A DNA stretch of 46,521 nucleotides, taken from an uncultured Cryomorphaceae bacterium. GTDB taxonomy: Bacteria; Bacteroidota; Bacteroidia; Flavobacteriales_D; Parvicellaceae. Positions 1-46,521 of this stretch are shown here, in pieces. The stretch spans positions 1-46,521 of the forward strand of contig CAMZLL010000197.1 of assembly GCA_947311505.1 (NCBI GenBank). The letters run 5' to 3'. The notes beneath the pieces are model-generated. The model was not told the DNA's origin, ran no database searches, and was given only the letters and a program-made list of their open reading frames with translations. A program made the position numbers and the translations under genes. The first letter of the stretch is position 1; every line of letters starts with the position of its first letter.

Positions 1-18
1 AACTCATTTCTTTCAAAA

Positions 19-116
19 AACAAAGATAATGAATGAGATACGAAGTATATTTTTTTAGAATAGTCGTAGCTATTTTAAAAAAATATACTGAAGTCAGATT
101 GTTTGTTATCTTTGTT
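19..116. repeat. Nested inverted repeat (long palindromic structure)
   Basis: The outer arms, 19-29 and 106-116, are perfect 11-bp reverse complements. Inside them a 20-bp stem (44-63 against 70-89, 19 of 20 matching) closes on a 6-nt loop. Short unmatched segments separate the two stems. Each outer arm contains TATCTTTG, the Bacteroidota -7 box: plus strand at 107-114 and minus strand at 28-21, both pointing outward. An ATG on the minus strand at 7-5, about 14 nt past the left box, could start a gene that leaves the window. Only two codons of it are visible, so it is not called. The stem is AT-rich, so a simple rho-independent terminator is not obvious. Confidence 0.6.
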
Positions 117-121
117 CCTAT

Positions 122-217
122 AGGGTTTTCAGAGCTTCTTAAATACTGCTTCAAAATTTTCCCTTGTCTTTGAAAAGCTCTGAAAATTTTGATGCGAAGG
201 AGTTTTTAGAGGTGCCC
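122..217. mobile_element. MITE-like relic or IS end (96 bp)
   Basis: The segment begins GGG and ends CCC and is flanked by TA-rich sequence (CCTATA before, TTATAA after). It contains a perfect 12-bp inverted repeat (126-137 against 175-186). The two ends, read inward, are loosely alike: each starts AGGG and shares a CAAAATTTTC block about 25-35 nt in. The right end (184-218) recurs exactly at 16705-16739. No transposase is encoded. The reading as a miniature inverted-repeat element or relic IS ends inserted at a TA-type target is inference from structure; no family was identified. Confidence 0.4.
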
Positions 218-218
218 T
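184..218 (+). repeat. 35-bp dispersed repeat, copy 1
   Basis: These 35 bases are the exact reverse complement of 16705-16739. The copy lies about 20 bp past the stop codon of the small secreted protein gene at 239-670 (minus strand). Relative to its upstream gene it has the same orientation as copy 2 has to the 98-residue gene. It forms the right end of the MITE-like segment 122-217. Confidence 0.85.
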
Positions 219-238
219 TATAATTATTTACGGTTTGT

Positions 239-670
239 TTAGTTTAAATCAAACTTTGGTTTAGGTGCTTTTTTAAATTCTTTCCTTTTGGGCTTGATCA
301 TATCGGTAAACATGATGTTGATTTTTTCTTCTTTATCAGTGACACGTGTTTTAGAAATACCATTGTAAATTGTCCAACTAGATTTGTCAGTAAAGTTATA
401 TGTTAAAACTTCTTTTGTGTTATCTTCAAAATAGATGGCAATTTCTACTACATCGCCTTGTTTGATGGTGACTGAACAAACATAACATTCTGTTTCTTTA
501 TCTTTTCTAACTATAAGAATGACATCATCATGAACTCCATCTTTAACTTCAAATGCCCCTCTATTCTTAAAAACTTTTCGGTATTCATCGTAACATGTGA
601 ATAATTCTTGTCCAAAAAAAGGAGCTATTGAAAAAAGGGTGAAAAGGCTTAAAATGTATAATTTCTTCAT
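239..670 (-). CDS. Small secreted protein of unknown function
   Basis: A 143-residue protein with a clear Sec signal peptide (KK, then about 16 hydrophobic residues, likely cleavage just before QELF). I start at 670 and not at the longer ATG at 703, because the extra 11 residues (MLNRINNKLNT) would precede the signal peptide. The mature part has three cysteines (one in LFTCYDEY, two in ECYVCSV), a predicted beta-rich middle and a basic, proline-containing tail (PKRKEFKKAPKPKFDLN). I do not recognise the family and no conserved catalytic motif is visible. It stands alone: comM runs divergently and a repeat element lies just past its stop. Likely periplasmic or exported; function unknown. Confidence 0.6.
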   Translation of the reverse strand: MKKLYILSLFTLFSIAPFFGQELFTCYDEYRKVFKNRGAFEVKDGVHDDVILIVRKDKETECYVCSVTIKQGDVVEIAIYFEDNTKEVLTYNFTDKSSWTIYNGISKTRVTDKEEKINIMFTDMIKPKRKEFKKAPKPKFDLN

Positions 671-864
671 CGTATTTAATTTATTATTAATTCTATTTAA
701 CAAATATACTCAAACGGTTTGAGTAATTAAATTTTTTCTAACCAATTTTATGCCAATTCCAATAAGAAATAAATTCTAAGAGTACAAGAGTCGATAGTTT
801 TCAAAAATATTGCTTAAATTTATACCCAAATTATTCAATAATATAACCTCTTTTCAGAAAAGAC

Positions 865-2406
865 ATGCTTATAAAAACATATGGAAGTGCAGTTTATGGA
901 GTAGATGCTTTAACAATTACGGTTGAGGTAAATATAAGTCCGGGTATTCGATTTTTCTTAGTAGGCTTGCCAGATAATGCCGTTAAAGAATCTCATCAAA
1001 GAATCTCAGCTGCATTAAAAAACAACGGGTATAAAATACCAGGGAAAGAGATTACCATCAATATGGCTCCTGCGGATATCAAAAAAGAAGGATCAGCTTA
1101 TGATTTAACCCTGGCAATAGGGATATTAGCAGCATCGGGACAGGTGTCAAAACCAGAAATGACCGAAGACTATATTATCATGGGTGAGGTAGCGTTAGAT
1201 GGGCAATTGCGTTCTATAAAAGGAGCATTGCCTATTGCTATAAAAGCCAAGAAAGAAGGTTTTAAAGGTATTATTTTGCCAAAGAAAAACGCACAAGAAG
1301 CCGCTATTGTTGAAGGGTTAGAAGTTTATGGGGCGGACACGCTTGCAGAGGTTATAGATTTGTTTGATGGTAAGTCCGATTTGCAACCTACCAAGTTTGA
1401 CATAAATAAAGAATTTGAAAATTATGATGCTATAAGTGGTGTTGATTTTGCAGATGTAAAAGGTCAAGAAAATGTAAAAAGAGCATTAGAAATTGCAGCT
1501 GCAGGAGGTCACAACGCTATAATGATTGGTCCTCCCGGTTCAGGGAAATCTATGTTGGCAAAACGACTCTCTACCATATTGCCTCCGTTGTCAATGGATG
1601 AAGCATTGGAAACTACAAAAATACATTCCGTTTCGGGGTTGCTTGGAGATACCACCGGATTAATAACTCAACGTCCGTTTAGATCACCCCATCACACAGT
1701 ATCTGATGTGGCTCTTGTGGGTGGTGGGAGCAATCCCAAGCCGGGAGAGATTTCGCTTGCTCACAATGGTATTTTGTTTTTAGATGAGTTGCCAGAATTT
1801 AAACGACAGGTTTTAGAAGTAATGCGACAACCGCTAGAAGATAGAGTAGTTACTATCTCTCGTGCCAAAATAAGTGTGGATTATCCAGCTAGTTTTATGC
1901 TTATTGCTGCAATGAATCCCTCACCTAGTGGAGATTTTTATGATCCTTCTGGTCAAAGTGGTGACCCCGAACATATTGTAAAGCGATATTTGGCAAAAAT
2001 TTCAGGACCTTTGATGGATCGAATAGACTTACATATTGAGGTGCAACCTGTGCCTTACGAAAAACTATCAAACAAGGAAGAGGGTGAAAATAGTAAAACC
2101 ATTAGAGCGAGAGTAATAAAGGCAAGAAATATTCAGATCGAACGATTTAAGGAGATTAATGGTATGCACAGCAATGCACAGCTAACCCCAAAATTAGTTA
2201 AAAAATATTGTCAGATTGATGCTGCAGGAGAAGCATTGCTGAAAAACGCAATGGAAAAGCTGGGGCTTTCTGCTCGTTCTTACGAACGGATATTTAAAGT
2301 AGCGAGGACTATTGCCGACCTAGAGAATACTTCTAATATAGAAGTACAGCATATAGCGGAAGCTATTCAATACAGAAGCCTAGATAGAGACGGATGGTTG
2401 GGATAA
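865..2406 (+). CDS. comM: YifB/ComM family Mg-chelatase-like AAA+ ATPase
   Basis: A 513-residue protein of the usual ComM length. In characterised relatives this hexameric AAA+ helicase drives branch migration during natural transformation. An N-terminal S5/Lon-like ChlI domain spans roughly 1-170. The Mg-chelatase AAA+ core follows, with Walker A GPPGSGKS at residues 222-229 and Walker B ILFLDELPEF near 305. The sensor region IAAMNPSPSGDF is near 350, and the C-terminal Mg-chelatase domain (about 415-505) contains GLSARSYERIFKVARTIADL. The cysteine-rich loop typical of many ComM proteins (NPCPCGY) is cysteine-free here (NPSPSGDF). It is a cytosolic protein. The next gene starts 87 bp on with its own -7 box, so it is probably a single transcription unit. 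Confidence 0.93.
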   Translation: MLIKTYGSAVYGVDALTITVEVNISPGIRFFLVGLPDNAVKESHQRISAALKNNGYKIPGKEITINMAPADIKKEGSAYDLTLAIGILAASGQVSKPEMTEDYIIMGEVALDGQLRSIKGALPIAIKAKKEGFKGIILPKKNAQEAAIVEGLEVYGADTLAEVIDLFDGKSDLQPTKFDINKEFENYDAISGVDFADVKGQENVKRALEIAAAGGHNAIMIGPPGSGKSMLAKRLSTILPPLSMDEALETTKIHSVSGLLGDTTGLITQRPFRSPHHTVSDVALVGGGSNPKPGEISLAHNGILFLDELPEFKRQVLEVMRQPLEDRVVTISRAKISVDYPASFMLIAAMNPSPSGDFYDPSGQSGDPEHIVKRYLAKISGPLMDRIDLHIEVQPVPYEKLSNKEEGENSKTIRARVIKARNIQIERFKEINGMHSNAQLTPKLVKKYCQIDAAGEALLKNAMEKLGLSARSYERIFKVARTIADLENTSNIEVQHIAEAIQYRSLDRDGWLG

Positions 2407-2445
2407 TCTGTAACAAATGTAACGTAGTAGTATTCTGATATACTA

Positions 2446-2453
2446 TACTTTTG
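2446..2453 (+). promoter_or_regulatory. -7 promoter box of the MBL-rhodanese gene
   Basis: TACTTTTG matches the Bacteroidota TAnnTTTG box and lies 41 bp before the ATG at 2494. No good TTTG lies 19 nt upstream, so the -33 element is weak. Confidence 0.45.
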
Positions 2454-2493
2454 TGATAGCAAAATAAAAAATAACACTTAAAAAAATAAAGAA

Positions 2494-3906
2494 ATGAAAA
2501 TAGAACAATTGTTTACTAAATGTATCGCAGAAATGGCGTATTACATTTCGTCAAATGGAGAGGCTGCAATTATTGACCCTTTGCGAGAAGTAGAACCTTA
2601 TATAGAAATGGCTAAAAAAGATAATGCTACCATCAAATATATCTTTTTGACACACTTTCATGCAGATTTTGTTTCTGGACAGGTAGATTTAGCTAAAAAA
2701 ACAGGTGCTACTATTGTATTTGGACCAGGTGCAAAAGCAGATTATGATATCCACGTAGCAACAGATGGGGAAATCTTTAAACTTGGTGATGCAGAGTTGA
2801 AATTAATCCACACTCCTGGACATACAATGGAGTCTATTTCTATATACTTGGAAGATAAAGAGCAAAATAAAAAATACCTATTCTCAGGAGATGCTCTGTT
2901 TATTGGCGATGTAGGAAGGCCGGATCTAGCTATTAAGTCAGATTTAACTCAAGAAGATTTAGCTCGACATTTATATAAAACATTAAGAAAAAAGATAATG
3001 GTCTTGGATGATGACACCATAGTGTACCCAAATCATGGAGCAGGTAGTGCTTGTGGAAAAAGTATGAGCAAAGAAACTTGGGATACTTTAGGAAATCAAA
3101 AAGCGACCAACTATGCATTGCGAGCAGATCAAACAGAAGATGAGTTTGTAAATGAAGTCTTGAAAGGTATTGCGCCACCACCACAATATTTTCCAAAAAA
3201 TGCAGGAATGAATAAATCTGTTAACAAATCTATCGATGACATCTTGAAAGATGGAATGGTAGCATTAGATGTTGATACTTTTAAAGAAATGAGTGAGTCG
3301 AACAATTACTTAGTGTTAGATACTAGAGCCGGAGCTGAATATACTCGTACTGGTACCATCCCCAATGCTTTGTGGATTGGAATTGATGGAAGTTTTGCTT
3401 CTTGGGTTGGAACTTTAATAACTGATATCGATTCGAAAATTATCATTTTGGCAGACAAAGGGCGTGAAGAAGAAGTGGTTACTCGATTGTCTAGAGTAGG
3501 ATATGACAATTCTAAAGGATACTTAAAAGGAGGAATGGATGCTTGGCTTGATGCGGGGTTACCTACTGATAAGATTGGGTCAATCTCAGCAGAAGAGTTC
3601 AAGGATAAATTAGAGAAAAATGAATTGGAAGTTCCTTTGGACGTTAGAAAAGAAACGGAGCATTTGTCTGAGCGTGCTATTGGCGTTAAGAATTTCCCTT
3701 TGAATAACATTAATTCTGATTTCGCAGAAATAGACAACTCAAAAGCGCATTATATACATTGTGCTGGTGGTTATCGATCTTTGATTGCTTGTTCTATTTT
3801 TAAACGAAACGGGGTAGATAACGTTACGGATGTTCGAGGAGGATTTGAAGAAATAAAACAAACGGACATTAAACTTACCGATTACGTATGTCCTACTACT
3901 TTATAA
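2494..3906 (+). CDS. Persulfide dioxygenase-like MBL-fold hydrolase with two rhodanese domains
   Basis: A 470-residue fusion. The metallo-beta-lactamase domain (about 1-230) carries ETHE1-type iron ligands: His54 in THFHADF, His110 in HTPGH and Asp133 in SGDALF, plus His181 in NHGAGSACG. The last His of the classical HxHxDH motif is Phe59, which suits a mononuclear iron site. Rhodanese domain 1 (about 255-357) has LADKGREEE where the active-site Cys loop should be, so it looks catalytically dead. Rhodanese domain 2 (about 365-465) keeps Cys423 in HCAGGYRS. The architecture matches CstB/Blh-like proteins, which oxidise persulfides to sulfite and transfer sulfane sulfur. It likely acts in cytosolic sulfide detoxification. 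The function is inferred from family and residues. Confidence 0.85.
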   Translation: MKIEQLFTKCIAEMAYYISSNGEAAIIDPLREVEPYIEMAKKDNATIKYIFLTHFHADFVSGQVDLAKKTGATIVFGPGAKADYDIHVATDGEIFKLGDAELKLIHTPGHTMESISIYLEDKEQNKKYLFSGDALFIGDVGRPDLAIKSDLTQEDLARHLYKTLRKKIMVLDDDTIVYPNHGAGSACGKSMSKETWDTLGNQKATNYALRADQTEDEFVNEVLKGIAPPPQYFPKNAGMNKSVNKSIDDILKDGMVALDVDTFKEMSESNNYLVLDTRAGAEYTRTGTIPNALWIGIDGSFASWVGTLITDIDSKIIILADKGREEEVVTRLSRVGYDNSKGYLKGGMDAWLDAGLPTDKIGSISAEEFKDKLEKNELEVPLDVRKETEHLSERAIGVKNFPLNNINSDFAEIDNSKAHYIHCAGGYRSLIACSIFKRNGVDNVTDVRGGFEEIKQTDIKLTDYVCPTTL

Positions 3907-3924
3907 ATACACACGTTTAAATGT

Positions 3925-3957
3925 AAAAGCCTTTCCTTTTGGGAAGGCTTTTTTTTT
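3925..3957. terminator. Rho-independent terminator between convergent genes
   Basis: A 12-bp stem (AAAAGCCTTTCC against GGGAAGGCTTTT, one wobble pair) is followed by a long T run on the plus strand. A shorter T run on the minus side suggests it serves both the MBL-rhodanese gene and the T9SS cargo gene that ends at 3988. Confidence 0.85.
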
Positions 3958-3987
3958 GCTCTTTGTTTTCGTAAAAATGTTTGCACT

Positions 3988-5607
3988 TCAATTTTGCTTT
4001 ATCAATTTTGTAGAATATATGGGGAGACATTTATCAAGTAGTTGAACATAATATACTCCAGATACGTTTTCTGAAATATCTATTTTTACTTTAGTTAACT
4101 TGTCTGTTATTAGTAATTTTGAGTATATAACTGTACCGCTAGTGTTAAAAACTCTCACCTTAATATCTTTTTGTGAGTTAGAATTAAATTCTATTGAAAA
4201 CGCACCATTGTTGGGGTTGGGATATAATTTGAAATTTGTTAAGAAGCTCGGTTCGTCAAACGCATCACAAGCTGGTCTGTTAAAGACTTCTTCTACTGAT
4301 TTTAATATTGAAGCATTAGAAGTGGGCGTTTCTCTAGTTTCCTGTGGATGTACATTCTTTTTTGTGAAGCTGTATATGTCATCATAGCCCAAGCCTCCCT
4401 TTCGGTTAGAGGTAAAATATCCAGCAGTATTAGATTGGTTAAAAATGATGCCAAAATCATCAAAAGTTGAATTAAATGGATGTTGCATATTCGTACCTTT
4501 TCCCCATTTGAATGGAGTGCTCATTTCTGCCCTGAATAGATCCAGACCTCCCATAGTAATGCCCCCTTTAGACGAATAATAAAATGAGCCGTCATCAGAT
4601 ATATAGGGAAACAATTCGTCTTCTGATGTGTTAATGCCTGCTCCCATATTGACAGGTTCACCCCAGTTGTCTTTATCTCTATCGTATTTTGAATACCAAA
4701 TGTCTTTTCCTCCAAAACCACCTTCTCTATCTGAAACAAAGAAAAGAACCTCCAGCTCATTTGAAAAAGACGGATGTGCGTAAACGGTGTTAGTTTCGTG
4801 ATTTTCTCTAAGTGGGACTTCAAATGTCTCGCCAATTAAATTGCCATCTAAAAATGTATAATGAATAACACATCCTTCATTTTTTGTAGTGTTTTGATCA
4901 CATTTAGTAAGGAACAATACGTTTCTTTTGTTGTCAATAGAAACCACAGCACTATTAAATGTTTCTGCTGTGGTGTCAATTCTAATTGGTTTTGACCATT
5001 TATTGGCAGCTTTTGTAGTGTGATAGAATCCAAAGTTATTGCCTAAATTTAAATCTGGATGCGTCTCAAATCTGCTTGATGAGAATATCAAACTGTGGTC
5101 ATCGTCAAGAAAGCAAGGGGAGAAATCATAGAATTTGGAGCTTAATTGTGATTCTAATAAAGCAGAAAATTTAACTAAATTAGCATCCCAGTTATTGGTG
5201 ATGTCAAATGAATGTATCTGTTGTTGCGCATAATAATAGTTCCATCCTTTTTTTGAATACTTCTTATAATATTTAATAGCCTTAGGTTGATTTGCAGCCA
5301 TTTTATAATTCTCGGCAGCATCGAGTAAGGGTTGCTTAATTTTTCTATTCGTTCTATAGTACTTAATGTAGTATAGTGCTACACTATCAGGGACGAGAAG
5401 ATATTGATAGCAAGCTGCAATGTCCAGATAATTGAAATTTCTTCGTCTAAAAAACAACTGCTTTTGCTCAATTGCTTTATAATAATGAAGTGCTTCTCTA
5501 TAATTGCCCTTTTCAAAGGCGGCATTACCTAAACCTTGCAAAGATAAATCTTGGCAATGGAAAGAATTTAAAAACAAAATCGAAAGAACAAAAGTAATGT
5601 ATCTCAT
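3988..5607 (-). CDS. Secreted PD40/WD40-like propeller protein with T9SS sorting domain
   Basis: A 539-residue exported protein. Residues 1-18 form a signal peptide. About 20-150 look like TPR helices (GNAAFEKGNYREALHYYK, then KAIKYYKKYSKKGW). About 165-410 contain repeated PD40-type blades with SSSR, FVSDREGGFGGKDIWYSK, DELFPYISDDG and YFTSNRKGGLGYDDIYSF. The last 85 residues are a type A T9SS C-terminal domain opening with LYPNPNNGAFSIEF and ending LIKQN. TPR plus PD40 resembles the front half of OmpA-family proteins, but the peptidoglycan-binding domain is replaced by a sorting domain. It is expected to be exported by the type IX system and surface-attached or released. The ligand is unknown. 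Confidence 0.82.
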   Translation of the reverse strand: MRYITFVLSILFLNSFHCQDLSLQGLGNAAFEKGNYREALHYYKAIEQKQLFFRRRNFNYLDIAACYQYLLVPDSVALYYIKYYRTNRKIKQPLLDAAENYKMAANQPKAIKYYKKYSKKGWNYYYAQQQIHSFDITNNWDANLVKFSALLESQLSSKFYDFSPCFLDDDHSLIFSSSRFETHPDLNLGNNFGFYHTTKAANKWSKPIRIDTTAETFNSAVVSIDNKRNVLFLTKCDQNTTKNEGCVIHYTFLDGNLIGETFEVPLRENHETNTVYAHPSFSNELEVLFFVSDREGGFGGKDIWYSKYDRDKDNWGEPVNMGAGINTSEDELFPYISDDGSFYYSSKGGITMGGLDLFRAEMSTPFKWGKGTNMQHPFNSTFDDFGIIFNQSNTAGYFTSNRKGGLGYDDIYSFTKKNVHPQETRETPTSNASILKSVEEVFNRPACDAFDEPSFLTNFKLYPNPNNGAFSIEFNSNSQKDIKVRVFNTSGTVIYSKLLITDKLTKVKIDISENVSGVYYVQLLDKCLPIYSTKLIKQN

Positions 5608-5680
5608 TGTAGCTAATTTGTATAAGCTATAATGTTAATTTTAGAAATTGTTACACGTAATGACATTAACGGATATAAAA

Positions 5681-5712
5681 ATAGTCCAAAATAAAATGAT
5701 TTATTGGACTAT
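5681..5712 (-). terminator. Probable terminator after glyS
   Basis: A 9-bp perfect inverted repeat (ATAGTCCAA at 5681-5689, TTGGACTAT at 5704-5712), extendable inward with a bulge. It is followed on the minus strand by a short T run. It lies 28 bp past the glyS stop. Confidence 0.55.
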
Positions 5713-5739
5713 CTTACTTTGGTTATTTGGTATAGGTCT

Positions 5740-7281
5740 TTAGTTTTGCATTAACAGAGAAGTCATACTTACTTTCTTGGCGATAATATTTGCTAGATCA
5801 TCAATGGTGACACGTTCTTGCTCCATAGTGTCTCTATCTCTTATAGTAACAGTATTGTCTTCTAAAGTTTGGTGATCCACAGTGATGCAGTATGGAGTCC
5901 CGATAGCGTCTTGTCTTCTATATCGTTTTCCTACGGTGTCTTTTTCTTCGTATTGGCAGTTGTGGTCAAATTTCAATACACTCATAATTTCTCTAGCTTT
6001 TTCTGGAAGTCCATCTTTCTTGACTAGCGGTAGAATGGCTGCTTTTACTGGTGCTAATGCAGGAGGTATATTTAAAACTACTCTTGATTTTCCATCTCCT
6101 AAATCTTCCTCTTTCAATGCTGTACTCAATATTGCCAAGAACATACGATCCAAACCAATTGAGGTCTCCACTACATAGGGAATATAACTTTCATTAATCT
6201 CAGGATCAAAGTATCTTAATTTTTTGCCCGAATGCGCTTCGTGTTGTGATAAGTCAAAATCTGTACGAGAATGAATGCCTTCCAATTCTTTAAAACCAAA
6301 AGGGAATTTGAATTCTATATCGGCAGCGTTATCTGCGTAGTGCGCCATTTTTATATGGTCATGAAATCGATAAGCTTCATCTCCAAAGCCAAGAGATTTA
6401 TGCCATTTCATACGTGTTTCTTTCCAGTATTCAAACCATTTTTCTTGTGTGCCGGGTTTGATAAAAAACTGCATTTCCATTTGTTCAAACTCTCGCATCC
6501 GAAAGATAAACTGACGGGCAACAATCTCGTTTCTAAATGCTTTACCTATTTGAGCTATTCCAAAAGGTATCTTCATACGTCCTGTTTTCTGGACGTTTAG
6601 GTAGTTGACAAATATTCCTTGTGCTGTTTCTGGACGAAGATAAATGGTAGCAGCATCGCCAGCTACAGATCCCAACTCTGTACCAAACATTAGGTTAAAT
6701 TGACGTACCTCTGTCCAGTTTTTAGAACCACTTACAGGGCAGACAATCCCCAAATCCTCAATTAATTGTTTGAATGCTTCGAGGTCTTCATTTTCTTGTA
6801 CGGCTTTTAATTGGTCTTTGATTTTTTCTATTTCAGATTGTCTTCGCAACACATTTCCATTAGTTGCTCTAAACTCTGCTTCATCAAAAGCATCTCCAAA
6901 ACGCTTTTGAGCTTTTTTGATGTCTTTATCTATTTTTCCATTGATTTTTTCGATATGATCTTCGACCAATACATCTGCTCTGTATCTTTTTTTGGAGTCT
7001 TTATTGTCTATCAAAGGGTCGTTAAAAGCATCTACGTGACCAGATGCTTTCCAAGTACTAGGATGCATAAAAATAGCAGCGTCAAGTCCCACAATGTTTT
7101 CGTGCATTTGCACCATTGCCATCCACCAATATTTTTTGATGTTGTTTTTAAGCTCTACTCCGTTTTGTGCATAATCATATGTGGCACTCAATCCATCATA
7201 TATTTCACTACTTGGAAATACAAATCCAAATTCTTTTGCGTGGGAAATTACTTTCTTAAAAACGTCTTCGTTAACTGCCAT
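5740..7281 (-). CDS. glyS: Glycine--tRNA ligase (single-chain alpha2 type)
   Basis: A 513-residue class II synthetase that charges tRNA-Gly. Length and layout match the homodimeric eukaryote/archaeon-like enzyme rather than the bacterial alpha2beta2 form. It opens with an N-terminal core (VFPSSEIYDGLSATYDYAQNG). Motif 2 is around FRNEIVARQFIFRMREFEQMEMQ, and motif 3 is in VVETSIGLDRMFLAIL. The C-terminal anticodon-binding domain starts near PPALAPVKAAILPLVKK. The start fits the family, and a TATCTTTG box lies 29 bp upstream on the minus strand. It is monocistronic by layout: the 3' neighbour is separated by a hairpin and sufS is 87 bp upstream. Confidence 0.97.
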   Translation of the reverse strand: MAVNEDVFKKVISHAKEFGFVFPSSEIYDGLSATYDYAQNGVELKNNIKKYWWMAMVQMHENIVGLDAAIFMHPSTWKASGHVDAFNDPLIDNKDSKKRYRADVLVEDHIEKINGKIDKDIKKAQKRFGDAFDEAEFRATNGNVLRRQSEIEKIKDQLKAVQENEDLEAFKQLIEDLGIVCPVSGSKNWTEVRQFNLMFGTELGSVAGDAATIYLRPETAQGIFVNYLNVQKTGRMKIPFGIAQIGKAFRNEIVARQFIFRMREFEQMEMQFFIKPGTQEKWFEYWKETRMKWHKSLGFGDEAYRFHDHIKMAHYADNAADIEFKFPFGFKELEGIHSRTDFDLSQHEAHSGKKLRYFDPEINESYIPYVVETSIGLDRMFLAILSTALKEEDLGDGKSRVVLNIPPALAPVKAAILPLVKKDGLPEKAREIMSVLKFDHNCQYEEKDTVGKRYRRQDAIGTPYCITVDHQTLEDNTVTIRDRDTMEQERVTIDDLANIIAKKVSMTSLLMQN

Positions 7282-7309
7282 TTTATCCTCTTTTTAAATT
7301 TTGAAGTGG

Positions 7310-7317
7310 CAAAGATA
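7310..7317 (-). promoter_or_regulatory. -7 promoter box of glyS
   Basis: TATCTTTG on the minus strand, ending 29 bp before the glyS ATG, matches TAnnTTTG exactly. No clear TTTG sits at the expected -33 distance. Confidence 0.5.
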
Positions 7318-7367
7318 AATTATTATCTAATTATTGAGATAGAATTACTTAATAACTTCATTCTGTG

Positions 7368-8585
7368 TTAAGATAGCATTCTTACTGCTCTTTTTACTCC
7401 GTTCACTAGAGTATCTATTTCTTCTTTAGTGTTGTAAAATGCAAACGAAGCTCTAATAGTGCCAGGGATATCGTAAAAGCGCATAAGTGGTTGTGTGCAA
7501 TGATGCCCTGTACGTACTGCAATACCCAGCTGGTCGATGATAGTTCCTATATCAAAAGGATGTGTGCCTTCCATCAAGAATGATATGACACTAGCTTTGT
7601 GTTTTGCTGTCCCAATAGGAATGTATCCTTCTATTTTGGATAGTTCTTGTGTGGCGTAATCTAAAAGATCTTTTTCTTGTTTTTGGATAAAATCATAACC
7701 TATTTCATTGATGTAATCAATAGCAAACCCCAGTGCAATACCCCCAGAAATATTAGGTGTTCCTGCTTCTAATTTATGCGGTAAACTGTTATATGTTGTT
7801 TTTTCAAAACTAACCTCTTTTATCATGTCTCCGCCTCCTTGATAGGGTGGCAATGCGTCTAATATTGATTCTTTACCATATAAAAAACCAATACCCGAAG
7901 GCCCAAACATTTTGTGACCTGATGTAACCAAATAATCACAGTCCAAATCTATTACATCTAACGGAGTATGAGGAACTGATTGAGCTGCATCAATTAAAAC
8001 TTGAGCTCCTGCTTGGTGAGCGTCCTTAATTATTTTTTTTATAGGGTTAATTGTACCCAAGGTGTTTGAGATGTGCGTTATAGCCACTATTTTAGTCTTC
8101 TCAGAAAGTAGTTCAAGAAAAGACTCGTAGATTAACTCGCCAGCTTTGTTTATCGGTATTACTTTCAGTATCGCTCCTCGTTCCTCGCACATCATTTGCC
8201 AAGGGACAATATTACTGTGATGCTCCATTGCTGAAATAATTACCTCGTCTCCAGAGTTTATGTAGCTCCTTCCAAGGCAGTTTGCCACTAGGTTGATTCC
8301 ATCTGTAGTGCCCTTGGTGAAAATAACTTCGTGTGCGTGCTTGGCATTGATAAAAGATTGTATTTTTTTTCTTGCATCTTCATAAGCTGTCGTAGCTACT
8401 TGGCTTAAGTGGTGCACTCCTCTATGAATGTTGCTGTTATAGGTGGTGTAATATTCAGAGATAGCGTCAATTACTATTTTTGGCTTTTGCGAAGTGGCTC
8501 CGTTGTCTAAATATACCAGAGGTTTGTTATGTACTTTTTCTGCTAATATCGGGAAGTCTTTGCGTATTTCTGAAATGGTTTTCAT
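7368..8585 (-). CDS. sufS: SufS-type cysteine desulfurase
   Basis: A 405-residue group II (SufS/CsdA) cysteine desulfurase. It uses pyridoxal phosphate to remove sulfur from cysteine for Fe-S cluster assembly. The PLP lysine lies in TSGHKMFGPSGIGFLYG (around residue 224), with ATEVIF-like HEVIFTKGTTDGINLVA upstream. The catalytic cysteine is in RTGHHCTQPLM (around 363), with the short loop typical of SufS. The first residues MKTISEIRKDFPILAEKV fit the family start. No sufE, sufB, sufC or sufD lies within the window next to it, so the rest of the SUF machinery must be elsewhere. A TATCTTTG box sits 20 bp upstream. Confidence 0.95.
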   Translation of the reverse strand: MKTISEIRKDFPILAEKVHNKPLVYLDNGATSQKPKIVIDAISEYYTTYNSNIHRGVHHLSQVATTAYEDARKKIQSFINAKHAHEVIFTKGTTDGINLVANCLGRSYINSGDEVIISAMEHHSNIVPWQMMCEERGAILKVIPINKAGELIYESFLELLSEKTKIVAITHISNTLGTINPIKKIIKDAHQAGAQVLIDAAQSVPHTPLDVIDLDCDYLVTSGHKMFGPSGIGFLYGKESILDALPPYQGGGDMIKEVSFEKTTYNSLPHKLEAGTPNISGGIALGFAIDYINEIGYDFIQKQEKDLLDYATQELSKIEGYIPIGTAKHKASVISFLMEGTHPFDIGTIIDQLGIAVRTGHHCTQPLMRFYDIPGTIRASFAFYNTKEEIDTLVNGVKRAVRMLS

Positions 8586-8604
8586 ATTGATTCGTTATAA
8601 TCCA

Positions 8605-8612
8605 CAAAGATA
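8605..8612 (-). promoter_or_regulatory. -7 promoter box of sufS
   Basis: TATCTTTG on the minus strand ends 20 bp before the sufS ATG and matches TAnnTTTG. The -33 element is not clear. Confidence 0.5.
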
Positions 8613-8698
8613 CTCACAGATTGATTATGTACCTGTTTTTTTATTTAAATTCTTTCTAAATAATATTTATACTGCAATGGTATAATATATAAGAAGGC

Positions 8699-9247
8699 TT
8701 ACTTTTCAATTTTCAGAATGGGATGTAATTCTATATTGTTTTTAGCTTGTTTTCTTTTATATCCATGGTATAAATCTACAAATGCCACTCCTGTAATTGT
8801 AAGAACATCACCTTCTTGAAGATTATTGGCTTCAATAAAAGCTGCGTTTGTTTTAAAGGTAGAATGAAAAATCGAATTTTTAGCATATTCGCAACCTGGA
8901 TTAGGTGCTTCAGTGATGATGTAATTTTCATTTTCATCAACTAATCTGATGTGATAATCTCCATCTCGGTATCTTTTTATTTTGTCAATAGAGCCGGTAA
9001 TGGTGTAGGTCGCTTTTTCCAATTCTAAGCGAGTTGTATTTTTGTCCACTTCGGAGACTTTGATTTCTCCTAATGCTTTTATGGTCGTTAGTATAGCAGC
9101 TGTATCTACTTCATTTGCTAAATTATCTAACATTAGTTTTACATCTCTTCGGGTGTTTCCATTGCAGGCTTTGGGATTGTTTTTTCCTTTCTTACCGCAA
9201 GAGGTTAGAATAAATAAAGAGCATAGTAGTATCGCTAAATGTTTCAT
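8699..9247 (-). CDS. OB-fold-like lipoprotein of unknown function
   Basis: A 182-residue protein with a lipoprotein signal (MKHLAILLCSLFILTSCGKK; lipobox LTSC, Cys17). The C-terminal half matches a widespread uncharacterised pattern. It has DGDYHIRLVDENENYIITEAPNPGC, then TITGVAFVDLYHG, then NNIELHPILKIEK, as in small bacterial proteins predicted to adopt an OB-like beta barrel. Between the lipobox and this domain is a helical linker (about 25-75). No enzymatic residues are evident. It stands alone, 114 bp from sufS. It should be membrane-anchored in the periplasm or outer membrane. The family link rests on motif memory. Confidence 0.7.
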   Translation of the reverse strand: MKHLAILLCSLFILTSCGKKGKNNPKACNGNTRRDVKLMLDNLANEVDTAAILTTIKALGEIKVSEVDKNTTRLELEKATYTITGSIDKIKRYRDGDYHIRLVDENENYIITEAPNPGCEYAKNSIFHSTFKTNAAFIEANNLQEGDVLTITGVAFVDLYHGYKRKQAKNNIELHPILKIEK

Positions 9248-9400
9248 AACATCAAATGTAACCTTTTATTTTAGATATTATGTAATCGTGACGGATCAAT
9301 TCTGGACTCGCATATTACCTGTGTCTGAATGAATGAGCTAATTTGTCAACTAGGACTAATGATTGTATTTTGGTCGTTGGTGTCGCACAAAAGGCTGCGG

Positions 9401-10522
9401 CTATTTATTGTTTTTATTAGAGTAAACTTGGTCTAAAACATTCCAAACTACTTTGGCGGTATTGTCCCAAGAAAATTTTTCTGCTTGAGCAATTAAATCA
9501 GTGGAAGAAATAAGTGCTTGGTCTAGTTTTTTTATTCCTGCAACAATGCTGCCTACTTCAAAAGGGTTACAATAAAAGGCAACGTCTCCACCTACCTCTG
9601 GTAAGCTAGTAACGTTGCTGGCAAGTACTGGAACTCCACATTTAAAGGCTTCTATAATAGGAATTCCAAATCCTTCGAAATACGAAATATAAAGCATCCC
9701 ATCTGAAGAGGCTATGGTAGCAGCCAATTCAGAGTCGGATAATCTACCGGTAAATAGAATAGATTCTTGGTGCTGCATCGAATGGTAAACCTCTTCTATT
9801 TCGGGAGTTTTAAAAAGCTTCGTTCCTACAATTACTAATTTTTTTTCGGATTTAGTTTCTTCGATAAATAGATCATAGGCTTGCAGCATTCTGCTTATGT
9901 TTTTGCGTTTGTGCAATGCTCCTACATATACAAAATACCCTTTGTCGCTCGTGTATTTAATACGCAGTGTTGCTTTGTCTGATTTTGGTTCGAATTGATC
10001 AGACACTCCGTTAAAAGCTACCGATATTTTGTCTAAGCCAATACCGTATTGTTTTGAAATATCTTGCTTACTGTACTCAGAAACGGTTAGGATATGATTT
10101 GCTATTTGTGCAAATTTTGGGAAGTTGGTTTTGTAATATTTTAAGTCTTTTTGGGGTAAGTCCTCTGGATAATGCTCAAAATTCAAATCATGTATAACGG
10201 GCAACTGAGGTACTTTGGTGCGTGTGCTTAGATAGCCATCGGGAGAAAAGAAAACGTCAATTTTATGTTTTTTCAATGCACGAGTAATACTATAGTCAAA
10301 CCATATTTTATACAATACAGGATGTCTAGCCTGAGGATAGAGCACAAATGGAGTAACATTATCTGAAAAGACAAATTGTGAATCAAACTTCCTGTCAAAA
10401 AAGAATACAAAATCATGTTCGGGATGAGATTTTACCATCCGAATCAAAACTTCGTACGCAAACCTCCCTATTCCTTCTAATCGGTTGGGTAGTAGTAGTC
10501 GTGTATTTACTCCAATTCTCAA
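9401..10522 (-). CDS. Glycosyltransferase family 4 (GT-B fold)
   Basis: A 373-residue retaining glycosyltransferase. It starts MRIGVNTRLLLPNRLEGIGRFAYEVL, with the acceptor-side glycine-rich loop EGIGRF. It carries VIHDLNFEHYPEDL and LTVSEYSKQDI, and FVYVGALHKRKNISRMLQAY opens the donor domain. The donor-binding EX7E-like motif is EGFGIPIIEAFKCGVPVLASN (around 283-303). It probably transfers an activated sugar to a cell-surface glycan or lipid-linked acceptor at the inner face of the membrane; the substrate cannot be read. It follows the rluA-like gene by 45 bp on the same strand and may be co-transcribed. No other polysaccharide genes are nearby. Confidence 0.9.
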   Translation of the reverse strand: MRIGVNTRLLLPNRLEGIGRFAYEVLIRMVKSHPEHDFVFFFDRKFDSQFVFSDNVTPFVLYPQARHPVLYKIWFDYSITRALKKHKIDVFFSPDGYLSTRTKVPQLPVIHDLNFEHYPEDLPQKDLKYYKTNFPKFAQIANHILTVSEYSKQDISKQYGIGLDKISVAFNGVSDQFEPKSDKATLRIKYTSDKGYFVYVGALHKRKNISRMLQAYDLFIEETKSEKKLVIVGTKLFKTPEIEEVYHSMQHQESILFTGRLSDSELAATIASSDGMLYISYFEGFGIPIIEAFKCGVPVLASNVTSLPEVGGDVAFYCNPFEVGSIVAGIKKLDQALISSTDLIAQAEKFSWDNTAKVVWNVLDQVYSNKNNK

Positions 10523-10567
10523 ATCATTTATTTTAATGAACGAAAGGTATTAATAATATAATTAGAA

Positions 10568-12256
10568 TCAAAACTCAGGAGGCTCAGTAAAGTGCATTTC
10601 CTCTTTGGTGTATGGATGTGTAAAGCTTATGCTCGTGGCATGTAAGTGTAGTCTCTTGTCCATAGTGCCATACAAATCATCACCTAAAATCGGTGTGTTT
10701 AGTCCTAGTGGATGTGCTGCATGCACTCTCAACTGATGGGTTCGTCCGGTGATGGGGTAGAAATGGATTCGTGTTTGAGCGGCTGTTCTGCTTACTACTT
10801 TCCATTTTGTCTTGGCAGATTTACCATATTCATAACAAACGAGTTGTCTCGGTCGATCCTCAAAATCTACTCTAAGCGGCAAAGAAATCGTCCCTTCATC
10901 TTCTTTTATTATGCCATCTAAAATTGCTGTATAATGCTTTTTTATAGATCGCTTTATAAACTGGCTTTGCAAAATTTTATACATATCTTTAGTTTTTGCT
11001 ACTAGCATAATTCCCGAGGTAGATTGATCCAATCTGTGAACCACTAAAGGTCCTGTGGCGGTTGGTAATTTTAATTTCATTCGCATAAATACGGAGTCTT
11101 GAACCACTTTACCTGGAACAGAGAGAAGTTCTGGAGGCTTGTTTACAACCAGCATATAGTCGTCTTCATATATTATCTTTAAAGGACGATCAATGCCTAT
11201 GTTTTTATGAAAAGGGTTCTCGTCTACAAGCATTCCTTTTAACATATGCGAGAGAATAGGAAAGCACTTGCCCATACATGCGGGATAGTAGTTTTTGTGT
11301 TTTCTAACTTTTGACTTGAGTGATTTTCCCCACCAAAATTCAGCCATGGCAATGGGCTTTAGCTTATTTAAGAATGCATACTGCAACAGTTTTGGAGCTG
11401 CACACTCTCCCGAACCTCCAGGAGGTATAGGGTTTGCAGTGTTTTTAAATATTTCCAATAGGTTCTTTCTATCTCCTTTGGTGTTTAAAAAACTATAGTG
11501 TTCAAATAGTTGTTTTTGCAAATTGTTAGATTTTCTTTTGCGTTCTTCTTTCAAAGTGTCAATGACTTTTTTTTTGGGTGCTAATTTTTTTTCAGCCTTT
11601 TTGATACGAGCTTTTCTATAATGCGCTAATTCTCTATAATAGAACTTTTGACGCATACTGTCCATTTTTAATTTTTCTAATAACGCTTGATAATCAGTCG
11701 CATCTAGTTTTGTTTCTTTTAGAGTTCGTTCTGCATCTCTAGTTGCTTTACCTATTTTTAATTGCTGTTTTGCCTCTTTTTCCTCTGCGATTAATTTGTC
11801 TTTTTCAATCTTTACTTCCTCTGTAAACTTTACAAACTCAACGTCATTAGATAATCGTTTTACTTGAGCATTTAATACTCTTAATTCCTCCATTCCGTTA
11901 AGAAAGAAACTCCCATCTACCAACATGTCAAAAACTGGTGGTACAAAACCTGGTAAATGATTGCTTTCTGCGAGTTTTCCAGAAAAAGCGGAAAGATATC
12001 CTAGTTCTCCTTCTTTGTTTTGTATGACCAATACACCAAACATTTTACCTTCGGCTTCTGTTTTGTCGTTTGGCTTTAAACCAAATGGATGCTCCCAGTC
12101 TGTTTGATGAGTCAGATGATGTTGTAGTTCTTGAGCTGCCAATTTACTCAGCTCATGAGCCTGATAATAAAACGGAAACGTAAATTTGTCTGGTAGTTCG
12201 ATAGAGGAAATGTCCTGTTTGAACTTCGTAAACAATGGTGTTTTATTTTTATTCAT
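10568..12256 (-). CDS. RluA family pseudouridine synthase, long form
   Basis: A 562-residue enzyme that isomerises uridine to pseudouridine in rRNA or tRNA. The catalytic domain is at the C-terminus (about 360-562), with the active-site Asp in VVHRLDQSTSGIMLVAK (around 405) and the RluA signature PITGRTHQLRVHAAHPLG. The N-terminal 360 residues are the extension seen in the long Bacteroidota/Vibrio type. They include a coiled-coil-rich stretch (about 130-260, many K/E/R) and a PPGGSGECAAPKLLQYAF block. The extension probably helps RNA binding, but its role is not known to me. It is cytosolic. Which uridine is modified cannot be told from sequence. Confidence 0.9.
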   Translation of the reverse strand: MNKNKTPLFTKFKQDISSIELPDKFTFPFYYQAHELSKLAAQELQHHLTHQTDWEHPFGLKPNDKTEAEGKMFGVLVIQNKEGELGYLSAFSGKLAESNHLPGFVPPVFDMLVDGSFFLNGMEELRVLNAQVKRLSNDVEFVKFTEEVKIEKDKLIAEEKEAKQQLKIGKATRDAERTLKETKLDATDYQALLEKLKMDSMRQKFYYRELAHYRKARIKKAEKKLAPKKKVIDTLKEERKRKSNNLQKQLFEHYSFLNTKGDRKNLLEIFKNTANPIPPGGSGECAAPKLLQYAFLNKLKPIAMAEFWWGKSLKSKVRKHKNYYPACMGKCFPILSHMLKGMLVDENPFHKNIGIDRPLKIIYEDDYMLVVNKPPELLSVPGKVVQDSVFMRMKLKLPTATGPLVVHRLDQSTSGIMLVAKTKDMYKILQSQFIKRSIKKHYTAILDGIIKEDEGTISLPLRVDFEDRPRQLVCYEYGKSAKTKWKVVSRTAAQTRIHFYPITGRTHQLRVHAAHPLGLNTPILGDDLYGTMDKRLHLHATSISFTHPYTKEEMHFTEPPEF

Positions 12257-12322
12257 ATAACTATCGTAATGGAAGCACGCAAAGATAATTACATATTGTT
12301 ACCATTTTAAAAATATTTTCAA

Positions 12323-13006
12323 TCACTTGGTTAGCCATTTTACAATCATCTCATCATGGAGTATCTTTCCAAATACACGATATCCCGATTCTGTAAGTGG
12401 ATTTTTGGAGTCAATAGCTTCTGAAATGACACCTCCCAGTTCGTTGTTCGGACTTGAATGTATGAAAGTTATTTTGCTTCCCTTTTTACATACAAACCCA
12501 GTATGATTGTCGAGACCTACTATATAGAGAGCGTCTTCTTGTGAAGATAGCCAAGCTCTTATTTCCTCCATTGATGCATTGCTAAATCTCGTTACAAGTG
12601 GTGTAGCATTCATAATCATGTTTTCAGAAGCCATCTGTGCCCACTTTACCCTAGGTATGTCAAAACTAGCAGCTTGCAATGTGGTGGTTACAAAATATCC
12701 GCAAGCAATATCCCCTGCTTTCGGAACTTGGGTAATGCCGTTAAAATCCCATGATGTGCCATACCAAGATGGGAATATCTCGTTCGTTAATTTAGAAAAT
12801 AAGTATTCTCTAACCTCAACGACAATTCCCTTTTTTTCCACATCAGATGCTTCTTGATAGCGAATTGCATACGCTGTTTTTCTGTTTTTAATCTCTTTTT
12901 TTATTTCTGAATATGCTTTGGTAGGTTTTTTATAGTTAGAGCGTGTATTTCTTGTGCAAGAAGATAGTAGGAGTAGTGCCAATACGAATAGAATTGATGC
13001 TTTCAT
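12323..13006 (-). CDS. Lipoprotein with probable papain-like/NlpC-P60-like fold
   Basis: A 227-residue protein with signal and lipobox (MKASILFVLALLLLSSCTRN, Cys17). After a helical segment the order of residues suggests a cysteine-hydrolase fold. A candidate nucleophile sits at a helix start (KAGDIACGYFVTTTLQAA), a His follows in VGLDNHTGFVCKKG, and a third polar residue lies in ITFIHSSPNN. This Cys-His-His order resembles NlpC/P60 and related amidases, but I do not recognise a named family. If active it would work in the periplasm or on the outer membrane, perhaps on peptidoglycan peptides. It lies 66 bp upstream of the long RluA gene on the same strand. Confidence 0.6.
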   Translation of the reverse strand: MKASILFVLALLLLSSCTRNTRSNYKKPTKAYSEIKKEIKNRKTAYAIRYQEASDVEKKGIVVEVREYLFSKLTNEIFPSWYGTSWDFNGITQVPKAGDIACGYFVTTTLQAASFDIPRVKWAQMASENMIMNATPLVTRFSNASMEEIRAWLSSQEDALYIVGLDNHTGFVCKKGSKITFIHSSPNNELGGVISEAIDSKNPLTESGYRVFGKILHDEMIVKWLTK

Positions 13007-13113
13007 AGAAATGTGATTTAATATTGTTTTAGATAAACAAACTTAAAATAGAAGTATATAGAGTGGGGTAGTTGTTTATTATTTGTAGGTGTATAAAAAA
13101 TATACGCATAAAA

Positions 13114-13141
13114 AAGCCCGATTCTAATTGGAATCGGGCTT
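13114..13141 (-). terminator. Terminator after the OmpH/Skp gene
   Basis: A perfect 11-bp stem (AAGCCCGATTC / GAATCGGGCTT) with a 6-nt loop, 18 bp past the stop at 13160. It is followed on the minus strand by a run of six T. Confidence 0.85.
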
Positions 13142-13159
13142 CACTATTTTTTTTGAGTT

Positions 13160-13690
13160 CTAAAGATTCAATTTTGTTTTGACTTTAGACAGAATGTTGT
13201 CACTTTCATTTTTCACGAAAACGATATTTCCAAAAGCTACATCCATAATGTAATCGTATCCACTTTCAGAAGCTACATCATCTATTGCTTTTTGCATTTT
13301 TACTCGAATCGGTTGGTACAATTCATTTTGTTTCTTTTTCAATTCGTTATTAGCCTTGTCTGGTAAAGATTGAAGGTTTTTTTGTTGTGCCAATAATTTT
13401 TGAACCGTTTCATTTTTAACCAAACTAGACATGTTGGCACTATCTTTTTGATAAGTAACAATCCCTTGTTCTAACGATTTTTGCTCCTTTTCTAAATAGG
13501 CTACCATTTCATTTTGCATTTTCTTTAATTGGTCGTCTGCGGCTTTTTTCTCTGGCATAGCGTTCCACAATTCATTAGTGTTGATATGACCAACTTTAGA
13601 TTTTGCAGTAGATCCTTTTGCTGCCATAAACCCCAGTAGAGAGATGACTAAAATAGCTCCGGCTGTAATTTGAGTAATTTTTGATTTCAT
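13160..13690 (-). CDS. OmpH/Skp family periplasmic chaperone
   Basis: A 176-residue protein with an N-terminal signal or anchor segment (about 8-25). The OmpH pattern follows: KVGHINTNELWNAMPEKKAADDQL, a long charged coiled coil (about 50-130), and a C-terminal strand SGYDYIMDVAFGNIVFV. Skp-type proteins form a tentacled trimer that shields unfolded outer-membrane proteins in the periplasm. No bamA or second Skp gene is adjacent, unlike the common bamA-skp arrangement. A strong terminator follows, so it ends its own transcript. The hydrophobic N-terminus without a lipobox suggests cleavage after ...AAKGSTA. Confidence 0.85.
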   Translation of the reverse strand: MKSKITQITAGAILVISLLGFMAAKGSTAKSKVGHINTNELWNAMPEKKAADDQLKKMQNEMVAYLEKEQKSLEQGIVTYQKDSANMSSLVKNETVQKLLAQQKNLQSLPDKANNELKKKQNELYQPIRVKMQKAIDDVASESGYDYIMDVAFGNIVFVKNESDNILSKVKTKLNL

Positions 13691-13786
13691 ATTTGAATGA
13701 TTATTTATTTTATATTAAGTACTTTGCAAAAATGCATTTTTTTTTGGTAAAATGACCAAGCAAACGACAAGTAAAACGTTAAAAAA

Positions 13787-14989
13787 TTGAAAAAGATTCA
13801 ACATATAGTATATTTAAACAGTAATAACGCTGGTAAATCACTATTGGCAGTTGGAAAACTTGACGAAATAAAGTGTGGCAATACACAAGGTAGTTTTGAG
13901 CGGTTGAAGACCTTTCAGCGTAAATATAAACACGAGTATGTATTTGGATACCTAACTTATGAGCTAAAAGATGATTTAGATAAATTGAGAAGTGGCCATC
14001 CGGATCATATCAACTTTCCTTCGCTGTATTTCTTTTTGCCCGAATCCATCGCAGAAATTCATGAAAATAGCATTCAAGTGGTAAAAGGGAGTAAAAAAGA
14101 TTTAGAAACAATTTGGAATGATATTAAAAAAGAAAATAAAAAAGGTGCACGTTCTAAAACACAACTAAAGCCAACGGTAGCGAAAAATGAATATCTCAAA
14201 AATGTAAAAAGCATAAAGAGGCATATTCAACTGGGTGATATTTATGAAGCTAATTATTGTTATGCTTTTGAAGGGAACAATACTAGCTTTGATACTTTAG
14301 CGTTTTATAAAAATATAAACCAAAAATCACAAGCTCCATTTTCTGTTTATGCTAAGTTTGAAAAATATGAAATTGCTGGAGCAAGTCCTGAGAGGTATCT
14401 CGAAAAAAAAGGAACTTCCCTTATTTCTCAACCTATAAAAGGAACGATAAAAAGAGGAGAGACGTATGAAGAAGATCAAAAATTAATATCTAAGCTCAAA
14501 AACAATCAAAAAGATAAAAGTGAAAATGTTATGATCGTGGATTTAGTAAGAAACGATTTGTCAAAGATAGCAAGTAAAAATAGTGTTGAGGTAACCGAGC
14601 TGTGTGAAATCTATTCATTTGACACTTTGCACCAAATGATATCTACCGTTAGAGCAGAGGTGGCTGTCGGCACCAATCCTGTGGATATAATTAAAGCAAC
14701 TTTTCCGATGGGGTCAATGACTGGTGCACCTAAGTTTCGTGCTATGCAAATCATAGAGAAATACGAATCAACCAAACGAGGCTTATACTCGGGAGCTGTG
14801 GGTTATTTCGCTCCTGGTGGCGATTTTGATTTTAATGTAGTCATTAGGTCTTTGTTATTTAATAGAGAAACAGGTAATTTATCGCTGTCGGTAGGGGGGG
14901 CTATAACCGCTCTTTCAGATCCTGAAGAAGAATACGAAGAAACATTATTAAAAGCCGAAATATTCTTAAATGAACTCCATGAATCCTGA
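13787..14989 (+). CDS. pabB: Aminodeoxychorismate synthase component I-like chorismate-binding enzyme
   Basis: A 400-residue chorismate-utilising enzyme with the C-terminal chorismate domain (about 125-395). PIKGT at 216-220 places Lys218 where PabB forms a covalent intermediate, which favours aminodeoxychorismate synthase over anthranilate synthase (Ala in TrpE). Other signatures are IVDLVRNDLSKIA, FPMGSMTGAPKFRAMQIIE and SGAVGYFAPGGDFDFNVVIRS. It would combine chorismate with ammonia from a PabA glutaminase in folate synthesis; no pabA or pabC is adjacent. The start is TTG: the only upstream ATG (13752) hits a stop after 12 codons. The 3' end overlaps tilS by 20 bp, which suggests translational coupling. 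Confidence 0.85.
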   Translation: MKKIQHIVYLNSNNAGKSLLAVGKLDEIKCGNTQGSFERLKTFQRKYKHEYVFGYLTYELKDDLDKLRSGHPDHINFPSLYFFLPESIAEIHENSIQVVKGSKKDLETIWNDIKKENKKGARSKTQLKPTVAKNEYLKNVKSIKRHIQLGDIYEANYCYAFEGNNTSFDTLAFYKNINQKSQAPFSVYAKFEKYEIAGASPERYLEKKGTSLISQPIKGTIKRGETYEEDQKLISKLKNNQKDKSENVMIVDLVRNDLSKIASKNSVEVTELCEIYSFDTLHQMISTVRAEVAVGTNPVDIIKATFPMGSMTGAPKFRAMQIIEKYESTKRGLYSGAVGYFAPGGDFDFNVVIRSLLFNRETGNLSLSVGGAITALSDPEEEYEETLLKAEIFLNELHES

Positions 14990-16286
14990 ACAAATAGAAA
15001 ATACGTTGCTAAAAACCCTTGGGGAGAATTATAACACATACACGTATCTGCTTGCAGTAAGTGGAGGGCGAGATTCAATGACGTTGCTCCAAATTTTTAA
15101 TTCATTGCACTTAAATTTCGTTGTGGCGCATGTCAATTATCAACTCAGAGATGAAGATTCTGATAGCGATGAAGCATTAGTAATGGCTTATTGCAAAAGA
15201 AATTCAATAGCTATAGAGATATTGAAATCCGATACCAAAAACTATTGCAGGAAGCATAGATTAGGAACTCAAGAGGCGGCACGAAACATTAGATACGATT
15301 GGTTTGCCAAATTAAAAATCAAGTACCAGGCAGCGTATATTGTAACAGCGCATCACCAAAACGATGTGATAGAAACTTTTTTTATCAACCTTAGCAGAGG
15401 TTCAGGGGTGAAGGGGTTAAAATCTATCAACTACTTGCACGAAGATAAACTTAGACCTTTGATTCAGTACAATCGATCGGAAATAACCGATTATGCTAAA
15501 AACCACAATATACCCTATCGAGACGATCGTTCTAATGAAACGAATGACTATCTTCGGAATACCATCAGAAACCAAGTACTGCCTTTTGTTAATTCAAAAA
15601 TAAACGATTTTGAAAAAGGTGTTTCAAAAAGTATAAGCTTCCTAAAAATGGATGCGACCTATTTATATGAACAGTTGGAAAAAGAATCAAAACAAGTATT
15701 AACTCAAAAAAACAATACGATTGTTATACGTAATTACTCGAAACTTTCAAAAAGACTTTTGTTTCATTTGCTACAGAAATTTGGCTTTAACTATACGCAG
15801 CTTAACAATATAATAGAGAACTCGAATAGCGGGAATGTCTTTCATAATAGTAGTTATCAACTTACACTTAATAGGGATGACATAAATATAGATAGAAAAG
15901 ATTGCAATAAGGAAGAGCTTCGTGTTAAAATAGATAAATATGGAAAGTACGAAATTGAAGGTTTAACACTAACAATAACTTCTTTGCCAAAGCCAAAAAA
16001 TCTTCATTCAGAACCGAGTACGGCTTATTTTTCTCCAAGCAAGCTAAAGTTTCCTATAACAATTCGCAACTGGAATGAGGGGGATTCTTTTCAGCCATTT
16101 GGAATGAAAGGCAGAAAAAAAATTAGCGATTTTTTTATTGATAAAAAAATTGGTGTTTCTGAGAAAAGTAAGATTAAAATTTTAGAATCTAACGGAGAAA
16201 TAGCATGGATAATTGGTTTTAGAACAAGCGAACATTTCAAAGTAGATACAAATTGTCATGAAGTGATTGAAATTGTAACTAAATAA
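14970..16286 (+). CDS. tilS: tRNA(Ile)-lysidine synthase
   Basis: A 438-residue N-type ATP pyrophosphatase that converts C34 of the CAU-anticodon tRNA-Ile to lysidine, an essential decoding step. The PP-loop is SGGRDS at residues 31-36. VAHVNYQLR, GTQEAARNIRYDWF and TAHHQNDVIETFFINLSRGSG follow, all typical of TilS. The C-terminal TilS domain includes IRNWNEGDSFQPFGMKGRKKISDFFIDKKI. The start at 14970 overlaps pabB; an ATG three codons later is possible. A small conserved gene follows after 123 bp on the same strand. Confidence 0.95.
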   Translation: MNSMNPEQIENTLLKTLGENYNTYTYLLAVSGGRDSMTLLQIFNSLHLNFVVAHVNYQLRDEDSDSDEALVMAYCKRNSIAIEILKSDTKNYCRKHRLGTQEAARNIRYDWFAKLKIKYQAAYIVTAHHQNDVIETFFINLSRGSGVKGLKSINYLHEDKLRPLIQYNRSEITDYAKNHNIPYRDDRSNETNDYLRNTIRNQVLPFVNSKINDFEKGVSKSISFLKMDATYLYEQLEKESKQVLTQKNNTIVIRNYSKLSKRLLFHLLQKFGFNYTQLNNIIENSNSGNVFHNSSYQLTLNRDDINIDRKDCNKEELRVKIDKYGKYEIEGLTLTITSLPKPKNLHSEPSTAYFSPSKLKFPITIRNWNEGDSFQPFGMKGRKKISDFFIDKKIGVSEKSKIKILESNGEIAWIIGFRTSEHFKVDTNCHEVIEIVTK

Positions 16287-16409
16287 GCAAATCAACGTAT
16301 AGGATTAACGATTTGAATATTATGTTATTCTTTGCTACTCCTAAAAATTAAAGGATACACATAATTACCTAATTTTTTTAAGTTAACTTTTTAAAACGAA
16401 AAACCAACT

Positions 16410-16706
16410 ATGCACACAGTTACCACATTGAATCCCGTATTGATAGAGAAAGAAGAAATAAGAAACTTGACGTTTCCCAGCGAACGAATTGAATTGTCAA
16501 AAGATGAAACTTCAATTCTAAAAAAGAAAATTCGAGACTCAATGATTCTAGGTAACATGCATAAAAATAAAAGCAAAATAATTTTTGAAGACGATCGAGG
16601 CGTAAAAGAAGTAAGAACAACAATTTGGGCTGCTGGCGAAAAATATATCGTTTTGAAACAAGGTATTGCCATACCTGTTCATAGAATATTAACAATCATT
16701 CTATAG
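16410..16706 (+). CDS. Small conserved protein of unknown function
   Basis: A 98-residue soluble protein without signal peptide. The N-terminal half is polar and helical (PSERIELSKDETSILKKKIR). The C-terminal half looks like beta strands (KSKIIFEDDRGVKEVRTTIW, KYIVLKQGIAIPVHRI). I associate similar proteins with Flavobacteria but know no function. Its stop codon sits at the boundary of the 35-bp repeat (16705-16739): T comes from outside and AG from the repeat. The C-terminus may therefore have been set by the insertion of that element. It follows tilS on the same strand. Confidence 0.65.
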   Translation: MHTVTTLNPVLIEKEEIRNLTFPSERIELSKDETSILKKKIRDSMILGNMHKNKSKIIFEDDRGVKEVRTTIWAAGEKYIVLKQGIAIPVHRILTIIL

Positions 16707-16739
16707 GGCACCTCTAAAAACTCCTTCGCATCAAAATTT
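16705..16739 (-). repeat. 35-bp dispersed repeat, copy 2
   Basis: The exact reverse complement of 184-218, again immediately past the 3' end of a gene and in the same orientation relative to that gene. Outside the 35 bp the two loci diverge at once. Here it is preceded by CTAT and followed by unrelated sequence, so only one end of the presumed element is present. Confidence 0.85.
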
Positions 16740-16804
16740 CCCTCAATTAGAAGGGGGTAGTTGTATAAAAAATGTTAATTGTATTAGGCTTCAAGAGGCT
16801 TTGT

Positions 16805-16835
16805 TTTGTTAATCGTAGCTTTTAGACTACTTTTG
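16805..16835 (+). promoter_or_regulatory. Complete Bacteroidota promoter of the M23 gene
   Basis: TTTG at 16805-16808, a 19-bp spacer, then TACTTTTG at 16828-16835: an exact TTTG-N19-TAnnTTTG match. It lies 19 bp before the TTG start at 16855, so the 5' leader would be very short. Confidence 0.85.
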
Positions 16836-16854
16836 CAATACAATTAATAGCATT

Positions 16855-17823
16855 TTGAGTAAAGCCAAATATAAATACAATCCAAATACATTAAGTTATG
16901 ACCAAGTAACACTCACTTGGAAAGATCATCTCAAAAAGGTGTCTTTTCATTTGATAACAGGTGTTGTATTCACAGTAATAATCCTTCTTCTTTCTTTTAA
17001 TTGGATCAAAGAACAAGGGGTAAAAGAAGGCGTTTTAGAAAATGAAAAAACAATGCTTTCTCTTAATGCCTATCTTGAAAGACTTAATTCTATTGAGGAA
17101 TTTGCACAAGAAATGCAAGAGCGAGACGATAATATTTATCGTGTTATTTTTGGTGCAGACCCTTATGACGCTTCGAAAAGAGAATTGGGAACAGGAGGAA
17201 ATCCTCAATTGTATAAAGATTTAGAAAATCTCGACCATGGTGATTTAGCTAAACAAATAGCCATAAAAGTAGCTGGTTTAGAAAAACAATTAGTAGCTCA
17301 GTCTTATAGCTTTGATGAGGTTATTGAACTCGCAAAGAACAAAGAGAAAATGCTACAATCTATACCTTCTATACAGCCAATCAGCAATAAAGATTTAACG
17401 CATATAGCTTCAGGGTTTGGAATGCGTATGCACCCTGTGTTGAAAATAATGCGTATGCACGCAGGAATTGATTTTACAGCAGATATCGGTACCGATATTT
17501 TTGCAACAGGTGATGGAGTTATCGAAAAAGCCGAATGGATGAACGGGTATGGCAATATTGTAATAATAGACCATGGATTTGGATATAAATCAAGGTATGC
17601 CCATTGTAGTGAATACAAATGTAAAGTAGGACAGAAGATTAAACGAGGTGATGTTATCGCATTAGTGGGGAACACCGGGCTTTCCTCAGGACCTCACGTG
17701 CATTACGAAGTGCATTTCAAAGGTAACGCTGTGAATCCAGTAAATTATTTCTTCAACGATTTGTCTGCTGAAGAATATGAAAAAGTAATTGAGATTTCTT
17801 CTCAACCTACGCAATCATTATAA
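16855..17823 (+). CDS. M23 family (LytM-type) metallopeptidase, inner-membrane anchored
   Basis: A 322-residue peptidoglycan endopeptidase-like protein. The start is TTG, and the N-terminus MSKAKYKYNPNTLSYDQV matches the family in this phylum. One transmembrane segment (about 34-50) precedes a coiled-coil-like region. The LytM domain (about 180-305) has zinc ligands His202 and Asp206 (MHAGIDF) and His281/His283 (GPHVHYEVHF), so all four catalytic-site residues are intact. It should face the periplasm and act in cell-wall remodelling or scaffold division. It is transcribed from the promoter just upstream. Confidence 0.92.
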   Translation: MSKAKYKYNPNTLSYDQVTLTWKDHLKKVSFHLITGVVFTVIILLLSFNWIKEQGVKEGVLENEKTMLSLNAYLERLNSIEEFAQEMQERDDNIYRVIFGADPYDASKRELGTGGNPQLYKDLENLDHGDLAKQIAIKVAGLEKQLVAQSYSFDEVIELAKNKEKMLQSIPSIQPISNKDLTHIASGFGMRMHPVLKIMRMHAGIDFTADIGTDIFATGDGVIEKAEWMNGYGNIVIIDHGFGYKSRYAHCSEYKCKVGQKIKRGDVIALVGNTGLSSGPHVHYEVHFKGNAVNPVNYFFNDLSAEEYEKVIEISSQPTQSL

Positions 17824-17903
17824 TACCATTACAGCATTTAAAAACAGAAAAAACTTCTTTCAAGCAATACGGTATTAACGTGAATAGATTTACTTGACTC
17901 TAG

Positions 17904-18908
17904 CTATGAAGTAACCTGCAATGCTCGAGGTTCATAACGGTTAGCAAGTTCTGCTATCGCTTTTATATGCTCGGGCGTTGTTCCGCAGCAACCTCCAATG
18001 ATGTTAATAAGTCCGTCTTTTAAAAATTCTTCTATTTGATCTGCCATCATTTGTGGTGTTTCGTCATAAGCTCCCAATTCATTGGGTAGTCCAGCATTAG
18101 GATGCGCACTTATGTAGCAATCAGCATTATTAGACATAATCTTAAGATAAGGATGTAGGTCTTTAGCTCCCAAAGCGCAATTTAACCCAAAACTCAACAG
18201 CGGCATATGCGATAAAGAAATCATAAAAGCCTCTGTGGTTTGTCCTGTCAATGTTCTGCCACTAGCATCTGTAATAGTTCCTGAAATCATTATCGGTAAC
18301 TCAATGTTTTTTTCGTCAAATACATTTTGTACTGCAAACAAAGCAGCCTTAGCATTGAGGGTATCTGTAATGGTTTCGATGAGAAGCAAATCAGCGCCTC
18401 CATCTACGAGCCCATTTACTTGTTCGGTAAATGCATCCACTAATTCATCAAAAGATATAGCCCTGTAACCAGGGTCATTTACATCTGGAGACATAGAAGC
18501 TAGCTTGGTAGTAGGGCCCATTGAACCTGCCACAAACCTTGGCTTGTCTGGATTGTTTTTAGTGTACTCATCTGCTACTTCTTTGGCGATTTTTGCTCCA
18601 TGAAAATTAATGTCATATACATATTTCTCCAAGTCATAATCTGCTTGAGCAACCCAAGTTCCTCCAAACGTATTGGTTTCGATAATGTCTGCTCCCGCAT
18701 CAAAATATGCCGCATGAATTTCTTTTACCACATCAGGTCTGGTAAGTACCAAAAGATCATTGTTTCCCTTTAGCGAATTAGAATGTTCCTCGAACCATCC
18801 TTTTCGGAAATCAGCTTCGCTCAATCCATATCGTTGAATCATCGTTCCCATAGCTCCGTCAAGAATCAAAATCCTTTCTTTTAAGGTATCGTATATATTG
18901 TACTTCAT
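17904..18908 (-). CDS. metH: Homocysteine methyltransferase module of split methionine synthase
   Basis: A 334-residue protein matching only the N-terminal homocysteine-binding domain of cobalamin-dependent MetH. It opens [27 protein letters not shown]. Zinc cysteines are present in [13 protein letters not shown] (around 244) and [14 protein letters not shown] (around 304). The pterin, cobalamin and activation domains are absent. In many Bacteroidota MetH is encoded as two genes, so this is likely the first half, with its partner elsewhere; a stand-alone homocysteine S-methyltransferase is the alternative. It lies 9 bp downstream of the M42 peptidase gene and is probably co-transcribed with it. 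Confidence 0.85.
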
Positions 18909-18917
18909 TTTTTATTT

Positions 18918-19970
18918 TTAAATTCTCCTAAAATCCCAATTGTAATTGGCGAGCGAAGTTACGCATTTTCCCAACAGGTCTATACAATCTTTGATGTCTT
19001 GTTTGTGAGCCATTTCTATCACTTGATGAATGTGTCGGGTGGGTATTGAAATAGATCCAGCAATAGATCCTCCTGCAGTCATTTGTTGTAGTGCCATAGT
19101 GTCGGTACCTCCTGCTGTAAGGATTTCTGGCTGCCAAGTGATTTTGTTAGAGTCAGCTGTGTGCTTCATAAAAGCTACCATTCTATAATCGCAGATGGTT
19201 CGTGAATCCATAATTTTTATAGCAGCACCTTTTCCAAGTTGTGTTACTTTTTCGTGTGCTGGAGCACCTGGTACATCAAAAGCTATAGTGGTGTCAAGGT
19301 TGATTCCGAAATCTGGTTGAATAGTCTGTGTAGCTACACTTGCTCCCCTAATTCCAACCTCTTCCTGAACCGTAAACACACCATATAAATCGTAATCAGG
19401 AGTGTCTAAATTTTTGAGCATTTCTATCAAAATAAAAACAGCAACTCTATTGTCTATAGATTTTGCATTTACACAGTCGCCCATTTCAATCAATTCTCTT
19501 TGTCTGGTTATGGGGTTTCCGATTTCTACATGTTTTTCTACCTCTTCTTTTGACATTCCTAGGTCAATAAAATAATCAGTAGTTTTAGGAACTTTGTTTC
19601 TTTCGTCAGCGCTCATCACATGAATGGGCTTGCTCCCCATTACTCCTATTAAATCTTTTTTGCCATGTATGATTACTCGTTGGGCAGTGAGCGTTTTTGG
19701 GTCAAATCCTCCAAGCGTGTGAAATCGAACAAAGCCATTGTCGTCAATATGGGTAACCATAAATCCTATTTCGTCCATGTGTGCTGCTATCATGATTTTT
19801 TTTGAGCTGCTCTTCCCTTTTTTAAATGCGGTTACATTTCCCATGTTGTCAACCGAAATACGGTCCACTAAAGGGGTAACTTCATTAATTATTAATTCAC
19901 GTACACGTTGTTCGTACCCAGGAGCTCCTGCTATTTCGGTTATTTGTTTTAACAATGGTATATTTATCAT
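18918..19970 (-). CDS. M42 family metallo-aminopeptidase (glutamyl aminopeptidase/endoglucanase-M type)
   Basis: A 350-residue cytosolic aminopeptidase. I start at the ATG at 19970 (MINIPLLKQITEIAGAPGYE), which fits the family; the longer frame from 20066 adds 32 residues without similarity. Metal-site motifs are all present: IAAHMDEIGFMV, CVNAKSIDNRVAVF, VFTVQEEVGIRGA, NLDTTIAFDVPG and IPTRHIHQVIEMAHKQDI. M42 enzymes form large dodecameric tetrahedra that trim peptides from the N-terminus. Nine bases separate it from metH1 downstream. The pairing with metH1 suggests co-transcription but not an obvious shared pathway. Confidence 0.93.
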   Translation of the reverse strand: MINIPLLKQITEIAGAPGYEQRVRELIINEVTPLVDRISVDNMGNVTAFKKGKSSSKKIMIAAHMDEIGFMVTHIDDNGFVRFHTLGGFDPKTLTAQRVIIHGKKDLIGVMGSKPIHVMSADERNKVPKTTDYFIDLGMSKEEVEKHVEIGNPITRQRELIEMGDCVNAKSIDNRVAVFILIEMLKNLDTPDYDLYGVFTVQEEVGIRGASVATQTIQPDFGINLDTTIAFDVPGAPAHEKVTQLGKGAAIKIMDSRTICDYRMVAFMKHTADSNKITWQPEILTAGGTDTMALQQMTAGGSIAGSISIPTRHIHQVIEMAHKQDIKDCIDLLGKCVTSLANYNWDFRRI

Positions 19971-20174
19971 GTTTGTATGTTTTATAAATGTTTTCGTTGT
20001 ATTGTTTTGACCTTTTAACCATAGATAATGATTTTGTTCTTGAAACAAGAAAATTGGTGTAAACAATTAGAAATACAATATTACAAAATTATTGTCTTTT
20101 ATTATAATTGATTTTTATACCTTTACTATTCTTGTACACAACTATATTTTAGATATAATAAATAGACTGATAAA

Positions 20175-21455
20175 ATGAATTACATACACGTTCTTGTAGT
20201 ATTATTAATACTTGGGGTAGGGGGCTGCGCAGAAGCAGAAGATAGGATTGATAAAAGTGAGGCGTCTGCTAAAGAAGAACAGTCAGCACCTTCTGATAGT
20301 GAAGATTATCTATTGGGACAAGGATATTGGGTTGGTAGTCTAAGAATAAATGAAACGGTTACTTTACCATTTAATTTTGAAATCGTAAGAGATTCTATCT
20401 ATTTTATTAATGCTGACGAACGAATAGGTGCCGGAATTACCACATCTGAAAATCAGTTGATTGTAAAAATGCCAATTTTTGATTCTGAGTTTAGATTTAG
20501 TAAAACCGACAAAGGGCTTTATGGTTTTTGGTACAACAAGGCCAAAGGTCCTGATTATAAAATGGACTTCACAGCACATACCAGTCTTAACAACGAGCTG
20601 CAAAGATTCTCGGTAGAGCAATCAAAACAATTTAGTTTTTTCGATGGCAATTGGGAAACAACATTTTCACCTCATACCCAAGAAGAGTACAAAGCATTAG
20701 GACTTTTTGTGCAGTTAGATCAAGAGGTTACAGGTACTTTTATTACCGAAACAGGTGATTATCGGTTTCTTCAGGGGAATGTTACTGGAGACTCCATATA
20801 CCTTAGTGCTTTTGATGGCGCTCACGCTTTTTTGTTTGAAGCCAAAATAGAAAACGACACTATAAATGGTGTTTTTTATAGTGGAAATCATTATCAAGAA
20901 AATTGGATAGCATTTAAAAATGATGATTTTGAAATCTCAAATCCTGATAGTTTAACACGAATGCGGGTAGGTGAAGAATTGGCTTTTAGCTTTCCTGGGC
21001 TTGATGGTTCTATGGTAGAATACCCAGCTATGAAATACTCCGAAAAAGTTACTATTATTCAAATATTAGGATCTTGGTGTCCCAACTGTATGGATGAAAC
21101 CAAATTTTTAACTCAGCTTCATAACACGTATAAAGAACAAGGATTAGAAGTTATAGGTATTTCATTTGAGAATCCAGTAAGTCTTCAAGGAAAAATTGAA
21201 AGAGTGCAAGGACTAAAAGAACATTTTGGAGCTACCTACGATTTTTGTATTGGTGGAGACGCTAGTAAATTAACAGCAGAAGCTGTCCTTCCTTCTTTAA
21301 ATAAAATAATTTCTTTTCCTACTACAATTTACATTGACAAAAATGGAATAGTTCGAAAAATACACACTGGGTTTTACGGTCCGGGTACTGGATCGTATTT
21401 TCTAAAATTTGCCGAACATACCAACAAATTTGTACAACAACTCTTAAACGAATAA
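20175..21455 (+). CDS. TlpA-like thioredoxin-fold lipoprotein
   Basis: A 426-residue protein with a signal and lipobox-like start (LILGVGGCAEAED, Cys18), followed by an acidic linker. Residues about 45-270 form a large beta-rich region (repeated strands such as GYWVGSLRINETVTLPFNFE), as in Bacteroidota TlpA-like proteins with an N-terminal extension. The C-terminal thioredoxin domain (about 285-420) has the redox pair Cys302-Pro-Asn-Cys305 in GSWCPNCMDETKFL and the cis-Pro region ISFPTTIYIDKNG. It probably acts as a periplasmic thiol-disulfide reductase. It heads a four-gene tight cluster. Confidence 0.87.
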   Translation: MNYIHVLVVLLILGVGGCAEAEDRIDKSEASAKEEQSAPSDSEDYLLGQGYWVGSLRINETVTLPFNFEIVRDSIYFINADERIGAGITTSENQLIVKMPIFDSEFRFSKTDKGLYGFWYNKAKGPDYKMDFTAHTSLNNELQRFSVEQSKQFSFFDGNWETTFSPHTQEEYKALGLFVQLDQEVTGTFITETGDYRFLQGNVTGDSIYLSAFDGAHAFLFEAKIENDTINGVFYSGNHYQENWIAFKNDDFEISNPDSLTRMRVGEELAFSFPGLDGSMVEYPAMKYSEKVTIIQILGSWCPNCMDETKFLTQLHNTYKEQGLEVIGISFENPVSLQGKIERVQGLKEHFGATYDFCIGGDASKLTAEAVLPSLNKIISFPTTIYIDKNGIVRKIHTGFYGPGTGSYFLKFAEHTNKFVQQLLNE

Positions 21456-21457
21456 CC

Positions 21458-22468
21458 TTGATAGCATCAAAAAATGCCATACTCAGGTATCGAATTATTG
21501 ATAGATGCCTACGTTCAGTAAGATATGCCTTTCCTTCAATAGAGCATATTAGAAGTGTGATAGAAGAAGAACTATTTGGTACATCTAACGGAAAACATAT
21601 TTGTATTTCTACTCTAGAAAAAGATTTCGCTGCAATGCGAAGAGAACACGATGCCCCAATTAAATATAGTAAAATAGAAAAAGGGTACTATTACGAAGAC
21701 AAGAACTACACCATAGAGGATATTCCTTTAAACGATAAAGATATAGAAGCTATTAAAATAGCTGCTACAATCCTGAATCAATTCAAAACGTCTCCTATAT
21801 TTAGACAGTTTGATTATGCTATTTCTAAGATTTTGGATCGTGTAAATATTTCGCCCAATGTAAATGACAACGCTGTAGAAAACTATGTGCAATTTGAAAA
21901 GATTAAAACGGCAAAAGGGTCTGAACATTTAGAAAAGATGTTGAGTGCTATTAAATCTAAGTCTAAAATTCAATTCTTTTATCAAAGCTTTAATGCTACT
22001 GAAAAAAAACTAAGAAGAATACACCCCTATTTATTAAAGGAGTATCGGCATAGGTGGTATCTTATTGGAAAAGATGAATTAAAAAACAGGACGCAAACTT
22101 ATGGTCTGGATCGCCTTTCAGATTTGCAGGTTTTATCAGATCGTTTTGACCTTGATTCTAATTTTGATCCGGATCGTTTTTTTAAACATTCTATAGGAAT
22201 CACAGCTAATGTAGGGTCTCCTGAAAAAATAATTATAGAAACAGAAGAGCTGCTATCTAAATACTTGTTGTCTCAGCCGCTTCACGAATCGCAAGAATAT
22301 CTTGGTGTAAAAAATAACAAGCATCAATTTTCATATTTTTTACTTCCTACGTATGAACTAAAAATGCAATTACTAGGCTTTGGAAAAGAAATAAAAATAA
22401 TAGCTCCTCAATCACTTGTTGATGATATAAAAGCTACCAGCCAATCTGTATTTGAACAATACGATTAA
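21458..22468 (+). CDS. WYL domain transcriptional regulator
   Basis: A 336-residue cytosolic regulator. The N-terminal winged-helix part (about 1-75) includes HICISTLEKDFAAMRREH, the usual recognition-helix pattern of YafY-like proteins. The WYL domain lies at about 145-235, with the signature RWYLIG (Trp200-Tyr201-Leu202) and TQTYGLDRLSDL. A WCX-like C-terminal extension follows. WYL domains sense ligands, often nucleic acids or nucleotides. The start is TTG at 21458, 2 bp past the previous stop. It is embedded between the TlpA-like and DUF255 genes, so it may control this cluster, but no operator was identified. Confidence 0.87.
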   Translation: MIASKNAILRYRIIDRCLRSVRYAFPSIEHIRSVIEEELFGTSNGKHICISTLEKDFAAMRREHDAPIKYSKIEKGYYYEDKNYTIEDIPLNDKDIEAIKIAATILNQFKTSPIFRQFDYAISKILDRVNISPNVNDNAVENYVQFEKIKTAKGSEHLEKMLSAIKSKSKIQFFYQSFNATEKKLRRIHPYLLKEYRHRWYLIGKDELKNRTQTYGLDRLSDLQVLSDRFDLDSNFDPDRFFKHSIGITANVGSPEKIIIETEELLSKYLLSQPLHESQEYLGVKNNKHQFSYFLLPTYELKMQLLGFGKEIKIIAPQSLVDDIKATSQSVFEQYD

Positions 22469-22498
22469 TTACATTATTAACCAAATACACAAAACATT

Positions 22499-24496
22499 AT
22501 GAATGCTTTAGCACATGAACATAGTCCGTATTTATTGCAGCATAAAGACAATCCCGTAAACTGGCTCCCTTGGAGTGAAAAGGCGTTCGAACAGGCACAA
22601 AAAGAAAACAAAATAGTGTTGATCAGTATCGGATATTCGGCCTGTCATTGGTGTCATGTTATGGAACACGAGTCTTTTGAAGATGCTGAAGTAGCAAAGA
22701 TCATGAATGCCAATTTTATATGTATAAAAGTAGATAGAGAAGAAAGACCAGATGTAGATCATCTGTATATGCAAGCTGTTCAATTAATGACTCAACAAGG
22801 GGGGTGGCCTTTGAATTGTTTTGTGTTGCCAAATAAAAAGCCATTTTATGGAGGTACGTATTTTCCAAAAGAGAAATGGAAGAGTGTATTGAATCAAATC
22901 ACCACCTTACACAAAGATAAACCCGAGGAAGTAGAAAAATACGCTAATCAATTGGCTATTGGAATTTCTAAAACGTTAGATTATGTGGTGACTAATAACG
23001 AGGAAAGGATATTGCTGTCAGATATAAATGAATCTGTAATCAATTGGAGTCAAACATTTGACAATGAACTGGGTGGTTCTTTGAGAGCACCCAAATTTCC
23101 TATGCCCGTTAATTATCAATTTTTGTTGAAGTTTGGCGTACTTACTAATGAAACGTCTATTCTTGATCATGTGTCGCTTACACTAGATGAGATGGCTAGA
23201 GGAGGTATTTATGACCAGATAGGAGGTGGATTTACAAGATACAGTGTAGATAAATATTGGAAAGTACCTCACTTTGAAAAAATGCTATACGACAATGCTC
23301 AACTTCTAACCCTATATGCACAAGGTTATCAATATTTCCAAAAAGAAGAATACAAGAATGTAATGTCGCAAACATTGAATTTTTGCAAAAGAGAATTACA
23401 AGCAGAAAATGGATTGTTTTATTGTGCACTGGATGCAGATAGTGAAGGTGTAGAAGGCAAATATTACGTCTGGACTCGAGAGGAAGTATCTGAGTTGTTA
23501 ACCGATGAAGATTATGAACGAGTTTTGGACTATTACAATATGAATGCTTTTGGAGAATGGGAAGGGAATTATATTCCGCTTCGCCAAATGCCCGATTCTG
23601 AAATAGCTAAAAACTGGGGTGTTTCCTTATACGAGGTTTCTGAGTGGGTAAGGAATATCAATGCTATTTTGCTTAAAGCAAGAGAAAAAAGAATCAAACC
23701 AGGACTCGATAATAAAATCTTGTGTTCGTGGAATTGCTTAATGATTATTGGTCTAAATGATTGTAGTAAGTACTTACACACTGCTCGGTTAGCAGAAGAT
23801 AATCTAAAAACACTATTAAATAATTACTACTTGCCCGATTTAGGAAAAGTACTTAGGGTTAGCGCTGAAAGCAAAAATATAGAAGGCTTTTTAGACGATT
23901 ATGCTCTTTTAATAAAAGCATGCTTGAGTGTATATAACGCTACGCATAAAGAATATTACGTGCGAATAGCGAAGGAACTAACAGATCTTACTTTAGATCA
24001 GTTTTATAATTTGGAGACGCAGTTATTTGAATATACACAGCGAAAAAAAGTACAGCATTTTTCGGCTCACTATGATGTTCAAGATGATGTGATTCCTTCT
24101 TCCAATTCTGTAATGACAGAAGTTTTGAAAGAATTAGCTCTTATATTTAGTAATGTTTATTATCAAGACACCTATGATAAATTACTAAAACTTACAAAGG
24201 AACAAAGTATTAAAGCTCCTTATTCGTATGGAAATTGGCTCGGAATTCAGGTGGAGGAATGTACGCTCTCACGAGAAATAGTGATAATAGGTTTTGAAGC
24301 CAAGAGGGTTAAAAAAGAACTAGCCCCGTATTTAATGCCAAGCGATAGACTATACGTTTCAACAACTGATAGTGAATTGCCTATATTCAAAAACAGATTT
24401 GCTAAAGAGGAAACTCTTACATTTGTTTGCGTAAACAAAGCCTGCGGTCTTCCTGCTCGTTCTTTAGAAGATGCTGTAGCTTTAGTAAAATTATAA
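22499..24496 (+). CDS. DUF255 thioredoxin-domain protein (YyaL/SPATA20 family)
   Basis: A 665-residue protein of typical family length. The N-terminal thioredoxin-like domain carries [18 protein letters not shown] and the redox pair Cys49-His-Trp-Cys52 in [18 protein letters not shown]. It is followed by [25 protein letters not shown]. The C-terminal (alpha/alpha)6-like region has [36 protein letters not shown] and [18 protein letters not shown]. The precise activity of the family is not settled to my knowledge. There is no signal peptide, so it is probably cytosolic. It lies 30 bp past the WYL gene and 1 bp before the next gene. Confidence 0.92.
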
Positions 24497-24497
24497 A

Positions 24498-25397
24498 TTG
24501 AAGCAAATTTTATTCATAATCATCCTTCTCTTCGGAGAATCTACTTTTTCTCAAATGATCGAGAATTCTAAATGTCACGCCTTTACGGACGAACCATTTT
24601 TTGATCAATTGTTTATTCAGCGAAATAAGATTAAAACCATAACAGGTCATATCAGTACCAAAAAAGAGCTGAAAGTAATAAAGGAGTCTAAGCAAATAAC
24701 AAAGTATGAATTTGATACTAAAGGAAGGTTGAAAAATCAATTTGGCTCTTTTAATACCTCCGGTATTCAAGATACTACATTCATTACCTATCTATATGAT
24801 AATAGAAATAATTTGACTACAAAAAGAACCAACGATGCGTACGGGTTTTACTCTTACCGATATACATTTAACAAAGAAAACAGAGTGACTTCAAAAACAT
24901 ACAGTCGAGAGGAGAATGCAGGAAGCAGCAGGTATGACTTTGTATTGGGTAAAAGATATACCATAGTAAAAGAGACCTATTCGTATGTGGTAAACGATTC
25001 GGTGATTAGAAAATCTGTATATAATAACCATAATCGAATTTACCAAAAAATCATCTACCATTATTCGAATCTGAAACTACTTACTTCAGAAACAAGTCAA
25101 TATGTTATTAGTAGAAAAAAAAGTAAAACAACCTACAAATACAACGATTTAAGCCAAGTTACCGAAAAGAAAGTAGTTTTAGACGTGAAAACCCCCAATG
25201 AGTATAAGCTTACTAAGTACCGGTATGATGTAATAGGGAATTTAGAATATATAGATGAATATACGAATGATAAACATATTCTACATAAAGAGGTTTTGTA
25301 TGACAAATCTACTTATTTGATAAAGGCTCTTTTGATACAAGATAAAGCCACTAAATTCATAACGATAATAAAGTTTAAAACTACGTTTTACGAATGA
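24498..25397 (+). CDS. Secreted protein with YD/RHS-like tyrosine repeats
   Basis: A 299-residue exported protein. The start is TTG at 24498, one base after the previous stop, and gives a proper signal peptide (MKQILFIIILLFGESTFSQ). The mature chain has repeats spaced 20-30 residues: YEFDTKGRLKNQ, YLYDNRNNLTTK, YRYTFNKENRVTSK, YKYNDLSQVTEK and YRYDVIGNLEYI. These resemble YD/RHS-type beta hairpins and suggest a short beta-solenoid or shell segment, too short for a toxin cage. No C-terminal effector or T9SS domain is seen. It is probably periplasmic or surface-exposed. A terminator hairpin follows at 25503-25537. Confidence 0.7.
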   Translation: MKQILFIIILLFGESTFSQMIENSKCHAFTDEPFFDQLFIQRNKIKTITGHISTKKELKVIKESKQITKYEFDTKGRLKNQFGSFNTSGIQDTTFITYLYDNRNNLTTKRTNDAYGFYSYRYTFNKENRVTSKTYSREENAGSSRYDFVLGKRYTIVKETYSYVVNDSVIRKSVYNNHNRIYQKIIYHYSNLKLLTSETSQYVISRKKSKTTYKYNDLSQVTEKKVVLDVKTPNEYKLTKYRYDVIGNLEYIDEYTNDKHILHKEVLYDKSTYLIKALLIQDKATKFITIIKFKTTFYE

Positions 25398-25502
25398 TGC
25401 CAAATTACTTTAGGAATGTAGATGTTACAAACTTTTGCAGAATCCACTTTTTTAGGTGTTTTAATGGTGTTATTCTCTTCTTGGAAGCTAATAAAAAGCA
25501 AA

Positions 25503-25537
25503 AAAGAGCCATTTACTTTACTAGTAAATGGCTCTTT
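25503..25537. terminator. Bidirectional terminator between the YD protein and etfA
   Basis: A perfect 15-bp stem (AAAGAGCCATTTACT / AGTAAATGGCTCTTT) with a 5-nt loop, between convergent genes. An A run on its left gives a T run for minus-strand transcripts (etfBA). Confidence 0.88.
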
Positions 25538-25566
25538 AACATTCCAATTAGAACTATTAAATCCTA

Positions 25567-26508
25567 TTATCCTTTCAGCTTCTTGATAGCCTCGTTTAAT
25601 TTAGGTAAAACTTCAAAAGCATCTCCAACTATACCATAGTCAGCCGCCTTAAAGAAAGGAGCTTCAGCGTCTGTATTTATTACTACAATAGTCTTGCTAT
25701 TGTTTACGCCAGCTAGATGTTGGATCGCACCAGAAATACCTGCAGCGATGTACAAGTTGGGACGAATAGCTAAACCTGTTTGCCCTACGTGTTCATGATG
25801 AGGTCTCCACCCGATATCTGCTACCGGTCTAGAACAAGCTGTGGCAGCTCCCAAAGTGTTTGCTAACTCTTCTACCATTCCCCAGTTTTCAGGTCCTTTA
25901 AGTCCTCTACCAGCAGAAACAACTAGTTCTGCCTCAGGTAAAGGAACGCCTTCTCCTTGTGCTTTAATTTCTTTTATTACGATTGCGTTAGTGCCCAAAT
26001 CTGTGTTAAATTCGGTCACTTCTGCGCTACCTCCAGTTGATTCAGGGGCAACTGCATTAGCAACCAATGAAATTACTTTTTTATCGGTATGTATTGCTAC
26101 ATTAGCAAATGCTTTTCCTGAGAATACATTTGTTTTTACGATAAATCCATTTCCTGTTTCTGGTATGGCAATGGCTCCAGATGCGTGACCTGCACCTAAT
26201 CTAGCAGCAACTCTAGGGCCTACTGCTTTACCAATTTGATCTTGAATCAACACTACCACATCCGCACCTACTTCACTAGCGGCTGCTGCTATTAATTTTG
26301 TGATTTGTTGTTCGCTATTCGCTTCTACAGCTTTATTAACCAACACTTTTGTAGCTCCATAGTTACCCAATTCGGCTAATACAGATGCATCAGCAGAACC
26401 GTAAGTTACTACAGTTGTACTACCTATTTTATTTCCATAAGATACGGCTTCGAAAGCTGCTTTCGATAATTTTCCGTCTTTTGTTTCTACAAATACTAAT
26501 ACTGACAT
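25567..26508 (-). CDS. etfA: Electron transfer flavoprotein subunit alpha
   Basis: A 313-residue FAD-binding subunit. The C-terminal FAD domain shows VVSAGRGLKGPENWGMVEEL, SRPVADIGWRPHHEHVGQTG and the ETF-alpha signature LYIAAGISGAIQHLAGV followed by VVINTDAEAPFFKAADYG. With EtfB it accepts electrons from acyl-CoA dehydrogenases and passes them to ETF-quinone oxidoreductase at the membrane. It lies 3 bp downstream of etfB in a two-gene operon ended by the hairpin at 25503-25537. Confidence 0.97.
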   Translation of the reverse strand: MSVLVFVETKDGKLSKAAFEAVSYGNKIGSTTVVTYGSADASVLAELGNYGATKVLVNKAVEANSEQQITKLIAAAASEVGADVVVLIQDQIGKAVGPRVAARLGAGHASGAIAIPETGNGFIVKTNVFSGKAFANVAIHTDKKVISLVANAVAPESTGGSAEVTEFNTDLGTNAIVIKEIKAQGEGVPLPEAELVVSAGRGLKGPENWGMVEELANTLGAATACSRPVADIGWRPHHEHVGQTGLAIRPNLYIAAGISGAIQHLAGVNNSKTIVVINTDAEAPFFKAADYGIVGDAFEVLPKLNEAIKKLKG

Positions 26509-26511
26509 AAC

Positions 26512-27252
26512 TTATATAACTTTTGCTTCGTTGTGTAAAGCGTTAACTAATTCATCTATTTGATCTACTGTAAAATACTTACAATCAGATTTTGCGTCTG
26601 GCAATTCGTAAGAGGCTACCGAAGTAGTGTTTTCAAAAGCTACTGGAGCTACTACATTTAACGGTTTTTTTCTAGCTGCCATTATTCCTCTCATATTAGG
26701 AATTCTTTGTTCGGCCATTCCCTTAGAAGCGCTTACCACAAACGGCATATTTACCTCTACAATTTCAACACCACCAGCGGCATCTCTTTCCAAAGTGGCT
26801 ACTGTTCCTGCTACGTCCATTTTTTCTGCCATTGAAACGTATGGTAAATCCATCAATTCAGCAACCATTCCTCCAATTTGTGCTCCATTGTAGTTGATTG
26901 TTTCCTTTCCGGTCAATACCATATCAAAAGCATTAGCTTTGGCATATTCTGCTATTTGCTTGGCTACAAAAAATGGATCTATAGCTTCTGCATCAACTCG
27001 TACTGCTTCGTGCGCACCTATTGCCAATCCTTTTCTTATAGTTGGCTCATCTGCTGCTGTGCCCACAGTAATCGTAGTCACAGTTCCTCCGTTAGCTTCA
27101 ACTAATTCTAATGCTCGTACTAAAGCATACCATTCATCATATGGATTTACGATGTATTGAACCCCGTTTTCATCAAACTTCGTATTGCCATCGGTGAAGG
27201 CTATTTTTGAAGTCGTGTCTGGAGCTTTACTAATACAAACTAATAGTTTCAT
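26512..27252 (-). CDS. etfB: Electron transfer flavoprotein subunit beta
   Basis: A 246-residue AMP-binding partner of EtfA. Typical features are the start MKLLVCISKAPDTTSKIAF, VNPYDEWYALVRALEL, VTTITVGTAADEPTIRKGLAIGAHEAVRV, and the conserved TGKETINYNGAQIGGMVAELMDLPYVS with RIPNMRGIMAARKKPL. It is the first gene of the etfBA operon. A TATTTTTG box (minus strand, 27295-27288) lies 35 bp upstream. The role in fatty-acid or amino-acid oxidation is inferred from the family. Confidence 0.97.
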   Translation of the reverse strand: MKLLVCISKAPDTTSKIAFTDGNTKFDENGVQYIVNPYDEWYALVRALELVEANGGTVTTITVGTAADEPTIRKGLAIGAHEAVRVDAEAIDPFFVAKQIAEYAKANAFDMVLTGKETINYNGAQIGGMVAELMDLPYVSMAEKMDVAGTVATLERDAAGGVEIVEVNMPFVVSASKGMAEQRIPNMRGIMAARKKPLNVVAPVAFENTTSVASYELPDAKSDCKYFTVDQIDELVNALHNEAKVI

Positions 27253-27287
27253 ATTGTATTATTTTTATGTTTTATAATTTAATTCTA

Positions 27288-27295
27288 CAAAAATA
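27288..27295 (-). promoter_or_regulatory. -7 promoter box of etfBA
   Basis: TATTTTTG on the minus strand fits TAnnTTTG. The nearest TTTG upstream is about 23 bp away, longer than the ideal 19, so the promoter is tentative. Confidence 0.4.
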
Positions 27296-27410
27296 AAGAA
27301 TGCCTTTATTTAAGATTCCAAAACTACATAAAAATGTTATGCAAGCATACCTTTTTTTATTTTTTTTTCTGAAAATTCGTTACAATTCAATGTCAAGTTT
27401 ATATGGGCGT

Positions 27411-27510
27411 GACTCTCGTTTTAATATAAAAACGAAGTCGGGCTATCCACTATATCTCACGAAAGCTCCAAAAAAGCTTTCGTGAGGATGCCGTTTCTAT
27501 CCCTCACGCA
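27411..27510 (-). ncRNA. Structured flavobacterial intergenic element (Flavo-1-like candidate)
   Basis: Read on the minus strand, this segment begins TGCGTGAGGGATAG, continues through GGCATCC and a perfect 12-bp hairpin (27456-27467 against 27475-27486, stem CTCACGAAAGCT), and then has ATAGCCCGAC. A second hairpin (27411-27422 against 27429-27439, one bulge) closes it. The order GCGTGAGGGATAG ... hairpin ... ATAGCCCG recalls a repeated structured motif common between flavobacterial genes. From memory this may be the Flavo-1 RNA family; the family name is not verified. It lies between the RND pump stop (27638) and the etfB start, in the rest of an otherwise empty 385-bp gap. Confidence 0.55.
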
Positions 27511-27637
27511 AAAAAAAAGTAAAGACCGTTGCAAAATTAAGTTGGTATTATATCCAGCAATAGTATTACTTGTGGGTGTTTGAAAGTATTGGAATGGGTA
27601 TCCTATTCGATAAAATAAGAATTTTGTAACGATTTTG

Positions 27638-30600
27638 TTATATCTTGCTCTTCAGTTCCCAGCCTCCAATTTTATAAACCCAAAGTTTGAATCGATACAA
27701 CAAATAATACATAACAGGTATGGCAACTAACGTTAAGAACGTGGCAAATGTCAGCCCATAAATAATTGCCTCACTCATAGGTCCAAAGAATATAGCGTTA
27801 TCTCCTCCAAAGAAAATCTTAGGGTCAAAATCAGTGAAAAGGGAGAAAAAGTCAATATTCATTCCAGTAGCCAAAGGCATCAAACCAAGTATAGTGGTTA
27901 TGGCTGTTAGTAAAACTGGGCGAAGTCGTGTTTGTCCACCTGTAATGATAGCGTCTTTTACCTCTTGTATTGATAGTTGTTGGTTTTCATCCATTCCATT
28001 GGCTTCTTTCTTTCGAGTTCTCAATAGGTTGGTGTAGTCAATCAAAACAATAGCATTGTTTACCACAATACCAGCGAGAGAGATGATACCAATCATAGTC
28101 ATCATTATCACAAAAGGATTTCGGGTAATAACAATACCCAAAAACACTCCTGCTAGACTCAATACTACTGAAAATAGTATTATAGCTGGTGTCGAAAATG
28201 AATTGAATTGCGCTACTATGATAAGGAGAATTAAAAATACGGCTACCAAAAGTGCAGACGATAAGAATGCCATTTCTTTTTCTTGATCTTCCATTTGACC
28301 TGTAAATTTAAATTTGACACCTTTGTTTTTAAACGGTCTCCAAGCGTCAGAATTTTCATAGGTAAGCATCTTGTTTTTTAGTTTTGTTACCAATGCTGTG
28401 GCATTAGCATTTTCAGAAACTCCCGCAAATGCGACTACGATATTGTCTAGGTTTTTTCGTTTAATGGATGTGTTTTTATATACGATACTGTACTTATCAA
28501 CAACCGATGCAATAGGAATGGTCAAATGTTGCCCTCTATTGTTCATAAACATTATTTTTTGATTCAAAATGGCATCGATATCTCCTCTGAATTCTTTTCC
28601 AAATCGTACATTCAAATCATAGATTTCATCGTTTAATTCAAAAGTGGAAATATCTTTACCAAATAATGCAGTACGTACGGTAGATGCCACTTGTCCGTAG
28701 CTCATTCCAGCAGTACGTATCTTTGTTCTATCTAGTTTTATGTTAAATTCAGCCTTGCTGGTTTTTACATCTGTATCTACTTTTTGAACCCCTTCTACAG
28801 CGAGTTCGTTGAGGTGTTTTTTGATGGCGGTAGCCGCATCTACTAAATCTGTATATTCATCCGAACCGGTAACTTCAATATAGATTGGGGCTTTGCTTGG
28901 AGGTCCATTAGGCTCTTTGTCAACTGTTATTCTAAGGTCGGCAATGTTTCCTTTCCATGCTGCAAGTTTTTCTTCTACTTTTTGTTTGATAACACTGGTG
29001 TTTACCCCTTTTCGATGCGAAAATTCACTAAACGAAAGTGTGATACGAGATTTGTGGGGAGTCTCTCCAAACGCTGGTCCTGCCATAGGGTCGGAGGTTC
29101 CTTTACCTACTTGCTCTATCACAGAGGCTATTAGTTTCACGGTGTCGAAATAAACGTTGCCGTTTTCGTCTTTTTTCTTATCCAGGTTGTAAACTTCATT
29201 GTAATTATAATGTTCTCCCATTCCCCATGCGTATTCTTGAAGGTCAGTGAGAGGATCTTCTACATTGTCTCGTGTTTCATTGAGTACCGCATCTACTAAT
29301 GCTTTTACTTCCATAGTGGTTTTATTGGTTACTGCTATGTCAGTTCCTTTGGGATGTTCTATAAATACATTGATGTAGTTGGGTTGATTGTTGGGAAAAA
29401 ATTCAACCTTTGTTGGGAATGTTCCTATCAATACAAAAGACAAAACTAGAATTGCAATCGATCCTAAAAATACCCATATAGGTCGCTTCCCTTTCATGAC
29501 ACTAGTTAAGAATGTTTTATATTTTCCCTCTAACCAAGGCAGAAAAGTTTCTTGAAATTTTATAGAAAGTGGAAACAATACAAAGGCATTTAGCAAAGCT
29601 AATAACCCTATAATCATGAAGATGTTACCCCACCCGAACCAGCTCATGCCATAGAACAAAAAGGAGATTATAATACCAACAGAAGCTATAATGAAAACTT
29701 TGATTTTCTTTGGAGCTTTAGCTTCTACTCGCATCATAACGGCTGTAAGCACGGGGTTTATAACCAATGCTACAAATAAAGATGATCCAAGTACAATCAT
29801 TAATGTAATAGGTAAGTACTGCATGAATTCGCCCATTATACCAGGCCACATAGCTAAAGGAACAAATGCTGCTAAGGTAGTGGCTGTGGAAGCTATGATT
29901 GGCCATGCAACTTCGCCTACACCTTTTTTTGCCGCAGTGATGCCGTCCATACCTTCATCCATCAGTCGATATACGTTTTCTACTACTACAATACCATTGT
30001 CAACCAGCATTCCCAATGCAAGAATTAATGAGAATAAAACCATAATATTGAGCGTGACCCCGGCAGCATGTAAGAGCATAAAACTCATAAACATAGATAA
30101 CGGAATTGCCACACCTACAAAAAGTGCATTTCGTAAGCCTAAGAAAAACAACAAAACACCCACCACAAGAATAACCCCAAAAATGATGGAGTTTTCGAGG
30201 TTGCTGACTTGCGACCTGATCTGATTGGATTGGTCATTGGTCAGTGTTACATTCATACCTCTCAATTTTCCATCTTCCTGTGCTGTTCGTACGATTTCTT
30301 TTACCTCATCTATTGCGTTGATAATGTTTGCTCCTGATCGTTTTTTTACATCTATCATTACCACGGAAGTGTTGGATTGCCTCGCAAAACTTGTTGTGTC
30401 GGTATCTCCAAAAGAAACGGTTGCTACTTCATATAGATAGACATCTTTTTGTCCTTCGTGCTTTACAACTACATTCCTAATATCATCCAAACCTTTAAAT
30501 TTCCCCTCAAACATTACGAAATGGTCGATTCCGTCAATTTTAAGATTGCCAGCACCTACATTGATGTTTTCTTGTTGAATAGCTCTCTCTATGTCGTTGA

Positions 30601-31237
30601 CGCTTATCTCTTTGCTTTCTGCGGCATCTTGCTTGATTTCAATTTTAAGTTTTTGTTCCTGAACACCACGTATTTCCACATCACTTATTGCGGTTATACT
30701 TTCTATTTTGTCTTTTAGATATTCAGCTTTGTTTTTCAGGGTCTGAACTGGGAAATCTCCTGATAAATTGATATTGATAATTGGCATATCAGCAAAGTCC
30801 ATTTTTTTGATAACAGGTTCGAAAGGTAAATCTTGTGCAAAGTTTTTATTTGCTTTAGCATCTTTTACTGCACCTTCTACCAAGTCTTTTGCCTCATCAA
30901 CGGGTACGCTAAATTCAAATTTGACAATAATGAATCCAAAATCTTGCATAGATGTGGACTCTATGCTCTCGATTCCTTTGACTTTGTTTAATTCCTTTTC
31001 AATAGGTTTTACCACTTTGTCTTTTACAATGTCTGGTGAGTTGCCAGGATAAACAACTTGCACATATATTTCGGGTATCTCCAATTCAGGAAAACTTTCT
31101 CTACTCATATTTTGATAAGCTGAAATACCGCCTATCAATAAAATTACCAATATCAAATACACTGTTTTTCGGTTGTTTACCGATAGTGTTGATAATGCAA
31201 ATTCTTTTATTTTATCTACTCTTGATTGCTCACTCAT
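27638..31237 (-). CDS. RND family efflux pump, inner-membrane transporter
   Basis: A 1199-residue AcrB/HAE1-like proton-driven transporter. There are twelve expected membrane spans in two halves: the first at about 25-42, clusters at about 340-560 and about 965-1180, and an extra hydrophobic block near 500-545. Family motifs include ESFPELEIPEIYVQVVYPGNSP, GMLVDNGIVVVENVYRLMDEG with the TM4 Asp pair region, and GIVVNNAIVLIDYTN in the second half. It is the last gene of the tetR-tolC-adaptor-RND operon, 65 bp past the adaptor gene. It should expel drugs, lipophilic compounds or metabolites across both membranes. The substrate is not readable. It is somewhat longer than the roughly 1050 residues of AcrB. 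Confidence 0.95.
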   Translation of the reverse strand: MSEQSRVDKIKEFALSTLSVNNRKTVYLILVILLIGGISAYQNMSRESFPELEIPEIYVQVVYPGNSPDIVKDKVVKPIEKELNKVKGIESIESTSMQDFGFIIVKFEFSVPVDEAKDLVEGAVKDAKANKNFAQDLPFEPVIKKMDFADMPIININLSGDFPVQTLKNKAEYLKDKIESITAISDVEIRGVQEQKLKIEIKQDAAESKEISVNDIERAIQQENINVGAGNLKIDGIDHFVMFEGKFKGLDDIRNVVVKHEGQKDVYLYEVATVSFGDTDTTSFARQSNTSVVMIDVKKRSGANIINAIDEVKEIVRTAQEDGKLRGMNVTLTNDQSNQIRSQVSNLENSIIFGVILVVGVLLFFLGLRNALFVGVAIPLSMFMSFMLLHAAGVTLNIMVLFSLILALGMLVDNGIVVVENVYRLMDEGMDGITAAKKGVGEVAWPIIASTATTLAAFVPLAMWPGIMGEFMQYLPITLMIVLGSSLFVALVINPVLTAVMMRVEAKAPKKIKVFIIASVGIIISFLFYGMSWFGWGNIFMIIGLLALLNAFVLFPLSIKFQETFLPWLEGKYKTFLTSVMKGKRPIWVFLGSIAILVLSFVLIGTFPTKVEFFPNNQPNYINVFIEHPKGTDIAVTNKTTMEVKALVDAVLNETRDNVEDPLTDLQEYAWGMGEHYNYNEVYNLDKKKDENGNVYFDTVKLIASVIEQVGKGTSDPMAGPAFGETPHKSRITLSFSEFSHRKGVNTSVIKQKVEEKLAAWKGNIADLRITVDKEPNGPPSKAPIYIEVTGSDEYTDLVDAATAIKKHLNELAVEGVQKVDTDVKTSKAEFNIKLDRTKIRTAGMSYGQVASTVRTALFGKDISTFELNDEIYDLNVRFGKEFRGDIDAILNQKIMFMNNRGQHLTIPIASVVDKYSIVYKNTSIKRKNLDNIVVAFAGVSENANATALVTKLKNKMLTYENSDAWRPFKNKGVKFKFTGQMEDQEKEMAFLSSALLVAVFLILLIIVAQFNSFSTPAIILFSVVLSLAGVFLGIVITRNPFVIMMTMIGIISLAGIVVNNAIVLIDYTNLLRTRKKEANGMDENQQLSIQEVKDAIITGGQTRLRPVLLTAITTILGLMPLATGMNIDFFSLFTDFDPKIFFGGDNAIFFGPMSEAIIYGLTFATFLTLVAIPVMYYLLYRFKLWVYKIGGWELKSKI

Positions 31238-31302
31238 GTTGGTGTACTGTTATTGTGAATTCATTATTTTAGCTTTCTCAGAAGGAGGTTGCTCTTATGT
31301 TA

Positions 31303-32457
31303 TTATCCTTTTACGACTTCTACCAAATTGCCTACATAAACATCGGCTCTACCTCTGTTGACAATTAGCTCTCCGCCTTTTAGACCTTGCGTAACTACCG
31401 TTTTTCCATTGTACATCGCACCTATTTCGATGTCTTTTTTTACCACTTCAAATAACGCTTTTCCGTTTTCATCTGTAGTTTTATTTAGCACGAACACATA
31501 AGAAGCTTGATTTGCCCCTTTTAAAATTACTTTTGACGGGATAAGCACCGCAGCACTATCTACAATATCTCTTATTTTTACGTTCGCCATTAGGTTGGGT
31601 ACATATTTGTCATTAGACTCTAATAGATCAACCTCCATAAGTATCGTTCTGTTAATAGGGTCTACAAAACTACCTACTCGAGTTACTCGTAGATTATCTT
31701 CTCCCAAATCTAATGCAGGAAAATCAATGTCAACCAGTGCGTTTAAGGAAATATTCTTAAGATACGATTCGGAAATATTGGCAACTACTTTTCGTTTGTT
31801 GATTCCAACTAGCATCAATATCGGGGTAGCCGGACCTGACATTTGACCTTTTACTGCATATACTTTTTCGATAATACCAGTAAATGGTGCTACCAGTTTA
31901 AATTTCCCTTTCTGAGTAAGGAGAGATTGTTTTGTTTTTTTCAAAGTGTTTAATTGACCTTTTGCTTGTTCTAACTGAATGATGTTCCCAAGCCCCTGGT
32001 CGTATAGTTTTTGTTGTTTGGCAACCATAAAATCAGCCACTTTTATTTGCTCTGCCAACTCGTTCATGCTACTCGACACCATGTCGCTATTAAAGGTAGC
32101 GATTAATTCTCCTTTTTGGATGATTTTACCTTCTTTGTTTTTAGCGGGAAGTGAGGTTATCAAACCGCCTACTTCGGGAACTATCATTACCATTTGATCG
32201 GCTTCTACTTTTCCTTGAATGGAAATGTAATGCTCAAAAACTTCTTTTTGTGAAGTTACAGCAGTTACATCTGCATAATCAATAGAGTCAGTTTGTAGCT
32301 TAGAAATTTCTTCATTTATTTCATTGAGTTGTGTTGTTTTCTTATTTAGAACAGATTCTATTTCTGCTTTCTGTTCGATTAAAATGTCGAGCTGATTTTT
32401 ATCTTCACAAGAGATCACTAAGATGCCTAGACCTAATATTAAAACTATTTTTTTCAT
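31303..32457 (-). CDS. RND efflux periplasmic adaptor (membrane fusion protein), lipoprotein
   Basis: A 384-residue MFP with lipobox (LGILVISCEDKN, Cys17). An extra short coiled coil (about 25-57) precedes the canonical barrel-sandwich hybrid split by an alpha-helical hairpin. The lipoyl-like halves are around VEADQMVMIVPEVGGLI and KFKLVAPFTGIIEKVYAVKGQ, and the beta-barrel region is VVANISESYLKNISL. It links the inner-membrane pump to the outer-membrane channel. It lies 12 bp past the TolC-like gene and 65 bp before the pump gene in one operon. Confidence 0.93.
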   Translation of the reverse strand: MKKIVLILGLGILVISCEDKNQLDILIEQKAEIESVLNKKTTQLNEINEEISKLQTDSIDYADVTAVTSQKEVFEHYISIQGKVEADQMVMIVPEVGGLITSLPAKNKEGKIIQKGELIATFNSDMVSSSMNELAEQIKVADFMVAKQQKLYDQGLGNIIQLEQAKGQLNTLKKTKQSLLTQKGKFKLVAPFTGIIEKVYAVKGQMSGPATPILMLVGINKRKVVANISESYLKNISLNALVDIDFPALDLGEDNLRVTRVGSFVDPINRTILMEVDLLESNDKYVPNLMANVKIRDIVDSAAVLIPSKVILKGANQASYVFVLNKTTDENGKALFEVVKKDIEIGAMYNGKTVVTQGLKGGELIVNRGRADVYVGNLVEVVKG

Positions 32458-32469
32458 ATCGTACTGCTG

Positions 32470-33774
32470 TTATTGTGCTAATTTTTCTAATTCTAATTTT
32501 GCTTTTATCAATTCAAATAAAGCATTGGTGTAATTGGTTTGCTCGGTCAGTAATTGATTTTGAGCTTGTGTCAATTCAATACTTGTTATGGTTCCTTCTT
32601 TATAAAGAATTTCATTGTCGTCCAGCACGCTTTGTGCTATTTCTTGTGCCTTTTTTTGAAGGATTATTTTATTTTGAGCCATTTCTAAATGTGTATTTGC
32701 TTGCAAAATTTGCAACTTCAATCCCTCTGTTAATTGTAAAATAGAATTGTTTGTCTTTTCTACCTCTATTTTAGCTTGATTGACTTGTGCCATGCGCTGT
32801 CCACTACTGAAAATAGGTATGTTTAATTGCAGACCCCAGAGCGTGGTTGGGTACCACTCTTTATTTGCATCTAGGAAGTCAAAGTCATTTCGCAATGCTT
32901 GTTTTTGATAACTAAAATACCCCGCCAAAGAAGGTAGATAGTTTGCTTTTGTGTTTTTTAGGCTCAGCTCTTTTATTGTTAACTGAGCGTTTAATAACTT
33001 AAAGTCAATATTGTTTTCGGGAGTAACTGTTGCAATATCTATTGTCGTTTCTGACAAATCTCCTGATAATGAAATTTTATTATCTAATGGATAACCCATT
33101 TGAAATTTAAGAAAATTCTTAGCCATTTGAGTTTGAGACTCCAAAGTTTTGATGGTATTTTGGATTTGCAGCACGCCCAGTTCTAGCTGAGCGCCATTGG
33201 TTCGGGGCATTACCTCCTCCGCAATAAGTTGTTTGGTGAGTTGATGTAGTTCTTTCATTTTTATAAGAGTACTATCTAGTATGCCTTTATTTTTGTGTAG
33301 AATAAGAACTGTATAAAAAGCTTCGGCAACATTTGCTTTTACCTCTTTTTCTTTTTTCTCCGTCAATTGCATTGTCAATTGAGAAGTGGCTTTTATAGCC
33401 TGCAAGCCTACTAGATAGTTGCCGCTAAAAATTAATTGCGAAACATTTAATTCAGCTGAAGCACTATAATTTGTCCCGAACTGAAGTCCGATTAACTCAC
33501 CTTCTGGCGCCATAGGGTTAAAAGCTTTAGCGGGAAGTACCGTAGTCGGAATATCTATAAAATTACTAAATGCTCCTTTTGCAGATACTTGTGGTAGTCC
33601 TATTGCTTTTGTTTCCCAAACTTTCGACTCCATTAATTTTTGATCGAGCTTACTATTCGTAATTTCTTGGCTGTGAGCCAACGCATATGTTTTGGCACTT
33701 TCAAGCGTGAATTTATCTTGTGCAGTAACCATGCAAGAAAGCAATAAGCACCAAATTGTAAATTTTGTTTTCAT
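32470..33774 (-). CDS. TolC family outer-membrane efflux channel
   Basis: A 434-residue protein with a signal peptide (MKTKFTIWCLLLSCMVTAQ, cleavage after TAQ). It has the two-fold TolC repeat of long helices: LESAKTYALAHSQEITNSKLDQ in the first half and LKLLNAQLTIKELSLKNTKANYLPSLAGYFSY in the second. GLQLNIPIFSSGQRMAQVNQA is the second strand/helix signature. The C-terminal helix ends LIKAKLELEKLAQ. It is expected to trimerise into the outer-membrane duct of the RND pump. It lies 3 bp past tetR. Confidence 0.93.
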   Translation of the reverse strand: MKTKFTIWCLLLSCMVTAQDKFTLESAKTYALAHSQEITNSKLDQKLMESKVWETKAIGLPQVSAKGAFSNFIDIPTTVLPAKAFNPMAPEGELIGLQFGTNYSASAELNVSQLIFSGNYLVGLQAIKATSQLTMQLTEKKEKEVKANVAEAFYTVLILHKNKGILDSTLIKMKELHQLTKQLIAEEVMPRTNGAQLELGVLQIQNTIKTLESQTQMAKNFLKFQMGYPLDNKISLSGDLSETTIDIATVTPENNIDFKLLNAQLTIKELSLKNTKANYLPSLAGYFSYQKQALRNDFDFLDANKEWYPTTLWGLQLNIPIFSSGQRMAQVNQAKIEVEKTNNSILQLTEGLKLQILQANTHLEMAQNKIILQKKAQEIAQSVLDDNEILYKEGTITSIELTQAQNQLLTEQTNYTNALFELIKAKLELEKLAQ

Positions 33775-33777
33775 GAA

Positions 33778-34401
33778 TTAGATGTTTAATTGATCATTGT
33801 TTAAGTATTCTTTAAGGTAGGTTATCCCCTGTTCAGAGGCTATCCCTCTAATATGATATCGTACCATTTCAATATGGAGTAAGGCAAAAGTGAAGTGCAA
33901 ACTTTTTTCAATGTCCATACTCATTATCAAGGAAATATTGCCAAGAAATAGACGAGAAATTATCTCGGGAGTGATATTCTTTCGATACAAGCCTTCTTTG
34001 ATTCCTTGATGTGTGTTGTTGATGATTACTTCATTTATGAAACCGTTTTTATGTTCCATTAGTAACTTGAAAGACTCAGGGTAATATTTTTGTAAATCAA
34101 ACATCACAGCTGGATGAGTGTCTTTTAGTTTATCTTGTACAAACTGAGTGACTTTTATCATTCCGTCAATAGCATTCTCACAGTCTTCTTTTATCTCATT
34201 TATAGCAGATCGTTCTTCTTGTATGATAATGCTTATTACTTCATTTACAATATCATTCTTGTCTTTGAAATGTTTGTAAAGGGTCTTTTTGGAAATGCTC
34301 AAATGTCTTGCTAAATCATCCATGTTGACACTCTTAATTCCATAAGTCATCAGAATGTTGACTATTTGTGAAGTTAGTATTGTTTTATATTCATGTACCA
34401 T
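33778..34401 (-). CDS. TetR/AcrR family regulator of the efflux operon
   Basis: A 207-residue regulator. I start at the ATG at 34401 (MVHEYKTILTSQIVNILMTYG), because the longer frame to 34431 would place the TACATTTG box inside the gene. The helix-turn-helix is MDDLARHLSISKKTLYKHFKDKNDIV (about 27-52); the C-terminal helical domain should bind an inducer. It is the first gene of its own operon with the tolC-like, adaptor and RND genes, so autoregulation is expected. A 29-bp inverted repeat lies over the promoter. Confidence 0.92.
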   Translation of the reverse strand: MVHEYKTILTSQIVNILMTYGIKSVNMDDLARHLSISKKTLYKHFKDKNDIVNEVISIIIQEERSAINEIKEDCENAIDGMIKVTQFVQDKLKDTHPAVMFDLQKYYPESFKLLMEHKNGFINEVIINNTHQGIKEGLYRKNITPEIISRLFLGNISLIMSMDIEKSLHFTFALLHIEMVRYHIRGIASEQGITYLKEYLNNDQLNI

Positions 34402-34408
34402 AAGTGTG

Positions 34409-34416
34409 CAAATGTA
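34409..34416 (-). promoter_or_regulatory. -7 promoter box of the tetR-RND operon
   Basis: TACATTTG on the minus strand matches TAnnTTTG and ends only 7 bp before the tetR ATG, which would give a leaderless or near-leaderless mRNA. The expected -33 position falls within the operator 34433-34461. Confidence 0.5.
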
Positions 34417-34432
34417 AACAAAAATAAACAAC

Positions 34433-34461
34433 GGAAACGTTTTAGGTTGTAAAATGTTTCC
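34433..34461. promoter_or_regulatory. Probable TetR operator (inverted repeat)
   Basis: Arms GGAAACGTTTTA (34433-34444) and TAAAATGTTTCC (34450-34461) are reverse complements with one mismatch and a 5-bp spacer. The repeat lies 32 bp upstream of the tetR start, over the expected -33 region. This is where an autorepressing TetR protein would bind. The assignment is inference from position and symmetry. Confidence 0.75.
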
Positions 34462-34483
34462 ATAGGTGCTATTGTCTAAAAAA

Positions 34484-34515
34484 AAAGTAGCAAAACCGTT
34501 TGGAGTTGCTACTTT
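34484..34515 (-). terminator. Terminator after the lipocalin-like lipoprotein gene
   Basis: A 10-bp stem (AAAGTAGCAA / TTGCTACTTT) with a 12-nt loop, followed on the minus strand by a run of eight or more T. It lies 25 bp past the stop at 34541 and insulates the tetR operator from upstream transcription. Confidence 0.85.
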
Positions 34516-34540
34516 GATATAAAGTCTTTATGTGGTTTGT

Positions 34541-35236
34541 TTATTCTTGTATAAGTGTGATTGATGACGACTTATTAATAGTGGTTGTGTTTGAAATTGT
34601 TCCGTCAGATTCAATTTCAGAAGACTCTTTTTCCAAAATAAGTATTAATTCTTTTTTCTTTGAAGAGCTAACTACATATATTTCGTTCATTTCGCCATTA
34701 GAGTAGGTGTTATTGTTTGTTGTTATAATGTTTGCCCCTCCAAGAATTGGGTTAGCAGATTCGAGGCTTTCATTTACAACAAGTGTGTTGAATATTATTC
34801 TTTCATTTTTTTTGAATTCATTTTTTTCAATTTTACCTAGAAAATTCCATGTTCCCGATGCGGTTCTCTTAATGTCGCTATTTATGATGATGTTCCCGTT
34901 GTTGGCTCCAGTATTCGTTTCTAACTTCAGGTTTGTTATTTTTTCCCAAGTGCCGTCTTTCCGTATTTTGAATGTCATTTCAGAAGACTCACCAATTGAA
35001 GTGTAGATATCATTGTTTCCTGATATTGGTTTTATAGTTATTTTTTGATTTAATTTTGAATCTTTGTAGGTGTATTCTTCGATTTTAACCATGTTTGGGT
35101 CTTTAGTCGTGGTTGTTTCAGTTATAGATTGAATTGTCCAAGAGTTAGCAATTTTTCTTTTTGATGTTTTTTTACAAGAACTCCCTGCTCCTATAAAAAG
35201 AGCTAATGAAAGCCCTAATAGTATTGATTTTTTCAT
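34541..35236 (-). CDS. Lipoprotein, possibly lipocalin-like, unknown function
   Basis: A 231-residue protein. The ATG at 35236 gives a lipoprotein signal (MKKSILLGLSLALFIGAGSSCKK, Cys21); the 30 residues upstream in the longer frame do not fit a signal peptide. After the lipobox a domain begins KIANSWTIQSI and continues with alternating strands (FKIRKDGTWEKI, SGTWNFLGKIEKNE, IYVVSSSKKKELILIL), the pattern of Bacteroidota lipocalin-like lipoproteins. No ligand can be inferred. It has its own terminator and stands upstream of the efflux operon on the same strand without obvious link. Confidence 0.65.
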   Translation of the reverse strand: MKKSILLGLSLALFIGAGSSCKKTSKRKIANSWTIQSITETTTTKDPNMVKIEEYTYKDSKLNQKITIKPISGNNDIYTSIGESSEMTFKIRKDGTWEKITNLKLETNTGANNGNIIINSDIKRTASGTWNFLGKIEKNEFKKNERIIFNTLVVNESLESANPILGGANIITTNNNTYSNGEMNEIYVVSSSKKKELILILEKESSEIESDGTISNTTTINKSSSITLIQE

Positions 35237-35616
35237 GTTTAGTATTTTAAATGCAAATGAATGTATTTTTTCAGGCGATCTGTTCGTTTTTGTTTTATCG
35301 GTTGTTATTAGATAGAGAACGGTCACGTTGTCAAAATTATTTTTATTAGGCTAACTACAACTATGGCTTGTCATTATTATTATCGTAAAAAAATGTGGAA
35401 ACATTATCTTACTAATCATCGTTTTAATTTAAAAATAGTTAGAGGGCAATCGTTTTTGTTAGAGAAAGAGCTCTAAGTTTCGCATTGTTTTTAAAATTGA
35501 TTATTGGTGTAATTTGTTCCTTATCCACAGCTTTTTATGAAGAACCTTAATTTTACTTGTTTATCTTTGTTTTCTTTAAAAGAAACGAGTTTTTAGAAAT
35601 TTTCTATAATTGCAGA
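35237..35616. other. Intergenic region between divergent genes
   Basis: A 380-bp AT-rich gap between the lipoprotein (-) and the YhhN gene (+). It holds a TATCTTTG box at 35562-35569 for the plus gene. A 37-codon plus-strand ORF (35363-35476) starts MACHYYYRKKMW, but nothing supports it being translated. No tRNA-like or strong hairpin structure was seen. Confidence 0.5.
35562..35569 (+). promoter_or_regulatory. -7 promoter box of the YhhN gene
   Basis: TATCTTTG matches TAnnTTTG and lies 47 bp before the ATG at 35617. It would sit inside the longer TTG-started frame (35557), which supports the downstream start. Confidence 0.5.
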
Positions 35617-36324
35617 ATGAATCATTTAAGCAGACATAACCTCTTGTTAATATTGTACATATTGCTATGTGTATTAGAAATAACTGGAACTTTAGTAGAA
35701 AGTCAGAATCTGATTTTGGTAACCAAGCCCTTACTAATGCCTGCGTTATTATTGTGGTTCTTGAATGTTATTCGTTTTAGATCAAAATTTAAAAATATAA
35801 TTACTGTTTCAATTGTTTTTGCTTTTTTTGGCGACACTTTTTTGTTGTTTGCTCCTAAGGACGAGTTGTTTTTCTTGCTCGGTTTAGGCGCTTTTTTAGT
35901 TGGTCAATTATTGTATGGGATCGGTTTTATTCAGAATATAAATAACGCAAAACAAAAAGCAGATTTAAAAATACAGTTGTTGGCTTTAGTCATGTTTTGT
36001 GTGATTTACATATTTCTTTTGAAGTCGCTTTGGCATAACCTTGGCGAATTTCTAATACCAGTTGTTGTCTATGGTTTGGCTATCTGTTTTATGGGGGTTG
36101 CTGCAGTCTTTCGATACAACGTTGTTGGTAAGCAAAGCTTTTGGCTTGTTTTCGTAGGTGCATTAACCTTTGTGGTGTCTGATACTTTTATAGCTATCGA
36201 TAAATTTTTGTACCTTTCTAAAATGCCCTATGCTGAGACTGTGATAATGAGTACCTACTGCTTGGCGCAATACTTAATTGTCAACGGAGTCGTGGTTTAT
36301 TTAAAAGAGAACAAGGTACGATAA
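35617..36324 (+). CDS. YhhN/TMEM86 family membrane protein (lysoplasmalogenase-like)
   Basis: A 235-residue polytopic protein with seven or eight predicted membrane segments. Family motifs are KPLLMPALLLWFL, VFAFFGDTFLLFAP, LLGLGAFLVGQLLYGIGF and a C-terminal GALTFVVSDTFIAIDKF with YCLAQYLIVNG. Conserved acidic residues in GDTFL and SDTFI are those of the proposed intramembrane active site. Characterised relatives cleave the vinyl-ether bond of lysoplasmalogens; bacterial roles are mostly untested. I start at 35617, because the upstream TTG frame overlaps the promoter. Confidence 0.85.
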   Translation: MNHLSRHNLLLILYILLCVLEITGTLVESQNLILVTKPLLMPALLLWFLNVIRFRSKFKNIITVSIVFAFFGDTFLLFAPKDELFFLLGLGAFLVGQLLYGIGFIQNINNAKQKADLKIQLLALVMFCVIYIFLLKSLWHNLGEFLIPVVVYGLAICFMGVAAVFRYNVVGKQSFWLVFVGALTFVVSDTFIAIDKFLYLSKMPYAETVIMSTYCLAQYLIVNGVVVYLKENKVR

Positions 36325-36489
36325 TAAGATTCTAAGCGAATAGGCGTACCAGTTCAATGTATTTTACTTTTTGATAAAAACAAGGATTGCATGTAACAAT
36401 TGAATGTTTTTATAAATTGATCGTTAGTTTTTGTAACTATCTAATAGCGTGTGGTTTGTTGTTTTTGATTATCTTAATTGACTTATTTC

Positions 36490-36520
36490 TTGCACAGTAC
36501 GTTTTAAAAATATATTTTTG
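36490..36520 (+). promoter_or_regulatory. Promoter of hppA
   Basis: TTG at 36490-36492, a 20-bp spacer, then TATTTTTG at 36513-36520. This is close to the TTTG-N19-TAnnTTTG consensus and lies 33 bp before the ATG at 36554. Confidence 0.6.
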
Positions 36521-36553
36521 CCCCCTTATTTTTAGAAATCAATAAATATAATT

Positions 36554-38836
36554 ATGGATAGTTTAATTTACATTTTACCAATCTTCGGATTGATTGCATT
36601 AGGATACATGATGATCCTTTCAAAATGGGTGAAAGCCCAAGATCCAGGAACCGATAGGATGCAGCAAATCGGACGATACATTCAAGAAGGAGCGATGGCA
36701 TTCTTGAAAGCGGAATATCGTATGTTAGTAGTTTTTGTGGTAATCGCAGGGGCATTGTTAGGATGGATTTCTTATATGGTGCCTTCTACCCATTGGTTTA
36801 TTGTTATTGCCTTTGTAATCGGGGCATTGTTTTCTGCTATTGCTGGGAACATCGGTATGCGAATAGCTACCGAAGCAAACATTAGAACTGCTGAAGCGGC
36901 TCGTACTAGTTTGCCAAAAGCGCTTCAAGTAGCGTTTAAAGGTGGAGCTGTTATGGGATTAGGAGTTGCAGGTCTTGCAGTATTTGGATTGAGTGTTATC
37001 TTTATGGGGTTAGTAGGTTTTATTGTAACCGAAACATCTAATGATTTTTATGGTCAAATGACCATGGTGTTGGAAACTTTAGCAGGATTCTCTTTAGGAG
37101 CAGAGTCAATTGCTTTGTTTGCAAGAGTTGGTGGTGGTATCTACACCAAAGCTGCCGATGTAGGAGCAGATTTAGTAGGTAAAGTAGAGGCAGGAATACC
37201 AGAAGATGATCCACGTAACCCTGCTACGATTGCAGATAACGTAGGTGATAATGTAGGTGATGTTGCTGGTATGGGAGCCGATTTGTTTGGTTCTTATGTA
37301 GCTACTATGCTTGCAGCAATGGTTCTTGGAAACTATGCTGTTAATTCTTATCATATGAATTCATCTTCGGATTTAACTGATTTTGGAGGTATGGGACCTA
37401 TTCTTATGCCGGTCTTAATTGCAGGTATGGGAATTATCTTTTCTATTGTAGGTTTTTTCCTAGTTCATGTAAAAGATGAAAATGCAAAAGAAGCGGCTGT
37501 GCAAATGAAATTAAATTTAGCCAATTGGAGTGGGATAATTCTTACTGGAATAGCATCTTATTTTGTTATCCAATGGATGTTGCCTTCTCAAATGTATTTT
37601 ACCTCTATTGAGGTTTCGATGAGTGAAGGAGCTCCAGCTGGGTACAATAGTATTCGTGTGTTTTATGCTGTTCTTATCGGACTTACTGTTGGTGGATTGA
37701 TTTCTTTTCTTACAGAGTACTATACCAGTTTAGGAAAAAAACCAGTTAATGGGATCATTCAAAACTCAGCTACTGGTGCTGCTACAAATATTATAGCAGG
37801 TTTGTCTTTAGGTATGATGTCCACATTTTTACCGGTAATAATATTTGCAATGGCAATTTGGGGAGCATTTGCTGCTGCTGGCTTCTATGGTGTTGCTATT
37901 GCAGCCTCTGCTATGATGGCTACAACCGCTATGCAGTTGGCAATAGATGCATTTGGACCTATTGCAGATAATGCTGGTGGTATTGCTGAGATGAGCGAAT
38001 TGCCAAAGGTAGTTCGTGAACGTACAGATGTATTAGATTCTGTTGGAAACACTACTGCTGCTATCGGAAAAGGATTTGCTATTGCTTCTGCTGCGTTGAC
38101 AGCATTAGCTTTGTTTGCTGCTTATGTTACTTTTACAGGAATAGATGGAATTAACATCTTTAAAGCAAAAGTGTTGGCAGCGTTATTTATAGGAGCAATG
38201 ATTCCTGTGGTATTTTCTGCACTTGCAATGAGTGCAGTAGGTAAGGCAGCAATGGAAATGGTAAAAGAAGTAAGACGTCAGTTCAAAGAAATCCCAGGTA
38301 TTATGCAAGGGAAAAACGAACCAGAATATGATAAGTGTGTTGAGATTTCTACAAATGCAGCCTTGAAGCAAATGATTCTTCCAGGTTTAATTACGATTTG
38401 TTTCCCTATCATTGTTGGCTTTACAATGGGTGCTGAAGCTCTTGGAGCGTATATGGCTGGTGTAACAGTTTCTGGAGTGCTTTGGGCAATCTTCCAAAAC
38501 AATGCTGGTGGAGCTTGGGATAATGCAAAGAAAGCATTCGAATCTGGTGTTGTTATTGACGGTAAGAAAGTTTATAAAGGTTCTGACGAACATAAAGCTG
38601 CGGTTACGGGTGATACTGTTGGAGATCCTTTTAAAGATACTTCAGGTCCATCTATGAATATTCTTATCAAGTTGACTTGTTTAGTAGCATTGGTAATAGC
38701 TCCCTTATTAGCTGATAGCAATGTACATACAGTTCAATCTCATCAACCTGCGGTAGAACAATCTGTAGATTCTGTGGATGAAAAAGAAGAAGTAACTAAA
38801 GAAGAAAGTACTGAGACCTCTATGTTGATTAAATAG
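36554..38836 (+). CDS. hppA: Membrane-bound ion-pumping pyrophosphatase, K+-dependent type
   Basis: A 760-residue integral-membrane enzyme with about 16 spans that couples PPi hydrolysis to cation pumping. The catalytic region is [20 protein letters not shown] (202-221) followed by [32 protein letters not shown] (498-505), with Ala502 and Gly505, is the signature of K+-dependent enzymes. The gate Glu usually found in TM6 (LFESY in Na+ pumps, or SYAE in plant-type H+ pumps) is absent: the sequence is [11 protein letters not shown]. Instead Glu184 sits in TM5 ([16 protein letters not shown]). That pattern recalls the Flavobacteria-type H+ pump. A charged 40-residue tail ([17 protein letters not shown]) follows the last span. 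Confidence 0.95.
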
Positions 38837-38871
38837 AGATAATCTCTTTTTAGAGGATTTTTAATACTATT

Positions 38872-38907
38872 AAGCCCGATGCATATAATTGCATTGGGCT
38901 TTTTTGA
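38872..38907 (+). terminator. Terminator of hppA
   Basis: A 12-bp stem AAGCCCGATGCA / TGCATTGGGCTT (one G-T pair) with a 6-nt loop, followed by a T run. It begins 35 bp past the stop. Confidence 0.88.
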
Positions 38908-38964
38908 TTGACTTATTATTTACTTTGCGCATCTTAAACATAAGATTGAAAAACGTTGCTGGAT

Positions 38965-39057
38965 TCAAGTCATAAACGCAACTTCTGAGTTAAATAAAAG
39001 TTGATTCATTACAAATATAGGATTTTCATACTCAAATCTCTTTCTAGGTCTAGAATT
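38965..39057 (-). pseudogene. IS30 family transposase, C-terminal remnant
   Basis: Thirty codons plus stop on the minus strand read NSRPRKRFEYENP, then IFVMNQLLFNSEVAFMT. This is the typical end of IS30 transposases (NNRPRKRL...TP..VF...KVAF). Directly upstream the frame meets a TGA after ...FNLILLYAEKK, so the catalytic DDE domain is gone or too decayed to recognise. No intact terminal repeats were found. It fills much of the 437-bp gap between hppA and the small membrane gene. The remainder (38908-38964 and 39058-39273) is AT-rich with nothing else I can support. Confidence 0.7.
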
Positions 39058-39273
39058 TCATTTTTTTTCAGCGTATAACAAAATCAAATTGAAATAAAAA
39101 TAGATTACAAGAAAGGCTTTCAGTGGGGATGTATTTCGTGTTGCAACGATCCTTATTTCTAAAGTTGTATAACGAGTATTGTAAAAATAATTCCACAAAA
39201 AAACCTACACTAAATAAATAGCATAGGTTTTGCAAGGTGTTCCAAGCAAATGAATTGCTCAGTAATTTTTGTT

Positions 39274-39459
39274 TTATTTTATCTGGTCAGGATTGTTAGC
39301 TGCTTCTTCATTGAATTTTGCTTGCATCTTTAGCCATATAGCTAAACCAACAAACAATAATAGTACTCCAATGATGTTTAAGGTGTTTCCGATTGGCTCC
39401 ATGGTATTGTCAAATAACCAAACAAACATGTCTCTCAATAAATATATAAATGCATCCAT
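39274..39459 (-). CDS. Small membrane protein, DUF6341-like
   Basis: A 61-residue protein (MDAFIYLLRDMFVWLFDNTM at the start) with an amphipathic N-terminal helix, one transmembrane segment (about 28-46, IIGVLLLFVGLAIWL) and a polar tail (KFNEEAANNPDQIK). Small proteins of this layout sit next to DUF6427 genes in Flavobacteriia, and a DUF6427-like gene lies divergently 97 bp away here. The family name is from memory. It is too small for enzymatic function and may be an accessory subunit. Confidence 0.6.
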   Translation of the reverse strand: MDAFIYLLRDMFVWLFDNTMEPIGNTLNIIGVLLLFVGLAIWLKMQAKFNEEAANNPDQIK

Positions 39460-39556
39460 AACTGTATAATTCTAATTTTATAGCACAAAAGTATAAAATA
39501 TCCACAAATAAGAAATACATAGCGCCTACTTTTTTTAAAAAAAATACATTTGTAGC

Positions 39557-40531
39557 GTGATTGTTAAATTATATAAATCGAATCAGTTATTAGTTCTCTT
39601 CGCTTTGCCACTAATTATGCTTGTGTTTTGGGGGAAGGGACTGTTTTTTATTGCTGAAAATTCATTAAATCTAGAAAATTCATCTTGGTTGATGCAGCTC
39701 ATTACGCCATCAAATTTTTTATTAAACAAGATTTTTGCATTTTTGATTATTCTATATACAGGTATTGTCCTTAATACTACCATAAATAAAAACGAAGTAT
39801 TTGAGAGGCAAACGTATCTACCAGCTTTGATCTATGTGGTTTTTATGAGCTCTTTTCCTAATCTGCAACAGTTGCATCCTATGCTTGTTTCCAATCTGTT
39901 TTGGGTATTCGCTTTTCGCAAACTATTGATGATCTACAATCAATTACCATGTAAAAGCGAAGTGTTTGACGCTTCTTTTTTGATTGTTGTATCATTTTTA
40001 TTCTTTTCACCCACAGGTTTGATTATCTTAATTTTGCCATGGGCTACCCTGTTTATATTTCGTCCATTCATCTTAAGAGAGTATAGTATGCCTCTAATAG
40101 CTGGTTCTCTGGTTGCTATTTATGTTTATTCGTATAGTCTGTTTTATCCAGATTATATTGATTCATTTCAATTGGAAAACGAATACACCCATTTTGAGAT
40201 CTTCCAAAGTGAGTATTGGTATCCTATATCTGGTGTTTTTATTTTCATTCTTTATTTGTCAATAGTTCAAATATTGGGTTCTCTTGCTGCCAATACGCTA
40301 CGATTTAAGAAAATAATATCCGTTGTAGTTGCATTTTTGCTTTTAAGTGTTTTTGGGATGGGCTTTGAAAAGTTTATAAATAATAACGAAGGCTTCCTAT
40401 TGCTGAGTGCAGTGCCGTTTACTTTGATTTTATCTTTTTATTTTTTTTATGCAAAAAAAGCGTGGTTAGCCGAGGGGTTATTTTATTTACTGTGTATTTT
40501 GTTAATTGTGAACATTTATTTGCCGAGTTGA
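39557..40531 (+). CDS. Polytopic membrane protein, DUF6427-like
   Basis: A 324-residue protein with about eight or nine membrane spans and few polar loops. It starts MIVKLYKSNQLLVLFALPLIM. The middle has FPNLQQLHPMLVSNLFWVFAFRKL and CKSEVFDASFLIVVSFLFFSPTGLI, the pattern I associate with DUF6427 in Bacteroidota. The function is unknown. It is encoded divergently from the DUF6341-like small protein and just upstream of purQ, from which it is separated by a promoter. Confidence 0.65.
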   Translation: MIVKLYKSNQLLVLFALPLIMLVFWGKGLFFIAENSLNLENSSWLMQLITPSNFLLNKIFAFLIILYTGIVLNTTINKNEVFERQTYLPALIYVVFMSSFPNLQQLHPMLVSNLFWVFAFRKLLMIYNQLPCKSEVFDASFLIVVSFLFFSPTGLIILILPWATLFIFRPFILREYSMPLIAGSLVAIYVYSYSLFYPDYIDSFQLENEYTHFEIFQSEYWYPISGVFIFILYLSIVQILGSLAANTLRFKKIISVVVAFLLLSVFGMGFEKFINNNEGFLLLSAVPFTLILSFYFFYAKKAWLAEGLFYLLCILLIVNIYLPS

Positions 40532-40541
40532 ATAACTTTAT

Positions 40542-40572
40542 CTTGAAAAACTCAATTCATTTACTATTTTTG
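40542..40572 (+). promoter_or_regulatory. Promoter of purQ
   Basis: CTTG at 40542-40545, a 19-bp spacer, then TATTTTTG at 40565-40572: a one-mismatch fit to TTTG-N19-TAnnTTTG. It lies 33 bp before the ATG at 40606. Confidence 0.7.
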
Positions 40573-40605
40573 CATTCAGTATTAAACTTATAAAACTAGA
40601 ATCAA

Positions 40606-41298
40606 ATGAAATTTGGCGTTATCACATTCCCAGGATCAAACTGTAATATGGACATGGAATATGTCTTACAAGATATATTAGGTCAAGAAGTAGTATCGCT
40701 ATGGCATAAAGAACATGATATCAAAGGTTGTGATGCTATTGTTTTGCCAGGAGGGTTTTCGTATGGTGATTATCTCAGATCAGGAGCTATTGCTAACTTT
40801 TCGCCCGTTATGGAAGAAGTTATCAAACATGCTAATAATGGAGGTTATGTTTTTGGGGTCTGTAATGGGTTTCAAATTTTGTGTGAATCAGGTTTGTTAG
40901 ACGGAGCTTTGCTTCACAATGAAAGTCATAAGTTTATCTGTAAAAATACGTTTATAAAACCACAATCAACTACTGCTAAATTAACCGCTTCATTGGATCA
41001 GAACAAAGCGTATGAAATTCCAATAGCACACGGTGAAGGACGTTTCTATGCAGATCAAGATACTTTGAAGTCTTTAAATGACAATGATCAAGTATTGTTT
41101 AGATATTGTGATGCTGATGGTAACATAACTAAAGAAAGCAATCCAAATGGTGCATTAGAGAATATTGCAGGAATTACTAATAAAGGTAAAAATGTATTCG
41201 GAATGATGCCACACCCAGAAAGAGCTGCTGACGCTGTTCTTAATAATGAAGATGGAAAAGCAATTTTCGAATCTTGGTTAGGATTGGTTGGAGCGTAA
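40606..41298 (+). CDS. purQ: Phosphoribosylformylglycinamidine synthase, glutaminase subunit
   Basis: A 230-residue class I glutamine amidotransferase of purine synthesis, supplying ammonia for FGAR to FGAM. The start MKFGVITFPGSNCNMDM and LPGGFSYGDYLRSGAIA are diagnostic. The catalytic triad is present: Cys86 in GVCNGFQ, and His203 and Glu205 in MPHPERAADA. As a separate subunit it needs PurL and PurS, which are not in the window. It has its own promoter. The next gene is convergent, 189 bp away. Confidence 0.96.
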   Translation: MKFGVITFPGSNCNMDMEYVLQDILGQEVVSLWHKEHDIKGCDAIVLPGGFSYGDYLRSGAIANFSPVMEEVIKHANNGGYVFGVCNGFQILCESGLLDGALLHNESHKFICKNTFIKPQSTTAKLTASLDQNKAYEIPIAHGEGRFYADQDTLKSLNDNDQVLFRYCDADGNITKESNPNGALENIAGITNKGKNVFGMMPHPERAADAVLNNEDGKAIFESWLGLVGA

Positions 41299-41487
41299 AA
41301 AAGTATAATTTAGATTAAGGTAAGATACATAGAGCAATCTTGTGAAATTTAATACCTTCACCTATAAGGGTTAAATCAATTTCAAAAACAGGAAATATAA
41401 GGAGTGTGAATTATACAAGTCTGTTTCTGCTAAAATGAAAATAATAAACAACAAATTGGATCTGTAGAACAATAAAACCAATTTTCT

Positions 41488-44088
41488 CTACCATTCATCA
41501 GGCTTTTGTGCGTAGTTTGGATAAGAGCCACATTTTTCGCAGTAAAATATACGTAATGGCTCGTAGTCAAATACTTGAAATGAAGTATTACAAGGTCCTA
41601 CAAACATTTCACACCAGCTTTCATTGGAAACGGTCTCAAACATATCTATTAAAGATTGATGGTAAACATTGTTATGAAATTCCTTGTTGTGGTAATAGCC
41701 TAGTTTTGCGAACAATATTTTTGATTTATCCAAGGCAAAACCTTGAGAAACGTTTTTCCAGTTTAATATAGAATAGGCAAGTACCTCTTCTTCTACCTTC
41801 AAAAAGAATTGCGCAATTACATAAACCTCTTCTTCTGTGTAGTTCAGGTCTATCACTTTGTTTAATAGTAGATTACAAAAATAGCTTTTTAGTGTCGGAT
41901 CATTAAGGTAGTAGCTTATAAATGTGGTGATTCCATATAATTCAAGGCTGTCTGCTTTTGCTGTAAATCCTTTTGGAGATGCTTTCGTGATGTAATTTAG
42001 TTTGCTCATTAGTTTTTTGCCATTTTCATCTTTAAAAAAACCATATTTAGGAACTCGATCTATTTGGAGACGCAGATCAGCGTAGTGGGTCTGCCAATAA
42101 TTCTTAGATTCTATTTTGAACCATTTTTTTGAGTAGAATTTTGATAGTTCGGTAGAGTCGGGTGCAGTTAACTCAATCTGATACCAATAATAATCTTCAA
42201 GTAAATCGTCATTGTCTCCAATCATGGCGGCCATAGAGTTCCAATGGTGGATATTTGTAAGTTTATCTAATGAAAGTTCGTAGAGTCTATGTTGTATTTG
42301 TAATAAAGAGTCAAAAGAGGAGTTTAATTTAGTGATGTTGTAATATTTAACTGTTCTTTGAAAGTCTTTTAAAAGTGTGTCCGCAAGCATTTCGTCTGTC
42401 AGGTCAAATGTTATATCCATTTGAATTTTAGCATACCGCTGTTTGGAAAGGTATCGTTCAATGCTGGCATTAAACTCTTTATTTTCCAATCGCTTTTTTA
42501 TTTCAGATGTAGTAAGTGTTTTTAATTCGTTTAGGTTTTTTTCTGTTTTTATTTGTTCTTGAAATACATCCCAATTTGGAGCATAAGAAATGGTGCTTTT
42601 CACCTCTTTTGTTTGCTTGTTTTGAAAAACTTGAAGAATACTATTGGCTCTTTGTAGCTGTAGTTTCTTGTTAATATCTTCACTGCCTTCTAATGATGAA
42701 AAGGCGTCTATAGAAATTCGATCTACTGTATAGGAAACATTACTCATTGTACCAAGTAGAGGAGCGATATCCTCCATTTTATAATCGTACTTTGCTTTTT
42801 CAAAAGGAACAGTGAACGAAACTTTTCCTGTACTAGGTTCTCTTATGTATTCGTAGTCGGGTGCAAAAGAAATAGGTACAGGACGGTAATAGTCTAAAAG
42901 GTCTTCGCCACAAAAGTCTGTAAAATGAATGACTCTACAAACTTTTTTCTTTTGTAGGACGATTAAATTTATTTCATAATAGCCGCCAAGGTCTTTTGGC
43001 ATTTTTCCAAGTTTAAGCTCAAAATATTCAGAAGTACCTCTTTTCTTGAATTTAAAAAATGTTGAATATGTAGCTTTTTTGAATCCTTTTTTTAGCTGTC
43101 TTCTATACAGTGGTTTTATTACAGTGTCGCTTAGAATGCTTTGGTTGTTTCTTCGAGATGGCTTTGTATAGTATTCAGGATTGCCACAATCATATGGTTT
43201 GTAAGCAATGAATTCTATCGCTAGACCGTCTTTTCGTTTTTTGATAATAGATTCTAATGCGTCTGCATTGTTAGAATGAAGAATCAAACTTGAACCTTTT
43301 TTTATCCAATAATCTTTATAAACCCTTTCGTCAACGACAGTATTGCAAGTTGTGCATCTTTTTGTGGAGTCTTCTTGGCTTTTTGGAGCTTTAATTTTCC
43401 ATGGATATTTCTTTTTTAGTCTTTTTCGAGATACTTCATCAAATGAGTTTACGGGAATTGGAGTTTCATAATTAGAATAATTAAAGAACCCCTTGGGTTC
43501 GCTAAATTCATATTTGAAGGGCACAGAAGCAAACTTTTGTACTGCGTAAATTAAATCTTTTTTTGGGTTGACCGAAATGGCAAGTCCTGTAATCTGATAA
43601 TCTTCTGTTAGAATGTTTGCATAATGTTTAGGTGAGTTTATCCAACCTATTACAAAGTCATTGGCAAGATCTTCGTAAGTTTTGTTAATGTAGTTTTTTG
43701 GTTTTACTTTTTCTCGTTCGAGTGGTTTGTTTAGGTATGTTTTGATAATGTTTTCTCCCACTAGATAATTAGGAGCCCCAAAATGATTTACTCTGTCTTG
43801 TGGGGTAAGCATTATGGGGTTTGTTTTTTCTTTATGAGAAAACTTTCTATTATCGTTCATCCAATTGGCGTGATAATTTGCTGCAATATATAGAATCGAA
43901 TCGTTAACCAATAGCTTAAGTCCTTTCCCTTTTCTCACACTATCTATTTTTTCTTTTATAATGTGTTCTAGGAACTGTTTGTTCAAAGAGGAACTGTAAA
44001 TCTTTTCGTTTTTTTGTTGCGCAACAGCGTTACAACAACTAAAAGAAAGAAGGACGTAAATAAGATATGTACTGAGTTTTAATTGCAT
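41488..44088 (-). CDS. Large secreted CAP-domain protein with OmpA-like segment
   Basis: An 866-residue exported protein with a signal peptide (LSTYLIYVLLSFSCCNAVAQQ). A CAP/SCP domain (about 30-185) shows AANYHANWMNDNRKFSH, GENI, and WINSPKHYANILTEDYQITGLAI with the expected His and Glu residues. About 380-480 include RISIDAFSSLEGSEDINKKLQLQRANSI, the layout of OmpA-like or PorE-type periplasmic binding domains. The C-terminal 350 residues are helical and unassigned, ending CEKCGSYPNYAQKPDEW. No T9SS domain is seen. It is likely periplasmic or cell-envelope associated. Function unknown. Confidence 0.75.
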   Translation of the reverse strand: MQLKLSTYLIYVLLSFSCCNAVAQQKNEKIYSSSLNKQFLEHIIKEKIDSVRKGKGLKLLVNDSILYIAANYHANWMNDNRKFSHKEKTNPIMLTPQDRVNHFGAPNYLVGENIIKTYLNKPLEREKVKPKNYINKTYEDLANDFVIGWINSPKHYANILTEDYQITGLAISVNPKKDLIYAVQKFASVPFKYEFSEPKGFFNYSNYETPIPVNSFDEVSRKRLKKKYPWKIKAPKSQEDSTKRCTTCNTVVDERVYKDYWIKKGSSLILHSNNADALESIIKKRKDGLAIEFIAYKPYDCGNPEYYTKPSRRNNQSILSDTVIKPLYRRQLKKGFKKATYSTFFKFKKRGTSEYFELKLGKMPKDLGGYYEINLIVLQKKKVCRVIHFTDFCGEDLLDYYRPVPISFAPDYEYIREPSTGKVSFTVPFEKAKYDYKMEDIAPLLGTMSNVSYTVDRISIDAFSSLEGSEDINKKLQLQRANSILQVFQNKQTKEVKSTISYAPNWDVFQEQIKTEKNLNELKTLTTSEIKKRLENKEFNASIERYLSKQRYAKIQMDITFDLTDEMLADTLLKDFQRTVKYYNITKLNSSFDSLLQIQHRLYELSLDKLTNIHHWNSMAAMIGDNDDLLEDYYWYQIELTAPDSTELSKFYSKKWFKIESKNYWQTHYADLRLQIDRVPKYGFFKDENGKKLMSKLNYITKASPKGFTAKADSLELYGITTFISYYLNDPTLKSYFCNLLLNKVIDLNYTEEEVYVIAQFFLKVEEEVLAYSILNWKNVSQGFALDKSKILFAKLGYYHNKEFHNNVYHQSLIDMFETVSNESWCEMFVGPCNTSFQVFDYEPLRIFYCEKCGSYPNYAQKPDEW

Positions 44089-44141
44089 TATACCTCTTTA
44101 TGTCATGAAATGAAAAAGGTTACCACAAAATTGCAAATAAT

Positions 44142-44585
44142 TTACCGTTTCTTTCTAAAAAAAGAAATCATCAAGTCTTTACATTCTTCTGCGAGGATAC
44201 CACTAATCACTTCTGTAGTTGGGTGGAGGACGTTTTCTGTAAGTCGTTTGTAGCCTCTTCGTTCGTCTGATGCTCCATACACAATCTTGCCTATTCGAGT
44301 CCAAAAGGAAGCGCCTGCACACATCACACATGGTTCTAAAGTAACATAGAGAGTGCATTTGTCCAAATATTTATTGTCTATAAATTCTGTGGCCGAAGTA
44401 AAGGCTTGCATCTCTGCATGTGCTGTGAAATCAGTTAACCTTTCTGTTAAGTTGTGTGTGCGAGCAATTATTATTTTATTCAATACTATTACACATCCTA
44501 CGGGTACTTCATCTTTTTCAAAAGCCGTTTTTGCTTCCAAAAGAGCCTGTTTCATAAAATATTCGTCATTATATGGGTCAATCAT
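44142..44585 (-). CDS. tadA: tRNA-specific adenosine deaminase-like nucleoside deaminase
   Basis: A 147-residue zinc deaminase that converts A34 to inosine in tRNA-Arg(ACG). The active site is HAE (His56, Glu58) with the second zinc motif PCVMCAGA (Cys86, Cys89). The start YMKQALLEAKTAFEKDEVPVG is typical of TadA. A guanine-deaminase-like relative is the alternative, but the VGASDERRGY-like segment (YGASDERRGYKRL) favours the TadA group. It is cytosolic, and divergent from rlmH by 66 bp. Confidence 0.88.
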   Translation of the reverse strand: MIDPYNDEYFMKQALLEAKTAFEKDEVPVGCVIVLNKIIIARTHNLTERLTDFTAHAEMQAFTSATEFIDNKYLDKCTLYVTLEPCVMCAGASFWTRIGKIVYGASDERRGYKRLTENVLHPTTEVISGILAEECKDLMISFFRKKR

Positions 44586-44651
44586 AACCGCAAAGGTAAG
44601 CTTGATTTGTTAATTGGTTAGTAATCTGAATTAATTATCTACTTTTGAAAT

Positions 44652-45125
44652 ATGAAAGTAACCTTTATCGTAGTTGGAAAAACCGTGAAGTCCTATCTTA
44701 TAGAGGCTGAAAAAGAATATGAAAAACGACTCAAACATTACATTCGTTTTGAAGAAATCATAATTCCCGAACTCAAAAAAGTATCTAAACTAACAGAATC
44801 AGAGATTAAGGTTAAAGAAGGAAAGTTGATTCTTTCTAAATTATCCAATAGCGATGACTTGGTGTTGCTAGATGAAGGAGGAAAGGAATATGATTCTGTC
44901 GCTTTTTCCAAAAGAATGGAGAAGTTTGCAGTATCAGGAGCTAGAAATGTTGTTTTTGTAGTTGGTGGTGCGTATGGATTTTCTGACGAAGTTTATAATC
45001 GAGCGCAGCAAAAAATAGCATTGTCTAAAATGACGTTTTCTCATCAAATGGTACGTATGATCTTTAAAGAACAATTATACAGAGCATACACCATCCTCAA
45101 AGGTGAACCGTATCATCATAGATAG
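44652..45125 (+). CDS. rlmH: 23S rRNA (pseudouridine1915-N3)-methyltransferase RlmH
   Basis: A 157-residue SPOUT methyltransferase. The start MKVTFIVVGKTVKSYLIEAEKEYEKRLKHYI and the knot region VFVVGGAYGFSDEVYNRAQQKIALSKMTFSHQMVRMIFKEQLYRAYTI are diagnostic. It ends GEPYHH(R). It methylates pseudouridine 1915 in helix 69 of 23S rRNA as a homodimer. In staphylococci the 3' end of rlmH is the SCC attachment site. Here an AT-rich unknown gene follows 453 bp later. Confidence 0.97.
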   Translation: MKVTFIVVGKTVKSYLIEAEKEYEKRLKHYIRFEEIIIPELKKVSKLTESEIKVKEGKLILSKLSNSDDLVLLDEGGKEYDSVAFSKRMEKFAVSGARNVVFVVGGAYGFSDEVYNRAQQKIALSKMTFSHQMVRMIFKEQLYRAYTILKGEPYHHR

Positions 45126-45578
45126 ATGATAGATGATGTGCAACCCTCGGTATTCAATAAATAATTATGCTTATCCGTTACTTTCCCCAATAAAAAACGA
45201 AGACCGTAAATATTTTACGTTGTGCGTTTTTAACTTTGTATCTGATGTTACGCATGAAAATAGTAATTAAGCTATATTTCTTAGTTTATTTGTTGATATC
45301 TCATCCAATTTCTCCCATGCTGCTTTTGCAGCTTCTATCCACATTAGATTTTTCATTGCATAATGATTTTTGATTTTGAGTCGCTCTATTTTAACAAAAG
45401 TAATCATAGATGCTGTGAAATGGACTTGTTGTGTTTTTGTTTTTTTGATAAAAATTTAGACAATAATTTTTCAGGTGGATTAGGACTTAAATATAGGGTA
45501 AAATAGATGAAATCAACCAAATAATAAAGAAATTTATTATATTGTGAAAATTGTTGTAAAAAAAAACAACATAAATAA
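45126..45578. other. Intergenic region beyond rlmH
   Basis: A 453-bp AT-rich gap. It contains short tandem TAGATGA units just past rlmH, a small palindrome (CGTAAATATTTTACG, near 45206-45220) and a minus-strand 46-codon ORF. I see no tRNA, clear promoter or transposon end. The sequence becomes strongly AT-rich toward 45500. Confidence 0.5.
45267..45407 (-). CDS. Small ORF or gene remnant (46 codons), uncertain
   Basis: Reads MITFVKIERLKIKNHYAMKN followed by a helical LMWIEAAKAAWEKLDEIS segment and ends TNKLRNIA, then TAA. It is charged and amphipathic, with W/A-rich helix content that is unlike random AT-rich sequence. It could be a real small protein or the tail of a decayed gene. No family was recognised. 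Confidence 0.25.
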   Translation of the reverse strand: MITFVKIERLKIKNHYAMKNLMWIEAAKAAWEKLDEISTNKLRNIA

Positions 45579-46521
45579 ATGGAACAAACTAACCTAAGTA
45601 ATCTTTTTGAAAAAGACGAAAAATTAAATTTAGATTTTAATTTTAAAAAAATGTTTTTAAATGGACATAAATACATACCTACTAGATCTAAAAAGCTAAT
45701 TTTTCCATTTTTAATTTTTATGCTCATTATTGGGTTGTTAGGAATTGTACAAATTATAAGTGATATTAATTCATTTATTAAATATGGGTATGGTTTAGGT
45801 ATAGTTTCTTTTTTACCAACAATATTAGTTTTAGGAATTTGTATTGTCATTTATATAGGTACTACGCATCATTGGTTTAAAAAAAATGAGCGAAAAGTAT
45901 TAAATAATATTTTTGCGCTTGGCATACTTAAAAGTCACCCCCAATTTAAATATAATGAAAATGCTAGAAAAAATCTTTATGTTTGGATGGATTCGCTTGT
46001 TAGTGCTAGGTTTTATATACCTGAAATTAAATTTGAATATCACTATAATTCAAAAAATATAAAAGTTTTTGTAGCTGATGTGGTTAGAACTGATCCAGGA
46101 ATAGCAAGTCCGTCTGGTGCAATATTTCGAGAACAATTTACAGCAATTTTTTTAAGTTTAAAAAGTTTAAAGTTTAATCAAACCAAATTACTTAAAACAG
46201 AAGATATTATTGCTTGGTTAAAATTAAACATTAGTATAAATATAAATGCCCTTAAAAATTATAAATTACGATTAAGAGCAATAGAACATTATATTATTAT
46301 TGAGTTTGATAATGAAATTGTTAATCCAAAAAATAAATTAATACTATTAGAATATTTACAAAAACAAATAGAAAATAATGAATCTAAAATGAAATCAACT
46401 AACAAAATAGAATTAGAAAACTATCAAAAAAAAGGAATGAATTTGGGTGAAATTATAAACGACATTCGTCAAAATTACACCCAAACTAAACCAATGCGTG
46501 GTTATGATTTTAAAACTGGAG
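45579..46521 (+). CDS. Unrecognised two-span membrane protein, incomplete at right edge
   Basis: The frame is open from the ATG at 45579 to the window end (314 codons), with no stop. A polar N-terminus (MEQTNLSNLFEKDEKLNLDF) is followed by two membrane segments (about 39-60 and 73-94), a polar HHWFKKNERK turn and a cytosolic or periplasmic domain. That domain has WMDSLVSARFYIPEIKFEYHY, TDPGIASPSGAIFREQF and a later coiled-coil-like KQIENNESKMKSTNK. The end contains NLGEIINDIRQNYTQTKP. I recognise no family. Base composition is far more AT-rich than the rest (46321-46380 has 8 G+C of 60), suggesting accessory or transferred DNA. Confidence 0.65.
   Translation, partial: MEQTNLSNLFEKDEKLNLDFNFKKMFLNGHKYIPTRSKKLIFPFLIFMLIIGLLGIVQIISDINSFIKYGYGLGIVSFLPTILVLGICIVIYIGTTHHWFKKNERKVLNNIFALGILKSHPQFKYNENARKNLYVWMDSLVSARFYIPEIKFEYHYNSKNIKVFVADVVRTDPGIASPSGAIFREQFTAIFLSLKSLKFNQTKLLKTEDIIAWLKLNISININALKNYKLRLRAIEHYIIIEFDNEIVNPKNKLILLEYLQKQIENNESKMKSTNKIELENYQKKGMNLGEIINDIRQNYTQTKPMRGYDFKTG

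Follow-up and report, generated by a model that had tools for sequence, protein, structure and literature searches.

The 3′ end of rlmH is a target of SCC and ECC cassettes in staphylococci and enterococci, as described in two papers (PMC4723332, PMC6222049). SCC and ECC attachment (att) sites bear the core TATCATAA and are used by CcrAB (PMC6222049); staphylococcal direct repeats encode the end of rlmH, followed by a stop (PMC4723332). Our literature search found no paper linking rlmH with genomic islands in Bacteroidetes. A preliminary description of the DNA analyzed here had proposed that an accessory island begins downstream of rlmH and had pointed to the staphylococcal precedent. The window, by which we mean the whole stretch of 46,521 bases, is the entire contig C197 of a draft genome that totals 2.70 Mb in 223 contigs and is 74.6% complete, so its edge at 46521 is an assembly edge. 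The island proposal held in part: accessory DNA does follow rlmH, in the form of two mobile-element remnants, an odd orphan gene and a changed gene neighborhood, but a staphylococcal-type SCC/rlmH attachment site is not supported, as the repeated 9-mers lie within codons and the core TATCATAA is absent there. The features at this end of the window are as follows.

44142-44585, minus strand: tadA-like deaminase gene (PF14437/PF00383), divergent from rlmH
44652-45125, plus strand: intact rlmH, 23S rRNA pseudouridine methyltransferase (Pfam SPOUT_MTase PF02590, 2.5e-52)
45115-45123, plus strand: first copy of ATCATAGAT, within codons for the conserved RlmH C-terminus
45167-45241, plus strand: remnant of an IS1595-family element, made up of its left end and leader; carries the palindrome CCGTAAATATTTTACG and lacks the transposase body (matches contigs C174 and C78)
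45242 to about 45437, minus strand: remnant of a second, transposase-like element that retains its 3′ end, with the terminus CTGATGTTACGCAT at 45242, and has lost its 5′ part (matches genome G035; weak IS701 tail)
45403-45411, plus strand: second copy of ATCATAGAT, within transposase-like codons (A-S-M-I-T on the minus strand)
45579-46520, plus strand: orphan ORF, cut off by the contig end, for a protein with two membrane spans and an alpha+beta part, all predicted (GC 23.9%)

We consider it likely that this region is an IS-scarred breakpoint, at which IS remnants, a rearranged rlmH and AT-rich DNA carrying an orphan gene have been joined. The two remnants, their junction and the altered neighborhood of rlmH are direct observations, and so is the fact that the last gene is an orphan of odd composition. 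The features named in the preliminary description were all recovered: the gap 3′ of rlmH (45126-45578) is AT-rich, with a GC content of 27.4% compared to 34.7% across the window; the small ORF remnant inside it is a minus-strand frame of 56 codons (45270-45437) resembling a transposase C-terminus; an ORF of low GC with two predicted hydrophobic spans leaves the window; and the 9-base repeat ATCATAGAT is present in both places.

As evidence of attachment, this repeat is weak. A third copy of ATCATAGAT occurs in the window at 28616. When the edge was resampled 5000 times with a first-order Markov model, at least one 9-mer shared with the last 13 bases of rlmH arose in 1.9% of cases, for an end chosen post hoc. 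The end of rlmH encodes the usual RlmH C-terminus (...EPYHHR), with YHH found in 19 of the 19 other loci printed (the frame-broken 20th being left out), whatever lies downstream. The core TATCATAA is located neither at the end of rlmH, which reads TATCATCATAGA, nor downstream of it, and its sole copy in the window is at 2742-2749 on the minus strand. PF07508, a domain of large serine recombinases and the sole serine-recombinase domain searched, had no match in the 74.6%-complete draft; in the control of this search, 3 of 14 genomes gave matches. PF00589 had four matches in the draft, three over the cut-off (C8, C97 and C107) and one below it (C53), none of which is on the window contig. The only downstream candidate for a second att copy is the 9-mer inside the transposase-like codons, and the far end of such an element would be beyond the contig. 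With the 9-mers lying in RlmH C-terminal and transposase-like codons and TATCATAA absent there, an attachment site at the end of rlmH was rejected. A site-specific integrative island, SCC-like or otherwise, whose left att would be the rlmH 3′ end and whose cargo would start with the orphan, is very improbable in our judgment. It would be in keeping with the known SCC and ECC targets, with the existence of a direct repeat and with the accessory DNA that indeed follows rlmH, and is opposed by the recombinase searches of the incomplete draft, by the coding position of the second 9-mer and by the missing core. The first recognizable DNA past rlmH is also an IS remnant, though later IS insertions could mask an older island end.

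The neighborhood of rlmH was compared between this genome (G000) and its relatives. The gene gave a single match in its own genome in a search of the draft contigs, and was found in 21 of the 39 family genomes, this one included. A short imperfect ATAGATGAT repeat follows its stop (45105-45145) and possibly forms a weak hairpin (-7.2 kcal/mol). In 3/3 congeners, a lolC-like gene, rlmH and a polytopic membrane gene follow one another in the same direction; in this genome, the polytopic gene, a DUF1343/NamZ gene and lolC are on contig C16, without rlmH there. The pairing of tadA and rlmH is confined to this genome among 29 other tadA and 20 other rlmH loci, most of which were compared with no more than 1.5 kb of flanking DNA. 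The lolC and polytopic partners on C16, together with the unique tadA pairing, place rlmH at a rearranged point in this lineage, and we infer that rlmH moved, rather than its partners. Compared with G002 and G003, both the order and the orientation of the lolC-like and DUF1343/NamZ genes on C16 (L018, 1739-6752) are swapped, and this pair adjoins the polytopic membrane gene, which has no Pfam match and, by eye only, resembles an O-antigen polymerase. Upstream, nadC is found in divergent orientation in 13 of the 20 other rlmH loci, with an intervening gene in two of them (L032 and L035). In one family genome (G014:C12:156871-157339; L035, L036), rlmH seems frame-broken or mis-sequenced, giving two matches with in-frame stops.

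Downstream of rlmH, the polytopic gene recurs in 8 of the 20 other loci (the three congeners, L028, L030, L032, L033 and L034). A selection of ten proteins from eight loci was scanned for families, L019, L024-L027 and L035 being left out. Downstream genes encode an ABC-2 transporter with an ABC ATPase (L021), a GFO/IDH/MocA protein with a hexapeptide protein (L022), a NusG-like protein (L023), glycosyltransferases (L029 and L033) and a CarboxypepD_reg/TonB-plug-type protein (L020), and two scanned genes in L031 and L032 had no family match. These differences among relatives indicate that the site 3′ of rlmH is variable within the family and frequently has glycan-type genes next to it. Gene order at rlmH is not conserved, and the accessory reading withstood this comparison; at the same time, as the DNA 3′ of rlmH is naturally variable in the family, variation alone is no evidence for an SCC-like cassette.

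The first remnant was traced through its copies in the same genome. The 75 bp at 45167-45241 are 92% identical to sequences in C174 and C78, and shorter matches occur in C107 (83% over 47 bases) and C221 (85% over 40). When the own genome was searched with 44652-46521, at least four other places were found, all matching within 45167-45241 only; 40 of the 129 first-look candidates were scored, which bounds the count of IS1595 end copies. Among the same 40 of 129 candidates, the last 900 bases of the window had no match elsewhere in the genome. The copy in C174 leads into a 312-aa transposase (L013:62-1000, minus strand) that passes the IS1595 cut-offs (NCBIfam NF033547, 1.7e-51; Pfam PF12762, 1.1e-19, and PF12760, 1.3e-7). 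The window sequence can be assigned to the IS1595 family by this terminal sequence, shared with a copy that carries the IS1595 transposase; both ends and an intact transposase are not found together at 45167-45241. Similarity halts at 45241, and the element is called a remnant for this reason. Contig C78 ends within its IS1595 copy and C174 starts 61 bases past the transposase stop; contigs often end at repeats in draft assemblies.

A CCGTAAANNNTTTACG(G) palindrome followed by a promoter-like end, TAAnTTTGTA, recurs at window 45204-45220, L013:1041-1056, L014:8495-8510 and L016:1103-1119. This motif is common to the IS1595 leader copies and to the region upstream of an unrelated C221 gene, a 187-aa frame with no Pfam match whose neighbors are, by eye, O-methyltransferase-like and 3-hydroxyacyl-CoA-dehydrogenase-like; possibly it serves as a common operator. 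Viral contigs had no matches to the promoter-like leader pattern. On C107 (L015, 603-1813 and 1891-1937, both minus strand), another IS1595-like leader, a degenerate one, is directly followed by a tyrosine-recombinase gene that seems to be broken into two frames.

Likeness to C174 and C78 ends at 45241, and the shared sequence of the second element begins at 45242; its other limit, 45437, is approximate. This second remnant carries the last 56 codons of the minus-strand frame at 45270-45437. A 104-bp alignment (45236-45339) pairs it at 92% identity with the end of contig C324 in genome G035, where the shared part is preceded by unrelated DNA and the contig breaks within the element. Between the two genomes, rlmH is identical at 324 of 474 DNA positions (68%), so the two copies of this stretch resemble each other much more closely than the rlmH genes do, which would be expected for a mobile element. 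The 56-aa frame, 20 of whose last 23 residues are shared with G035, was found (E ≤ 0.001) in G000 and G035 only among the 39 family genomes. The terminus DNA pattern had one match in genome_contigs, that same G035 contig, and a shorter terminus pattern had none in viral contigs. The peptide had no match in plasmids and no other copy in its own genome (one match, 2/2 candidates scored). An Arsenophonus plasmid matched over 35 bp (E 0.003); this match and lesser alignments alongside the G035 match (E 0.006-0.08) were dropped as AT-rich chance. Against the IS701 profile NF049921, the 56-aa frame aligned weakly at positions 272-316 of 318 (E 0.015), and this short remnant, at 14.7 bits, does not pass the family cut-off of 250. 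IS701-like transposases matched in 41 of 399 order genomes, the own genome included (C30, which is frame-broken, and C64), with none over the cut-off. The remnant tail had no significant match among 30 IS701-like loci (C30 included, C64 left out), and no intact copy of the second element was found. The sequence thus hints weakly at a transposase-derived remnant, candidate IS701-like.

The orphan ORF spans 314 codons up to the window end with no stop, the contig breaking off 942 bases into it. Its frame length is not due to chance (P ~9e-15 at its own base composition). Among 35 window ORFs, chosen by eye as likely genes from 67 listed, it ranks last in both GC (23.9%) and GC3 (13%; z = -5.0 compared to the other 34). 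The spans were predicted from 19-residue Kyte-Doolittle windows above 1.6, starting at residues 36-49 and 69-82, and the lysine-rich flanks, judged by eye, would place both termini inside the cell, a topology that is itself predicted. No significant match was found in Pfam or NCBIfam; hits to Pfam CD20 (0.029) and IL12 (0.054) and to NCBIfam EncB (0.13) were all under cut-offs and were dropped. The protein, as cut by the contig end, matched 0 PADLOC anti-phage defense models and 0 PHROGs phage families at E ≤ 1, no solved structure at E ≤ 10 and nothing in plasmids or phages at E ≤ 0.01. Back-translated patterns, a method that detects close relatives only, gave none in genome_contigs or viral_contigs.

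The last gene is far from universal in its family: it was detected in 0 of 38 other family genomes and in 0 of 394 others from the phylum (E ≤ 0.001), and its accessory status was upheld in this respect as well. Across the order, matches at E ≤ 0.1 (best 0.001) came from 34 of 398 other genomes, compared to about 40 expected by chance; two were in the own family (G003 and G021) and several contain stops, and these matches were dropped because their count is no higher than chance. The family, phylum and order samples partly overlap in genomes. AlphaFold2 models made without an alignment had a pLDDT of 49.8 for the whole protein and 50.2 for residues 101-314. Both low-confidence models order the soluble part as strand-strand-strand-helix-strand-strand-helix, which we take as a hint only, and a Foldseek search of the whole-protein model (pLDDT 49.8) against PDB, with 0 matches at E ≤ 0.001, is considered meaningless. 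The putative role that we consider most likely for the product is that of an accessory protein anchored in the membrane and belonging to a mobile or strain-specific AT-rich segment, and the gene was probably acquired horizontally.

In the IS-scarred breakpoint that we favor, rlmH would have been parted from its congener-type partners and come to lie beside tadA in this lineage. An IS1595-family element would have occupied the DNA just downstream of rlmH, and a second element would have come to abut its leader at 45242, most simply by insertion there. Most of both elements would later have been lost through deletion or recombination, and this loss would have joined AT-rich DNA at about 45440, starting with the lineage-specific orphan gene for a predicted inner-membrane two-span hairpin with its soluble part inside the cell. 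We infer this order of events, as well as IS recombination as the cause of the rearrangement. Certain points count against a scar: the tentative transposase call for the second remnant comes from a weak profile tail (E 0.015) and a repeat-like spread; about 140 bp of AT-rich DNA (~45438-45578) between that remnant and the orphan are unassigned; and low GC and missing homologs are also common in fast-evolving resident genes. In a partly compatible account, possible but rather unlikely, the orphan is the first gene of a resident AT-rich cluster at a variable, often surface-glycan-bordered site. The recurrence of the polytopic gene downstream of rlmH in 8/20 other loci would fit such a cluster, as would the transporter, GFO/IDH/MocA with hexapeptide, NusG-like and glycosyltransferase genes of further loci; against it, the equivalent polytopic gene of this genome is on another contig, C16, and the orphan does not match any glycan family.

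We regard as unlikely a chimeric join near the second remnant, in which case the orphan would not be beside rlmH, or not be from this organism. The peptide of the second remnant is single-copy in the genome, leaving no obvious repeat for misjoining, while a misassembly would agree with the fragmented state of the draft (223 contigs), with the abrupt shift in GC to 24% next to a repeat-like element and with the end of the contig 942 bases into the ORF. Also unlikely, to a similar degree, is an undescribed AT-rich island, mobile or for defense, that starts with the orphan gene, entered via the IS scar by rlmH and continues past the contig end. On present evidence, the accessory junction is real but ordinary, and is not recognizably an SCC-like island. 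The tempting reading of an rlmH island outside Firmicutes is better explained here by IS remnants and rearrangement, and for strain-specific AT-rich genes it is ordinary to lack, as this orphan does, any relative in the searched collections.

Compared to known systems, the locus shows partial likenesses. DUF3137 comprises two-span membrane proteins with a cytoplasmic alpha+beta domain, and the general layout of the orphan is presumably similar; Pfam did not list DUF3137 for the orphan at E ≤ 1. With IS701-family elements, the likeness is the alignment of the C-terminal profile end to the 56-aa remnant, which is far below the cut-off and of which no complete copy was seen. With IS1595-family elements, which have an ISXO2-like transposase, the window shares the 75-bp left end seen in the copies of this genome, although that left end stands alone, without a transposase body. 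The likeness to the SCC and ECC cassettes at rlmH is that accessory DNA follows rlmH here; instead of a PF07508 match in the draft or TATCATAA at or after rlmH, this locus has IS remnants directly downstream.
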